Shown piece after piece: positions 1-64,000 of a stretch of DNA of 64,000 bases (positions within the stretch are counted from its first letter, which is position 1; the number at the start of each line of letters is the position of its first letter). Position numbers and translations under genes: made by a program. Origin of the DNA: Patiria pectinifera (lineage: Eukaryota > Echinodermata > Asteroidea > Valvatida > Asterinidae); contig CM057149.1 of NCBI GenBank assembly GCA_029964075.1, forward strand, positions 22,458,197-22,522,196, in the 5' to 3' direction. The notes below the pieces were generated by a model that did no database searches, had not been told where the DNA came from, and saw nothing but the letters and a program-made list of their open reading frames with translations.

Positions 1-560
1 CCACCATAGTTGTCACCGCACATCAGAGTCCTACGACAAAGGAGAACAAGTTTCCGGTGAAGACCATTACCGGTCGTTGACTAGCAGTTGATTTATGATG
101 TAACTTAGGCCTGGGCATTGGTAGCAATGTGCAAATGCCTCCGGTCAATTGACGGTCAAAACCTCATCAAGACACTTCTTGATCCCGGCTCCCTGCTTTA
201 CATTTAGGCCATCAGCCTTGTGTTTGGTCAGTATCAAATCAGGGCATAAATGGTTATAGTGCGAGAGTTGGAACAAGCATTTTGATGATTTCCCCTCTGG
301 ATCCTGTTCCATGTCACATGGTCAATGAAGGGACATGACCTTGGAGTTCCTTTTCACCTAACTCAACAGAAGTCAAGATTCATAGATGTGTATGGAATTT
401 CAAAAGGACGTCACTAAATGTAGTGTCATCTTCACAACGTTAGGTCAAGCATGTATTTTTTTGTACAACATGTTGACGTTTTATCATTACCTTTATAAAT
501 AAAACAAATTGTCGGACATTCAATAAGGAGTCCCACTGGATTTTGTCTTAAAAGGTATCA
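1..560. other. Non-coding, nothing recognised
   Basis: No exon of the left-running ALDH1L gene and no repeat structure could be recognised here. The next ALDH1L exon must be beyond the edge or too diverged to see. Confidence 0.5.
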
Positions 561-564
561 AAGT

Positions 565-1290
565 CACCTAACAATATGCTGGACTATCTTTCATCTTCAA
601 CTTGAAGATGAAATTTAACTTGATGCATTTAAAGGGAATATACATCATTTGCTTTTGCTGTAATTTTCAGAAATGGATGGAATTGGGGGGTTGGAAATAT
701 ATAGCAAATATAGTTACACTGACTTTTTTGCGGGTTTGGGTTCGAAAATGCTATAAAAACCTGTTGTCTGGTCCCCTGACGCCATATAAGAAGAAACAGA
801 GCAGTTTACATACATTGGGGAATTGTAAGGTCAGGGAACCAGTCTAGCTGGCTTGTACCCGTTCATAGGTGTGTAATCGATTGCAAACAAGTGCGATGGT
901 CAACTGGGGCCAGTATTTGAAAAAAAGCCAGTTGCGTTGGAAATTGATACAAAAATACCACTTTTCTTGAAAATGACAGTATACCAGGTGCCATGATTTT
1001 ACAGGATGCTTTACACTGTCATTCACTAACAGTCCAGCAAGATATTTCAAAATGATTTGGTAGTTTTATTTTTTGATGTTTGCAAATGTTGTATTTTCCC
1101 TTTATAAACCTTAAATTTAAATTTAAGGCAAATCACTTCTCTTTTAAATAGATTTAAATGTCAGCACTTTTCTTATTGTTTTTCACAGACTCCGAAAATA
1201 TTTTCATGGCAAGATAAGTCCAAGACTCATAAAACAATCTGAAAATGAACAAGAAAAGTGTGTCTTCCAACACAAATGCCCCTCCACCAT
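565..1290. repeat. Dispersed repeat copy A, interrupted by an insertion
   Basis: The segments 565-624 and 1098-1290 match 2595-2860 in order, for example GGACTATCTTTCATCTTC and AAGGCAAATCACTTCTC. In this copy they are separated by about 490 nt of a MITE-like element, and the second copy is uninterrupted. Confidence 0.7.
625..1112. mobile_element. MITE-like element with AAAGGGAAT termini, copy 1
   Basis: The left end TTTAAAGGGAATATACATC and the right end ATTTTCCCTTTATAA are imperfect inverted repeats. The interior holds an inverted pair, TCTGGTCCCCTGAC and GTCAGGGAACCAG. A second copy is at 11593-12130. The uninterrupted paralogue at 2595-2860 supports insertion at a TA-rich site. Confidence 0.7.
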
Positions 1291-1320
1291 AACCGTCCCA
1301 TAACTTGACACACTGCCACC

Positions 1321-2190
1321 CTCTTGATATGATAATTTATACGAGCTATCTGGCTGTGGGACTATTCAGTTCCACTAGCAAAACATCTTTAAAGTTTCAT
1401 GACAATACATCAATGCTAATTTGAGTTGTCGTGATGACAATCATTTCTTTTGTTTTAGCCATATTGACCTTGACCTTTGACCTGTAACCCCCAAATTCAA
1501 TAGGCTTCTTGGGGATTCCACTAGCAAGCCATCTTTAAAGTTTCATGACAATACATCAATGCTAATTTGAGTTATCGTGATGACAAGCATTTCTTTTGTT
1601 TACGTTATCATAATGCATTTCTTTTGTTTTAGCCATATTGACCTTGACCTTTAACTGGTAACCCCCAAATTCAATAGGCTTTAGCAAGCCACCTGTCAAG
1701 TTTTATGACAATCCATCAAGTCTTCCTTGAGTTATCGTGATGACATGCATTTCTTTTGTTTTAGCCATATTGACCTTGACCTTTGACCTGTAACCCCCAA
1801 ATTCAATAGGCTTCTCGAAGGTTCCACTAGCAAGCCATCTTTAAAGTTTCATGACAATACATCAATGCTAATTTGAGTTATCGTGATGACAAGCATTTCT
1901 TTTGTTTTAGCCATATTGACCTTGACCTTTGACCAGTAACCCCCAAATTCAATAGGCTTCTTTGGGAACCCACTAGTAAACTACCTGCTAAGTTTCATGA
2001 CAATCCATCGAGTTTATCTTGAGTTATCTTGATGAAAGCATTTTCTTTTGTTTTAGCCATATTGACCTTGACCTTGTACATGTAGCCCTCAAATTCAAAA
2101 GGCTTCTTGGGGAATCCACTATCAAACTAAATGCCAAGTTTCATGACAATCCATCAAGTCTATCTTGAGCTATCGTGATGAAAGCAAAAG
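1321..2190 (+). repeat. Tandem array, about 146-bp unit, with nuclear-receptor-like half sites
   Basis: Five full and partial units. The marker AGCCATATTGACCTTGACC recurs near 1457, 1631, 1763, 1909 and 2055. The second unit carries a small internal duplication and the third lost about 14 nt. Most units contain TGACCTTGACCTTTGACC, which on the other strand is a direct repeat of AGGTCA spaced by one base plus an extended TCAAGGTCA half site. Flanking sequence in each unit includes GTTTCATGACAAT and GAGTTATCGTGATG. Confidence 0.85.
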
Positions 2191-2224
2191 TGTGACATAC
2201 ACACCCACACACCCACCCACCCAG

Positions 2225-2540
2225 ACGTGTGTTACATACCTTGTGTGGACATTGCTTTGTTTTCGTGTAGTTAAGAAAACTCGGTACAAAAAATAACTTT
2301 ACTCAAACTGTGAAAACTCTTTTAACCCAATTTTTTTTCTATGATTCCCTATAGTGTTTCTCTTCATTCTGCTACAGATAAACCTAACCCAAAAATGCCT
2401 CTAAACCTGTTTTCCAGAAAGGGCAAAACCTTATGTGGACACGGCTTAGTCCACATAAGGTTAACACAACCTGCATTATGTGGACTTCTTTTGTTCACAA
2501 GTCCACATAGGGTATGTAACACACACGGAAGGACATGACA
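2225..2540. repeat. Inverted-repeat element
   Basis: GTGTGTTACATACC near 2228 is mirrored by GGGTATGTAACACAC near 2509. Inside, CCTTATGTGGAC and GTCCACATAAGG (2429-2461) form a second hairpin and TATGTGGACTT / AAGTCCACATA a third. It is followed by CCCTTCGGCTTCGCCGGGG, itself self-complementary. Confidence 0.65.
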
Positions 2541-2594
2541 GAAACAGTATGCCCTTCGGCTTCGCCGGGGCATAATAAAACAGATGCAAACTGT

Positions 2595-2860
2595 TAACTG
2601 ACAATATGGTGGACTATCTTTCATCTTCAACTTGAAGATGAAAATTATCTTAATGATGTATATAACCTTAAATTTCAATCAAAACTTAAGGCAAATCACT
2701 TCTCTTTTAAATAGATTTAAATGTAGGCAATTTTCTTGATTGGTGTAACACAAGCTCCCAAAAGCCTTTCATGGCAAGACAAGTCCAACAACTCATTGTT
2801 AAATACAACGTGAACATGAATAAAACTGCTGCAAATTACTAACTGACTGGATTGACCTGA
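2595..2860. repeat. Dispersed repeat copy B (uninterrupted)
   Basis: This is the paralogue of 565-624 plus 1098-1290. It reads straight from ATGAAAATTATCTTAATG into CCTTAAATTTCAATC where copy A carries the MITE, so it records the pre-insertion site. Confidence 0.7.
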
Positions 2861-3157
2861 GATTTACAAAATCAAAACAATTAGCGGGCCTAAAGTTTCT
2901 GTCCTGGCAGGGAGTTCCCCAAAGGGTCCTTCCAGGGACCAAATGTTATGCCTGTTATTAAGGTTGTGGAATGCTGAAAGTCGTTTTGTTTTTTATAATT
3001 CTTATTGTAGAGTAGACCCATATATTATAATGCCAAACTCCCATTCTTTTGTAATGTGCGTTTATATGTTTATAAAACTGAAATTCATCGAATAATTTGT
3101 TGGTCGGCGAGCGCATAATTGAAATCAACAGTCGTCGGGTTCTTCGTTAAATCTGAA

Positions 3158-3230
3158 AAATCGTGACGTAATAAACAGGACTCGTTTATACTACGCTGCA
3201 TAGGGAGTCCTGTTTATTACGTCACGATTT
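3158..3230. repeat. Perfect 26-bp inverted repeat
   Basis: Arms 3158-3183 and 3205-3230 are exact reverse complements (core CGTGACGTAATAAACAGG) around a 21-nt loop. TGACGTAA resembles a CRE/ATF half-palindrome. It lies in the ALDH1L intron after exon 4. Confidence 0.85.
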
Positions 3231-3483
3231 ACTAGTTTTGTTTGCTGCCCAGAACGACGACTTTTACACAAATTGCACGTTCGGGTCGAAACAGGACCTG
3301 AAAAACAGCTCTCAAAAGTACCTTTTGTATTCATTTCATGACAGAAACAATAGTCCTTTTTAATTTCAACACACCTTAGGCTACATATACCCGAAAAATG
3401 ACGGAAATGTCTTCGAGCATTCCGCAACCTCTTTAATTTAGTAACATTTCTATCAAAATGCCTGTCATGTTGATTTGTCCTAC

Positions 3484-5721
3484 CAGTTGATAGCTGAAGC
3501 CCCTCGATGTCTTGGAAGGATGGAGGGATGGTAGACGATGGAGCCATGCTGCGGGTGGTCCGTCACCTCCGATGGAATGAACTGGGAGCAGAACGGCATG
3601 ACGTTCAGGTCCGGTTTGGTCTCCCGGTAGGCCTGTCATGGGCAACCAACCATAACAAAGATCATGATGAGAAACTAATCCAATTCTAAGCAATTCTACA
3701 CCCCTCATGTCACATCAAAGGGAGACTGACGAGTGCTTCTTAGAATATACATACAGGTAGGATCATTTCGTCGCGTCAGTGCAACAAGGTCTTAACTCGA
3801 TTCTGCAACAAAGTCGTATCTCGCGCGAATACGCTCCGTGCAACAAGGTCATATCTCGACGTCCATTGACTTTGCGTGTACATCCGGGTTATTTTAAGCG
3901 AGATACGACCTTTTGACATTCAAAAACTCGCGTTTTGCGTTAATGTCATTTTAGGAGATACGACCTTGTTGCACTGACGAGACGCTTTGATCTTTGGGAT
4001 TTTTTTGGGTTTATTTGAAGCAATAAAATTGCTCCAAATCTTAAGGAGGATGTACAACAACTAACCTGTTGAAATTTCCTCTCAGTGGCTACTAAACATT
4101 TTGAGAAATAACAAAAAAATATATTTTGAGCCTCATAGCTGGATTCAATTGATAATACATGTAGAAATAAGAGTGCCAGGGGCATGCTTTTTTTATAACC
4201 TCCTTCAGTGATTGTTCTCTTCCGAATGATACTAATAGTAAAATGATTTCACATGATACTTAGGATCAGCCCCATCTTCATTTGCACCTGGGTTATTACC
4301 AATGTTCCTACGCGCCTATAGAACAAACAAACAAACAAAATGTCATCGATATAATTATGTGATTGGCACAACCACAGGAACACGAAGTAGAAATATGGCA
4401 TGAGTTTTGATTTTTTTTCTCGGAAATTTGTAAAACATCCAAGCATGACTTTCATTTGTACGTTTTATACAGTGTTACCGTCCGTGCAAAGCAAGTCACC
4501 TCTGTTGAGCTGCAAAGTACTCACAGATATCAAACAGCAAAAATCACTGCTATTGTGTACTAGTTCAATATGCTTGGCTGAATAGTGCATAGTGAGTATT
4601 GACATTTACAGCTGAACACAGCACTGAAAAGCTTGGTAGAAAGCTGGTGCAAAATTGCAAGGCAAGTGATTTAATTGTGTTTATATTTTCTTTATTTGAT
4701 CCAAAAAATTGACTACGGTAATGTTTTTGAAAACAGTGTGATATAAAGCGAAACAAACCTCGAGGACTTCTGGGATGGCTTGACCTTTGACCCGCCATCT
4801 TGGAAATTTGAACACACGGACGCCATCTTTCTCTGCAGTGGCCGCTAAATGTCGAGGAAAAAAAAGAAATCATCACACATTACATGTATATTACATGAAC
4901 AAAGAGTGAATTCAATATAATTTACCCTAACCTTCCCAAATCCTCCAATATCCTCTTTGCAAAATGGAGGATTTTGCAGGATTGAGGCAACAATATATGG
5001 CAAAAGAGTGCTGCTGATTTCGGAGGATGCGTTATGTCAAGGTCTTTGGCCAAACCTTGTGTTGTTTATGCTCAGCTATGCATACCAGTAAATTCAGGCT
5101 TATATTATACTTGGAGTCCTCCACACTGCTCCAGGATGTCACTAGCTCTGCCTCAATATATTGACAGTGATTGCTGGAGGACTTTGCAGGATTGAGGCAG
5201 TGGTCACCCCTCCAAGGACCACATTCAAGAAATAACGGAGGATTTTGCAGGATTTTTACATGGAGGCAGTTGGAGGATTTTGCAGGATTGAGTTACATCC
5301 TAGCAAAAATGCCTAGGGAGTATGGGTAAACATAATATATCGTAATCCCCCAACAAAATTCATTTATGTAAATGGAATTCATCCCCCCCCCTCGGATGTT
5401 TCTTTGGGAAAAAAAATCCTGTTAAAAACACTATAGAATAATTGTCAGTGAGGTAGCCGACTATGTGATAGATTTTAAACATGCACATTTGGGCCAAAGT
5501 CTGGACTGAAGCTACATGTAGCTCTCAAATCACGTGTGTAAAATGTCTAAGCCCACAAACAAAAAGTAGCATTTTAAAACGCCGACGATAATACCTAGTT
5601 GATCTGGCTTTCCGTTGACGTCGGGTATCGTGAAGACTCCAACCACCTCGTGACCGTTACTCCTGATCAGCTTGTAAACCTCCTCCCCAAACTGGCTCTG
5701 TCCGATGACGGCAATCTTCAT
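3484..5721 (-). CDS. ALDH1L1: 10-formyltetrahydrofolate dehydrogenase, N-terminal exons (partial)
   Basis: Three coding exons read right to left: 5721-5595, 4844-4759 and 3632-3484, with phases 1, 0 and 2, all bounded by AG/GT. They give 120 complete residues colinear with the start of vertebrate ALDH1L1 without gaps. It begins MKIAVIGQS with a Rossmann-like formyltransferase fold. PFCSQFIP falls at residues 84-91, and His106 lies in YHPS, which is the family's catalytic histidine; [12 protein letters not shown] follows. The enzyme oxidises 10-formyl-THF to THF and CO2 with NADP. Only part of the hydrolase domain is here; the carrier and aldehyde dehydrogenase domains lie beyond the left edge. 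The ATG sits 15 nt inside an exon whose acceptor is at 5737-5738, so a non-coding first exon lies further right and was not found. No mitochondrial presequence is seen in this exon, favouring the cytosolic L1 form over ALDH1L2, although an upstream exon could change that. Intron 2 holds a foldback element (4922-5330). Confidence 0.93.
3766..3985. repeat. Small inverted-repeat element
   Basis: The 18-bp arms CGTCAGTGCAACAAGGTC (3774-3791) and its exact complement (3962-3979) bound about 170 nt. That interior carries further inverted copies of ACAAGGTCxTATCTCG / CGAGATACGACC. It lies in ALDH1L intron 3. Confidence 0.75.
4000..4345. repeat. Interspersed repeat shared with 26.6 kb and 40.4 kb
   Basis: Similar order of diverged blocks in three places. 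ACAACTAACCTGTTGAAAT here compares with AACCTAACCTGTTGAAAT near 26686 and ACAACAAACTTGTTGGAG near 40399. CTTCAGTGATTGTT here compares with the same string near 40543. No coding content was seen. Confidence 0.5.
4922..5330. mobile_element. Foldback-like element with GGATTTTGCAGGATT repeats
   Basis: The left end TTTACCCTAACCTTCCCAAA and the right end GCCTAGGGAGTATGGGTAAA are imperfect inverted repeats. The interior has about six copies of GGAGGATTTTGCAGGATTGAGG, with opposite-strand copies (AATCCTCCAATATCCTC) at the left. Related elements are at 12122-12397 and 23519-23985. It lies in ALDH1L intron 2. Confidence 0.65.
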
Positions 5722-5736
5722 CTTGTCCCAAATACT

Positions 5737-8710
5737 CTGCAAACCAAAAGGCAACAATGGAAAAAATATTGCTCAAAAATTGTCATCACATCTTTTTGTT
5801 CACTTCTGTTTGTACTTTAACTTTTTCTCGACAGCTCCCATAAGGTTTGTACATGAATTCTCGAGAGGACAAAGGTCCTGAGACTCATTGAAATCGAACG
5901 CACCCCATTCTCCCAAGTCCTCAGTCTGAATGGATAACCAACCCACTGGTTGGCGCATGTACGGCCCCGAAATATGCACAACAAATTTATTCTGAATGTG
6001 CACAAGTCCATCTAGAGCGTCTTTGTCTGAGCATCATACGTACTGCGCCAATGCACTTGTGTCCCTCTAAGCGGCCTCTCATCAACTCTCCCTTTTTAAC
6101 TATTCAGGGGATACTGGAGCACGGAGTCCATATTTTTTAAGGAGGGGGGGGGGGTAGGCTAACCATCCCACTCTGATCAATGCTAAGTATTTACCTTTCA
6201 CTAGAAAAATCCTTAATTTCCTTTTCTTGAAATACAGTCTATTGCTAATATTGGTTCATTGCTTAAACCCTTTAGACTTTCTGGGAGTTGGCTTCCAAGT
6301 TCAACAACATTTGAAAAATCCTACAACTGCCACTGGACTTGGGATATCGTTTTCTCAACTGTTTTGAAAGAAAAAAATACCCATTGGTGGGGAACAAATA
6401 AGGCAACTTGGGGTATTTTAGAAGACATCAATTGTGAAAACACTATTTCAATGCATGAATATTTTTCTCCATTGCCATACACACAACTGCTTGCAGCAGT
6501 ATACAACAAAGCAAACCAGCTGTTCATTCTCACATCACTGGCAAGAAAACTATGTAGTCCTAATAATGAACCTTCCCACTCCCAGTCCCAGGAGAGACTC
6601 GGTTTGTATTGTCATTTGCAACACAATAAAGTGTGTGGTTGGTGACTGTGAATAGAAGTAATACCAGAACAAAAAAGTAAAACCCAAACAGCTGTGAGTG
6701 GAAAAGTACTGGAAGTGAGATGAGCTAAACACACAAGATGCTATTTCATGTTTTCTCAAATCAAACGGTACGTGAACATCATGCATGATTACGCTACCGG
6801 TACAGTGGTGTACATGTACTACACATGCATACATCATGTACATGTACATGTACATGTACATCAGACCCCTACATAATATCTCCTGCAAGTTACATGTACA
6901 GTAGTACAATGTACCTGTACTCGATGCAATGCAACATGTACACATACATGTACATTGTGTACATTGTGTACATTGCATCACGCCATTCTAAATGTCAGGG
7001 AGGCCTTTAGTTTCCTCTTGGATTAATGCCAAAAGCACATTATTACAATCATAGATGAAGGGAAACAGATTCAGAAAGTCATCAGAAAAATGCGTTCTTT
7101 TTGGCTATTATTTTAATTAACGTACATGTACAATGTCCTCAAATGGTCCACCATTAACCCTAACCGAACACCTCCCATCAAAGTTCAACAGCAGGTTTCC
7201 TTTAAATCTGTTGGGATACATGTACATGTACATGTAGGTACAGTACCCCTAAACTGATGGTCTTTTACACTGGGGTTGGCATACCTCCAGAAACCAAGTC
7301 CAACAGTGTGTGTGTACAATTTCCCATGTGGGTGTTGGAATTATGGTTCCTGGTAAATTAGGCTGGGGAGTTATGTGTAGGGTTAATATTCTCATATATA
7401 GGCATAACCCTAACCACCCCAAATCCATCAAAATCCCTACCCCGGTTTTGGTGGATTTTGGGGGACTTTGGTCCAGAAGGCCTGGCATGACTAAATATTG
7501 ATGGAGTCTATGATAAACTTACAATGGGCCTAATGGCCTGAAGCAGTACTAGGGGTATGCGATTGATTTTGCCCAGCTTCCTGTACTGCTCTTGTGATAA
7601 AAGCCATGTGAAGCAAGTCCATGAATGTCAACCAGTGCGTCAGTGGTGGATTTCATTCCGTCATGTACAGTTTTGTATTGGATGCACAGTGATTGATGGA
7701 TTTTGGTGGAATTGGTCCACTTCCTAGTTAAAGACGCTAGAAAGTTAGGGTTAAGGTTTTTTCAATATTTCAGTGAAATTTTCATTTAGGATGTAAGTCA
7801 ACTATTGTGTAAACTTTTGGAATAGTTCTCGCGTATTGACAATTATTATTGAGCATGACACAAGACTGCTGTTTTGACATGGAGCGAGTTTGAATGTCAA
7901 AAATCGTTCAACCATTCGTTGTCCTCTTATGTAATAGACCTACATGTATATCATGCTGCCACCATTTCAGTCATGATCCCTGTATCCAATAACAGTACTG
8001 AATGATAATGTTTTTTGTGCAAAAAGGAACCAGACTATTTTTCCTTCCAGCCTCGCTTTGGGTACGTTGATTTGAATGGGTAAAAAAAACAAGATAGCTG
8101 CAACATGATAATGGTCTAGATTAAACAATGCGACCGTACCAGTAATTATGAAATGCTACCAGTATTTTTTTTTGGATTTAGGGCCCAGCAGCATGCATGC
8201 ATAAGATTCCTGGTATACATGCAGATTGAGTATAGCAACATGGTGGTTATTACGCAATTGAACGCCAACTCAGCAGGACACTTACTGGAGCAAATCTAGA
8301 TAAACAAATACACAATTGGCACGTTATCTACTATCAAGATGGCAAACAGAAATCGCTTAATAATCCGGCTCAAACAGGATTCGTTTCTGACTGCGGACTT
8401 TGATTCTAGACTAGTTCTAGCAAATGAACTTTGATTCCTAGACACACCCACTGATTGGATGTATACATGTACATTTGGCACATGTAGCACACATCCATGA
8501 GCATCCACGTACATGTACAGTGATCAACGTGTAATGTACCTGTACATTGTACACGTATCACATTGGTTACATAACACCACTATTGAAGAAGACAACCCAG
8601 CGGCAGTAAAATAAATATGAGAACTGGATTATTAGGGTTGCGATAACCCTAACTCTATTGCTCTCATGTATTGTAGTATGTGGAAGAACATGTATACCTA
8701 TAAAAAGACA
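5737..8710. other. Intergenic or ALDH1L 5' intron; microsatellites and repeat fragments
   Basis: No exon recognised. It contains an ACATGT/GTACATGTAC-rich microsatellite (about 6770-6990), shorter runs near 7217 and 8465-8550, and a stretch with TTAACCCTAACC near 7152, GGTGGATTTTGGGGG near 7450 and TTAGGGTTAAGG near 7744. That last stretch may be another diverged member of the AACCCTAACC-ended foldback group. The ALDH1L non-coding first exon could lie here. Confidence 0.4.
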
Positions 8711-8898
8711 AGTACAGTCCAACACCTTTATAACAAGGTCCTTGGAACTTTACAAATTACCTTGTTAAAACAGGTACCTTGTAATTGTATTATCAGTAAT
8801 GGAAAACAAAGAAAAACAAGGACTTGGGGCCCTAAAATTTTCCTTGTTATAAGCAGGATGATACAGCGCTTTTCTTATCAGGGTTCGATTGTACATGA
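8711..8898. mobile_element. Short pogo/Tigger-like MITE (candidate)
   Basis: The left end TACAGTCCAACACCTTTATA and the right end GGGTTCGATTGTA are imperfect inverted repeats of the CAGTNGAACC type. Inner CCTTTATAACAAGG / CCTTGTTATAAG also pair. A TA borders each end. Confidence 0.55.
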
Positions 8899-9509
8899 CT
8901 GTACATACATGTAACAAACCATTTTAAATTACATGACAGAGCTAAAGATACATTCCCGTGCTTTTTTCAAATTTTATCCCGTAAAAAAATAGCTTCCCTT
9001 TCTAAATTGCTATATTTGAAGTATAGTACAAAAGTTATTCACTTTTGAGTGAAACATCAAACAAAAAGAAATGTTTAGTTATTGAATTATTACTTCATAA
9101 TTTCAAATTATTGGCTGCCACTGCAGCGGGGTAGGCTGGTTCCTGCCTCACAATTAGTATCAATAATGTACGGACCGGGAGCCGGTTGCTCGCAAAACGA
9201 ATCTGTTTGTGCCCAAAACAAAACTATTTTTCCAAAGATTTTTTTTTTTAAAGTCGCATACATCAAAAAAAGGGGGCAAGGAGGTTTTTTGTTGTTGGAA
9301 CAATACAAGTTGAAAATTTATAAAAAAAGAAAAATTTGTTGAAGATCATGGGAAATCCAAACTCCCACCAAGCTTATTATATAACAATTACAAAAGCGTT
9401 AATTTTGCTGAACCCAACATTTATAAGCCAACAGTACTGGTAAAGCAGAACGCCATTTTGTTTGCTACTCAGATGAACATAATCTAAAAAGCAAATACAC
9501 CCTCTGTTG

Positions 9510-9960
9510 GGTTTCAAGTCAAACTCGGTCCCAACCAACTTGGTCCATGGAGGTAGCTCCGAGTTGACTCAGTCTGAGTCAACTTGGTCCCCGGTCCCAG
9601 GTAAACTGTGAAATTTGAGGGGAAAAAAAATTGCTCGAGGAAAACACTTGTGGTGAAAAATCAAATTGTGTCACGTAAGGGGCCATACCACATCAGGGGA
9701 CGCGTATGTACGTCAACAATACAAGATACCTTAAATTATCAGACCTTTGTTTGCGTACATTAATTTTTTTACCATAGGGACCGAGTTGACTAGGGACCGA
9801 GTTCACCTGGGACCGAGTTGACTTCATTTGGGACCAAGTTCACCTGGCATCGAGTTGACTTCACTTGGGACCGAGTTGACTTCACTTGGGACCGAGTTGA
9901 CCTGGGAACGAGTTGACTTGGACTGAGTTGACTTGTGACCGAGTTGACCTGCACCCCTTT
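9510..9960. mobile_element. Foldback-like element, arms of AACTCGGTCCC repeats
   Basis: The right arm (9776-9960) has about nine to ten units of GGGACCGAGTTGACTT with small variants. The left arm (9520-9605) has the complementary units (CAACTTGGTCC, AACTCGGTCCC). The spacer of about 170 nt is unrelated, AT-rich sequence. Confidence 0.75.
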
Positions 9961-11592
9961 GTTGGACCATACATTGAGCAATACATGGTTCTCAAAACTA
10001 CTTCAAGCTGCCCTCAAAATAAGTCAACTACTTTCTAAAATCAAAGCCCATACAATGTACACATACCTTATTACTATACTGTCAGCAAATCAAACTATGA
10101 TGCCTGCACCTCTCAAACCTACGCATCGACTGAATCAGACTGATTGATACCAAACAATTATCAATGGTTCTCAATGACAGTTAATTTTAGTAACACCATG
10201 TTCAATCAGTATACGGTACAATCCAATCAGTACCTCAGTAGACTTTGACTGTTTTCCTTTTTTTAGACTCCGAATCTAAATATACATGTAGTTCAAACTC
10301 TAAATAAAAAGCACCCAAGATTTTATCCACAATCTTATTCTTAATTTAAATCCATTACAGGTGTACATGTATCTCAATGTCCTTGGGATTAAAGAGTCAT
10401 GTATGTAAAATAGTTAATTAAGGGCCTTTCTCCTTATTATTCAGAACAATACAATGTAATTCAATGTATGTATACATGTACAGCGCATACCAGCAAATCC
10501 TCAGAGCAAAATCTTTATCGAATGATATAATCACGCAGCACACATTCCTTTTTATAGCTCCATGGTAAAACAAAGCAAGTCTAGAAAATGCAAATTTTAT
10601 AAACAGGAAACACTGTGAACAATGAGCATTACTTACTTTAAAGGTCACTGGTTATAGACAATGAACTTCCAAGTTCAAAATGTAAGGTGAAGGTCTTTGC
10701 AGAATCAAGAGAAGTACAGGGCAGAGGTTATGTGCAAGACTTGAAGCAGGTGCTTACGTACAGGTTTCTAAAAGCCCAAGCTGCACATGTGCTGACACAA
10801 TGGCCATGCTTGTGCTGCATGACAGAAAAACCCCAAGCCAAACAACGCTGACACTCATGCATAATTCATGTGCTTGCATCCCAGGGACTCGCTGCACAAC
10901 CAGCCAATCACAGGAGGCCAGTCCAGAGGAACAGACACACCCCCTACAGGCCCTCTCAACACTGGCCAATCAGAGTGGCCGTTAGATGTATTCTAATTAT
11001 CTCCTGACTGCAGGAGCAGTGCACTGCACAAGACCTTTAAAACAGTTTTGTCCATGGATATAAAACCTATTGTGTGTCTGGTTTTGTGTTGAAACAGCAG
11101 TGGGTATTACAAAACAAACTGTAGCTCTCAGTGTGATCAACCACGGACCATTTATTGGATCAACCATGGAGGAATTCCTCCATGGATCAACTAACTAAAA
11201 GTCATAGTACTTTTTTTCTGGAACTTTCTGACAGTTGAGGAAAAAGACAAACACACTTTTTTTTATGTCGCAAGAGCATCTCATGAACATAATGTACATG
11301 TACATGTACGTGTATATTAACTATGCATTACGAATCAAGCACAAAAATAGTAAATTCACATAAAAAATTGCCGACATACTGACTGAATGAATTGGGCAAA
11401 CAAGTAAAACCTACCCTTTTTGGGATATTCAACAATAAGTACTGTGTTTCACTTTAATTTTTCCCCTTAATTTATTTAAGAAATGGTCGTCAGAAAAAAA
11501 AAAAACTGCTGTCGAAGCCAGGATGAGGACAGTTTATCTTAAAGTTGGGTAACTAATCTAGTAACATAAGAAACTAAGACAAAATTCATCCT
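9961..11592. other. Intergenic; CCAAT/TATA-like cluster
   Basis: No exon recognised. Two CCAAT boxes (GCCAATCAC near 10908, GGCCAATCAG near 10964) are followed by GGATATAAAACC near 11057 on the plus strand. This could be a promoter, but no downstream coding exon was found. CCATGGATCAA / TTGATCCATGG-type inverted motifs and an ACATGT microsatellite follow near 11140-11310. Confidence 0.3.
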
Positions 11593-12130
11593 TTAAAGGG
11601 AATGTACATCATTGGCTTTTGCTGTAATTTTCAGAAATGAACTATTTTGATGGGTTAGTATAACAAATCAAATAATCAATACACTGACATGTTTGAAGTT
11701 TTGTGTTCGAAAATGCTGGAAAAACCAAGAAAAACAAAACTGTTCAAGTAGTCTGGTTCCCTGACTCCACTAAAGATGAAATGGATCAATTTATAGATGC
11801 CGGAAAATTGTAAGGTAATGGAACCAGTCTAACTGGCCTGCACCCGTTCATGAACATGTTACCAATAGCAAACCAAATTTGGACTGAAAAAAACCCTGAT
11901 AAATTTGGAGTCAGTAGTTGAAAAATAGTTAGGTTTTCCAACGGTGGTCGGCCGACCACCGTTGGAAATTTTTTACAAAATACCACTTTTCTTGAAAATG
12001 ACTTCACACATGGTGCCATAATTTTACAGGATGCTTTAGACTGTCATTTACCAACATCCTAGTAAGGTATTTCGTAAAAAAATGGTAGTTTTGGTTTTCG
12101 ATGTTTGCAAATGTTGTATTCCCTTTAACC
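11593..12130. mobile_element. MITE-like element with AAAGGGAAT termini, copy 2
   Basis: Same order as 625-1112: TTTAAAGGGAATGTACATC, TCTGGTTCCCTGACTCC, GGAACCAGTCTAACTGGCC, then GTTTGCAAATGTTGTATTCC and CTTTAA. It has its own 13-bp palindromic pair, CCAACGGTGGTCGG / CCGACCACCGTTGG, near 11938-11966. Confidence 0.75.
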
Positions 12131-12397
12131 CTGAACAATACATGTATTACTAGAAAGTATCCTGAATCCACCAAAATCCACCAAATTTGTCATGCAAAAA
12201 AATGTTGGTGTCCTGAGTCCATCAGAATCCACTAGTGAGTCCATCAGGATCCACCAGTGTAGTACATGTATATATACCTCATACACACCAAACGATCAAA
12301 GTCCTCCAATTTGTTCAATACGGAGGTATCCTGAATCCACCGAAATCCTCCAAAACAGGGGTGTGGATTTTGATGGATTCAGGTACGTGAAGGGTTA
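12122..12397. mobile_element. AACCCT-ended foldback element with TCCACCAAAATCC repeats
   Basis: It starts CCCTTTAACCCT and ends AGGGTTAAAGG, overlapping the end of the preceding MITE. The left half has CCTGAATCCACCAAAATCC; the right half has GGATTTTGATGGATTCAGG on the other strand. This is the same plan as 4922-5330 and 23519-23985. Confidence 0.6.
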
Positions 12398-14185
12398 AAG
12401 GAAATCTTGTGCACAGAATGTAAAACAGTTCCTTTTCTGTGGGTAGCTGCGCAAACAAATTTAGATTAACCCAGAAGGAAGTGTATGAGTCATATGCAGC
12501 AATTCTTTGTGTCCATCATGTGATATTTAAAGTTGCATAATTCGCAGTGCTCTTTCGAGTTTCATCCAGATAAAATAGAAATTTGTTTTCTAATTCGCTA
12601 TTTTTCCAGCAATACGCAAGTCATTCCACCTCCCATAAAAAAATACAACCAAAATAAAGAAGGAAAAAGTATCTATAAAAAAATAAAACATGAATATTTC
12701 AAACAAACAAACAAACAAACAAATTACACACACACCACAAACATATACATGTATGCATGAACTGCCAGATCGTACATTCATGAAGATCTCGTGACCTATG
12801 CGGCGCCCGACTAAAATCAAAACTATGGGCAAATTCACCTCTCAGTCTAGGGAATTTACACAGTATTCCAGTCATAAATTCTATGAAGTTATTTTTTGAT
12901 TGTAAAAAAAAATCCCTTGTGTTAGTTGTATACTAAATCTGGTTCAAGTAGATTCAAACCCAACATTTTCATGCAGATTTTGAGCAAGAAAGCTTTTTTA
13001 CAAAAAAAAAATGCAACGCGTACAATACGGGTTTTAATTTACCGGTACCTACGCACACAACCGTAGCTGTTGGTAAATGCGGTACCAACAAATGTTTTGC
13101 CCATATTTTTCCAAATTACGTTTTTTCACGCACGACTGGCGGTCTATGCGTTTATATGTCTGTGACACACACACACAAACAAACAAACAGCGCCACCAAG
13201 TGTCAGAGGGTGAGAATGTCCATGGAATGTGTATTGCTTCAAAATGCCTACTGTCTTTCAAACATGTGCCTCTTCGAGTCTTCTCCACTATTGGTACATG
13301 TACATGTATGCAGTGTATTCATTGTTAGGCAATTCATTTGTTAAGTGAAAAAAAAATTGTTTCTTGTCCGGGCTTTTTTGGAAATATGAAGGAAGCACCC
13401 CCCCCCTTCCCCAAGATGGCGAATTTCCAATATTGTGGATGAAATCTCTGATTTTCTTGACTCTTTTGCTGATCAATATAAAATTGTGTCCAAAGGAGCC
13501 GTAACCCTAGATGCACATACAATACATGTATCGACAAAATATTTGCAAAATACATTGCAAATTTATGAGGAAAAAAAGAAGGCTGGCAGGGACACGAAAC
13601 TGCCCTGATGTAAAACTGCTTGGTTTAAAGTAAATCATAAAGTTGAGTTATGTTTCGTTGTTCATTAAAAACCTGCATATCTTGGTGTTACACACAAACC
13701 ATAGGCCTTTTCAAATACCACATGTACATGTATGTGCTGCGCACCGGATTAATGCTCCAATGCTTGCATAGTATTCACATATTCAACTACATCATGTTTG
13801 CTGATCTCATTAAATTCAAAAACCCATGTTACAACGTGGAGGATGGTTACAGGTGCCTGAATCAAGATTCAGCTTGTTTGTACCGGTTCTTTGAAAACAA
13901 TGCGAGAATCAATTTGCAATAGTTTCAGAGGTAACATGATTTATGAATTTATAAACGTCATGTAATTTTCAAAATGTCAGGTTCGGGGAATTCTCAAAAT
14001 GACTTGGTATTCAACATAGTCCATGAATATTGGGCGTGAAACAATTGTCAGAACCTGAGCAATAGAAAAGTCTGTCCTTTGCACGACTTATTGTTGATAA
14101 TAATGTCACATACATGTACATGTACATCCCAACTATACTACAATTGGACCAACTTCATACGGTCCCAACTAAAAATGTTCCAGTC
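12398..14185. other. Intergenic, nothing coding recognised
   Basis: AT-rich sequence with CAAA repeats (12700-12720 and 13175-13190), CA repeats and ACATGT runs near 13300, 13723 and 14110. No exon with family similarity was seen. Confidence 0.4.
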
Positions 14186-14189
14186 ATGC

Positions 14190-14305
14190 CAGTTGGGTAC
14201 GCCTAACCCCACTAGTGTGGCAACGGTGTTGCTGCGATAACGGTATTGCTGTACAGCGCAGCAATATCGTTGCCACACTAGTGGCCCACTGGGCTAGGGC
14301 TTGCC
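14190..14305. repeat. Hairpin-forming inverted repeat
   Basis: CCACTAGTGTGGCAACG is mirrored by CGTTGCCACACTAGTGG, with inner TTGCTGCG / CGCAGCAA, around a short loop. Outer TTGGGTACGCC / GGGCTTGCCCAA also pair loosely. Confidence 0.75.
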
Positions 14306-14824
14306 CAACTATTGGCACAGCATAGTTTTCATGGCAGAATGAAAAATAAAACCAAAACAGTAATTAATACAACTTATTGTAGGCGTATGGGCTCCATGCG
14401 CAAATACCCCATCAACGGCCAGAAAAGAAGAGTTGGGGCTGACCTAGACTGGTTCCCGATCCATCCACTGCATATTTCGAATGTATCAAAAGTTATAAGA
14501 GGTTGGGATTAGTCTCGGAGACAATCGCAAGTTGAATTAGAACGTATTCGCGCGCCGACGATGCCCGACACTCACACGAAGACGTGGTGGCTATAGCTTT
14601 TGCATTATCAGGACGTCGTGCGTACTTCACACGCGAACCAGTACGCGCACGCTGTGTGTCCTGTCCACGGAGCTCTCAAAAGAGGTGAAAATGTGCCCTC
14701 TTTTTGAGTGAAATTTTCAGAATCGTTTGCATACGTTTGTGTATCAAAATTTTAACATGAAATTTCACGAAAATTAGACATCTGAAAAAGGCAGCACTTT
14801 CTGATTAGCCTATAAAGAGGGTGA

Positions 14825-14936
14825 GTATGCTTCTAAAGGAAAAATAAAGTACAAACTAAGCCTAAATGTGAAAATCAAAAGTATGCTTCTAAAGGAAAAA
14901 TAAAGTACAAACTAAGCCTAAATGTGAAAATCAAAA
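14825..14936. repeat. Exact 56-bp tandem duplication
   Basis: 14825-14880 and 14881-14936 are identical (beginning GTATGCTTCTAAAGG). Perfect identity suggests a recent event or an assembly duplication. Confidence 0.9.
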
Positions 14937-15307
14937 TTTTACAAAGTTCGACATGTTTTTGTACATGGTGGAAGTGTGGCCTTTATTTACGGAGGTAGTC
15001 CAGTAAATTGGCCACATTTATGGGGCTAGAACTCGCCCGTGAATACGCAGACTGCCCTGGACCAGGCCAGTGGTCAGCACGTTGCAAATTTTGCGTGGCA
15101 CGTGCCCAACCACCTTGCCGGCGACATCCACCACAGTTGCACAAGGGTGATGTCTGGTTTCGATCCCTAGGACGCGCAATCAAGCTAAACAGTTTGTCAA
15201 AGTCGCACACCTAAAACGTTCAACTTTTGAGAAAAAGAGGTAAAGTTTTCTTTAAAATTAATCACTATGAAAGTTTTTATTAAAAATTTATTTTTGTTAA
15301 TTCCTGG

Positions 15308-15901
15308 CTTAATATTATAATATGATAGTGGATATTTTGCCGGAGGTAATGACGGCAAACTAACGATTACTAAAGGTTTGCCGGCGGCAATCCATATCAA
15401 CAGAGGGCGCTGTACTCTTTAAAATAGGACTGAATTATAAGATGTATTAAATTCCTACCAAAATTTGTGTAGCACGATTGGTGTAATGGTTAAGCAAAGG
15501 CTCTAGTAAGCGGGATGACTCGCGTTCGATTCCGACCGTACCACATTTTAAAGTTTTTTTTTCTCATCCCCAAATAAATAAGAATATTCTTCTTTTATTA
15601 TTTTAACATGTCTCAAACATTTTTTGCAGAGTATTACATTTTCTTTTTCAGATTTGTGGCTCTGGAGGATTTTTTTTAAAAGGGAAATAAAGTCCGAAAT
15701 TATAAAATGGTCTGAATCCCATCTTGTGAATACGAGGTTCCAACGATAATTTTGGCATGGAGCCAGACTAAAACTTGTCACCGGAAAATGTTTAAGTACA
15801 AAAAAACAGTAACTGCGCATGTTCAGTGCATATCCGGCAAACTAACGTTTACTAAAGGTTTGCCGTCTCCGGCAAAATATACACTGCCTTATAATATTAA
15901 G
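15308..15901. mobile_element. Inverted-repeat element carrying a tRNA-like segment
   Basis: CTTAATATTATAA...GATATTTTGCCGG at the left is mirrored by CCGGCAAAATAT...TTATAATATTAAG at the right. Each end contains CGGCAAACTAACG and CTAAAGGTTTGCCG, which pair with each other. The middle holds the tRNA-like segment. Confidence 0.65.
15473..15543 (+). repeat. tRNA-like (SINE head or tRNA pseudogene)
   Basis: TGGTGTAATGG resembles a polymerase III A box and, about 45 nt on, GTTCGATTCC a B box; the segment ends ACCGTACCA. The acceptor, D and T stems do not pair well, so it is not called as a functional tRNA. It lies inside the inverted-repeat element 15308-15901. Confidence 0.4.
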
Positions 15902-15949
15902 TTAACAGTTATTGAAATCATCGGAAAAGGATGAAGTGCCAGTCGACAA

Positions 15950-16024
15950 GATGGCGGCATTGCTGGACAAGGCATGTTGTTGGGAGTTGTGAAAAGTAAA
16001 TGAAAATTTCTTCAAAACGTACAG
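15950..16024 (+). other. Candidate 5' exon with strong donor (weak)
   Basis: AAGATGGCGGCATTGC followed by an early stop, then ATGAAAATTTCTTC and ACAG/GTGAGTTTT at 16024/16025. This is a good splice donor after an ATG-containing stretch. No continuing exon was found, so the gene is unknown and the call may be wrong. Confidence 0.25.
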
Positions 16025-16309
16025 GTGAGTTTTAAATTTACGCAGATAGAAAGTTAGGTAGGAATCCTAGTAGGATTGTAAATAATAATATAAAACTAAA
16101 AAGTATATCGTTTGCGTTGATTTTCCATCTTTTTTTTGCATTTGAAGCTAAAATTGTCGAATATACAACAACGATAATCGTGACAATTCGACAATGGTTG
16201 TTAAAGAGGAAAACGTTGTCGAATTCTAGCTAGCTACTTATTCCTCCATGGTCGAATTCATACTTTTCCCGAACTGTTATAAATGTGAACATGGTCACGA
16301 TGGTGAATA

Positions 16310-17210
16310 CAGGTCAGCTCGTACGTGAGCCAACTCGTACGCGACCAACTCGTACGCAGGACAACTCGTACACGGACAAACTCGTACGCGGGCCAACTCG
16401 TACGCGTGATAACTCGTACGCGGACCTACTCGTACGCCAGCCAACTCGTACGCGTGAGTATAGACTAGACTGAAACCGTTGGTTCGGGTGTGTAGGAAAT
16501 TAGGGTCGGTCAGTTGTCCGGCACATTCTTTTTTTCTTAAGTTAAGGGGATAATTTTGTGTTACTGAGTGGTCCCAATTAGTTCAGTTTTAAATCAGCTT
16601 TTTTTGCTCATAACAAAAAATTATGATTTGTTTTCCCGGACCACTCGCACACTGTCGATGTCTGATCCTGGCTCACACCGTACGCTATACGACAAGATAT
16701 TGCCACGTAGTGAGAATTTAAATCGTATAATGTCCGCTGCATTTCCAACAATACATTGCTATAGTGGCCCCGCGCTATATGTAAATCAAATCGTTGTACG
16801 TCTTGACAAATTCTCCACACTAGCTGCGTGGTTGGAAGCGCATGCCGCAGCATTGCACTACACATCGGTCGCAAAAAATGGATCATGTATTTTTGTGTCA
16901 TTGAAACTTTTGAACTTTTATGGAATTTTAACTGTTGAAAATACATATGGCTACAATCATAGTTATTCAGTCATACAATCGTACTGTGTACTGTGATAAA
17001 TCGATAACTTTGGCGTGTGTTTTGGGGTAAACTTTTGGCGATCGTAAACATCGTTCAATTTAAATTTGCTTATTTCGGTCCGCGTACGAGTTGTCTTGCG
17101 TACGAGTTGGCTGGCGTACGAGTTGTCTCGCGTACGAGTTGACCAATCCGCATACGAGTTGTCTCGCGTACGAGTTGGTTCGCGTACGAGTTGACCTGTT
17201 TCCATGATGG
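16310..17210. mobile_element. Foldback-like element, arms of CAACTCGTACGCG repeats
   Basis: The left arm (16313-16470) has about eleven units of CAACTCGTACGCG with 13-17 nt spacing. The right arm (17080-17200) has about eight units of the complement CGCGTACGAGTTG. Outer flanks ATGGTGAATACAGGTCAGCTCG and its counterpart ACGAGTTGACCTGTTTCCAT also pair. The 600-nt middle has no coding similarity. Confidence 0.8.
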
Positions 17211-17519
17211 TTCGACTTGTAACTGTTAATTGAGAATATGATGAAGAAAACAGTGGCGTCAGGTTGGAATATTCTTTGACAAAAATTTCTGTAGCTCACC
17301 TAAGTGATTTTCATCACAATTAATCATTCATGCAATGTTCATGAGCTGAGACCGCGACCTTTGCCCTTCAAAAATGGAGGAAACGTGACGGCGACCCCAT
17401 GCCGTGTGAAATTGCACGCACCGCTCTTGGCCTTGGGAAGACCGAGGCTGAGACTGAGACTTGAGATAGTGAGACTGATTCACTGAATCGATCATGAAAG
17501 ATTCTTCTTGACTTCTTAC

Positions 17520-17564
17520 CTGCGACGTGGAGAAACGCCTGATAAATCTAGAAGCTGCTAGCAT
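17520..17564 (-). other. Candidate first exon with mitochondrial-type presequence (weak)
   Basis: MLAASRFIRRFSTSQ then CAG/GTAAGA at 17520/17519: basic, amphipathic, serine-rich, like a mitochondrial targeting peptide and similar in style to the start of COX7C. A matching second exon could not be found to the left, so neither gene nor function is assigned. Confidence 0.3.
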
Positions 17565-18591
17565 GATGATGGTTCCCTACCGTATGGCGACGTTTAGGTT
17601 ATCACAGCGTCGTGTCTACCTACCTTGCGATAACCTTACGGATCGGTATTTTTCCAGGATTGGCGGCGCTAGCGCTAGTTTGTTGGATTGAACTTCGCTT
17701 GTGTTGTTCGTGCGTCATATGCATCTGTCGTGTCAATAAGGTCAACAGTGCCAGAAAAAGTTTTAAGACGCCTGTTCTGATTGGTTTAGTAGTATGACCT
17801 TCCGACCTCAAATCAATTGTAGACTTAATGGCAGTCGTTATAGTTGTATGCCGCGTTTATGTAGTGTTTTCAATGCATTAGCTTAGCGGCGTTAACAAAG
17901 TATGACTTAGAGCCAGTCTACAACAACATATAACGTTGTTACGCCCCTTAGGCTTTATTAGGGGGTTTACCAAACCCGGCTTATGCTTGTCTTCGGTTTT
18001 TCGTCTCCGGCTTCGTCTCCATGCAGCCATTTTGAAGCCTCTACCAAATGAAGGCTCCGACTTAAGTTAGGCTTCATTTACTATGCGGCTCCGTTTTTGG
18101 GCCCAAATATTGGAGCCTGGCGAAGCGTGGCGAGGAGGTGACTTCATGGGGCTTCGTGACGTATGTGTCACGTGACGGACACAAAAAATGTTAGTCCGTT
18201 TAGTAACTAGGACTCTACGAATCCGCGCCTTTTGTAACATTTGAACATGGTCGGGTGATAGTAGAGTCCTAGGTACATAGCCTTATTGCGTTACTAATAA
18301 CTTTTTTGACCATTTTCACTTTGTACCCCCAATCAAAATCTTCAGATTTCACCCCAGAAAACAGTCTTCAAACTGCCTTATGCGACCCTGTAGGCATTGT
18401 ATTATAGGGATAGATAATAGATCAAACCTAAATCCTTGTCAGTGTTATTATCCCGGAAAAAAATGGATTCCTTTTGTAATGATTATTTTTCAAGCAATAA
18501 AAAATACTCACTTTTGAATGATGAGAGACATTGACCAAAAATATCCTGTTCAATTATTGAATTATTGCTTAACTATTTCGCAATCAAGTAG
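17565..18591. other. Intergenic, nothing recognised
   Basis: Somewhat CpG-richer than its surroundings (17330-18180), with a GGCTTCG/CGAAGCC-rich stretch at 17990-18160. No exon beyond the weak candidate at 17520-17564. Confidence 0.35.
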
Positions 18592-18840
18592 AGCATTCTC
18601 CTCTGTGGAGCCGAAACCTGGACCATGAAGAAGGAGCTTCAACATCGCCTTGATGGCACATACACGAGGCTTCTTATGAGGTTGCAGAACGTGCCAGGGC
18701 GTGAGCACAGGACTAAAGAACAGATTTACGGAGACATTCCACCTATCTCTGCTATTGTTGCTCAACGACGAGTTCGCTTTGCTGACCACTGCTACCGTGC
18801 TTTAATTAACAGGTCATATCTGATGTATAATTTTGGAGAC
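18592..18840 (+). mobile_element. Non-LTR retrotransposon (LINE) reverse-transcriptase C-terminal remnant
   Basis: A short frame reads CGAETWTM, then RLDGTYTRLLMR, EQIYGDIPPI and RRVRFADHCYRA. This is the region just after the reverse-transcriptase core in RTE/CR1-type LINE proteins (compare the common pattern LDGxYTRxLR...YGxLPxV...RRLxFAGHC). A TAG stops the frame at 18589. After CYRA a frameshift is needed to continue as QVISDV and WRLPHA, with a further stop. It is therefore a dead fragment. No endonuclease or palm domain was found nearby. Confidence 0.8.
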
Positions 18841-19554
18841 TTCCACATGCCCTAATAGCCAGGACGAAGACCCTTCAACTACATTGATGTGATTGGCAAA
18901 ACACCCAATGTGAAATTGAAGACGTTCCGTACATAATGCATGAGGGATAAAGACACCTGGCGTGGCATTGTCTCGGTTGCGACCGCTAGATGAATTTCGA
19001 TTTCGTGACGTGGCTGTAAGACAATTCCCGTTCGCGTGGGATAGGCTGGTTCTCACCCAATCAGTATCGATAAAAGTAAACCCCCCCCCCCAAAAAAAAA
19101 TTAAAAAGTGACAGACTTCACAAAAATGGGGGAAAAGAATTGATTTGGTTGGAATGAAAATATTCGAAAATGTATTCATGGAAAAGAAATCAGATTTGGA
19201 TTTAATGCCCATTGTACTCTTTCCCGCAAAGTATTTCAAGGCAGACTAAAAATTTCACAGCAGAGCCCACTTTTTTGTATCGATATGACACAAATAAATT
19301 AAGCCATTTATTGGCGATATTGATCAATATCATTGTCATTCCATGGTCATTCACAGCTCGACAATGTTGTTATGTACAACGCGCAACAACGAAAGGTGCC
19401 GAAGCATCACGAATGGTTGGAGCCGCTAGTGCAGCTCTGAGCTGTTGGGCAAAGTTTCCGTGCAGAGCAGCAGTTTTCCGCTGCAGATCTATTTAATTTT
19501 TGTATAGACATTTCGAGCATGGGTGTAGCAGGCCTTAATTAGGGCTACAGTGTT
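18841..19554. other. Intergenic, nothing recognised
   Basis: Mixed-composition sequence with a C11/A9 homopolymer junction near 19081. No family similarity and no clear inverted repeat. Confidence 0.35.
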
Positions 19555-19835
19555 TAAGTACACTTTTGCTTACCCTGGCCGGTTTGGAATGTTTTATTGT
19601 CCTTGTTTTCTGTCCCTCTGTCGCTTCTCTCCTGTCAAACTGTCCACCCTCCCTTCCCTTCCCCCTGACCCCCTCCCCCGGCCCATTCCTTCTCGCATCC
19701 TTCAGTCCCATCAGTCTTGTCTGGTTATACTTTTTCAATTTCCAGGTTTTTTTTCTTTATGAAATTATTTGCTTTGTCATTGTACTTTTGTTCATTATTT
19801 TGTTGGCCGAATAAATAATAATAATAATAATAGAA
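19555..19835 (+). mobile_element. Probable 5'-truncated retroelement 3' end with (AAT)n tail
   Basis: A pyrimidine-rich stretch followed by TTGGCCGAATAAATAAT and further ATA/AAT units looks like the 3' untranslated end and tail of a CR1/Jockey-type LINE. No coding similarity was seen in it. It lies 0.7 kb after the LINE coding remnant but is not clearly part of the same insertion. Confidence 0.4.
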
Positions 19836-20044
19836 ATCACAAAACATCCACGCCAAAGGATGGCATGCGCTGTAGACTGATACCAATACAAAAATCAAGG
19901 CGCGAGCAGCGAGAAGGATGTACTAGGTTGTCGAGGTTTCCTTGAAAATTGGAGTTTATACGTTACGGCTACGGTTATCCACCAATCCTGCCAATGGCAA
20001 AACCAAAGTCATAGCCATTAATTCACTGCTATCCGCTCCATCTT

Positions 20045-20598
20045 TGCAGTTGCACTAATTCGCTCGTACCCCCGCCCTGCAAACCCCCCGCCCTGCAAAC
20101 AGGGCGCTGGGATACTATACTCTGATGAGCTTCACAGAATCTTGTGAAGGAAGTGGCCTATGACCTATGTATAATAGTATCTGGCTGCAGCTGTTCAAGA
20201 CCGCAGTTAGACAATGTGCGCAAATGCTATCCGAAAACTTCCCATAGAATTGCGTACATTCCATAACGGATGTGATTTCTGTTTCATTGCGGACCATGTG
20301 GACAAAATTTTGAGCGTCGCATAATGCGATCCAACCGTTCGTGATTCGAAACGGAGCCTGAGCAAGTAATTTACAACACAGATAAGTTTTACAGAATTTC
20401 CCACATTATTACGCTTAGTCAACGAGAAAAAAATCTCTAAATTGGAATAAAAGAGTAATGAATCAGTCTTAACGGCCGTTTCAAACCTTGCAGAGTCATG
20501 ACCTTGATGTCACTGGTCACGAAAAATCCAACCAATCAGAGTGTGTATTCATCAGAGTATCCCGCCGTCCTGTTTGCAGGGCGGGGGTACGAGCGAAT
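20045..20598. mobile_element. MITE-like element with long terminal inverted repeats
   Basis: TTCGCTCGTACCCCCGCC and CCTGCAAACAGGGCG at the left are mirrored by GTTTGCAGGGCGGGGG and TACGAGCGAA at the right. The next inner stretch GGGATACTATACTCTGATGA pairs with TCATCAGAGTATCCC. The left end carries a short duplication of the CCGCCCTGCAAAC block. Confidence 0.8.
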
Positions 20599-20603
20599 GT
20601 AAG

Positions 20604-21092
20604 GGTCCACTGTACTAATTCAAGCCCCATTGAAAACAGTGTAAAATCAACAAAGTTCAGGGCCAAGTAACATGCAAGCCAACATCACTGGGGTTTCTGA
20701 AACAAAAATTAAATTATTGTCTTGTCTTTCATCTTTTCATTTCTTTTCAATTTTACGTACATTAGCCAATTACATTTTTAAATATTCACACCCAAATAAA
20801 ATCACCTCCCGAAAAGTGATAGTTCCCGAGCCTGCATGTAGCCATTTTAAGAGTGGCACCCTTCCACTTTCACAGGCAAATAGGACCCATTTTTTCATCC
20901 GTGATTTTATCAAGCCTGCCCTCAGATGGAAGCCCCCAAACCAGGGAGTTGATCCTTGGGTATATTTAAACAATTCCACCGTTTTTAAAGCCAAACGGTC
21001 TCCGTTTTCAAAAGAAATTGTGGGGCACTTTTTATGCTAATCAGCTGGCGTAGAAATTCTCGCTTGAATTAGTTCACTGCACCCTATAATGT
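20604..21092. mobile_element. Inverted-repeat element just upstream of THOC7
   Basis: GGGTCCACTGTACTAATTC then AAGC at 20604-20626 is mirrored by GCTTGAATTAGTTCACTGC then ACCC at 21063-21085. The element ends about 100 nt before the THOC7 start codon and abuts the previous element. Confidence 0.6.
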
Positions 21093-21189
21093 GCAAGCCT
21101 GTTTCATCGGCAGAAGGGCGCTATCATGAAAATCCACGACGGATATTCTCATAGACATAAAGATATTCTCGCCAAAATACATGCGAAAG

Positions 21190-24100
21190 ATGGCCACAGT
21201 CACAGATGGTAAGCATGTATCTTTACGCCGCATTAGTTGGATTGCAAGTTTCAGCGATTAATGAACACTAATTTATTACCTTTCGGGAAGTGTTTGCAGC
21301 AATTAATATTGCAATTGTTACTAAGAGTGGCCAGTGGTCCGGAAAAGACTGGTTTATGACCTTCACTTTTCAAATTTCAGCACGTTCAGATTCATATTTA
21401 AGTTATTGTGTGTAGTCTGGTTCCCAGACCAAAAGATTCTGACTATTCCTGATGAATCATGGATCATTCTTAGGTTAGGTAGCTGTCACTTATACATTGT
21501 ATTACAAATAACAGCACAACTATAGAATACAGGGCCACTGCCTGACTACACTCTATATCCGCGCCTCGTGGAGTTGCGGAGGCGCAGTTGACCTACATTT
21601 GTACCTCCGCTGCGTGGAGCCGTAGTCGACCTACCTCTGAGACTTGCGCCCTCTACTGATATTGAAGGCATTCACATTAACACAAACCAAGGATCCGCGA
21701 CTCCGTGACTCCGTGACTCCGAAGATCCACGCCTCTGCGGCTCCGTGGCTCCTCGGCTCCTCCGAGAATTGCGCCCTCTATCGATATCGAAGGCATTCCC
21801 ATAACACAAACCAAGGATCCCCGACTCCGTGGCTCCGCGGCTCCTCCGAGAATTGCACCCTCTACCAATATCGAAGGTATTCCCGTAACACAAACCAAGG
21901 ATCTGTGACTCCGCGGCTCCACGGCTCCGCAGCTCCAAGGCTCCGCGCCTCCAAAGATCAAGTGCCCGATCACAAGCCTGCCCTCGCCTGCGCATTGGCA
22001 TTTCCACATCCTCGGCCACAGATCCAGTGCCCGATCACAAGCCCGCCCTCTATAATGGATGTTTTAAAACCACATTGGATATGGATGCCTCGTTCTCAAA
22101 AACAAGCCTGCCCTTTAGGATGGATGCTACCGTGGAGCGCGAGCCGGAGCTATGACAGTGTATGACTTTATTATGAGACTGCCTGCACTTTGCACTTAGC
22201 CATTTTTCCGCGTGTCTGCAGCTCAAACACACATCGTCTCCTCGTTCTCTCTTTAACACTAACAGCCGTACTCTTCACATCGCCTCCAACTACAAAAAAA
22301 ACACCCCTGCTCCATGGCATGGCCCTGCATTCAATAGTTGCTCCCAAGTAACCTCACGTGACTTAAACGGGAGGAATTCCTCCTTTTTACAAAAATGTCA
22401 GAAGTTTGCGGAATTAATTTCGTCAACAATCGGATAGCGCCCGAGTATTTCCGAGTATACACATGTAGGGCCTAATAAAGGTTTTATTAACTACTTCAAA
22501 AAACGAGCTGATAATTAATTTTCATTGCTTTTATTGAGAAAACTTGAAATTCAACGACGATTTTGAACTCGGATCGTACTCGGGTTGAACTTTTTGCTGC
22601 ATCATGAACAATTTTGAATTTGACGACTGTTACCGGCACTTTCCAAAACTCGGCATGGTCTTCATTCGGCTCCACCTGCTAACAGTGCTATTTGGGTGCC
22701 TAACTTTGAAGATTCCATTAATAACAAAATCTTGTTTAACCTCATTTTGCACATGTTGAATCTTTGTTTTAAAACTTTGGAAAGAATGTATCCAGCCGTT
22801 GCCACTTCGTTGGTACTAGCTTGAGTAGCATCCAGCTTACATGCTCATCAGGAACGCACATGATGTAACGCTGGAGACAGGAAAAGATTTTCGTACTAGG
22901 CCACCACTTTTTTCAAGTGCCAAAAATTTGCATCCTTTATTATTTCCTCCACTTTCCCTTCTCTACTTTCACCCTCTCCTTTCCTTTATTCCTATTTATT
23001 GTTGGTCAGGAAATGAACTGAGGGGCCAAGTCAGTAATTGTTTAGTGTACACGCGGTACCAGTTACTGGCATGCGTGGAGCACGCAAAATATTGCTGCAG
23101 TGCGTGTAGTCTGGTTCCCAGACCAAATGATGCTGACTATTGATGTTCAATTACCGACTTGGCGAATACGTTTTCAATTTTGTACACAATATATGGGAGT
23201 ATTTTGAATCGCTAGCGAATTCTATGCGAGCACTCTGATGACAAAGAAGTTTCTGGTGTCCCAACCCACCTACAATGCCAAACACTTCAAAGCATACTGC
23301 ATAGACTGTAACCTCCTATTTGAAAGGAATCATAGTATATATTTAATTGTTTTTGTCCTTCGTAGATGAAGTGATTCGTAGACGGCTCCTTATTGAAGGA
23401 GAAAGCGGTGGAGATGATCGCCGTATCAACACACTCCTCAGGATGTTCATCAAGTGGTGCAATAGTGACACATCCGATGAAGAAAGGTACCATAGCCATA
23501 AGCATGTAGAACATGTCGACATTAACCCTAACCCCCTAGGCCCTTGTTGCTTACAACCATCCTCAATCCTCCAAAATCCTCCAAAATTTTCAAAAATTTT
23601 GCAACTCCGCCTAAATTTTTCAAAATTGTCAGACAGTCCTGCCTCAAAATGCATTCATCCTCAATCCTCCAAAATCCTCCTCATCCCAAAACTTTGCACT
23701 CGGGTTTAAATGAAGGATAACCAACGCCAAATCCTTCAAAATCATCAGACAGTCCTGCCTCAAAATGCATTCATCCTCAATCCTCCAAAATCCTCCAAAA
23801 TCCTCTTGTGCTTCAATCACCATTCATCCTCAATCCTCCAAAATCCTCATGTGCTTCAATCACCATTCATCCTCAATCCTCCAGAATCCTCATTTGATTC
23901 AATCACCATTCATCCTCAATCCTCTAGAATCCTCCAAAACCGCCAGGAGGATTTTGGAGGAGTGAGGTGGGTAAGGGTTAAGGTCAAACCAAAATGAAAC
24001 TCGCACGAATGACTTTGTGCAGATTCTAAGCAATAACTCTCTAAAATCAAATTTATTTGCAGTACATGTATTTGGATTATGCCAGATAAATAAATGCGCA

Positions 24101-27100
24101 GATAAACCACTTTTCTGTTACTTTTCATTGTATCAATACCCCTTGAAAGTGAGAGTCAAAGAGTTGTAACATGAGTTTCCTGCACTTTCTCTTAGCTTGG
24201 CCACATATCAGAAGATGCAGTCCATCCTGGCACAGGTTGAGTTTGCCATGGAGAAGACCCAACTGATTCATGACATGAACACCAAAGAAATGACCAACTA
24301 TGAAGAACTTTACAGTGAAATTGGTAAGGCCAGTGTGTGTGTGTTACAGGCCACACAGTGACACACCCATCAATAAGAGACGGGGGAGGGGAGGCTGGAC
24401 CTCCTAAGACAGTAATGCTGTAATTTTGCCGTCATATTTTTCTACTGTGCAATGAATGCACAATTTTAAGTTATAATATCGGCCAAGGGACTCTTCTTTT
24501 CTCTCCTTTTCCCCCCTTTTAATTTTTTTTGGAGGTGGGTTGGGGGGGTTGGGGGGGGGGAGATGGGCGTGGCTTCAAGTCCCTCAACCTCCTTGGGTGT
24601 ACCACAGAAAATATGTACAGGCTACATAGTTTGTCAATCACTGTGATGAAAGGTGACCAAAGTTGCACTTTCCATATTTTATGGGCTAATCAGTGTTGAG
24701 AAAGCAATATAATCCTCAATTTCATTTTTGAATTTGTTTTTTTTTCATCTTCAGCATCTCTCTTTTTGTCATGCTTTTGATTATTAGATGATTCTTTAGG
24801 TGATTCTACTTCATTTTCTCCATGTTCCTTTTTCAAGTATGTATTTTTAATTGATGAATATGCAAATTATGGGCCATTATGCTAGTCTGAGTATCACCCG
24901 TTATCCACGGAGTTAAGTCTCCTGTATAACATCTGATATGTCCAAACATGCAGACATATATGCAAGCCGCGCGCCAGCCAATCGGAGTTGACTTGACTAA
25001 ATCGTGACATCATTTCATTCCCAAATCAGGACTAATGGTTTGATTGGTCAATTCGAATGCAGTGTTTTGTAATACAACAGCAACCGTGCGTGTACGTGTC
25101 GCGTAACACAATAGCGTGTAACCAAAGCCTTTGTTGCTGTGTCTAGCGGGGTTATTTGTATCCTTGTCTAGACGAAGGTGAATGACCGAAGATCTGACAT
25201 AAAAAGCGCCCGCTGATTGGTCAAAATCTAGAGGTCAAGGTGCGGTTGTCTTGCCTCATTAATCAGCAAATCTGTTCATATATACATAGACTACCATTAT
25301 GCCATCTGCATCTACAAACTGAAAAGTTGAAAAAATCAAGTTTTTACTATTCTTTATTCATTTGTCCAACAGAGCAGAGCATAAAGGAGGCTCATGCCAA
25401 GATCTCTGCTTGCAAACTCAAAGTACAGGACGCCAAGAGAGTGCGCAAGAACAGGCAGGAATATGACGCCTTAGCCAAGGTCATTAAGAACCAACCAGAT
25501 CGCAAGGAATCCATGAAGTAAGTGTCTTGTCTGGTTGACTCTTAGGACTCCAATTATCAAGATTAGTCTTGGTCCAAGGTTGGATTTAGATTTGGTTCCT
25601 TAAAGTGGCCCTCGGGTCAACCTGCGATTTGCTTGCGCTGTGACGGACCCATCGGGATCAAGCAGAGAAATGATGATGCTCAAGAAACTGACAAATCGTG
25701 TGATTCTCATGGAACAAGCAGCATCTCGACACAGACTAATCGCAACCATGCTCATGTTACCCACGATGCTGTGATGATTCACAATAAACTTAGGTGGTCC
25801 GGATGCGCGCACAACGTCGTAACTTCACACTGGTCAACTGTGATTGATTCTCGCCTGTCGGGAACACGATCTGTCAGACGTTGACATTTTCCTACTCATG
25901 TAATAGTTGATTTTTTTTTAGCATCAACTGTTGCTGATCGCCTTAATATCATTGCAGTTACACTCAGGTCACAAAAAATTGCTCACTGATATGTTCCTGA
26001 CGGTCGTAGCTCAGGCGAAGCTTAATCCTGAAATGAAGCGTTGACTGTTCTGGGTTGTCGCAAGGTTGTCAACCTCAGGTTGTCGACCTGAAGACAGCTC
26101 AATGTGCATCGGGTCCCTGGCTAGTGTAGTTCAGATGCCGTGGGTTAAGCTGCCATGGAAATAGAGGGCGCTTTAAACAACATTAATAAATCCAGTCTTG
26201 GAAATCTTGACACTAAATCCGAGCAGATATATCTGAAAAGAAAATGAAAAACAAAGATGAGGGGCCAATCATATTACTGTTAATTTAATATAGGCCTATT
26301 TAACACTTGAAACAGGCGGAAAGGGGCCTAAATGCGGCTATATACATGTACGTGTACATTACAAAGTGTATCACGGGCTTTACGTATCATGAGCGATATA
26401 CGTATCACAAGAGATATTTATAACGGTACCCCGTCTTGATTTTTCCACTGCCGGTGATTTCTCCCTTCTCTTCTGGTGAGTGAATGGCCCCCAGCTGCGT
26501 TAAGGGATCATTATCCAAAATCCATGTCTTGGACTTGGACCAAGGCTGTATTGATTGTCTCCAGATTTCCCGTTTGTTCTGTTATCCTATAAATGCACAC
26601 TTAAAGGCATATAGAATCATTTGCATTTCACACATTTTGTTTATTTCCAATAGTAACACCACTCAAAATCCGAAGAAGAATGTTCAAAACCTAACCTGTT
26701 GAAATTCAGCGCGGTGGATAGTACACCTTTCGAGAAAACAGTGAAAACCATGCACGACCTTTTCATTACAAAACACGACTTCTATTACGCTTCATTTCCA
26801 ACGATCAGTCAATTGACTGCTCGTTGGAAATCACGCAACTGTTTTAATGGCTTTTTAATGACAGCAAGCCTGATAGAGTAATTTCACAGGGTATTTAGTC
26901 TACAAATATTGAGTGGCTCAGAGTGGAATGGGAGGAATATTATCGCAAGGTAAAATCTAGCCCAGTGAAATGGAAAAGTCCAGATTTTACTGAGCGACAA
27001 TATTCCTCCCATTTCACAATTTAAAACCACTCAATAATTGTATCATATAGCTGACATAAAGATCATTGTCATTTGATTTACAGTTAAAATGAACGTCTGT

Positions 27101-29859
27101 TTCAATGCCAAATTGGTGGGAAATGTATATCTCTCTGCCAAAGCACCCCTTCACAAAATGTTTGAACCCAACTCTGTAGCTACTGGCTCTTGGGAACAAT
27201 ACGCGCAACGCTCAACTCGCACACCAGCATGCATTTGCTCACATATACCGCATCATGATGGAACAAAGGTGACCTAACTGTTGAATAGTAAATCCCATTC
27301 ACCATGGGCGAATGTGACTTTTTGAGCCCTGGCGTGAATAGGAGCAATAATGAATGTCACGTGATGTGAGTTCCACCAATCAAATGACAAGGATATGTGT
27401 CTCAGTCATCTTTAACAACATTTTGTCGATTTGCTAGGTTACTTCTGGGATAAATGCAAATGCTCCTATGTGCCTTTAAATGAATAATAATCAACACTCG
27501 CTTTTCCCTTTTATTTCAGAAAACTAGAGGACCTTGATCGAGAGCTGTCAAATCTCAAACACAGCAAACAGACCCTGGAACAAAAGGTAGATTCCCTGTC
27601 TATGTATAGTCCACTTTATTGTAATAGTTTTGGTTTAATACTGTTGGTTTATTGTTTCTTGCAGTCATTGATGCAAAAGATACATTTTTCTTAATATAAC
27701 GGATGACATTGATGTTTTATAACATAATGCCTTTTTTCATCTTTGCTAAGAATGTTTGCCTGAGCATGAATGATGTAATACATTAAGGCCAAAATAAAAG
27801 AAGTTCTGCTTCCGGTTTCCCTACCCATTCTTTTCTGAAAGCCCCTACCCTAATTTTTTTTATGGGAAAAAGGAGAAAAAAATACCCTAATTATTTTACC
27901 TTTTACCCTTGACTAAACGCAGACGCCTTCATATGATCGTACACAAAATATAATTGGCCAAAAAAAATGACAATAATTCCCAACCTACCTACCCTATTTT
28001 CAAATGCCATGTAATCAGAAGCAGAACTACTTTTTTGTGGCCTATTTAATCCTGATTTGCCACCATTGTGGCCAGAAACAAAAGGGAAAATCCCAAAATG
28101 GCTGCACATGGACAGCATCTTCAGCCATTGTTTCTTAGCGACGCATGGAAACATTAACAAAAAATGTGATACTGGCCCAAAAATTGTTTCATTTGGAAAA
28201 TTCATTGCTGAGAAAACTGTGGTCTTGACAGGGTTATAGTCTGAGCAGTTCCCATCCTAACATATTTTAAATCTGTATTTACAATGCCTATAGCTGGAAG
28301 ATCGCAGGAAGCAGTTTCATGTCCTCATCAGCTCCATCCAGGAACTACAGCGAATACTGGAAGGTGAGATCTGAAACTTCTTTCGGCGTTTGGATGATGT
28401 GAATAATGCAGTTGTTTCCATCATGATGACTAACACTTAGTTGCGACAAGTATAATGTTACAACTGTTATTCAAGCTAGACTTCAGAAACCCCCATGATT
28501 TTGTTGGCAACAAGGTGAACTGCATCATGAAAGAACACACTTTGAGTTGTAATTTGAGTCTGAATGTGTCTCTTTGATGACTTTGAAGTGTAGCAATATA
28601 AGAAACAGCATTAATGTAGTAGGAAACTGATCAGTTTAATAACATTGTTAGCAATCGACAGTTCACCTTGATGGCTGAAATTTGTGCAAAATTTTTCATC
28701 ATTACCTTTATACATTAAAAGAGAATTTGCCGCAACTTTGCTAGAAGGCTATTTTAACACGAAGTATGTTCTGAAATGGCAACTAAGACTCGTCCAAAAT
28801 GGTTGTGCAGTTCATTCTGCTATTGTTGACTTATGGAATAATTACTTGATTGAGGCATGGTTCACATGTGGGGAAAAAAAGGGGGGGGGGTGGTAAGCCA
28901 AAATACCAGGGTGCTATCAGCAAGATGAATTTATTCCTGTTTTTGTGTTAGTGACACCTGGACCCAAGAAATTCTGAGTATACATCTAGCCTGAATATTC
29001 GCATAAATAAAGCACACTTGGGGAATGCTTGAGTTTCTCGGGTCTGAGTGTCAAAGTTCCCAAGACTAGATTTGCTTCATCTTGTTTATAGTGCCCTCTA
29101 CCACTGCACTGGCTTGACCATGCTTGCCAGGAATCGGTTGCATGAAGGGAACAAAATGAAAAATCTAACCTTGGACCAAGACATGCAGGATGCATTGACT
29201 GTGAAATTGACAGTTGCCTTTTTGATTTAATCACTTTGTTGCACAATATACTATGAATGTCAGTCATTACAACCACATGTCCCAGTGGAATTACAGTGGA
29301 ACGCCACTATACCGAACACCGCTATACCGAACATTTGGCTATACCGAACATCAGCCTTGGCCTCCGGTTTTTATGTACAAAACGTACCAAACATTGTTGT
29401 TGAAAAAAGTCAACAGATTAACAAAAAAATATACCGGTTGTACACGTATTAAACACTATTTGGGCCACTTTTAATTCCCAAACATCAAACGACCCATAGT
29501 TGCATCATGTTTGAATGTTGAAGAGCGATAGATGGCTATAGCTTTCCCAAGGAATAGAAGGGAAAACCACCCATTGCTAAAGTTTGGTGACGACTCCTCG
29601 TGCGGCCGTGGGATGTGGTGCATGCCACTTCACTATTGGTCAAAAGAGGGTACCGGCGGTTCAAAATCGCTATACTGAACGATCGTTATTACGAACACTT
29701 TCTGTGGATCCAACGATGTCCATTATAGCGGCATTCCACTGTATAACCAAGTATAATTTTCTTGCTATTTGTCGAACCACAGAGGATGACAAGGGAAAGG
29801 AAGTGCCAATGGAAACCACGCTGGACAGTTCCATGGACACCAGTTTGAACGAGAAATGA
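21190..29859 (+). CDS. THOC7: THO complex subunit 7, complete seven-exon gene
   Basis: Exons 21190-21208, 23366-23486, 24196-24323, 25373-25517, 27520-27586, 28294-28363 and 29783-29859 total 627 nt, giving 208 aa plus stop (human is about 204). Every junction keeps phase and has GT/AG borders. The protein starts MATVTDDEVIRRRLL, has DDRRIN and FIKWCNS near residues 25-40, then long heptad-rich helices with the highly conserved RKNRQEYDALAKVI near residues 117-130, and RRKQFHVL near 165. The tail is acidic and loosely conserved. THOC7 is a small coiled-coil subunit of the nuclear THO/TREX complex that couples transcription to mRNA export. The ATG at 21190 has a strong context (AAG before, G after); an in-frame ATG at 21181 has a weak one. 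A 27-codon upstream ORF from 21126 would overlap the start and stop across the first exon junction. Introns hold repeats, notably at 21640-21960 and 23519-23985. No clear poly(A) signal was assigned. Confidence 0.96.
21640..21960. repeat. Minisatellite in THOC7 intron 1
   Basis: Three copies of GCGCCCTCTAYCGATATCGA with CACAAACCAAGGATC, starting near 21646, 21770 and 21854. They are separated by variable runs of GACTCCG/GGCTCCG units (GCGGCTCCGTGGCTCC). Confidence 0.8.
23519..23985. mobile_element. AACCCT-ended foldback element with ATCCTCCAAAATCC repeats, THOC7 intron 2
   Basis: It starts TTAACCCTAACCCCCTAGG and ends GGTGGGTAAGGGTTAAGG. About twelve copies of CCTCAATCCTCCAAAATCC with spacers fill the left and middle; GGAGGATTTTGGAGGAGTG is the opposite-strand copy at the right. 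Confidence 0.7.
24531..24567 (+). repeat. G-rich tract, THOC7 intron 3
   Basis: Four or more runs of three to ten G separated by TT or AGAT lie on the transcribed-sense strand, just after a T-rich stretch. This fits a quadruplex-forming RNA or DNA motif. Confidence 0.6.
26905..27036. mobile_element. Short hairpin MITE, THOC7 intron 4
   Basis: CAAATATTGAGTGG, GGGAGGAATATT and TAAAATCTAG at the left are mirrored by AGATTTTA, AATATTCCTCCCATT and CCACTCAATAATTG. The whole segment can fold as one interrupted stem of about 60 bp. Confidence 0.75.
29294..29741. mobile_element. pogo/Tigger-like MITE, THOC7 last intron
   Basis: The left end CAGTGGAACGCCACTATACC is mirrored by the right end ATTATAGCGGCATTCCACTG, flanked by TA on each side (29292-29293 and 29742-29743). 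Several TATACCGAACA repeats follow the left end. There is no transposase frame. It ends 41 nt before the last THOC7 exon. Confidence 0.8.
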
Positions 29860-30924
29860 CAGCCAGTTGCATCCTGGATTTGAAGTTGACGGAAAGCTAC
29901 GAAACCACAGACATTGAACCCTCACCCTGCACAACTGAAATGCAGACTTAAGAGTTTGGAAGAAGAGATGTTGATCAAGGTTTTATTGACAATAATAGGA
30001 ACATAACTTTGCTGAGGGTGTTTTAGGGGGCCACTACTGTGGAGGGCAAGATAATATGCCAACATCTAAGACACTGCCGATTCTTCATGTACGTGTATAC
30101 ACTCAGGGTGCTGATCATAGACTAACCAGAGTGGGATGCAAGCGTATACATGTAGCTACCTGTATATAAAACTACGAGAGAGCTGCACGATGTAGCCTTC
30201 CAGGCACATCCATGCTTGTATACAAACCTATGGATAGCTCCAAATATTTTACAGCGTTTGTACATTTACGTTTTGTATTTGCATATCTGAATGCATATAT
30301 GTAGCTGATATGCGCACAATTCAGGATCATCCTGTAGTCGATATTTCATAGAAATAATGTCTTTCAGTGACTCTTGCAGCCTACTTTGTTAGCGTTCGTT
30401 CCGTTCTTGTCAGACATTGTCAGATGGATGGTATGTTTATTTAAGAATCCCTACAAAGCTTATTCCTGTGACTCTGATGATTTGTGTCAAATATAGTGGA
30501 CCCGCTGATCAAAAGAAAGTGTTGTGCAACATATTCAGTCATAGATGAAAGACATTTTATTAAAAAAATCCATTGGTTGAGGAGTTGAGGAGTGTGGCCT
30601 CGTGGCGGTTAGAGTTTGAGACTCTTAATCAGAGGGTATGGGGCATTCTTCCCCCCCCCCTTTTTATTTTGGTAATATATAATGAATCTGTTGGGAGGAA
30701 AAGGATGAGTGAAATATACTGCATCGATTTAAAAACAGTCGACTTCATTCCTTCTCTTGTTTGATTATTAAAATGAAAAAAATTAAAAAGATTGAACTTG
30801 TACATGCACCCCCAAAACCCCGGCTACGCCGCTGTAGATAGCTAAATTCAATGATGCAAAGTGCGCTATGCGAATTGTCTCTAGTTTTGTTTATTATATA
30901 CCAATGAGTTTATCTACTGTATAT
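29860..30924 (+). other. THOC7 3' untranslated region and intergenic DNA
   Basis: Follows the THOC7 stop. No canonical AATAAA was securely placed; ATTAAA occurs near 30770. A C10 run lies at 30651. Nothing else recognised. Confidence 0.4.
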
Positions 30925-31935
30925 ATATAAGAGAGAAGTTTACTCGGCCTGCGAGACGATGTTTGCTCATGAAAGGATCCGAGACCGCGGGCTCACGCGG
31001 CGCCAAAATCACTCCACGTCCGTGGAAAAATGCGGAGGGTGTCTTCCGCCGGGTCGGACGCTTCGGGTCGTCCTTATTTTCCCGTACGGACCGGCGATCC
31101 GTTTCGTCGATTTTTCGTGACTGCATTTTGCACAGGAATTTGCCGTCGTGTGCGCTCTCACGTTGACTGCCTGGCCGCCCCCTGTGCTGGCTTTTCTGCG
31201 TGTCTAGACTGTGCGAGGTCAGCGAGGTCAACGTAGGGGTTTCGTTTACGTGTTCTACTCGGCCGTACTGCAAAAGCGTTCACCAAACGTTAGTATGGGG
31301 TGACCTTGGCAAAATATTTTTTCTCCATGGTGCGTGGCCACCAAGTGTTCCAATCTTTCCTGTGCTTTGCTTGCCGCCCCTGCGCCGAGTGCAACGAATA
31401 CTCAGAAGGACTACACATTAGTATGCCTTGCGCGGTCTGACCAATCGAAAGTCTACACTGCGTGGTACTTCCCGGCTATGCGTAAAACCGTCGATGGCAA
31501 CGCGTACTGCAGCCTGCTCCACACCCTGGAAACGAGGTTGGGTCTACGGTTCTCGGTATTGCACATTGCACAAGCATGTGACGTCGCGTGATACAGTGCT
31601 GTTGCTTCCATAATGTGTTTACAGCTCCATGCTTCCACCACCAAGGCTAGGCTAAGCGTTGTGAGTTCGCTGCCCGCCACGTATAATATTCAGTGTCGCG
31701 TTATAATTTGGGGGGCCTGTTTGGGATCATCGAAGGATCGATGCATTGCTTCAAATGTCGCGATCTTAAACGCAGTCACGAAAAACAATCGACGAAAAAG
31801 TGTCCAACCCGGCGGAAGACACCCTCCACATTTTCCCACGGACTTGGAGCCATTTTGGCGTCGCGGGAGAACGCGGTCTCGGATCCTTTCAGGAGCAAAC
31901 GTTTCTCGGAGGCCGAGTAAAACTTGCTGTTATAT
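30925..31935. mobile_element. About 1-kb element with long (about 140-bp) terminal inverted repeats
   Basis: The left arm (about 30935-31080) has GTTTACTCGGCC, GCTCATGAAAGGATCCGAG, GACCGCGG, CCGTGGAAAAATG and GGGTGTCTTCCGCCGGGT. The right arm (about 31790-31925) has the complements ACCCGGCGGAAGACACCC, CATTTTCCCACGG and CTCGGATCCTTTCAGGAGC, then GGCCGAGTAAAAC. The middle is GC-richer than neighbouring DNA and has no recognisable transposase. Confidence 0.8.
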
Positions 31936-33088
31936 AGATGGTTGAACCAAGTTCAATAACAGTTGTATCGACTTTTTCCTCGCGGACAGTCTCGCAAATT
32001 GTAAGAAGTTCAAGTTTCCGTTTGTTGAAGAGTCCAATACTGAAACTTAATTATGACCTTATAATTCCTCCATGATTCAGACCGTTTGTAATTGTATGGT
32101 AACACTCAACATTTTCATTTCAAACGACACCACGTTTTATTGCATTATTCGGGGAAGAAAAAGTGGCCCACTTTTTCTTCCCCGAATAAAAATTGTTGCC
32201 TACAATAATGATTTAATTGCTCAGAATACATGTAGCTGATTAAATTACTCCAAACTCGAAACTTTAAAAGATGATCTTTTGCTCAAATTGGTTTTAGTGG
32301 TCAGAAATTGCCTCAGATCCCACCACAGAAATTGCTTTTATAACTGCATGTCTCCTCAACTACATCCCTCATTTACATTCAATACCACATTTTGCTGTTA
32401 TATACCGGTAGATGATTGAACCAACTTGAATAAAAGTTGAATCGACTTTTTCCTTGCAAACGGTCTAGCAAATTGTAAGAAGTTCAAGTTTACGTTTGTT
32501 GAAGAGTCCAATACTGAAACTTAATTATGACCTTCCTCCATGATTCAGACCGTTTGTAATTGTATGGTAACACTCAACATTTCCATTTCAAATGACACCT
32601 TTACGTTTTATTGCATTATGATTTATTGTCAAAACTGTACAATCAGCCTTCGCCTGTGTACTACGGTAACATTTTCATTACGTTTTCCCACAAATGCAAC
32701 TGCCTCACAAAATGCCATTTTAACACACAAACGGGAACATTTACAGACAGTTGCCATGGTGCACAATTATCATGTGCGTAAGTCGACGGGGGACAGGGGA
32801 GAACCCCCCCCCCCCCCCCTCCATTTTAAAGCAGCGGACATTGTTTGGTCCACCCCCCACACTTTTTCTTCCCCGAATAAAAAATGTAGCCTACTATAAT
32901 GATTCTATTGCTCAGAATACACGTACCTGATTCAATTACTCCAAACTCAAAACTTTTAAAGATGATCTTTTCCTGAAATTGGTTTTAGTGGTCAGAAATT
33001 GCCTCAGATCACACCACAGAAATTGCTTTTATACAACTGCATGTCTCCTCAACTATATCCCCCATTTACATTTAACTCCCCACATTTT
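31928..33088. repeat. Tandem duplication, two diverged copies
   Basis: 31928-32395 and 32396-33088 share order and sequence: GAACCAAGTTCAATAACAG versus GAACCAACTTGAATAAAAG, then GTAAGAAGTTCAAGTTT, and GGTCAGAAATTGCCTCAG. The first copy lacks about 220 nt that the second has (32626-32860) and carries a palindrome at that point. Confidence 0.85.
32145..32189. repeat. Perfect 45-nt palindrome
   Basis: Two exact 22-nt arms (TTATTCGGGG...AAAGTGG and its complement) surround a single C. Only one arm exists in the paralogous copy near 32863-32880. Confidence 0.9.
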
Positions 33089-33150
33089 CATCCCCAACAC
33101 AATACGCCCTACCCGATCTATGATCGGGTAAATCAGCTTGTCATTGATAA

Positions 33151-33548
33151 GGCCAAAAAAAAAAAAAGTCGTTTATCATTGATAAGGCCAAAAAAAAAAA
33201 AAAGTCGGTCTCTGGTCAGCGCGCGCGTCGATTTTAATCATGCGCGTCAATCTTTTTTTTTCCCAAAATGTTCCGTGGTAGCTCCAACAGCGCCCTCTAT
33301 TTCCGCACCTCCTCAATTTTTTTTACCAAAGAGCACCAAGGAATGGGAAATTGCACCAAGGCAAATGATCGAAAGCACCAAGGCAAATTATGGAGGACAC
33401 CAATGTACATGAGGACACCAAAAAAGCAAAATAGTACCTACCTTGTCTGTACAATCCAAGCTTGAAGAAAAAGAAAAAAAAGCCGCGTGGCCGCGTCAAT
33501 TCCGGAACTTTGGTCTGACCAGAGACCGAATATTTTTTTTTTTTTGGC
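33151..33548. mobile_element. Harbinger-like MITE, subfamily A, copy 1
   Basis: It begins TAA/GGCCAAAAAA and GTCGGTCTCTGGTCAG, then GCGCGCGCGTCGATTTTAAT. It ends GGTCTGACCAGAGACCGA, TTTTTTGGC and TTA. The interior is shared with 43406-43784 (AACAGCGCCCTCTATT, GGAATGGG, CACCAAGGCAAAT). The left terminus GATAAGGCCAAAAAA is present twice (33151 and 33186). Confidence 0.8.
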
Positions 33549-33844
33549 TTACACTAAGTAAAATAATAAAACCCCATTTAGCAAGATGTAGTTGACTTAC
33601 ATATAGACCGGGAGCTTGGTGGAGTTTAATTAACAATTTGAGCACAAAAGGTTTGATGCTACCAGGCCATTGTCCGTCAGGGGGTAGTTCAGAAATGGTC
33701 ATTCTTAAGTTGCCCTAGGTCGGATGGGGGTCGGGGGACCAAGGTCAAATGTCCAAAATTCCAAGTTTAATTAACATCTCGCATACAAGTGCCGTTTTTG
33801 GATGAAAGTGTTGAGATTGACGTGACCCATGTTCCCAAAGTGGT

Positions 33845-34478
33845 AGCCCCCCTTTAAACAGGGCTGCGACCTTTGTACCACAGTGATCGTGAGCGACCAA
33901 AAAATGGCCAGGATGCTCAATGGTCGCCCAAGCCCAGAAAATCCTGTTTCTATGTAACTGCAGCTCCAGCGATCCTTGTGCCTCCCTTGAACCACCAAAA
34001 CTGCAATTTTTGGGCATATTCATGTCGAGCTACGAGCCACCTGTGCGTCCACTGAGCCACTTGCCTGCCTCCCCTGTGCTTCCCCTCTGCAACCTACGGC
34101 AACCAACACTAGTATAGGCAACATAAGCGACCCCGAGCAATGCTTGGGCAACCATTGAGCCTCCTCTGTGCCTCCTCTGTGCCATCATCGGCGACCAACG
34201 GCAAGTAACGGCGATCACTGGTCGACTATTCAACCATGCTTCTGCCTCCTAGGCGACCCTTGAGGCAAAAGGGAGGCAGAAGCATCGCCCAGATTGACGG
34301 TAAAATTTGCCCAGATTGACGGTATATTGGAACATTTCATCGGGGGGCGTCATGTAGATCAATGATAATTTTTTTGGAAACTCAAAATCTCAGTGTGGGG
34401 GGGGGGGGGGGGCCACGACCCCCCCGCCACTGCACAAGGGAGGCCCAAAGGTCGAAGCCCTGTGTAAAGGGGGTCTTA
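33845..34478. mobile_element. Inverted-repeat element with GCGACC/GCAACC minisatellite
   Basis: CCCCCCTTTAAACAGGGCT and GCGACCTTTG at the left are mirrored by CAAAGGTCGAAGCCC and TGTGTAAAGGGGG at the right. The interior repeats GAGCCxCCTGTGC, GGCAACCA and GGCGACCAACGGCAA; AGGCAGAAGCAT pairs with ATGCTTCTGCCT. Confidence 0.65.
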
Positions 34479-34814
34479 CTTAAGAACGGAAAAAGGTCGG
34501 AGAAAGTTACTTTAAGAATGATTTTAAGATTATATTTATATATATTTCATATATATATATACATGTACTGTATATAATTATGTCGTATCGACATGCGGTC
34601 AGGGCCTGGCTTATCCCATAGGCACACGGTAGGCACTGTGCCTAGGGCCTATGAAAAATTCGGGGGCCTATACACAAAAATTTGGGGCCTACGAAAATAC
34701 CGCAGTGTGCCATGAAACACAGTGGAACGAACCCCAGTTCTATACCAAAATGTCGTTTTCTGCGCATTGCTGATTTAGGCACGCCTGCAACGGAACATCA
34801 ACATCATGGCTCGC

Positions 34815-36178
34815 TTATAGTCTCTCTTCATAGGCATAAATAATGGGGTTGATGATGGAGTTGAGCAAGACAAACCATAGGCTACAATCCTGGCCAAATC
34901 TCGCTGAGCCCCCAACCCCCCAGCCCCCGTTCAATGTTGTCTCTCATTGCGCGGTGTGTGCTCCATCCGCTGAAGAGAACAACATTGACCGGGGGAGCGG
35001 GGGAGTTGGTGACCGTTGGAGGCTAAGGGTATTTCCAAGTGTCCCAACCATTTTGGTCGGGATTGTAGCCACAAGCGGCCACTGGAGCAACCGGGGTGTG
35101 GTAGATGTCAGGATGTGGCGTACTGGATGGTACAGGAGAAAGGCAACCAGCAGACCGTGTATGAGCCAACCGCTACGGCTATCACTATGAAGGATTTCTT
35201 CTTACGAGCCGCCAAGATATCTTCTATCCTCGGCTGTGGATTTGGCCGTGGGGCTGTGCCCAGTTGCCGTCGACGATTGACGGGCACTGTGACCGGTGGA
35301 GGGAGGGCAACACTGGTTGTAGGGACTCTTTGGGGTTCTTTGAAAGAGGATGGACCGGTAGCGTTTGCCAGCGTGGCGTCTCCAGCTTTCAAGCCAGTCG
35401 GGTACCTCATGGTCGTAGACCTGCGGGTGCTGCAACTGGGCATGTCAGATCTTATTTGTTGCATCTCCAACATGTCTACTTGGGCATCACGCTGATTTGG
35501 TGCCCCCTTGCCGCGCTTGCGCAATGGGTTCCCTCTGGGGACCAATCCGCCGCTGACGGTTTATCTTCAAAATGACCCTAGCTGTACCCACGTTCACGAT
35601 CACAAGAATAATCGTGGGCACCCAGAAAATACATGATGAAACGACAACTCCATATGCCTTAGTCGGTGCTTCAGTGTAACACCCAGGTTCGTGATAAACC
35701 CGTCGGGTAAAGGTGAGCAACACGGCCCACCCACACCACTAGGAGCCACGTCCCGATAATAACGGCCAGCGCGATCCGAGGTTTACGGTACTTCAAGTAC
35801 CTAACGGGCGTGGCAATCGACAAATAGCGGTCCACGGAAATCATACACAGTATCAGTACCGATGATACGGCCACCACGAAGAGAAGAAAAATCCACAGGC
35901 GACAGATGAGGTTTCCCAAGACCCAGCCGTCTGCGTGGAATCCGTTGTAAACAAACAGCGGCATTACAAACAAGCACATGATCATGTCCGACACAGTCAG
36001 GGAGGAGATGTAGAAATTCGGCACCGTCCGCAGAAATTTGTACCTGGCCACGGCATAGCAGCACAGACCGTTGCCCACCGATCCCAACACTATCATCACG
36101 ATCAAACTTAAATTGAACCATATTTTGATTTGTTCAGTGCAAAAGCTCCATGGGCCTCGCTGCCTGAACCACTGAGTG
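34815..36178 (-). pseudogene. Rhodopsin-class GPCR, frameshifted remnant
   Basis: Read right to left, helices 1-4 are in one frame (about 36170-35720; GNGLCCYAV, SLTVSD, then SVDRYLSIATPVRYLKYRKPR). The ECL2-helix 5 block shifts frame near 35715. The third intracellular loop shifts again near 35520. Helix 6 (about 35215-35108; KKKSFIVIAVAVGSY, CWLPF) ends in a stop. Helix 7 with NPIIYAYEE and a stop at 34815-34817 is in another frame, roughly 200 nt further on instead of a short loop. An in-frame stop lies just before 36178 and no initiator ATG is seen. The DRY-loop region resembles histamine H1-type amine receptors, but the aspartate expected in helix 3 for amine binding is replaced by a hydrophobic residue (CRLWIFLLFVV). 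Two single-base shifts could be assembly errors, but the stop after helix 6 and the extra 200 nt argue for decay. An intron there is possible but no good splice sites were seen. Confidence 0.82.
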
Positions 36179-39100
36179 AAAAGTTAGATAAATCCAGGTT
36201 TGTACTTCAACGGCTAAATGGGACTTCTCTTTCATGCAGCAGATGCTTTTATATACTTTCAAACGATGACGTCATGTCAGAGCTTATATAGATTATGAAG
36301 AATGGCATAATATTGGACGTCAAAATAATGCGCACGTCAGTATATTATTTGAGGCATTTAACAATGTAAGTTTTCCCACTTTAAACAAACCTCTCTTCAA
36401 ATGCTATTAACGTGAAAGAAACCCCGGGAGCTAAGTAAACGCAATACATTTCGGGCCTTATTCCATTTCCCGTTGTCATGGTTTCAAGACAGCCGATGAC
36501 GTTTGTCATCTGCAGAAATTCTGACTTGTTTTCTGCATCGAAAGTTTAAAGTAATGTTATAAATTCAGTATTTTTTCCATTCTTTTTAATAGCCTCTATA
36601 TCCAAACAGTGACACAGTTCTAGCTGCCGTCGTTTTGAAGACAATTTTGATGGCCTTATCAGTCCTCCTGTTTCCACGTTGGCCTTACTAAAGCTCGCGC
36701 TAACATTCACAAATCCTATATTAAAAGATCCTACAGTATCTGATGTTAGTCTGTCTGTATGTCACTTTTTTTGTAAACGGAATAGAGGGAGCACAAAATG
36801 CCACGGTTAATGAAAACGCGTCACTGTATGCAGGTCCTGTGCTGTGATTTCACCGTCCTCTAAAGTCACAGTTGCCACGTGCAAGCATAATTTATTTGTT
36901 GTGTTTTGTTTTGTTTTGCTTTTATGGAAAATTTGTTTCTTTCAGACTTTCAAGAGTAAATATTACAATATTATGTCTTTGAAAACAGTCCAAAACGTAT
37001 CGCTATCAGTACGCAAAACATAACGTTAATGATGAAAAACAGATTCTTCCTACGAGCCTCCCAGGGACAGTGGAATCGGGAAGTGGGGGGGGGGACTTTC
37101 CCCCCCCCCCAGTTTTATTCAAGTGCCCCTTTTGCGGACATAAATGTGCCCCCTCGAGATGAAAACAAAACTGGCTCTAACATTTCGGATAATTTGTTTT
37201 CAGTAACTATTTCCCAAATTGGTATGTAGAATTCTGATATGAACGAGGCATTATGAAACCCAAGCCCCAAAACCCTTACAAATAATGCGTAGTTTCATAA
37301 TGGCCGGTTTTGAAGAGCGCCCCCTTTTTCTGTAACAGTTCCTGGTATGAAGTTGAAAGTTTGCAGAAACAGGCACTATTGTCCAAAGATGTGACAAAAT
37401 TGTGACGTCATGATCACGTCATTACATATCAAATTATAAGCGATTTAAAGGGCACATGCAATGTTTTTTTTTAATGCAGTCCTTGAAAATGCACCTTTGT
37501 GTCCCATTTAACCATATTTTGAGCTTTCGTTTGGCCATTTTCAAGGGTATTTTGGTCCCTTTTTGTTTTTTATGCTAATATGAATTTTCATATTCATGAA
37601 CAAACGTGTAATGTCATTTCAGGAAGAAACCTCCATTTCAGCAAGAAGTTACCAGCCTTTTTTTATATTTTGCTGTTGTAAATGTTCTTATCTTTGGTGA
37701 TTCGTTGTTAAGCCATGGGCAAACTTTTCTCTCTAATATTTTCAATGAGCAGATTTTTGGGTTCACATTTGAACAGAAAACCCCGTAACTGAACAGTGTC
37801 TTCCTGAAATGACATCACAGCATTAGCGGCCTGCATTGGAAAATTTTAAAATGTTTAAAGATGTGCACTTTTGAATACAATTAACCGTATATAAGGGGAT
37901 GTCAAATATTTTTTATACATTTTGAGAGAAGTAGAAAGTTGTACAAAATGTGTTCCTCAGAAAAATTCATTTCGTGGATACTTTAAGGTCAAAACTTGAC
38001 AACATACTTCTAACTCTCATCTCTTGAACTGAATTGATTCTTGGGTTCAGTTTTGTTTTGAGCTGGTAGACATTAGCTTGGGCAACATTTTTGATTCCCG
38101 GGCACAAAACCTCTAGACCATACTTCTGGAGCTACCAGAGGTGCAATGATAAAGAATATAACTTGAAAATGGAAGTATTTTACTACAGCTATAATTATAC
38201 AGGAAATGGTCAGTGAGTAATAGTAATCTGAAAATATGTCATAATGTCATCAACGAAGAGGGCGCCCTTTTGTAGCACGTCCGATAAAGTAGTTTATTTT
38301 TAATTTTAAAACCAGTTGTTGAAATGTTACCGACTTGCCCTAAAAATTGTTTGAACAAGAACATTTCTTTGCAACGTTTTATAATGACGTCATCAGACAG
38401 GAAATTGTTGTAGGGTGACTGTGGAAATAACCAATTGGTGTTGTTTTTTTGTTGCATTTTTAAATTAGAATTCATCATTTGGTACCTATTTTGATCATTG
38501 TTGCTAAAACTGTCAGTTTCATTATTGACATTATTTGCTGCGTTAATTCCACAGCCACCTATGACTAGTGTGATATTACGATATTACGCGTAAATGTTGT
38601 TTCTCACACGCACACTAATAATTAAAGGTAGAGTACATCATTTGTAATTTGTGCATTATGTTCGTTTGAGCAACAAAAGTGCTCAACACCTTGAAGAAGG
38701 GCGCTTAATTACTAACCTCATGAAACTTTATTCTAGGATCTCGATTTCAATTCAAAGGTTGCCGAATCGCGCCGGCGCCCAATTCAGCGTCCGAGACACG
38801 TTCTCAATCAGCCGATTGCAGCTACGCGATGTCGCGCACTGAACCGGCGAATTATAGCAACTGCGCGCGCGTGTGCGTCATGTCAACGCTTGCGCACACC
38901 TATTCAGGGCTTCGCCGAATTCAAAACATTGAATACATTGAATGAAAACGACAGGAAACACGTATGCGTACTCCATTGCATCCGATGTAAACGACCGGGT
39001 CTTTTATCGGGAACGGTTAGACATTAGGTTAGTTTCTTTCAACCAATAGCATAAGTAAACAACCCAAAACATGACATTTTCGGGGATTTCAGGCCGTAAT

Positions 39101-41313
39101 GCCCCTTTAACTAATGGACAACATCAGACATATTTTTTTGGTTTTAATCCGCACTATCAAACACATATGCCGCGCCCAAGACACAGTGGACCTCTAACAT
39201 CCCACTGCCCCTACGGCCAATAATGGCTATGGGTACCTTTACCTTTACCTTTTATCAAACACACAACTAGGGAGTCTTTGGTTGAGTAATGAACGATATT
39301 TGAGACACACCGCACTTGTTTATTTGTATCAATCATCAATCATCGAATTTTTTATTTGTAACTACTAAATTAAAACCCACTCATCGCAGTTGTTTGTAAA
39401 GTCCTTCTTGGCCATCAACCACCCCATCAAAGCTCACTACGCCGTGCACGGCTTTTCAATTTAGGCCAATGTATGCATCAGGAACCGGACTATTCATTAT
39501 TCACTTTTGTCAGCAGGAAAACAAGTCCAATAGCGTCCACCTAAAACAAACATAGGCAGGCTGGCTTCCTTGCCACATCCATACATCACAGTATAAGTAC
39601 AACATGATTGAAGGTGTATAGATCTCTCGCAGTGTGCCAACGTAATTTTACTCAGTAACTCAGGAATTCGATTACACTGCTGATGAATCAACCCTAGTGG
39701 GAATTCATCAAGGGACATTTTGCAATCTGAAAACGTTACCTAGTGCGGTTTTGATCGTCAAAACGAGCGGCACACGATGTAACTTCCATACATTGTTTGA
39801 TGCATTTAAAAACCAGATTGTCGAGTGAAAAATAGTCGATTGGTGACGTTCAAGCCCACAGTAGCTCTAGCTTAGCGAATTAATCAAGCAGCTGTTGCCC
39901 CCAATGTTGACTGGAGAACCAGCAGTTGTTGTGATTTTATATTCAGGGGCGGGAATCAGACATGGGCTAGTCCTGCAAATAATTTGCATAATGTATTCCT
40001 CATTGATACCCGCTACTGGTCCCGCTACATTTGAAGTCCGAAGGTTGAATGGAGGGACCGGGAACCGGTATGCCCCCAATGTTGACAAGAAAAAGCCATT
40101 GCTGCATTATTGTCGTGTCGAAACATAACTGCTTTTCAAATTTTTTAAAAAAGTTTGAATTTCGAATTTTGAAAAAGGCCCTGATATCACATTATGATAA
40201 CATTTTAGCTAACATTTTTGAAAAAAAGTAACTATAAAATGAAGAAAAAAAAGAAGAAACACTCACAACAACTAACAAACGCAACCTTCATACGCATTAA
40301 TTACTATGTTAGTTAGAGATACATGCATGGGAACTTTTCTTTTCTACATTTTTCTTCCGTTTGAAGCCACATGTGCTCAAAATCTTAAGAAGGGTGCACA
40401 ACAAACTTGTTGGAGTTTCAGCTCAGTGGATACTGTTTGAAAACACATCGAAAATGTATGCACAATCTTTGTGGTCTCGTGACTAGATTCCATTGTAAAT
40501 GAAGGCACGTATAAAACTTCGCAGCACATTTTCTAAACCACCTTCAGTGATTGTTTTATTCCGATGCCGTTTCAGGCGGAATAACACCGTAGGGTATTTG
40601 TTACCAGTCCTATCTTCGTTTTGAGCAAGGATTAACTCGTTAAAAAGGTAGGTAATTCGGTAACTGCCAATGCTTCTACGTGGCTTTATAGGTATGTGAG
40701 CGGAGGGCTTAGTTTGCAAGTTTGAGTCTCATCACACTCATACTAGTACTAGCGATCCTTGTAGTTGTATTTATGCAGATTTTTTTTTTCCACGCGTGGC
40801 ATCTTTGTGGAACTCATTGTCTGAGGCTTGGTATCCTTCATGCTGTGACTTCATCAGTCTTTTAAGAGAATTTCTTTTCCATCTAAAAAGGTAAATCTAT
40901 TCTTCGCTTTCGTTAAATTTTCTTTCTGTTCTCCTCCTAGCCCTTCACCCTTAGTAGCTTTCTACACGGTAATGGACCACTTCCATTTAGGAATAGGTCA
41001 TCAACATTGTAGAGTTGACTCCAGATCTGAGTCAAACGTTTTGGCAAAGGTGAGGCTTATTTATAAGTAAGTCTAAGTGACAGTCAGGCAGATAGGTACA
41101 AAGAGTAGATTAGGCTGACATTCTGGGACCAACAAATTGTTTTGTGAGATCATGGAGGTAGGAATAAAAGGCGATAGCATGAAAATCCCCCTGCTTTTAA
41201 TCCCGATTCCCACCTCCATGGTGAGATGGCATGTAATATTTAGTTCCGTAGTTTGGGAGGTCGATAGTCTCACTGAACTTGTGGATTTTGAATCTCGACG
41301 TCGTCCAACTTGC
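36179..41313. other. Intergenic; repeat fragments only
   Basis: No exon recognised. Possible AAAGG-ended elements lie at 37440-37985 and 38620-39110. A TACCTTTACCTTTACCTTTT run at 39235-39255 may be a retroelement tail. A copy of the 4.0-kb interspersed repeat lies at about 40360-40720. Confidence 0.4.
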
Positions 41314-42468
41314 TTAGCGTGGATTACTTTGGTGGTTGGATTCAAAAGCTGTACGTGAGCTAACTTGACGTCGACGTGTCTCTTGTTGATTTGCGGGTTC
41401 GACTTTCCTTCGAGAGCAAGGGCAAAGAGCCAGACGGAAAGCTTTCCGGTAGCGCGAATTGGCCGCGTTGTAAACCAGCGGATTGATGCAAGAGTTGAGG
41501 TACACGAATGAACGCATCACTTGGGCCAGAATAAGATGCTGTTCCCTGTTCAGGATCGGTGATTCGGGCCTAATGAGTCCCGATAGCATCGTTGAGAAAG
41601 ATGTGATCTCCCAGGGCGCAAGACAGAGGAAAGACACCACGCCATTCAGGAGCAGCATTCGTGATACTTGGTGCCTGACATGGGCTTGACGGCGCGATAC
41701 AGCCCGGGAAAATGTTGGTTCCTCGTTCCCTGGTTTCGTGCGGTTAAGCTGCTTGTTGATCTTTGCAAAAAGCACGGCGTTGATGACCAGAGTTATAAAG
41801 AAGGGCAATGTCTGTGCCCCGTAGACGGCGTTGACGGCAGCTTCGTTCAGCCCCGCACATAATCCCACCGTGCGAGGATAGGTCGAGTAGCGAGGAGCGT
41901 CGGGCCAAATAACGCAGTACGTGTCAAAGACGCTTGTTCCCGGAATGAGGCAGCCGGCGTATAGCAGTGATACGCACCATCCCGTGGCAAGGTGTACAGC
42001 TGCGCGCCGCCAGCTACGGGCCAAACGATGCCGTACGGGTCGGCAGATGGCCTGATACCTCTCGATAGAAATCAGGGTCACTACGGTGAGGGATGCCAAG
42101 CTGGCTGTATCAGAGGTGAAGTACACGAGAATACAGCCAGCTTTACCCAGGGTGAATTGGTCGTTCAACACGCGAGACGCAATGTATCGACCGAGTTTAT
42201 CTAGTGAACTGACTGACAGGTAGAGTAAGTCGGCCACGGCCAAGTTGACCAAGTACAGATTGACGATAGTACGCATCCACCGAACGCGAAAAACTACGAA
42301 TAAGAATGTTCCGTTAGAGAACAGGCCAAGCAGAAGTAGGAAAGGCAAGACGACAGTCAAAAGGGGAATATGGGCAACCGGGTACTCCCATTTTAATGCA
42401 TCTGCTTCATCGGTTAGGTTAAGCACGTCTTTCACAGTGTTAGGGTCGCATGTCATCGCGTCGGCCAT
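41314..42468 (-). CDS. Class A (rhodopsin) GPCR, peptide-receptor type, single exon
   Basis: An uninterrupted 384-aa reading frame with a good ATG context (GCCATGG). There is an N-glycosylation sequon at Asn17 (NLT) in a short extracellular N-terminus and seven hydrophobic segments. Landmarks: SNG in helix 1; NLYLVNLAVADLL in helix 2 (conserved Asp); Cys in GKAGC at the top of helix 3 paired with a Cys in FDTYC of loop 2; ERY with SIERYQAICRP at the end of helix 3; a proline in helix 5; NSCINPLVYN in helix 7; and CPCSRR as a likely palmitoylation site. The helix 6 CWxP toggle is CLAP, so the usual tryptophan is missing. The pattern fits peptide-ligand receptors (TRH, neuromedin, ghrelin-like groups) expanded in marine deuterostomes as intronless genes; ligand unknown. 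It lies about 5 kb from a decayed class A receptor on the same strand, but the two are not close relatives. Confidence 0.93.
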   Translation of the reverse strand: MADAMTCDPNTVKDVLNLTDEADALKWEYPVAHIPLLTVVLPFLLLLGLFSNGTFLFVVFRVRWMRTIVNLYLVNLAVADLLYLSVSSLDKLGRYIASRVLNDQFTLGKAGCILVYFTSDTASLASLTVVTLISIERYQAICRPVRHRLARSWRRAAVHLATGWCVSLLYAGCLIPGTSVFDTYCVIWPDAPRYSTYPRTVGLCAGLNEAAVNAVYGAQTLPFFITLVINAVLFAKINKQLNRTKPGNEEPTFSRAVSRRQAHVRHQVSRMLLLNGVVSFLCLAPWEITSFSTMLSGLIRPESPILNREQHLILAQVMRSFVYLNSCINPLVYNAANSRYRKAFRLALCPCSRRKVEPANQQETRRRQVSSRTAFESNHQSNPR

Positions 42469-43402
42469 GGCGAATCAAAAGTACTGAAATGATGTAGAAC
42501 CAGTGCTTGCTCGTACCTTTGATGAGGAGCCTTATATCTTGAGCAGTCGCCAATAAATCACCGGATGATCATATATCGACCCGATTACTTGATCTGTCAG
42601 AAACATTCACAGACAATGACAAGTTTAGTTTTTCGAGTACTGATTCAGGCGCTAGGCGCCATCAACTGTTTTTGAGTTACATGTCCCGACATTAATCATT
42701 CATTCGATTATATTTGATAAATTCTCTTTCCAAATCACAACCAATACGCTTTTGTTGACAACTTTTTGTTGCCCAAGGCTCGACGTAGGCCCTTATACTG
42801 AGTGCAAAGTGTTTTCTAGTACAGTGAGCCATGGAATATTAATTTTCATTTCCTGAACATCTTCAGTTTAATTGGGATAACACCTCATAATTTAATTCTT
42901 CACGTTATAGGATGACCCAAGTTAAACAATCCTCGCACGATATCCAAATGAAGCAAAATCAGTTCTCATATAGACATGCTTTTATGTTTGAAAACTCTGC
43001 AGAAGGATGAACTTTTCGTGAGTTCTTTGTGTTTTGTATAGACTGTGAAGTGAAACTGAATTGTCGGGCAATTCGGGTTTGAAACGGTCTGTAGAAAATT
43101 CCATCTTCTGAATGTCTTTATGTCGCTATCACACACGATACACTCGCTTTTCTTATTAAAAAATAAGTCATCAGGACTGTTTTTCTTTATACGCTGCCAT
43201 ACGTTTTCCATTCTCCGCAACTCAAGTCCAATTCGCCAGACTGAACGTTTATGCAATTACTGTCATTCAAACAATAAGTTACGAATGGTAATAACCACAG
43301 ATACATGCATGACGTTTTGACACCTTCGGTGTCACAATGGGGCTAGCTCCATGGTGTCACAGTCGTTTCGTTTTTGTGATGCAGGAATTTCATGACATTG
43401 AG
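42469..43402. other. Upstream of the single-exon GPCR, nothing recognised
   Basis: This would hold the receptor promoter, but no clear TATA box, CCAAT box or repeat structure was assigned. Confidence 0.35.
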
Positions 43403-43405
43403 TAA

Positions 43406-43784
43406 GGCAAAAAAAAATAAAAAATACTCGGTCTCTGGTCAGCGCGCGCGTCGATTTTAATCATGCGCGTCAACCTTTTTTCTTCTTCAAATTAACACGG
43501 AAGCTACAACAGCGCCCTCTATTGCCGCACCTCCTCAAATTTTTGTACCAAGGAGCACCAAGGAATGGGGAAATTGCACCAAGGCAAATGATAAAGGGCA
43601 CCAAGGCAAATTATGTAGGACACCAATGTATAATGAGGACACAAAATAGCAAAATATTACCCACCTTGTCTGTACAATTCAAGCTTGAAAAAAAAAAAAG
43701 CCACCAAAAAAAAAAAAAAAAACGCGTCGCCGCATCAATTCCGGAGCTTCGGTCTGACCAGAGACCGACTATTTTATTTTTGCC
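43406..43784. mobile_element. Harbinger-like MITE, subfamily A, copy 2
   Basis: The element starts GGCAAAAAA and ends TTTTTGCC, flanked by TAA on both sides (43403-43405 and 43785-43787). GGTCTCTGGTCAGCGCGC near the left pairs with GGTCTGACCAGAGACC near the right. The interior matches 33186-33548. Confidence 0.85.
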
Positions 43785-46678
43785 TAACAAAAGCGACCAT
43801 ATAAACTTCAGTGAGCCATGATGTTCGTACCCATAATGAACAACAAATCAGCCCCGCCCAATTTCCTGTTTCCAGTCGTCTTCAAACCGCGCCTTCGCAT
43901 CGCAGCTCGCACACGAATCAACCGTATTGTGTTGATCCATTTTAGCTTATTCAACAGACAAACCCATACTTGCAAAAAGCTCCAATTTACAAGATATACT
44001 CACCAACATGAAACTTCGACGTTACCCTTGCCAGTTGAAGATGTTGTTATGAAAAAAAAACCACTTGTTCTTGCTTCTCTTTCCTATGATTATTGGAAAA
44101 TGCAACCTTTCCCTTACCGTCCGCAATCATCATTATTCTCGCCTTGCGGAGCCGTTCAATAACAACAGAGCACTTTCTATTCTGGGGCACATCTCAGTCC
44201 AACGTTTCTAAGGAAATATTACACGTGCCAAATTGCCGTTATCGGGTTTCCGTCAGCCACGTTTGAAGTCGAAGTTTGCCATTAACAGTACAGTGACATT
44301 AAGCCTGTATCAATGGTTTTCGTGTCAAATGGTGCACCCAACCATCCAAAATGTCAATGCCACTTTGGAGATGGCGGTGTAAAAACCTGTTAGATTTTAA
44401 AAGCATTCAATTCTTAGTAAACAAAGCAACGATACCAGTCACGTCTGCAAGTAACCTAATAACTTTATTGACCATTCAACATTTTTGTTTCATAATGCAT
44501 TTTTCGTGTCTTTGTTTATTAGTGCACCTAAAAGGTTTTTAATGAAATATATAGAAAGATGAAAATGAAAGGGCAAACGTCATACATGTATAGCCAAACA
44601 TTATTGACTAAATTTATGAGTTGTATATTTTGTACAGGATACCTAAAAGGTTTTTTTAAATGAAATATAGGAAGAAAAAATAAAAGGGGAAAACTTAACA
44701 TTCATAAATGAACATTAACACATTAATTCAAAAGGAGGTATATAACATTGGACTAATCAGAAAGAAGGAAAAAAATGTTTGAAGGAAGCTGACAACGGCA
44801 GCAACAAAACTGATAAGATTGAAATATAAGACAAAAGCAATATTTGACACCTCAGGATAGCACTGCCTAAAGTAAAAAGTCTTAACACACGTTCATGCAT
44901 GAGTGGACTTGATGACAAGTCGTTAGATAGTCGTATTTTTCAACTCAATTACAAACAGAATAAAGCGATTTTAGGGTGTAATTTTGTCCCAAATAATTCT
45001 CTCAGAAATGCAAGTTTAGAGACCGGTTCAGAGCCGGGACCCTTCATTACTACAAACTCTCAAGGTGCAGGGGCATAAAAACTTTATAAAATGAGACAAA
45101 AATGACATTATACAAACTGTCATCTGGCCTGCCTACGCAATTTTGTGCTATTAACTGGTCTGCACCAAAAAGGCCACGTAAGGACTGACTGATAGGGCGC
45201 CTTCTCAATAGCGCTGTAACCATAGTGTAGTCACCCCTTGAGACACCCATTATGATAGCATTACCGGCGACAGTTGTAGTGTCCAACAAAAATGGTTGTA
45301 TAGCATCCATTGACAGTGGGTTCAGTTCATTGTCCCACAGTAAAAATGACAACTATGACAGCTTACAAAAATCGTTGTCACAGCGAAGTAAAAAAACAGA
45401 TCAGCCGGGACAAACTGCTTCTCACACAAAGTGTTCGTTCTCCACACTGGTGCTCAATGGTCTTCCTCAAAATCAAACTTTCAAAAAGCACCCAAAAATA
45501 CTTTCTCACAGGATTAAACACATGTGTGTCTACACAAATGTGTAGTTCTAAAGATTGTAGAGAAAGAGCTAGTAGTGCACTAAATCTAAACACAATCTCT
45601 TTGTACAGGCCAAACGGTCTAAAGAACTTAATGGATATAACCACAATACACCGGTTACACTGTGATGTCACTGAAGAACTTTCTAAGAAAGATATACTGG
45701 TAATAATTTCTGGACTATTACTACAACATACTGACTGTATATAATTTAAACAAATACATTGTTATACACCTAATCGTATCGAAACAACATATACATTATA
45801 CCAGGTTCACAATACACGAATGCATGCCGTTCCACTATTTCTATTTTAAAACGTTAAGAGACAATTTGATTATTAGTGAATTTTGAATCGTAAAATAGCC
45901 GCGAAAACGTAGATGCTTTAAATTTCAAAAGCTCGAGTAGGGATAAATTATAATTAAAACAAATACATTGAAATAAACCTAATCGTATCGAGACAACATA
46001 CACATTTTACCTAGTTCACAATACACGAATGCATGCCGTTCCACTATTACTATTTTAAAACGTTAAGAGACATTTGACTATTAGTGAATTTTGAATCGTA
46101 GAATAGCCGGGAAAACGTAGATGTTTTAAAATGCAAAAGCCCGAGTAGGCATAGATTATCTGACATCTTTGTACCGAGGATAAATCCAGCATTTTACATA
46201 AACAATAGTCCAGTTTCAAATCTCTGTTCGACTGATATTTCATATCGATTGTTTGAATACGATACACAACTGGCTTTAAGATGAGAACTGCGGTTCGGGA
46301 TTAAGTGCAAATACAGCAATGTCATGTTCTGGAATTTACTACCTTACGGAGACATGAACACAATAGGGAACAAAAGATTGTATACGTCTCCAGAAGAACA
46401 TTTCTATAGATGAATAAGTCTCCACAAGAATTTCACGAAATAGATATATGGATTTTACTCAAAAACTAGGAATTTCCAAGGTAGGTTGATCTGTCGCAAA
46501 TGGAAGAGTTTTAGAAAAGGGATATTTAGTCCAAATTTCAGCCCAGGAAATTAATTCTGGTTAAAATAAACACGAGAACAAAGAAATGTCTCCACAGGAA
46601 TACAAATTCCAGAATGCGTGAACACGCACGTGTTTTCTTTTTCAAATTTGAGTTGTTTTATTAAGTAATTCCATGACT
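43785..46678. other. Downstream of the SMB receptor; tandem duplications, no exon recognised
   Basis: AT-rich. Tandem pairs: about 44535/44645 (CCTAAAAGGTTTTT) and 45740-45948/45949-46160, a 207-nt unit with CACGAATGCATGCCGTTCC. Part may be 3' untranslated sequence of the minus-strand receptor. Confidence 0.5.
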
Positions 46679-49600
46679 TCAGAGTTTAGTGTCGATCCTG
46701 GAAAGGTCCACGTGCCCAACACAAGGCAAATCCCCATCCCCAATGCCTCCTGCAGATCCAGAATGAGTGCTTTGTCCTGATACAGCTGCCAAAGCACAAC
46801 TGTTTGTGGCGGACTGTTGTTGGACATCCGTCGTGTGTCGGATGAAACGGCAACGGCAAGAACAGGTTATCTTCATCCACTGCTGCCACCACAGCACCCT
46901 CACGTTGTCCTTCAGGAGGAACGTCAAACCGACGAGGGCGCCTTGAAGGGAGTTGACAAAGACGGCTAGGTACCAGACGATGACGACGTCGATCAAGTTG
47001 GCAGCAAGGAAGAGAGACCAAGTCGCTCCAGTAACCACTATCAGCTGTATGAAGAGGTTCAGAAGATCGATAATATTTGGACATGTACAGTCGCTATGTG
47101 GCAACAAACACAATTGACCGATTTAATGTTGCCTTTTCCGGATGTTAGCCGGTGTGCACTGTCGCCACAACAATATCGTTTTTTCAAAGGGAAAATGTTA
47201 ATACTTTCAACTCGATTCAACTAATTTCACAGGGAAGTGCCTCTTCCAATGAAAATGTTGGCAAATGAGCGACCTTAACAACTGGTTTGATAATTCAATT
47301 TTTTTCACAGGCGAATCTATTGTGAACAAGAATGTGTCACCTCGCGTGCGATCCAACTTTTTGGGGGAGGGGGTGTGATTTGGCACAAAGCAAAATATTC
47401 GTTCCCGATTTAATTTCATAATTAGTCGGTGACCTTGTTGAAATGTCTTACCTTAATGCAGAGTTGAACGTAGGTCTTGCCATCAGTTGCCATTCTTGAA
47501 GCAGCTAGCCTTCGGTGGTTTGCAGTCACTGTATAGATCATGATGACAAGAAACAAACAGTTGACAAGAAGAAGAACAGACAATGGGATGCCAAACACCA
47601 ACAAAGCATGTGTAGAGTCAACAATCCAGCACTGACTGCCACCATACTCAAGACCAAAAGACGAGTACTCACTGCTCAACTTCGACACCAGGAAACAGAC
47701 AGCCACAAAGATGGCGGGCAAGCCCCAAGCCACGACGCAGAGCTTTATGACTTTGTTTCCATCACTGCCTTCTTGGAGGAAAGGAGGCCTCATCGATCGC
47801 ATGCTGTACGCTAAATTACTTGCAAAAACACTCATCCACATAAATACAGCAAGCCAGGAAAAATGCAACACCACTGCCCGTGTCGTGCACAACCAGGAAA
47901 CTGATGTTGAACCAGCCACTAATACTACCTGGGAAAGGATAAAGGCAACAATGAGATGCATCAGGATTTTACCGGGTATGTTTCGCAAAACTGGGAATCT
48001 CAAGTAGGTTATAAGCGTGATGACCAACACAAAAATCGAGCACACGCTGCCTGCAAAACTGAACTCGGAGAGGGTTGCAAGCCACGCTGGGTAAGTAACC
48101 GTTTCTGCCCCTGACAGAAAGTTACATATACGAACGGTACCGTCCGGTAACTGCCACACATCACTTGCATTGAAGGAGCTCCCTGAGGCCTTGTGAACAA
48201 AGATGAAGTCTGTGCCAGCACCCGAGATTAGAAAATCACTTCGGTCAAATGTGAGAACAGAGCAGCCACTCTCAATGAATGGGTCGCATAAAGTCAAGTA
48301 CACGTTCCTCGACCGAGTTTCATTTGTTAACTCATACTTCGTAATATGAACGAACCCACTGTCCTCATATATAAAGCCGCTGATGTTGACATAGAAAGCA
48401 CTATCAGCGTACTCAATCTCGCTTACTTCCACATTTTGCTGGTTGAGCCCCTCACAGACTAATCCTTTGGACGCATTGATGCCAGCACTCGATGCCACCA
48501 GAAGCAGTGATGCTGTTGGACTACATGCCAACACCGATTGCGTGGTGAAGAACTGGTCCAAGGTGTCTTGGATGTGTGCTACTACGGATAAATCAACATA
48601 GATGGTGGCCTGGTCAGACAAATTACCCAGTAGGTTGTGGCTCGAAGCATTCTCAATACCTGGTAAGGTTACAAGTTGTTGCCAACAGTCAGTTGATGTT
48701 TTTTGGGTGGTGACCTGGTCCTTTGATTCCACACACTGACCCATCTGCAACACTCTACCAACAGGGCAGGTCAGGTTTCTGCACACGCCAATGAAGGGAT
48801 CGTATTGTTGCCAAAGACTGCATTCACCAATTTTCTCCAAGACCGCGGGTAAATTACCCAAATAGCGACTATCCTCGGTATAAACCGATTGGGTAGTGAA
48901 ATCAAATAGGAGCTTAAATGAAACGGTAGCAAAATTCAATCCTAGTTTCGGGTAGTCACAAATTAAACGATTGAGTCCTATTCGCTGTAAAGATTCGCAG
49001 TATGCGCAGTAGACATTTTTGTAGGCCATGATATCATCCTTAAGAGGCCTGTCAATGAACAGAAGGGACGTATGGTTGCCACAAAGTGCAATTTGGGTTT
49101 CTGTGGCATTGGTGGTTTCCGGGCAACTGTCGACGAAATTGTTAAAGCAGTGGTGTGGATGAGTAAGCATGGATGTAGGGGGAGTTGCCTCAATGCCTGT
49201 GCAGGCATCCAAATTGGGCTTGCCACCGTGGTAGACGGAGACGATCTCTCCCTCCGCAGGCTCGCAGTCCCACAGTCTGATGTTCCAGGCTACCGGATCA
49301 GTGACGTGGTGACAGATAGCGCAATAGACGTTCTTGAAGACAATATCATCTGGTCCATTAACCAAAAGCGTCAGGAATCTCTGAAATCGGGCCAATGTCT
49401 CATTTTCGCAGTTTTGTCTTATGTCGTCCATGGGCCAATCTAATGGACACTGTCCAACTGCCAGATAGCTGACCTTATTGTCTGAATCGTAAGGGGAAAC
49501 ACAGGCCATATGAGGCGAGAAATCATAGCGGTTTGCCCAGGGATCACTGTCGTTGGCGCAGTGGTCCAAGTAGTCAATGCAACAGTCACCGTACACGACA

Positions 49601-52600
49601 CAATTGGTGTCACATTGACAGTTTAACCTTTTCGCAGGTCGACCGTAGAGGATATAATCATCGCCACAGTCCGGTGCGCAGTGAGTCTTTTCACGTGCAC
49701 AGAAATCCTCGATAGCCGTCGAGGCCACTGGAGAATAATGTAAGGTGATGATAGTTCAGTCGGAAAAGGGGGGTATCGTGCACCCTCGGAAATCAATTTC
49801 TAATCAACGTTTCTAGGTCAGAAAAAATGCGTAGAAAACGATTTGCTATGTTAAAAAAATGCAAAAAATGTCCCACGTATTGTTTTTATGCAAATTAGTG
49901 CCGCCATTACCGAAACATCTATTTTTTAACTATATCTCAGCCAATATTGCAGATAACTGAACGAACTAGGTGTCTAAACCCATGTTTTCAAGGTCAGAGA
50001 TCACAATAAAACTATTCTGGAAGTGACCACATGTGTCTGTGGCATAAGAATATGCAAATTAGTGCCGCTAATACCGGAAAATCATGTTTTTGGCATATCT
50101 CGGCCAATATGGCACATAACTACACCAGTAAGGTGTCTAAACCCATGTTTGAGGGACAAGTATAATTAGAAGACCATTCACGAAGTAACCATGTGTGTCT
50201 TTGGCATGAAAATGTGTAAATTATAAAGTGTCGGTTTGTCAGATATTTGATTTTTAGTCAATATCTCGGCCAATATTGCACTTAACTACACAAGTAAGGT
50301 GTCTAAACCCATGTTTTGAGGGTCAGGTATCATTAGAAAACCATTCACGAAGTAACTATGTGTGTCTTTGGCATGAAAATATGTAAATTCTAAATTGCCG
50401 GTTTATCAAAAAAATGATTTTCAGCCAAATTATATTCAATTTCAGCCAATATTACAGTTTATTTTGAATATGATGGCTTAAATTAAACTTTGATCACTAT
50501 TGCTTATCAAAAACCCTTCTGTCAACATTAGCTGCAATATTGGCCGAGATATTGGCTAAAAATCAAATTTCTGATAAATCGACACTTTAGAATTTACATA
50601 TTTACCTGCCAAGGACACACATAGTTACTTCGTGAATGGTCTTCTTATGATACCTGACCCTCAAAACATGGGTTTAAACACCTTACTTGTGTAGTTATGT
50701 GCAATATTGGCCGAGATATTGGCTAAAAATCAAATATCTGATAAACCTACACTTTATAATTTACATATTTCCATGCCAAAGACACACATAGTTACTTCGT
50801 GAATGGTCTTCTAATGATACTTGTCCCTCAAAACATGGGTTTAGACACCTTACTGGTGTAGTTATGTGCCATATTGGCCGAGATATGCCAAAAACATGAT
50901 TTTCCGGTATAGGCGGCACTAATTTGCATATTCCTATGCCACAGACACATGTGGTCACTTCCAGAATAGTTTTATTGTGATCTCTGACCTTGAAAACATG
51001 GGTTTAGACACCTAGTTCGTTCAGTTATCTGCAATATTGGCTGAGATATAATTAAAAATAGATTTTTCGGTAATGGCGGCACTAATTTGCATAAAAACAA
51101 TACGTGGGACATTTTTTGAATTTTTTTAACATAGCAAATCGTTTTCTACGCATTTTTTTCTGACCTAGAAAAGTTGATTAGAAATTGATTTCCGAGGGTG
51201 CACGATACCCCCCTTTTCCGAATAAACTATGAAGGTTTAATGGAATTGCAATAAATTTTCACTGTGACCTGAATGCACCCCACACACCCCTGCCGACGCC
51301 CGTGTTTTTTAAATGTGCATTCAATTGACAGCAATATGAATTCGCACCTAATTTTTTTTTGGGGGGGGATGCTTTTCCGCTATGGGTATATGAACCGACT
51401 CGTCTCGAGTCACTGCGAGCAAATGACTCGACTCGACTCGAGTCCTTAATCAGAAGACTCGACTCAAGCAAAGGCTAATAAGACTCGAGTCCCCAAAACA
51501 TAAACGAAACTTTCCAAAACAAATATTTGCAATGACTTACGGTTCAAAACGTAGGCCTATGTTCACGTCACTTTTCGAATACAGTACGCTACAGCGGCTG
51601 TTTGTCGTGTACCAACATACATGTCAAAGACTCCCACCTTGTAGTTCTGGAACGCATAAAATACTATCCAGGAACCGGACTTAAAACACATTTTCCAATT
51701 CGCGGTTTCATCAGTGGCTTTGGGCGACTTCTTATTAATCTCTTGGATTCAAACGCAGGCAAAATTAAGCCCTCCTTTTAAAAACGTAATATATACATGC
51801 CCACTTTTAAATAATATAATCAGAAACAGTTTTGTATAACGCAGTTTGGTTTTGATGCTGTCAGCGATCGACGAAACAATTCTTGACCCGAAGTCAAACC
51901 AGATAGCCTGACTGATAGTGATACAAATGACTTTCGCTTGTCTTTATTTTGTGACTCGAATCGTCTCGAGCTCAATATGTGACTCGACTCGACTCAAATC
52001 GACTCGACCACACACTGTGACTCGACTCGACCTTCTGGACCTAATGACTCAATCGACTCGAGTCTCTTCTTTAAAAGGACTCGACCCGACTCGAGTCACA
52101 AAAAATAATCAGTAACTCATTACAACTTTGTCCCAGGCGTAGACCAGTGTAAGTCAAGAATGATAGTCGGCGAGGGACTAATTAAGTTAGTGAGTCATTG
52201 AAGTCAGATACAAAGAGGACACTAGGCGTGCTCTCTCTCTGGCACCAGTAAACATCTGTTTTCAAATTTGAGCGTCTGCAGCCCTAACAAACAAATAGGA
52301 CTCATATTTTGGTTTGCCTTTGCACTTGTAATGCACAAAAAGAGCCGCCCGTATTATTGTTTGTGTTTGTCGTCTCTGGCAAAAGTGCAAAACTACTTAT
52401 TTCCAAAGAGAGTAAATTCACCTTACTCAAGTAAATACTTACTCCATTCAAATGAGAACAAGACGAACTAGAGTAAAATTTGTTCACTGAAATTGCTAAA
52501 TCGAGTTTTCACTTCTGTTTTCACTCGAGTTTCCTCTAAAGTATATCTTGTTCAAAATGTTGCAATCCCCAAAAGAGAGCTATTTTCACTCTAAATTGTC

Positions 52601-52820
52601 TAGTCCCTAATTGTGCTCCCTGCAGGAAATTATTAGTAGGATAACGTTTTGCATTACTAGAAATTCGTGGTAAAATTCGTCAGCATGGGGACAGCGACGT
52701 TTTGAGAAACGATAAAGTCTTACCAGGTTGAACGAAGCAGCCAAGGTGGTAAAACGCAGCAGATAAGCCTATTAAGAACAATAATTGCAACACTGCACTT
52801 CTGGAACCTGGTCGAGCCAT
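46679..52820 (-). CDS. Somatomedin-B domain, seven-transmembrane receptor (secretin/Methuselah-like), three exons
   Basis: Exons 52820-52724, 49727-47452 and 47044-46679 join in phase (1, then 0) to give 912 aa. Exon 1 is a signal peptide (MARPGSRSAVLQ, then a hydrophobic core) ending CCTG/GTAAGA. Exon 2 opens with a somatomedin-B domain (about residues 42-89: CQCDTNC, GDCCIDY). A Cys-rich ectodomain follows with two KNVYCAxC motifs near residues 163 and 265 and many N-glycosylation sequons. LPDGTVRIC near residue 558 precedes helix 1 (about 582). Helices 1-5 are in exon 2. Exon 3 starts within helix 6 (LCIK/LIVVTGATWSLFL) and carries helix 7 and a short tail. The helices look secretin/adhesion class, but no GAIN or GPS cleavage site is evident, as in Methuselah receptors. 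Exon 1 is assigned from phase fit and signal peptide, less certain than the others. An upstream in-frame ATG at 52871 is possible; its 39-nt stretch duplicates the start region. AATAAA occurs 17 nt past the stop. Confidence 0.88.
49761..51220. mobile_element. 1.46-kb palindromic foldback element of about 166-bp repeats, receptor intron 1
   Basis: The sequence from 49761 (CGGAAAAGGGGGGTATCG) is mirrored back to 51220 with few mismatches, centred near 50490; each arm is about 720 nt. Each arm holds about four units marked by TATCTCGGCCAATATTGC and GGTGTCTAAACCCATGTTTT near 49931, 50097, 50262 and 50438. The right arm has the complementary units. The units differ from one another more than the mirrored partners do. 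There is no reading frame of note. The left end lies 33 nt from the exon 2 acceptor (49728-49729). Confidence 0.92.
51395..52110. mobile_element. Foldback-like element with GACTCGACTCGAGTC arrays at both ends
   Basis: Arrays of ACTCGACTCGA and GACTCGAGTC lie at 51397-51500 and 51953-52106 around about 450 nt of unrelated sequence. The units are partly palindromic, so arm orientation is not decisive. It lies in receptor intron 1. Confidence 0.6.
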
Positions 52821-53491
52821 GGTCTGCACCACAGCACTCTTGGAACTTGGTCGAGCTATTGTCAGCATCATCAGTGTATTACATAAGCAGTGTGTTACGT
52901 ATTACCTAACTACATAAGGAACAAACAGTGCTTTCACTGTATGAAGCAATAGCGTTGTGGCTGAACGTCAGTTCTCCGTGGCGTATTTCAAGAAGCTCTA
53001 GTTTTTATATTTCCTTTGAACGTGACTCGTCTGCATCTTCAGTCTTGAAAGTCCTGTTCGTGAGAATAAGTCCTTGGTCAGCAGAAACGATTAGGAACCT
53101 GTCGCCCGCAATTATTAGTTGATATCTTCGCCTGCTTCGATACCTCCCTCGTGGCTTCAGCTGTACCACCCGGGAATTTTCTATCAAATAACTGGTGATT
53201 AAAAGAATGGACAATAATCTTAGCCCCATGATGTCCAGTATGCAAGATCATCATTACCTAACGAATTTGATTTTTTTTCCTCATTATTTTGACAAATATA
53301 GAACGTTTGAGCCTGAAGTGATACATCTCAACACCGAACGGTAAGATTGCCATGGAGCGGACTGCAAGTTTGGCGGTTTAGTTGCCAATATTATTACCCC
53401 TGCCAACACTATGTTTTCATTGTGTAACCGGGGCGAGTGCGAATGAGATGGATTGCTACAATTGTCCACTCTCCGCAAAAACGAGCGGTTA

Positions 53492-53852
53492 GGCCAAACA
53501 AAAAAGTCTCCGGTTTCTGGTATGCGCGCGCGTCGCCGTAGCCATGCGCGTCGGCAAAATGAAAAAAGTTTTTTTTTTCAATGAAAGATGATGTCTCAAA
53601 ACCGCCAAACTCACTGGTTTGACTGGAATCCTGCTGCTGCACAATTTTAACGTGTTTTTATATTGGGTTATGGTCGAGAATAAGCTTTATGTGGCCTCTC
53701 TGGACTCCCATATATTTGCACTAAGTTTAGTCAGGCACCATTTGCAGTCATCAGCCGACATTTGAAGCAATAAAATTAGTTAAAAAAAAGCCGCGTCGCC
53801 GCACCACTCTTTGGGCAAGCTCCATACCAGAAACCGGAGACTTTTTTTGGCC
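53492..53852. mobile_element. Harbinger-like MITE, subfamily B, copy 1
   Basis: It begins GGCCAAACAAAAAAGTCTCC and GGTTTCTGGTATGCGCGCGC; it ends CATACCAGAAACCGGAGAC and TTTTTTTGGCC. Flanks are TTA and TAA. The interior has CATGCGCGTCGGC, CCTGCTGCTGCACAATTTT and GCCGCGTCGCCGC. Confidence 0.85.
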
Positions 53853-56338
53853 TAACCACTACTGAAACTTTTGAATAGGATAGAATTCAGGTGTGGGAGC
53901 AAGAATTCTGGTTGTTTCTTTATACAAATGGTTTTATTACAACAGATTCGATATTATTGAAAAAATATTGAGACAATAAAATATATATATGTACATTATG
54001 TAGGGGTGGTCCTTGGAACAAGTAAAATTCGATTAGATTTTGGAAGTGATCCGGATCTGGGTCTGGATGTAGGCTTTGCTTTAAGTATGCTTTATCATAG
54101 CGAGTATTTCTTTTAGGTGTGTACAGTGTACTGACAAGCATGTCCATAGATAATGATGGCGCCCTTCAACACTCGCGGTCATCGCTTCTTGGTCGTTTCC
54201 CATTCGGGTATTAGTCTCACGCCCCGCCGAAGGGTCCCACATTGGCTCAATATGGCGACGGAGGTTTGCGATCTCTGAGTGCTTTCTAGTTTAAACTATT
54301 TCATAACCAAATGTAGAATCGCATAAAAACGTATTTCAAGACACCCCCACCAACCCCAACCCCCCGAAAGTACAGTGATCAGTGGGTATAACAAAAAGGC
54401 ATTTTGTTTTAATAATAAATAATAAAACACAATGTTGACAAGGGTATGCATAACTAACAACATGCATTAAGATTTCGGTGTGGCGGACGTGGGGTCGGCA
54501 TAAGAGAACACGGGGTGCATGTGAGTTTGTTTCTACACTCAATAGGAGGCGTAGAGGAGAGGACAATAGGGTCCCCAATCTCCGAGAGGTCCCCAATTTG
54601 GATTCGTGTACAAAGCATTTTGGAGGTCTTCCTAAAAAGTTAGTGTACAAACAAAAGAGGAACAATGGGGGGTCCCCGATTGCAGGCAAATATTGTGTGC
54701 GTGTGTGCGGGTGCGTTTGTTTTTGGCGTAAATCGAGGGCACACACGTGCAACATTAACATCATCTTTGAATGGAGGACAGGCACCAAATCAGGGACGAC
54801 CTCGATTAGAAAACGTGTATAGTATACAAAACCAATGAGAGCTGTTGCGAAAAAGTTAGAGTACAAACTAAGGAAAAGTGAAGAGGAACAAAAGAAAATC
54901 CTCGATATACACCATAAACAAACGTGCTTGTGTGTGGGCGTGTGGTCTTATTTTGAATCGGGATTAAAAAAAGTGGGTTCAATTTAAAAGAAAAAGTGCG
55001 ATTTGGTTAGCAGTGGCGAAATCAGGGGATTCATGGGGCGCACGTCCCACACCCCTTAGAATTTGGGAGGGTAAAAATTAGGTTTTTATTGTGGAAACTG
55101 ACTGGTCCCTTAAGAAAATGAGCCATCCCCCGACTCCAAATGAACAAGACCAATTCAGAATGAATTGCAGTTGATATTGTTATTCATTTGATTTCCACAT
55201 AACTCCTATTTTGACAACGTCATAACATTGTGTATATTGATACCATTTGTGCAAAATGTTGTGTATTTAATGATGGAGTAACTCCAAGTTCAAGTTCGTG
55301 TGTAATGTTTGCAGGAAAAGTCTCGGAGAATTACTTTCCAGGACAAAGATACTTGACATAAACAAACGGTTATCGAAGACCAGCCCCATCACGCAGCAAG
55401 GTCAAAAAACATTAACTTTCTCGAAATGCTCCGAAATTCTATAGCGAATTCTTACTTTTTACATTATGGGTCGAAAATTATTACATCATCGGTCGCTTCA
55501 GTTATTACATTACGGGACAAATTATTATATTTCACGTTTTAACAAATTGGCTGTTTAGTTTGGTTTTAACAGTTCGTTAACTGCGCCATGAGATAACAAC
55601 CGAATGAACTTCAGTGCGCGCTACGCGTGCGTATTTTACAGAACCGAGTGATTTTCGTTTTCACGAAGTAACACCCATCTTTATTTCACCAGTTTAAAAG
55701 CTTTTATAATTTTTTTTCTGTAATCCACCAAGAATGCGGATTAATAACATTCCTGTCTAACGTTTTAAAACGTTTCTATCCAATTTGTATTTCCGTTACA
55801 GCGTTGTAAATCGTTTGCGCCAGTGTCCGATATGAGCGCACACTTGGGTGTTACTTCGTGAAACCAAATTCTGTCATGTAGATATTTTCACGAAGTAACA
55901 CTGTAGTGGACTTGGGTGTTACAATGGTTGTCTATCACTGTACTTAAAATACAATATTTTGAGGTCTTTCGTAAAATGAAGTGAATGGCAGCTAGGCCAC
56001 ATTTCACATTTTAGAAAGATATCAGGGACAGGCCGTACGTCAATACGAGATGAGGGGTGTAATGAGAGAAAATGAGACTTTCTGTTCCATCAATACTAAT
56101 CACACTTGACGGCAGAATCCAATCACAATTATGACCTCGTTCGAAAAAAATGTGAGCTGTTAGTAAAAAAAGAAGCTGTTTGTGAAAAGAACCTTTCGTA
56201 CATCGCAGCAGGACAACTGAATCAATGAGATTTTGATATTGAACGTTCGATTCACGGCCACAATTTGCGAAATGAAAGGTGTCATCACGAAATAATAATA
56301 TAGCCATGCACAGGGAGCTCATGGAGAAGACTGGGTAA
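53853..56338. other. Intergenic; one hairpin element, otherwise nothing recognised
   Basis: At 55657-55865, TTTTCACGAAGTAACACCCA is mirrored by TGGGTGTTACTTCGTGAAA, with a further partial copy near 55888. No exon is recognisable in the rest. Confidence 0.45.
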
Positions 56339-56702
56339 GGCTAAAAAAAAAGTCTCCGGTTTCTGGTATGCGCGCGCGTCGCCGTAGCCATGCGCGTCGG
56401 CAAAATGAAAAAAAGTTTTTTTTTCAATGAAAGATGATGTCTCAAAACCGCCAAACTCACTGGTTTGACTGGAATCCTGCTGCTGCACAATTTTAACGTG
56501 TTTTTAGATGGGGTTATAATCAAGAATAAACTTTATGTGGCCTCTCTGGACTCCCATATATTTGCACTAAGTTTTAGTCGGGCACCATTTGCAGTCATCA
56601 GCCGACATTTGAAGCAAAAAAATCAGGTAACAAAAAAAGCCGCGTCGCCGCACCACTTTTTGGGCAAGCTCCATACCAGAAACCGGAGACTTTTTTTTGG
56701 CC
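56339..56702. mobile_element. Harbinger-like MITE, subfamily B, copy 2
   Basis: Nearly identical to 53492-53852 and flanked by TAA on both sides (56336-56338 and 56703-56705). The high identity suggests recent movement. The left end reads GGCTAAAAA, one base off the consensus GGCC. Confidence 0.87.
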
Positions 56703-56759
56703 TAACGTCAACAAGGAGTTTCACAGGAGTTTCTTTTAATACGGCTTTCTGTTGGCCCG

Positions 56760-57425
56760 AAAGACAGCGGCGAAGCCAGGGTTGTTATTCTAGGGGGAGA
56801 GGCCAGGGTTCTTATTCTAGGGGGAGAGGGTGTGTGTGTGGGGGGGGGGGGGGGGGGGGGATGTTACAGGGTTTGGGGGCAATTTCATTCGTGCTGAATG
56901 GTATATAGACAGGGTTTTTTTCCGCCGTACACCAGGCCTCCGTAAAATCAAAATGTGCTGGCGGGGGGGGGGGGGGGGTTTTGCAGGACACCATCTTCCC
57001 AACGAGAACTTTGTTCAAAACCGACAACATGATCAATGTATTATCAGTGACAGCTAATGCGTCGGTTAACAAACATTGGATGCCCATCACATCTAATGAA
57101 TATACATGTCAAGTTAAAAAAAGGTAGAGCAGCCTAGTATTTCGTCCTTAGCAAGGACTTCTTCCGAGGCAAATGACAGAGGAACAGGATACAAAGAAGT
57201 AGGGGGACACACAAGTATGCAGAAGGTCAGGGAACAGAAGTTGTTAGAAGGAAGGAATGATGCTGGGGAACAAAGGAGAGTAATAAGTTTGAATGGGAAA
57301 GCGGGGCGATGAAACAAGTGGATAAGGAGAGGGGTAAAATTGAGGGGCGGGGGTTTATCTGAAATAAATGACACTTGGAGAAAATAATGGAAACATTAAT
57401 CGTTGCCTTGTTGGATGTTGAGTCA
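56760..57425. other. Low-complexity region
   Basis: Duplicated TTATTCTAGGGGGAGAGG, a long G tract at 56839-56860 and another at 56965-56980. Nothing coding recognised. Confidence 0.5.
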
Positions 57426-57985
57426 TGTCATCAGATTAACTATTGCGCGTGATTTGCTTGTATTCAAAGGAACAATTAATATTTTTCTCCAGTATGTTTT
57501 GTCTAGCGAGACTAACCCTTTTACAGACCCAATTCGACACCGATGTTGCTCCGTATGAGTTTTTCCCACAACAGCGAATAGAATTTGCAAGAAAAAATAC
57601 GTTCGGCTACCATGCTGTACGTGCCCCTCTTATACGCATGCGCGCATAACATTTTATATAATTATACACAAAATCAGTCTTTAGGTGACACCCCGTTTTT
57701 GTAATTATACGATCGGTTTCAATGGGAGACTTTTGAGATGTTGGTGGCAGCAAATCCACCGGTCCTTTTCAATTGTTTACATAATGTTTAAGCTAAAGCG
57801 CGCATGTTCAATATGACGCAAACAATGGAAAAATAGGACCGGTATGTTTGCCGCCACCAACGTCTGAAAAGTCTCCCATTGATTGCTTTTCAGTCGTACT
57901 TGTCACAACGCAAGGATGTATGCGTGACTCTATTGTGTAGCTCTGTAGCCGGTCGAACTCAATGTAAATCGGCCCTGAGAAAAAA
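57425..57985 (+). repeat. Duplicated copy of the SRCR gene's 5' region
   Basis: It matches 59490-59846 in order: TCAGATTAACTATTGCGCG, CTTATACGCATGCGCGCATA, GTAATTATACGATCGGTTT, then CTTGTCACAACG and CAATGTAAATCGGCCCTG. Similarity ends just before the SRCR start codon, so no signal-peptide exon is kept here. A 160-bp MITE interrupts it. Confidence 0.8.
57720..57881. mobile_element. 160-bp MITE inside the duplicated SRCR 5' region
   Basis: CAATGGGAGACTTTTGAGA, TTGGTGGCAGCAAA and CCGGTCCTTTTCAATTGTTT are mirrored by AAACAATGGAAAAATAGGAC, TTTGCCGCCACCAA and TCTGAAAAGTCTCCCATTG. It is absent from the paralogue at 59735. Confidence 0.85.
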
Positions 57986-57989
57986 AAAT

Positions 57990-59480
57990 AAACATCAAAC
58001 AGAAATGAAAGATGATGCTCGCAAAAATAGATGCAGTCGGCAACGTGAGTTTTTACTTTTCACATTGCATCAACCCTAACCCCCTAGGGTGATTTACTAG
58101 GAACCTTCCTCACCCTTGCAAATCCCAACACTGAAATATTCCTTACCCAACGTAATACAAGTGCAATACTGATCCTAATAACAGATTCCAACCAACCCTG
58201 TGTTGGAGTTCGGCTGGCTGGGGACCGTTAATTCTGTCTTTTAAATTTTCCGCTTTTGTGCCGGTACTCCGTCTAGACAGTTCGGGTTAATGACATAATT
58301 CAGTTATCTGCAATAGTCTTTCAGCTTCACATTTGTGGAATTTGAATTCAGTGGTGCCTTGAAACAATCAATTTGTCAGCATAAAACATAGCATACTACG
58401 GCCAAAGCGTTATGTTTTGCATAATTTCATACTTCATTTACCATTAAAGCCTTACAATTATGACACTTTTGACATCAAGATACTTCATGTTGGTTAATGA
58501 TATAATTTGGTCATCTTCAAAGAGTTCCTCAAGCCCTGTATTTTGGGAAAAATAACGCCTTGAAAATCATTTTGTCGTATTACATATATGACATTTCCCA
58601 TAATTATAAAATCTTTGGAATTCCATCAGTTATAGACAGCTTGTTTAATTTGAATAAACGACATAGTTCAGTAATTTTTCAGCATCACATGGACAATTTC
58701 AGTGGTACTTTGGAAAAATACTTATAACAATGAATATGACTAAAGCGTCATTTGCTGCATAATTTCCTACTTAATTACCAAAACAATAAAAATTATGGCA
58801 TTTTTGGCATCAAAGACTATTTAGTGACATGTAAATCAGTCATTTACATTGATGGAAAAAGTCAGGTCTGCCTTATGGATTTGAATCAGTAATGCTTCAA
58901 AAAGCAGGTTGTAATAAAACATTGCACATAAGTATACAGTCAAAACATTGTTTTTGCATATTTACCATTATTATTAATTACCGTTATTATGAAATCCCTT
59001 TGGCTATGAGCCTTACCATCTTTTACAGTTATTTATCATTAATTATTTTGTGGGTGAAAATCTGCATTGAACCGGAGGGGCCATTCCAGCGATCTCTGGA
59101 TGGTGTAAGGGTGTTCCGTTTTTATTTGAGGGGGAGGGGCTGGGGTTAACGTTGTTTAACAACGGTGACGCTTAGGCCTTAGCAACCACTAGGCTGAATC
59201 AACATGTAGTAAATCACTGTCACATCAGTACTAAATAACAAAATAGAGATGGGCTAATATGATGTATCATTCATCCAAACACATACCCGCAGAATTTGTA
59301 AACAAAATAATCATTGAATGGCGAAACCCACGAAACTATCATGTTGAATTGTCAGTTTGAACACTCAGTCCAACTGTTTCGAAATGAGGGTACCTATTAA
59401 CACAGAATAAGAATGCTGACAGTTATTATATAATGCGTAGGTTATAAAAATATACATTGCATGCCAACGTCTAATGAGCA
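57990..59480. other. Intergenic, nothing coding recognised
   Basis: Contains AACCCTAACCCCCTAGG at 58074, like the left terminus of the foldback at 23519. From 58280 to 59000 there are loosely repeated blocks (GTTCAGTAATTTTTCAGCATCAC, TATGACATTT-type units) of about 180 nt. Confidence 0.4.
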
Positions 59481-59855
59481 TGTCATCAGAATGATCAGAT
59501 TGACTATTGCACGTGATTTGCTATGATATGCAAAGAAAAGAAAGATTTTAACTCCTGTATGTTTTGTCCGCCGGCGTAACACACCCTATACTAGCCTTTC
59601 GCCAAGGCCGTAGTGGCTTAACTTGCGGGCATCAGACAAAGCGGCTTATACGCATGCGCGCATAATTTTATATAAATATAACAAACCACCGTCTGGTCTA
59701 TTATTGACGCCCCTGTTTCTGTAATTATACGACCGGTTAAATTGATTGATGTTGAGTCGTTCTTGTCACAGCGAAATGATACGCTGTTCAGAGTGACTCT
59801 ATTTGGCAAGCTCTGGCCGGGCGAAGTCAATGTAAATCGGCCCTGGCATATCACC

Positions 59856-62171
59856 ATGGAGTCGGCACATCTCGTGTATGGGTTGGCGGTGTCGATGCTT
59901 GGATGTTTCTGTTTCGGGGCGGTTTCTGCAGGTATGTTTGTGTATTCCAAATATAAAACAATCCGGGTTGCTTAAATTGTTAAGCTTGTGAATAAATTTG
60001 TCTACCTGCTGGAAATTGAAAGTTGACAAGAGGCACAACGAAAGAAACGAAAGAAACGTTTGGTCCAACTCGACCCAAAATTCCATCAGTGGCATTATTA
60101 AAGTCTGCCGCCCCGTTTTACCATCTGCTTAACATTCGGGGGAAGAAAACAAAGATTGGCTTATTTTGAATGGAACAATATTTATTAAATCCTTTGAATG
60201 CCCTCGGAAAATGAGCGCCCTCGTTGCAAATTGGATCCAATCTATGCAACTGAAACTGGTACTAGCTCTAAAAGCCTGTTGGCACCAAGGGCGTCAATCA
60301 TCGCCTCTCAATAGTGGGGGTGTGGGGGGATGGGGGTGTTGGTGGTACAAACTTGTGTATCCTGATGCTAACTAATTCGAGTGCGAAACCTAAACGGCGT
60401 GGGGTTCTGGGCCCGCCAGGATTTTTTTCTAGAGGGGGCAAAGCACATTTCCCCCGAAATCCCTGTACTTTTCCAGCATATTCTCAATGTATTTTTCGAA
60501 GGGGCAGGGACATTCCCCCCAACCCATTAAATTAACAGCACTATGACTTCGCGCCTCTTTTTCTTTCTCCCCTTTTTTTCTCCATTTGTTGGTGCTTTCT
60601 GGGGGGGGGGGGGGGCAAGCGCCCTCCTTGCCTCCCCCCCCCCCGAGGAATTTTCTGACTACTGGCAAGGTTTTAGCAAAACGTCCTCCTTGAAACATCA
60701 TTTTGGAGTTTGGAGTCATTGAATAAGCTATTCTGAGTTACAGAATTAAATGTAGGTTTTCCCAGATATTTTATCGCTGGTATCACACGAATTCCTTATA
60801 TCGATATTTTAATTTCGTTCCCGAACATCGCCAAGTTCAATTCTAAATTTGAATTTCAGAAAGCTGTTGTCGTTACATTTCGTTTCTGATGACTTAAAAC
60901 GTATACGATAGGTTTTCCCCGTTATTTTAACACTTGCACCACACAAATTCCCTGTATCGATACTCTAATTTCGTCCCCGAACATCGCCAAGCTCAATTCT
61001 CAATTTGAATTTCGAAATGCCACCACTAGATTTCATTTAAGGTTCAGTATAATTCAATTGTAATTTGATTAATGCGCACATTTCTTCAAATAAGTCCAAA
61101 GATTGGGCACATTTTTCTAATCGTAACGTTTTAAGTCACCAGAAACGAAATGTAATGACAACAACATTAAAAAGAAAGGCAAAAAACGAATTGGCTTTTT
61201 CAATTCAACGCCGGATTGCTACACGAGACGAATTTCACAAATTACGGACGAATCGGTATGCTCAAAATTTGAATTATACTGAATTTTAAATGAAATCTAG
61301 TGGTGGCTTTCTGAAAATCAAATTGAGAACTGAGCTTGGCGATGTTCGGGGACGAAATTAAAGTATCGATATAGGGAATTCGTGCCATACAAATGTTAAA
61401 ATGACCGGAAAAACCTACACTAATAGTTTACGCTTCAAATCTTGCTTACTGTTTTTTGCTCTATTGTGCTTCTGCTTCTGTAATAACGAAGAGCAGTTAG
61501 TTTTGGACAGCCTGGGTTTTGCTAAACAAGATAACGAATGGATTAATAATAGTACAAGCATGTAATGTGACATGTATTTTGTGCACCGTGTTGTGTTCCG
61601 GATCCACGACTGAGCACCGTACCCATGCACTTCTAAAAAATACTACACCAGCAAGAGTCCTGCAACACGTTCTTCTCAGAACCGCACAACCCACAAAGAG
61701 ATATCATTCACATGGTGTTCCCGCAAACGTCCCATCCATTGATCATGCAAAATAATGATCACCATGCAAACCTATAAGCCCCATTAAATAAGCCTTGTTC
61801 GTTATTTTATTTTTTATTTTTTACTTTAGCTGATATGATGGGGCTGCGTCTTGCAGACGGGCGTTACCCAAACGAAGGTCGTGTAGAGGTCCTCCCACCA
61901 GGAGAAGACTCGTGGGGAACCTACTGCTCCAACGAGAACCCACTCCTTATAGGCCGCGTGGCGTGCCGTCAACTCGGCTTCCCCGCCCTCCTGTCGGCAA
62001 CTGCCAGTGGGGAGTTTGGCAAGGCCACCGGTCCCATCTGGTTCCAGCTGATGATATGTGGCGAACAGCTGCAGGAGATGATGACTCTAGATGATTGTTT
62101 GAAGTTAGGATGGTTCCCGTATTACGAGGTGTGCGATCACAGGTTCGATGTAAGCCTCACCTGCTTCACAG
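59856..62171 (+). CDS. Secreted SRCR-domain protein, first two exons (partial, runs off right)
   Basis: Exon 1 (59856-59931) starts at a strong CACCATGG and encodes 25 residues of signal peptide (MESAHLVYGLAVSML, then FGAVSA), ending at GCAG/GTATGT in phase 1. Exon 2 (61830-62171, 342 nt) follows a pyrimidine-rich acceptor (TTTTACTTTAG) and ends ACAG/GTAAAT, also phase 1. This symmetrical phase is typical of shuffled SRCR exons. It encodes one SRCR domain: LRLADG, GRVEV, SWGTYC, RVACRQLGF, FGKATGPIW, then Cys at IC, DDC, EVC and LTC. That is six cysteines, the group A set. SRCR proteins are secreted or membrane scavenger and immune-type receptors, heavily expanded in echinoderms and amphioxus. 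Later exons must lie beyond the right edge, so domain number and any membrane anchor are unknown. Intron 1 contains an inverted-repeat element (60748-61425). Upstream DNA is a paralogue of 57425-57985. Confidence 0.87.
60748..61425. mobile_element. Inverted-repeat element in SRCR intron 1
   Basis: GTAGGTTTTCCC...CGAACATCGCCAAG at the left is mirrored by CTTGGCGATGTTCGGGGACG...GGAAAAACCTAC at the right. The left arm contains the block twice (near 60755-60890 and 60910-61030). CATTTCGTTTCTGATGACTT and AAGTCACCAGAAACGAAATG form an inner stem. Confidence 0.8.
61640..61750 (+). repeat. Dispersed repeat, copy of 63915-64000
   Basis: GTTCTTCTCAGAACCGC, then AGAGATATCATTCACATGG and TTCCCGCAAACGTCCCATCC, matches GGTTCTTTTCAGAACCATT, GCATATGG and TTTCCGCAAACCTTCCATCC at the right edge. 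Confidence 0.65.
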
Positions 62172-62212
62172 GTAAATTAAACACTTACTCTGATTAAGTT
62201 TTGCCCTTCAGT

Positions 62213-62330
62213 TAAGGAGAATACACGAGAAAGTGTGGATTCGAAATTTAACAATTCACGAGGCGCGAAGCGCCGAGTGAATTCGTAAATTAAGAATCCA
62301 CACTTGCGAGTGTATTCTTTGACTTAAACC
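62213..62330. repeat. Long hairpin
   Basis: GGAGAATACAC, AAAGTGTGGATTCG, AATTTA and ATTCAC are mirrored by GTGAATT, TAAATT, GAATCCACACTT and GTGTATTCTTT. The apex GGCGCGAAGCGCC is itself a tight stem-loop. It lies 40 nt past an SRCR exon donor. Confidence 0.85.
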
Positions 62331-62391
62331 ATTGTGTCAACAGAAGTATTGGAAATAATGCTGCAGCCTGACGCTACTTTTTTCGTCATAT

Positions 62392-62720
62392 ATTATCTCA
62401 TTGAAGGCCATTCGTTGCAAAAATGATAAGACAAAAATCTGGGACTGACAAATGTTTCCAAAATTGTTTGGAAATACTTAAAATGACTCTCCATAGACGT
62501 TGTACACAGCGCGGAGGTGGCGTCAGGTTGCAACATTGGTTCCCGGCGTGTAGTATCTCATTGAAGGCCATTCGTTGCAAAAATGATGATAAGACATGAA
62601 TGTGGGACTGACAAATGTTTCCAAAATTGTTAGGAAATACTTAAAATGACTCTCCATAGACGTTGTACACAGCGCGGAAGTGGCGTCAGGTTGCAACATT
62701 GGTTCCCGGCGTGTTTGGTT
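62392..62720. repeat. Tandem duplication, about 160-bp unit
   Basis: Two copies, each starting ATCTCATTGAAGGCCATTCG and ending GGTTGCAACATTGGTTCCC then GGCGTG, with only a few differences including a 3-nt insertion. Confidence 0.9.
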
Positions 62721-62904
62721 ACCGACACACCCGTACAAGTCATTTTGTGTGTATATGCTCCTTACGACAAAATGGATATTTCAGACGACGATTTCTTTCT
62801 AACTAAAAGTAGATTTTTAAGTCACGGCGGAAAATCTGACAGTGAAGATGCATTGGAAATTTTCGGAAAACAAATTTCACGCAGACGGTCCTATTCATGC
62901 TCAT

Positions 62905-63540
62905 TAGGGCCCTGTCACACTTCTGCGTATCCTAATTCCTTATGAGTTGCGCATTGACTTTTTTTCATACGCAGTCGTACGAACAATACGCACCTCATAT
63001 GCATCTCTATCGTTTTATGTAAGTTTTATGTACGCAGGCATACGCATGGTACGGCCCAGTACACTGGATAGTTTTGGGCATGCACAAAACTACGCTGCGT
63101 ACGCTGTTACGCAGGTCATAAGTTATAAATACGCAGCGCATCGGTCCCGCATCGGTCGAGCGCGGTACGAGTACGCTATGTGTTCGTGAGGGATAAGCCG
63201 TTCATACGCGGCAATACGCTGACCTCCTATATTGGACGTATACATAGCGACGTATTGCACGAATTAGTACCGCTCGTCCTGCGAGCGGGCAGCGCATTGT
63301 ACTTATTCGTAACTTATGAGAAACGCACAGATGGCGAACTTGCGCACTGCATACGTAACTCATACGCATCTCATACGCAGTGGATGCGCTGAATTCGTTA
63401 CTTGTTCGCTAGATGTGCGTCGCACATATGTCAAAGTAATCAAACAATTTCGACGTTTTTGATCGTACGGCTGCGTATTGAAAATTGTTGATAAGGAACT
63501 CATAAGGAATTGGGATACGCAAAAGTGTGACAGGGGCTTC
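62905..63540. mobile_element. TIR element with TACGCA/TGCGTA-rich interior
   Basis: GCCCTGTCACACTTCTGCGT, ATCCTAATTCC and TTATGAGTT at the left are mirrored by AACTCATAAGGAATTGGG, ATACGCAAAAGTGTGACAGG and GGC at the right. The interior repeats ATACGCA and TACGAAC-type words on both strands. No transposase. Confidence 0.75.
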
Positions 63541-63562
63541 ATGAAGAACACTGATTGTCCGA

Positions 63563-63680
63563 CGTGTTCAAAGTGTGGATTCGTAATTCCGAATCCACAC
63601 TTTACTAAAGATTCTTCGTTCCGAATCCACACTTTGTGACCAGTGTAAGAGATTCGTAGATCCGAATCCACACTTTGAAC
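63563..63680. repeat. AAAGTGTGGATTCG inverted cluster
   Basis: The word CGAATCCACACTTT occurs three times and its complement once (63565-63605 is a palindrome). The same word forms the stem at 62213-62330. Confidence 0.8.
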
Positions 63681-63859
63681 AATAGTGTGACGTCATAGCA
63701 ATGGTTTAACCGACGTATAAACTCAACTCTATACTGTTCCACTTTAGTGGGCGCACCAAGCTTGCTCTAGACTCCAAGCTACTTGGCATCCCCACAGGAT
63801 GCAACTTCACACTTCATCGATTTCGCTTTTGCTATACTTGTTACTTTCTTAGAGTTTAG

Positions 63860-64000
63860 GCACTCTCCTGAAGATGGTCAGAGCATACTGACCGGAACGT
63901 CGAGTTTACACCCCTGGTTCTTTTCAGAACCATTCTCTTAGTTGAGAAATTATTCGCATATGGTGTTTCCGCAAACCTTCCATCCATTAGTATCTCCACC
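63860..64000 (+). repeat. Retroelement-like 3' segment with hammerhead-like core (candidate)
   Basis: CTGAAGA, then the stem GGTCAG/CTGACC (63876-63893), then GGAACGTCG, then a hairpin GGTTCT-TTTC-AGAACC (63916-63931). This resembles the degenerate hammerhead-type motifs often seen with Penelope-like elements. No Penelope reading frame is in the window. Confidence 0.4.

Follow-up and report, generated by a model that had tools for sequence, protein, structure and literature searches.

A probable TA-targeting foldback transposon of Patiria pectinifera with its spacer in both orientations relative to its ends

The palindrome and the receptor gene beside it

The window, that is, the whole 64,000-nt stretch of Patiria pectinifera DNA that was analysed (contig CM057149.1), contains a large palindrome close to a receptor gene (Table 1). 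The minus-strand open frame of this gene (49755-47422, 777 aa) is intact and encodes Somatomedin_B and 7tm_2 (secretin-type seven-helix) domains, and the palindromic element lies upstream of the inferred exon 2, 26 nt from its first base (49727, minus strand). An earlier note on this DNA had placed the palindrome in intron 1, at 33 nt from the exon 2 acceptor. The proximity was confirmed, with the distance to the first exon base corrected to 26 nt, and the location in intron 1 holds only with the inferred exon 1 at 52820-52724, the donor of which was scored with a splice-donor matrix. With this exon, the candidate intron would measure 2996 nt and the transposon would make up about half of it. 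A 39-bp tandem duplication (window 52786-52867) overlaps the candidate exon 1, so that part of the predicted signal peptide is repeated.

Table 1. Features of the palindromic element and of the neighbouring receptor gene (window positions)
Feature	Position	Strand	Remarks
Whole foldback transposon copy	49754..51227		1474 nt; GTTCAGTCGG end left, GTTTATTCGG end right
TA, left end (target duplication)	49752..49753
TA, right end (target duplication)	51228..51229
Left outer domain	49754..49886	+	133 nt; 97% identity to right outer domain
Unit L1	49887..50049	+	163 nt
Unit L2	50050..50215	+	166 nt
Unit L3	50216..50382	+	167 nt
Partial unit L4	50383..50467	+
Central spacer	50468..50521		Both orientations relative to ends among other copies
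Partial unit R4	50522..50597	-
Unit R3	50598..50764	-	167 nt
Unit R2	50765..50931	-	167 nt
Unit R1	50932..51094	-	163 nt
Right outer domain	51095..51227	-
Phase-switch interval, left arm (arm positions 327-528)	50081..50282		Right-arm counterpart ~50699-50900
Receptor exon 2 ORF portion	47422..49727	-	Somatomedin_B, 7tm_2; inferred acceptor AG 49728-49729
Candidate exon 1	52724..52820	-	Signal-peptide-like ORF, phase-1 donor; inferred

As the earlier note had described, this is a large near-perfect palindrome of approximately 166-bp repeats, whose arms (49751-50467 and 50522-51230) preserve the same unit order and are 95.0% identical, with 35 substitutions in 704 aligned bases (span 49754-51227). 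From the outside inwards, each arm is composed of an outer domain of 133 nt, units of 163, 166-167 and 167 nt, and a partial fourth unit. The element has a GC content of 35.5%, and its longest stop-to-stop frame encodes 80 aa. Chance origin of the palindrome is excluded, since 100 shuffled windows gave 0.00 expected matches for both the unit core (6 observed) and the terminal 24-mer (2 observed). The second arm is unlikely to be an assembly artefact, the circumstance that the earlier note named as fatal to its reading, considering the 35 substitutions between the arms, their differing flanks and the recurrence of the two-armed element elsewhere.

It had also been claimed that the arms mirror each other better than the units match one another, which is borne out by the identities of position-matched units (L1-R1 98%, L2-R2 96%, L3-R3 94%, L4-R4 84%), against only 78-89% between non-matching full units. 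A tree built from the six full units joined L1 with R1 and L3 with R3, each with 100% support; the L2+R2 pair was unsupported (44-49%), yet six informative sites favour it. Judged from these unit comparisons, the array most likely existed before the mirror duplication. The outer domain showed no clear similarity to the units (in the best of 12 comparisons, 9 of 200 shuffles scored as high), and its candidacy as the source of the units is thus left without clear support.

No second copy of the element was found elsewhere in the window, and Rfam (gathering scores) and tRNA scans across the window returned nothing. Scans of viral contigs with the element sequence gave no matches, and a lone exact 20-mer match in a Pedobacter contig, the sole one in its scan, was taken as chance. 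The blocks GCCAATAT and TAAACCCATG are identical across all six full units, and units L1, L2, R1 and R2 each contain the octamer ATGCAAAT, a POU-factor site motif.

Dispersed copies, TA flanks and classification

Searches of the host genome assembly (613.5 Mb, 1020 contigs) revealed a dispersed family. At least 115 matches were obtained with an 810-base query (best 40 of 244 first-look candidates scored), at least 89 with the spacer (best 40 of 121 candidates scored) and at least 40 with the outer domain (best 40 of 252 candidates scored); these counts are minimum estimates, and the copies that were scored are the ones closest to the window copy. Loci were fetched in sets of 39, 18 (three re-fetched wider) and 8 (three re-fetched wider). 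In the first set, both outer ends were present in 24 of the 39 loci, and 23 of the resulting 25 two-ended copies, window copy included, had TA on both sides. Altogether, 55 loci including the window copy were analysed, and 29 of them possess both ends and the spacer, one pair among these (L021/L022) being a duplicated locus with common flanks. TA was found on both sides in 23 of these 29 copies and was missing on one or both sides in six (L026, L028, L049, L054, L057 and L061); both ends were exact in only 17 of the 29. For the window copy alone, a TA or an AT target fits equally well, and no uninterrupted empty counterpart of its site was found in the assembly (both of the two candidates were scored).

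Taken together, the TA flanks identify a TA-target foldback transposon, and the feature is very probably one copy of a non-autonomous, non-coding element of this kind, the core of which would flip between the arms in source copies. The window copy would have inserted into the receptor gene at 26 nt before the inferred exon 2, moved by cut and paste through a transposase encoded elsewhere. No transposase was linked to the family: no longer element with the same outer domain was detected among eight loci read over approximately 9.9 kb (five new and three re-fetched wider), in all of which the outer domain is followed by the same unit array. The dispersed copies rule out a unique local palindrome or a satellite array. 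A local inverted duplication made in the receptor intron, with no transposon involved, would account for the symmetry and the palindromic TA just as well when these are taken alone, but it is refuted by the presence of same-ended copies at many unrelated sites and retains practically no probability.

Copies of the family differ in structure. Three unit anchors were identified in each arm in 13 of the 29 two-ended copies, and in one arm, with fewer in the other, in 14; one of the remaining copies carries two in each arm and the other (L061) four and three. Since point changes can erase anchors, arm length is a better measure than anchor count, and 11 of the 29 copies, including L017 and L049 with scrambled arms, have unequal arms (one <650 nt, the other >=680 nt), as deletions inside one palindrome arm would give. 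Additionally, the single-arm copies L072, L073 and L074 break off at almost the same point of the inner arm (positions 668-672), past which the sequence is unrelated, and are possibly one-ended or hairpin-derived products.

Structurally, long inverted arms with tandem repeats around a middle segment, together with dispersed TA/TA-flanked copies, place the element in the foldback class. The Tc1-mariner superfamily, Bari included, targets TA, and the TA target duplication fits Tc1/mariner-type movement as far as flanking sequence can indicate. The inverted repeats of Bari measure about 250 bp. Helitrons and Helentrons with satellite units have neither terminal inverted repeats nor a target duplication, which sets them apart from an element with inverted ends and a TA duplication. 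In the excerpts of PMC4877112, the table rows for Bari are consistent with that repeat length, and long inverted repeats in some members, as well as non-autonomous relatives, represent further likenesses; the difference is that Bari has no 166-bp array. The element resembles MITEs in being non-coding and AT-rich, but not in size, since MITEs are usually shorter than 600 bp (excerpt of PMC4877112) and it measures 1474 bp.

The closest systems in anatomy are Tetris and Galileo, although the element's membership in either is excluded by their target duplications of 7-10 bp; its flanks have only TA in common, which also departs from the 7-10 bp of Mutator- and P-type elements. According to the excerpt of PMC4079207, Tetris, a foldback transposon of Drosophila virilis with target duplications of 8-10 bp, likewise has long inverted arms, each comprising an outer domain, a tandem array of ~220-bp units and an inner domain, is non-coding, and had no transposase source found. 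However, the number of its units is variable and the array grows into satellite DNA, whereas a fourth anchor occurs here only in L061, and its outer domain and unit have a common stretch, in contrast to the absence of clear similarity observed here (same excerpt). Galileo, of the P superfamily, also has long inverted arms, with internal tandem repeats in some subfamilies, and one copy carries two internal repeats per arm with an arm identity of 95.2%; its target duplications are of 7-8 bp (excerpts of PMC2775673, PMC3573991 and PMC4168063). Recombination is documented for Galileo in the same excerpts, but it takes place between copies, yielding chromosomal inversions and chimeras, whereas here it apparently takes place within one element and flips the core. 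Tm1, a Mutator/foldback element of root-knot nematodes, has composite arms with tandem repeats as well, but with 9-bp target duplications and repeats of 13-15 bp (excerpt of PMC3169594).

Spacer orientation and the history of the arms

The two ends of the element can be told apart at the fourth base, which is C at one end and T at the other in 22 of the 29 copies; in the others, one end was unreadable (four copies) or the ends were T/G (two) or C/C (L039). The spacer is asymmetric too: in 23 of 25 two-ended copies, it scored 63-132 one way and no more than 27 the other, the exceptions being L045 and L046, which have no spacer. When the end-to-spacer orientation was called in the 29 two-ended copies, 11 were CT, 11 were TC and seven were not callable. 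With copies that have one readable end added, 36 of 48 spacer loci were callable, 18 as CT and 18 as TC, and merging four callable pairs with common flanks (L015/L043, L021/L022, L024/L038 and L064/L065) left 15 CT and 17 TC of 32. If the assembly is correct, the family therefore contains both arrangements of the spacer with respect to the ends. This is a new finding, with an earlier description possible in the literature on Drosophila FB or sea-urchin TU elements: no report of core or loop inversion in such transposons was found in the titles and abstract openings of the open-licence literature, and a literature text search with sequence strings of the element returned unrelated subjects only.

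The position at which the orientation changes can be approximated from differences between the two arms. In the 22 fully callable copies, with the class defined by the end base (arm position 3), the markers at arm positions 172 (6/6 heterozygous copies), 176 (6/6), 315 (10/11, the exception being L011) and 327 (11/11) follow the ends. Between positions 528 and 706, by contrast with this end linkage, 16 of 18 scored columns follow the spacer fully, the incomplete ones being 646 (4/5) and 659 (7/8). Mixed phase was observed at columns 477-511, and column 177 agreed with the spacer in 4/5 and with the ends in 3/5 copies. At 15 of the 528-706 columns, which were picked after the marker-linkage result was known, the spacer phase was contradicted in none of the 22 copies. 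Since markers are linked to the ends up to 327 and to the spacer from 528, the exchange took place most simply between these positions. The core would be flipped if, in source copies, the two arms of a single element crossed over with each other; such recombination within an element leaves one end with C and the other with T and explains the phase switch, whereas C/C or T/T ends would be expected from exchange between elements. With distinguishable ends and an asymmetric spacer, a well-preserved copy reveals if its core has been flipped, as well as the rough position of the arm exchange.

An assembler may invert a short unique spacer that is flanked by near-identical inverted arms, and the arms of this family are long and alike, so that the two orientations could be assembly errors. 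This is very unlikely, considering that the elements are only about 1.5 kb long, that outer and inner markers switch phase in a single interval with no inner contradiction at the tallied columns, that copies with strongly unequal arms are also TC, such as L033 (384/698) and L034 (148/699), and that duplicated loci agree on orientation.

Regarding the number of inversions, spacer type AT was found in 8 CT and 13 TC loci and type CC in 10 CT and 4 TC loci, one TC locus being mixed; with duplicates merged, the counts are 7 CT and 12 TC for AT and 8 CT and 4 TC for CC. Neither of the two main spacer types is confined to one orientation, so that more than one event is likely: given a single origin of each type, two or more inversions, or one inversion plus other recombination, would be needed. 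In a weakly supported tree of the 14 best-covered of 22 copies, with many weak branches, orientation was scattered, requiring 4 changes, not clearly below the shuffled mean of 4.95, and 637 of 2000 label shuffles gave values as low. A single ancient flip could have produced two isomers that were later mixed by recombination between different elements, which agrees with the confinement of the phase switch to one 200-base interval. However, both main spacer types are found both ways, and exchange between elements should often leave C/C or T/T ends, while C/C was seen in one copy of 29 (L039) and C/T in 22, which renders this scenario rather unlikely.

To our knowledge, the source of the near-identical long arms of foldback elements is not settled. 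Founder arms, taken as the majority letters read in phase across the 22 copies, show 5 differences in 480 outer positions versus 19 in 228 inner ones (Fisher 2e-06), the split at 480 having been chosen post hoc with the data already seen. Of the 36 arm differences of the window copy, 20 are at positions where the founder arms already differed (this alignment counts 36 differences and the pairwise arm alignment 35). The inward decay gradient of the window copy (p = 5e-05 with all 704 columns, 0.054 with the first 640 columns only and 0.39 with the first 470) was accordingly rejected as a local trait, being instead a feature of the founder.

In 20 copies (the 22 callable ones minus L017 and L049), 124 of 128 private outer-arm variants were present on one arm and 4 on both, which indicates that, once inserted, each arm has mostly decayed on its own; the window copy alone, a tiny sample, has 2 on one arm and 1 on both. 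The near-identity of the outer arms is therefore a property of the source elements and not of each site, and maintenance by conversion after insertion was mostly rejected. Of the variants also present in other copies, 251 were confined to one arm and 32 occurred on both, which makes some sharing of variants in source lineages possible. The proposal that the structure arose as a whole inverted duplication consequently stands for the founder of the transposon family and not for the window locus, and its companion, that it was maintained as a whole, finds no support in the family after insertion. Two ideas that are often merged are thereby separated: arm renewal in source copies and arm maintenance at each site.

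The well-matched outer zone ends close to the exchange interval, which would be consistent with the outer arms being renewed through the same recombination between arms. A tentative but plausible model is that of a self-flipping palindrome, in which repeated crossing-over between the arms of one element, with conversion, renews the outer ~480 bases and inverts the core, producing isomers at about 1:1 that transpose equally. Such crossing-over or conversion perhaps occurs during repair after excision and, after insertion, the two arms would mostly decay separately. If the model is true, a self-flipping family would represent the mobile-element counterpart of the flip-flop at large inverted repeats.

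Predicted hairpin and other repeats of the window

The earlier note had proposed that the pre-mRNA could fold into a very long duplex that may affect use of the acceptor. The duplex holds as a predicted fold (-1149.2 kcal/mol and 683 pairs for the element alone), which is expected of any such palindrome, and a transcript of the element should form a hairpin of approximately 700 bp. With flanks included, the predicted long stem begins at the element ends and leaves the 14 adjoining acceptor-side nucleotides unpaired, and the last intron bases sit in another small predicted helix. YTNAY is a loose branch-point motif. It would lie 27 nt from the exon if the element were removed; with the element, it occurs at -14 and next at -66, with none in between.

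An effect of the hairpin on local splicing can be conceived in two ways: the stem folds out and returns the older branch-point region to the acceptor, or the duplex is edited or diced. The start of the predicted stem at the element ends, the unpaired acceptor-side nucleotides and the YTNAY positions agree with the former. For yeast introns, a stem that forms between the branch point and the acceptor is described as reducing the effective distance between the two (excerpt of PMC12350175), and a stem here could restore the older spacing in the same manner. On the other hand, any insertion of this dispersed element would look alike, the candidate branch-point A is predicted to be paired at the stem base, with the last intron bases in the other helix, and the intact 777-aa frame with exon 2 shows only that the insertion is tolerated. 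An effect on splicing is thus improbable at this locus; the family nevertheless offers natural insertions for studying a 700-bp intronic hairpin near an acceptor.

The window carries other repeats. A second foldback-like element is found at 16297-17211, where ~620 bp are enclosed by inverted arrays of a 16-bp repeat (CTCGTACGCGGGCCAA with variants), with a GATGGT direct repeat at 16299-16304 and 17206-17211. Further inverted-repeat pairs resembling short transposons lie at 30961-31900, 57665-57939, 60751-61441 and 62901-63544, and tandem arrays occupy 1370-2186 (146-bp units, 5.5 copies) and 62394-62714 (163-bp units, 2 copies).
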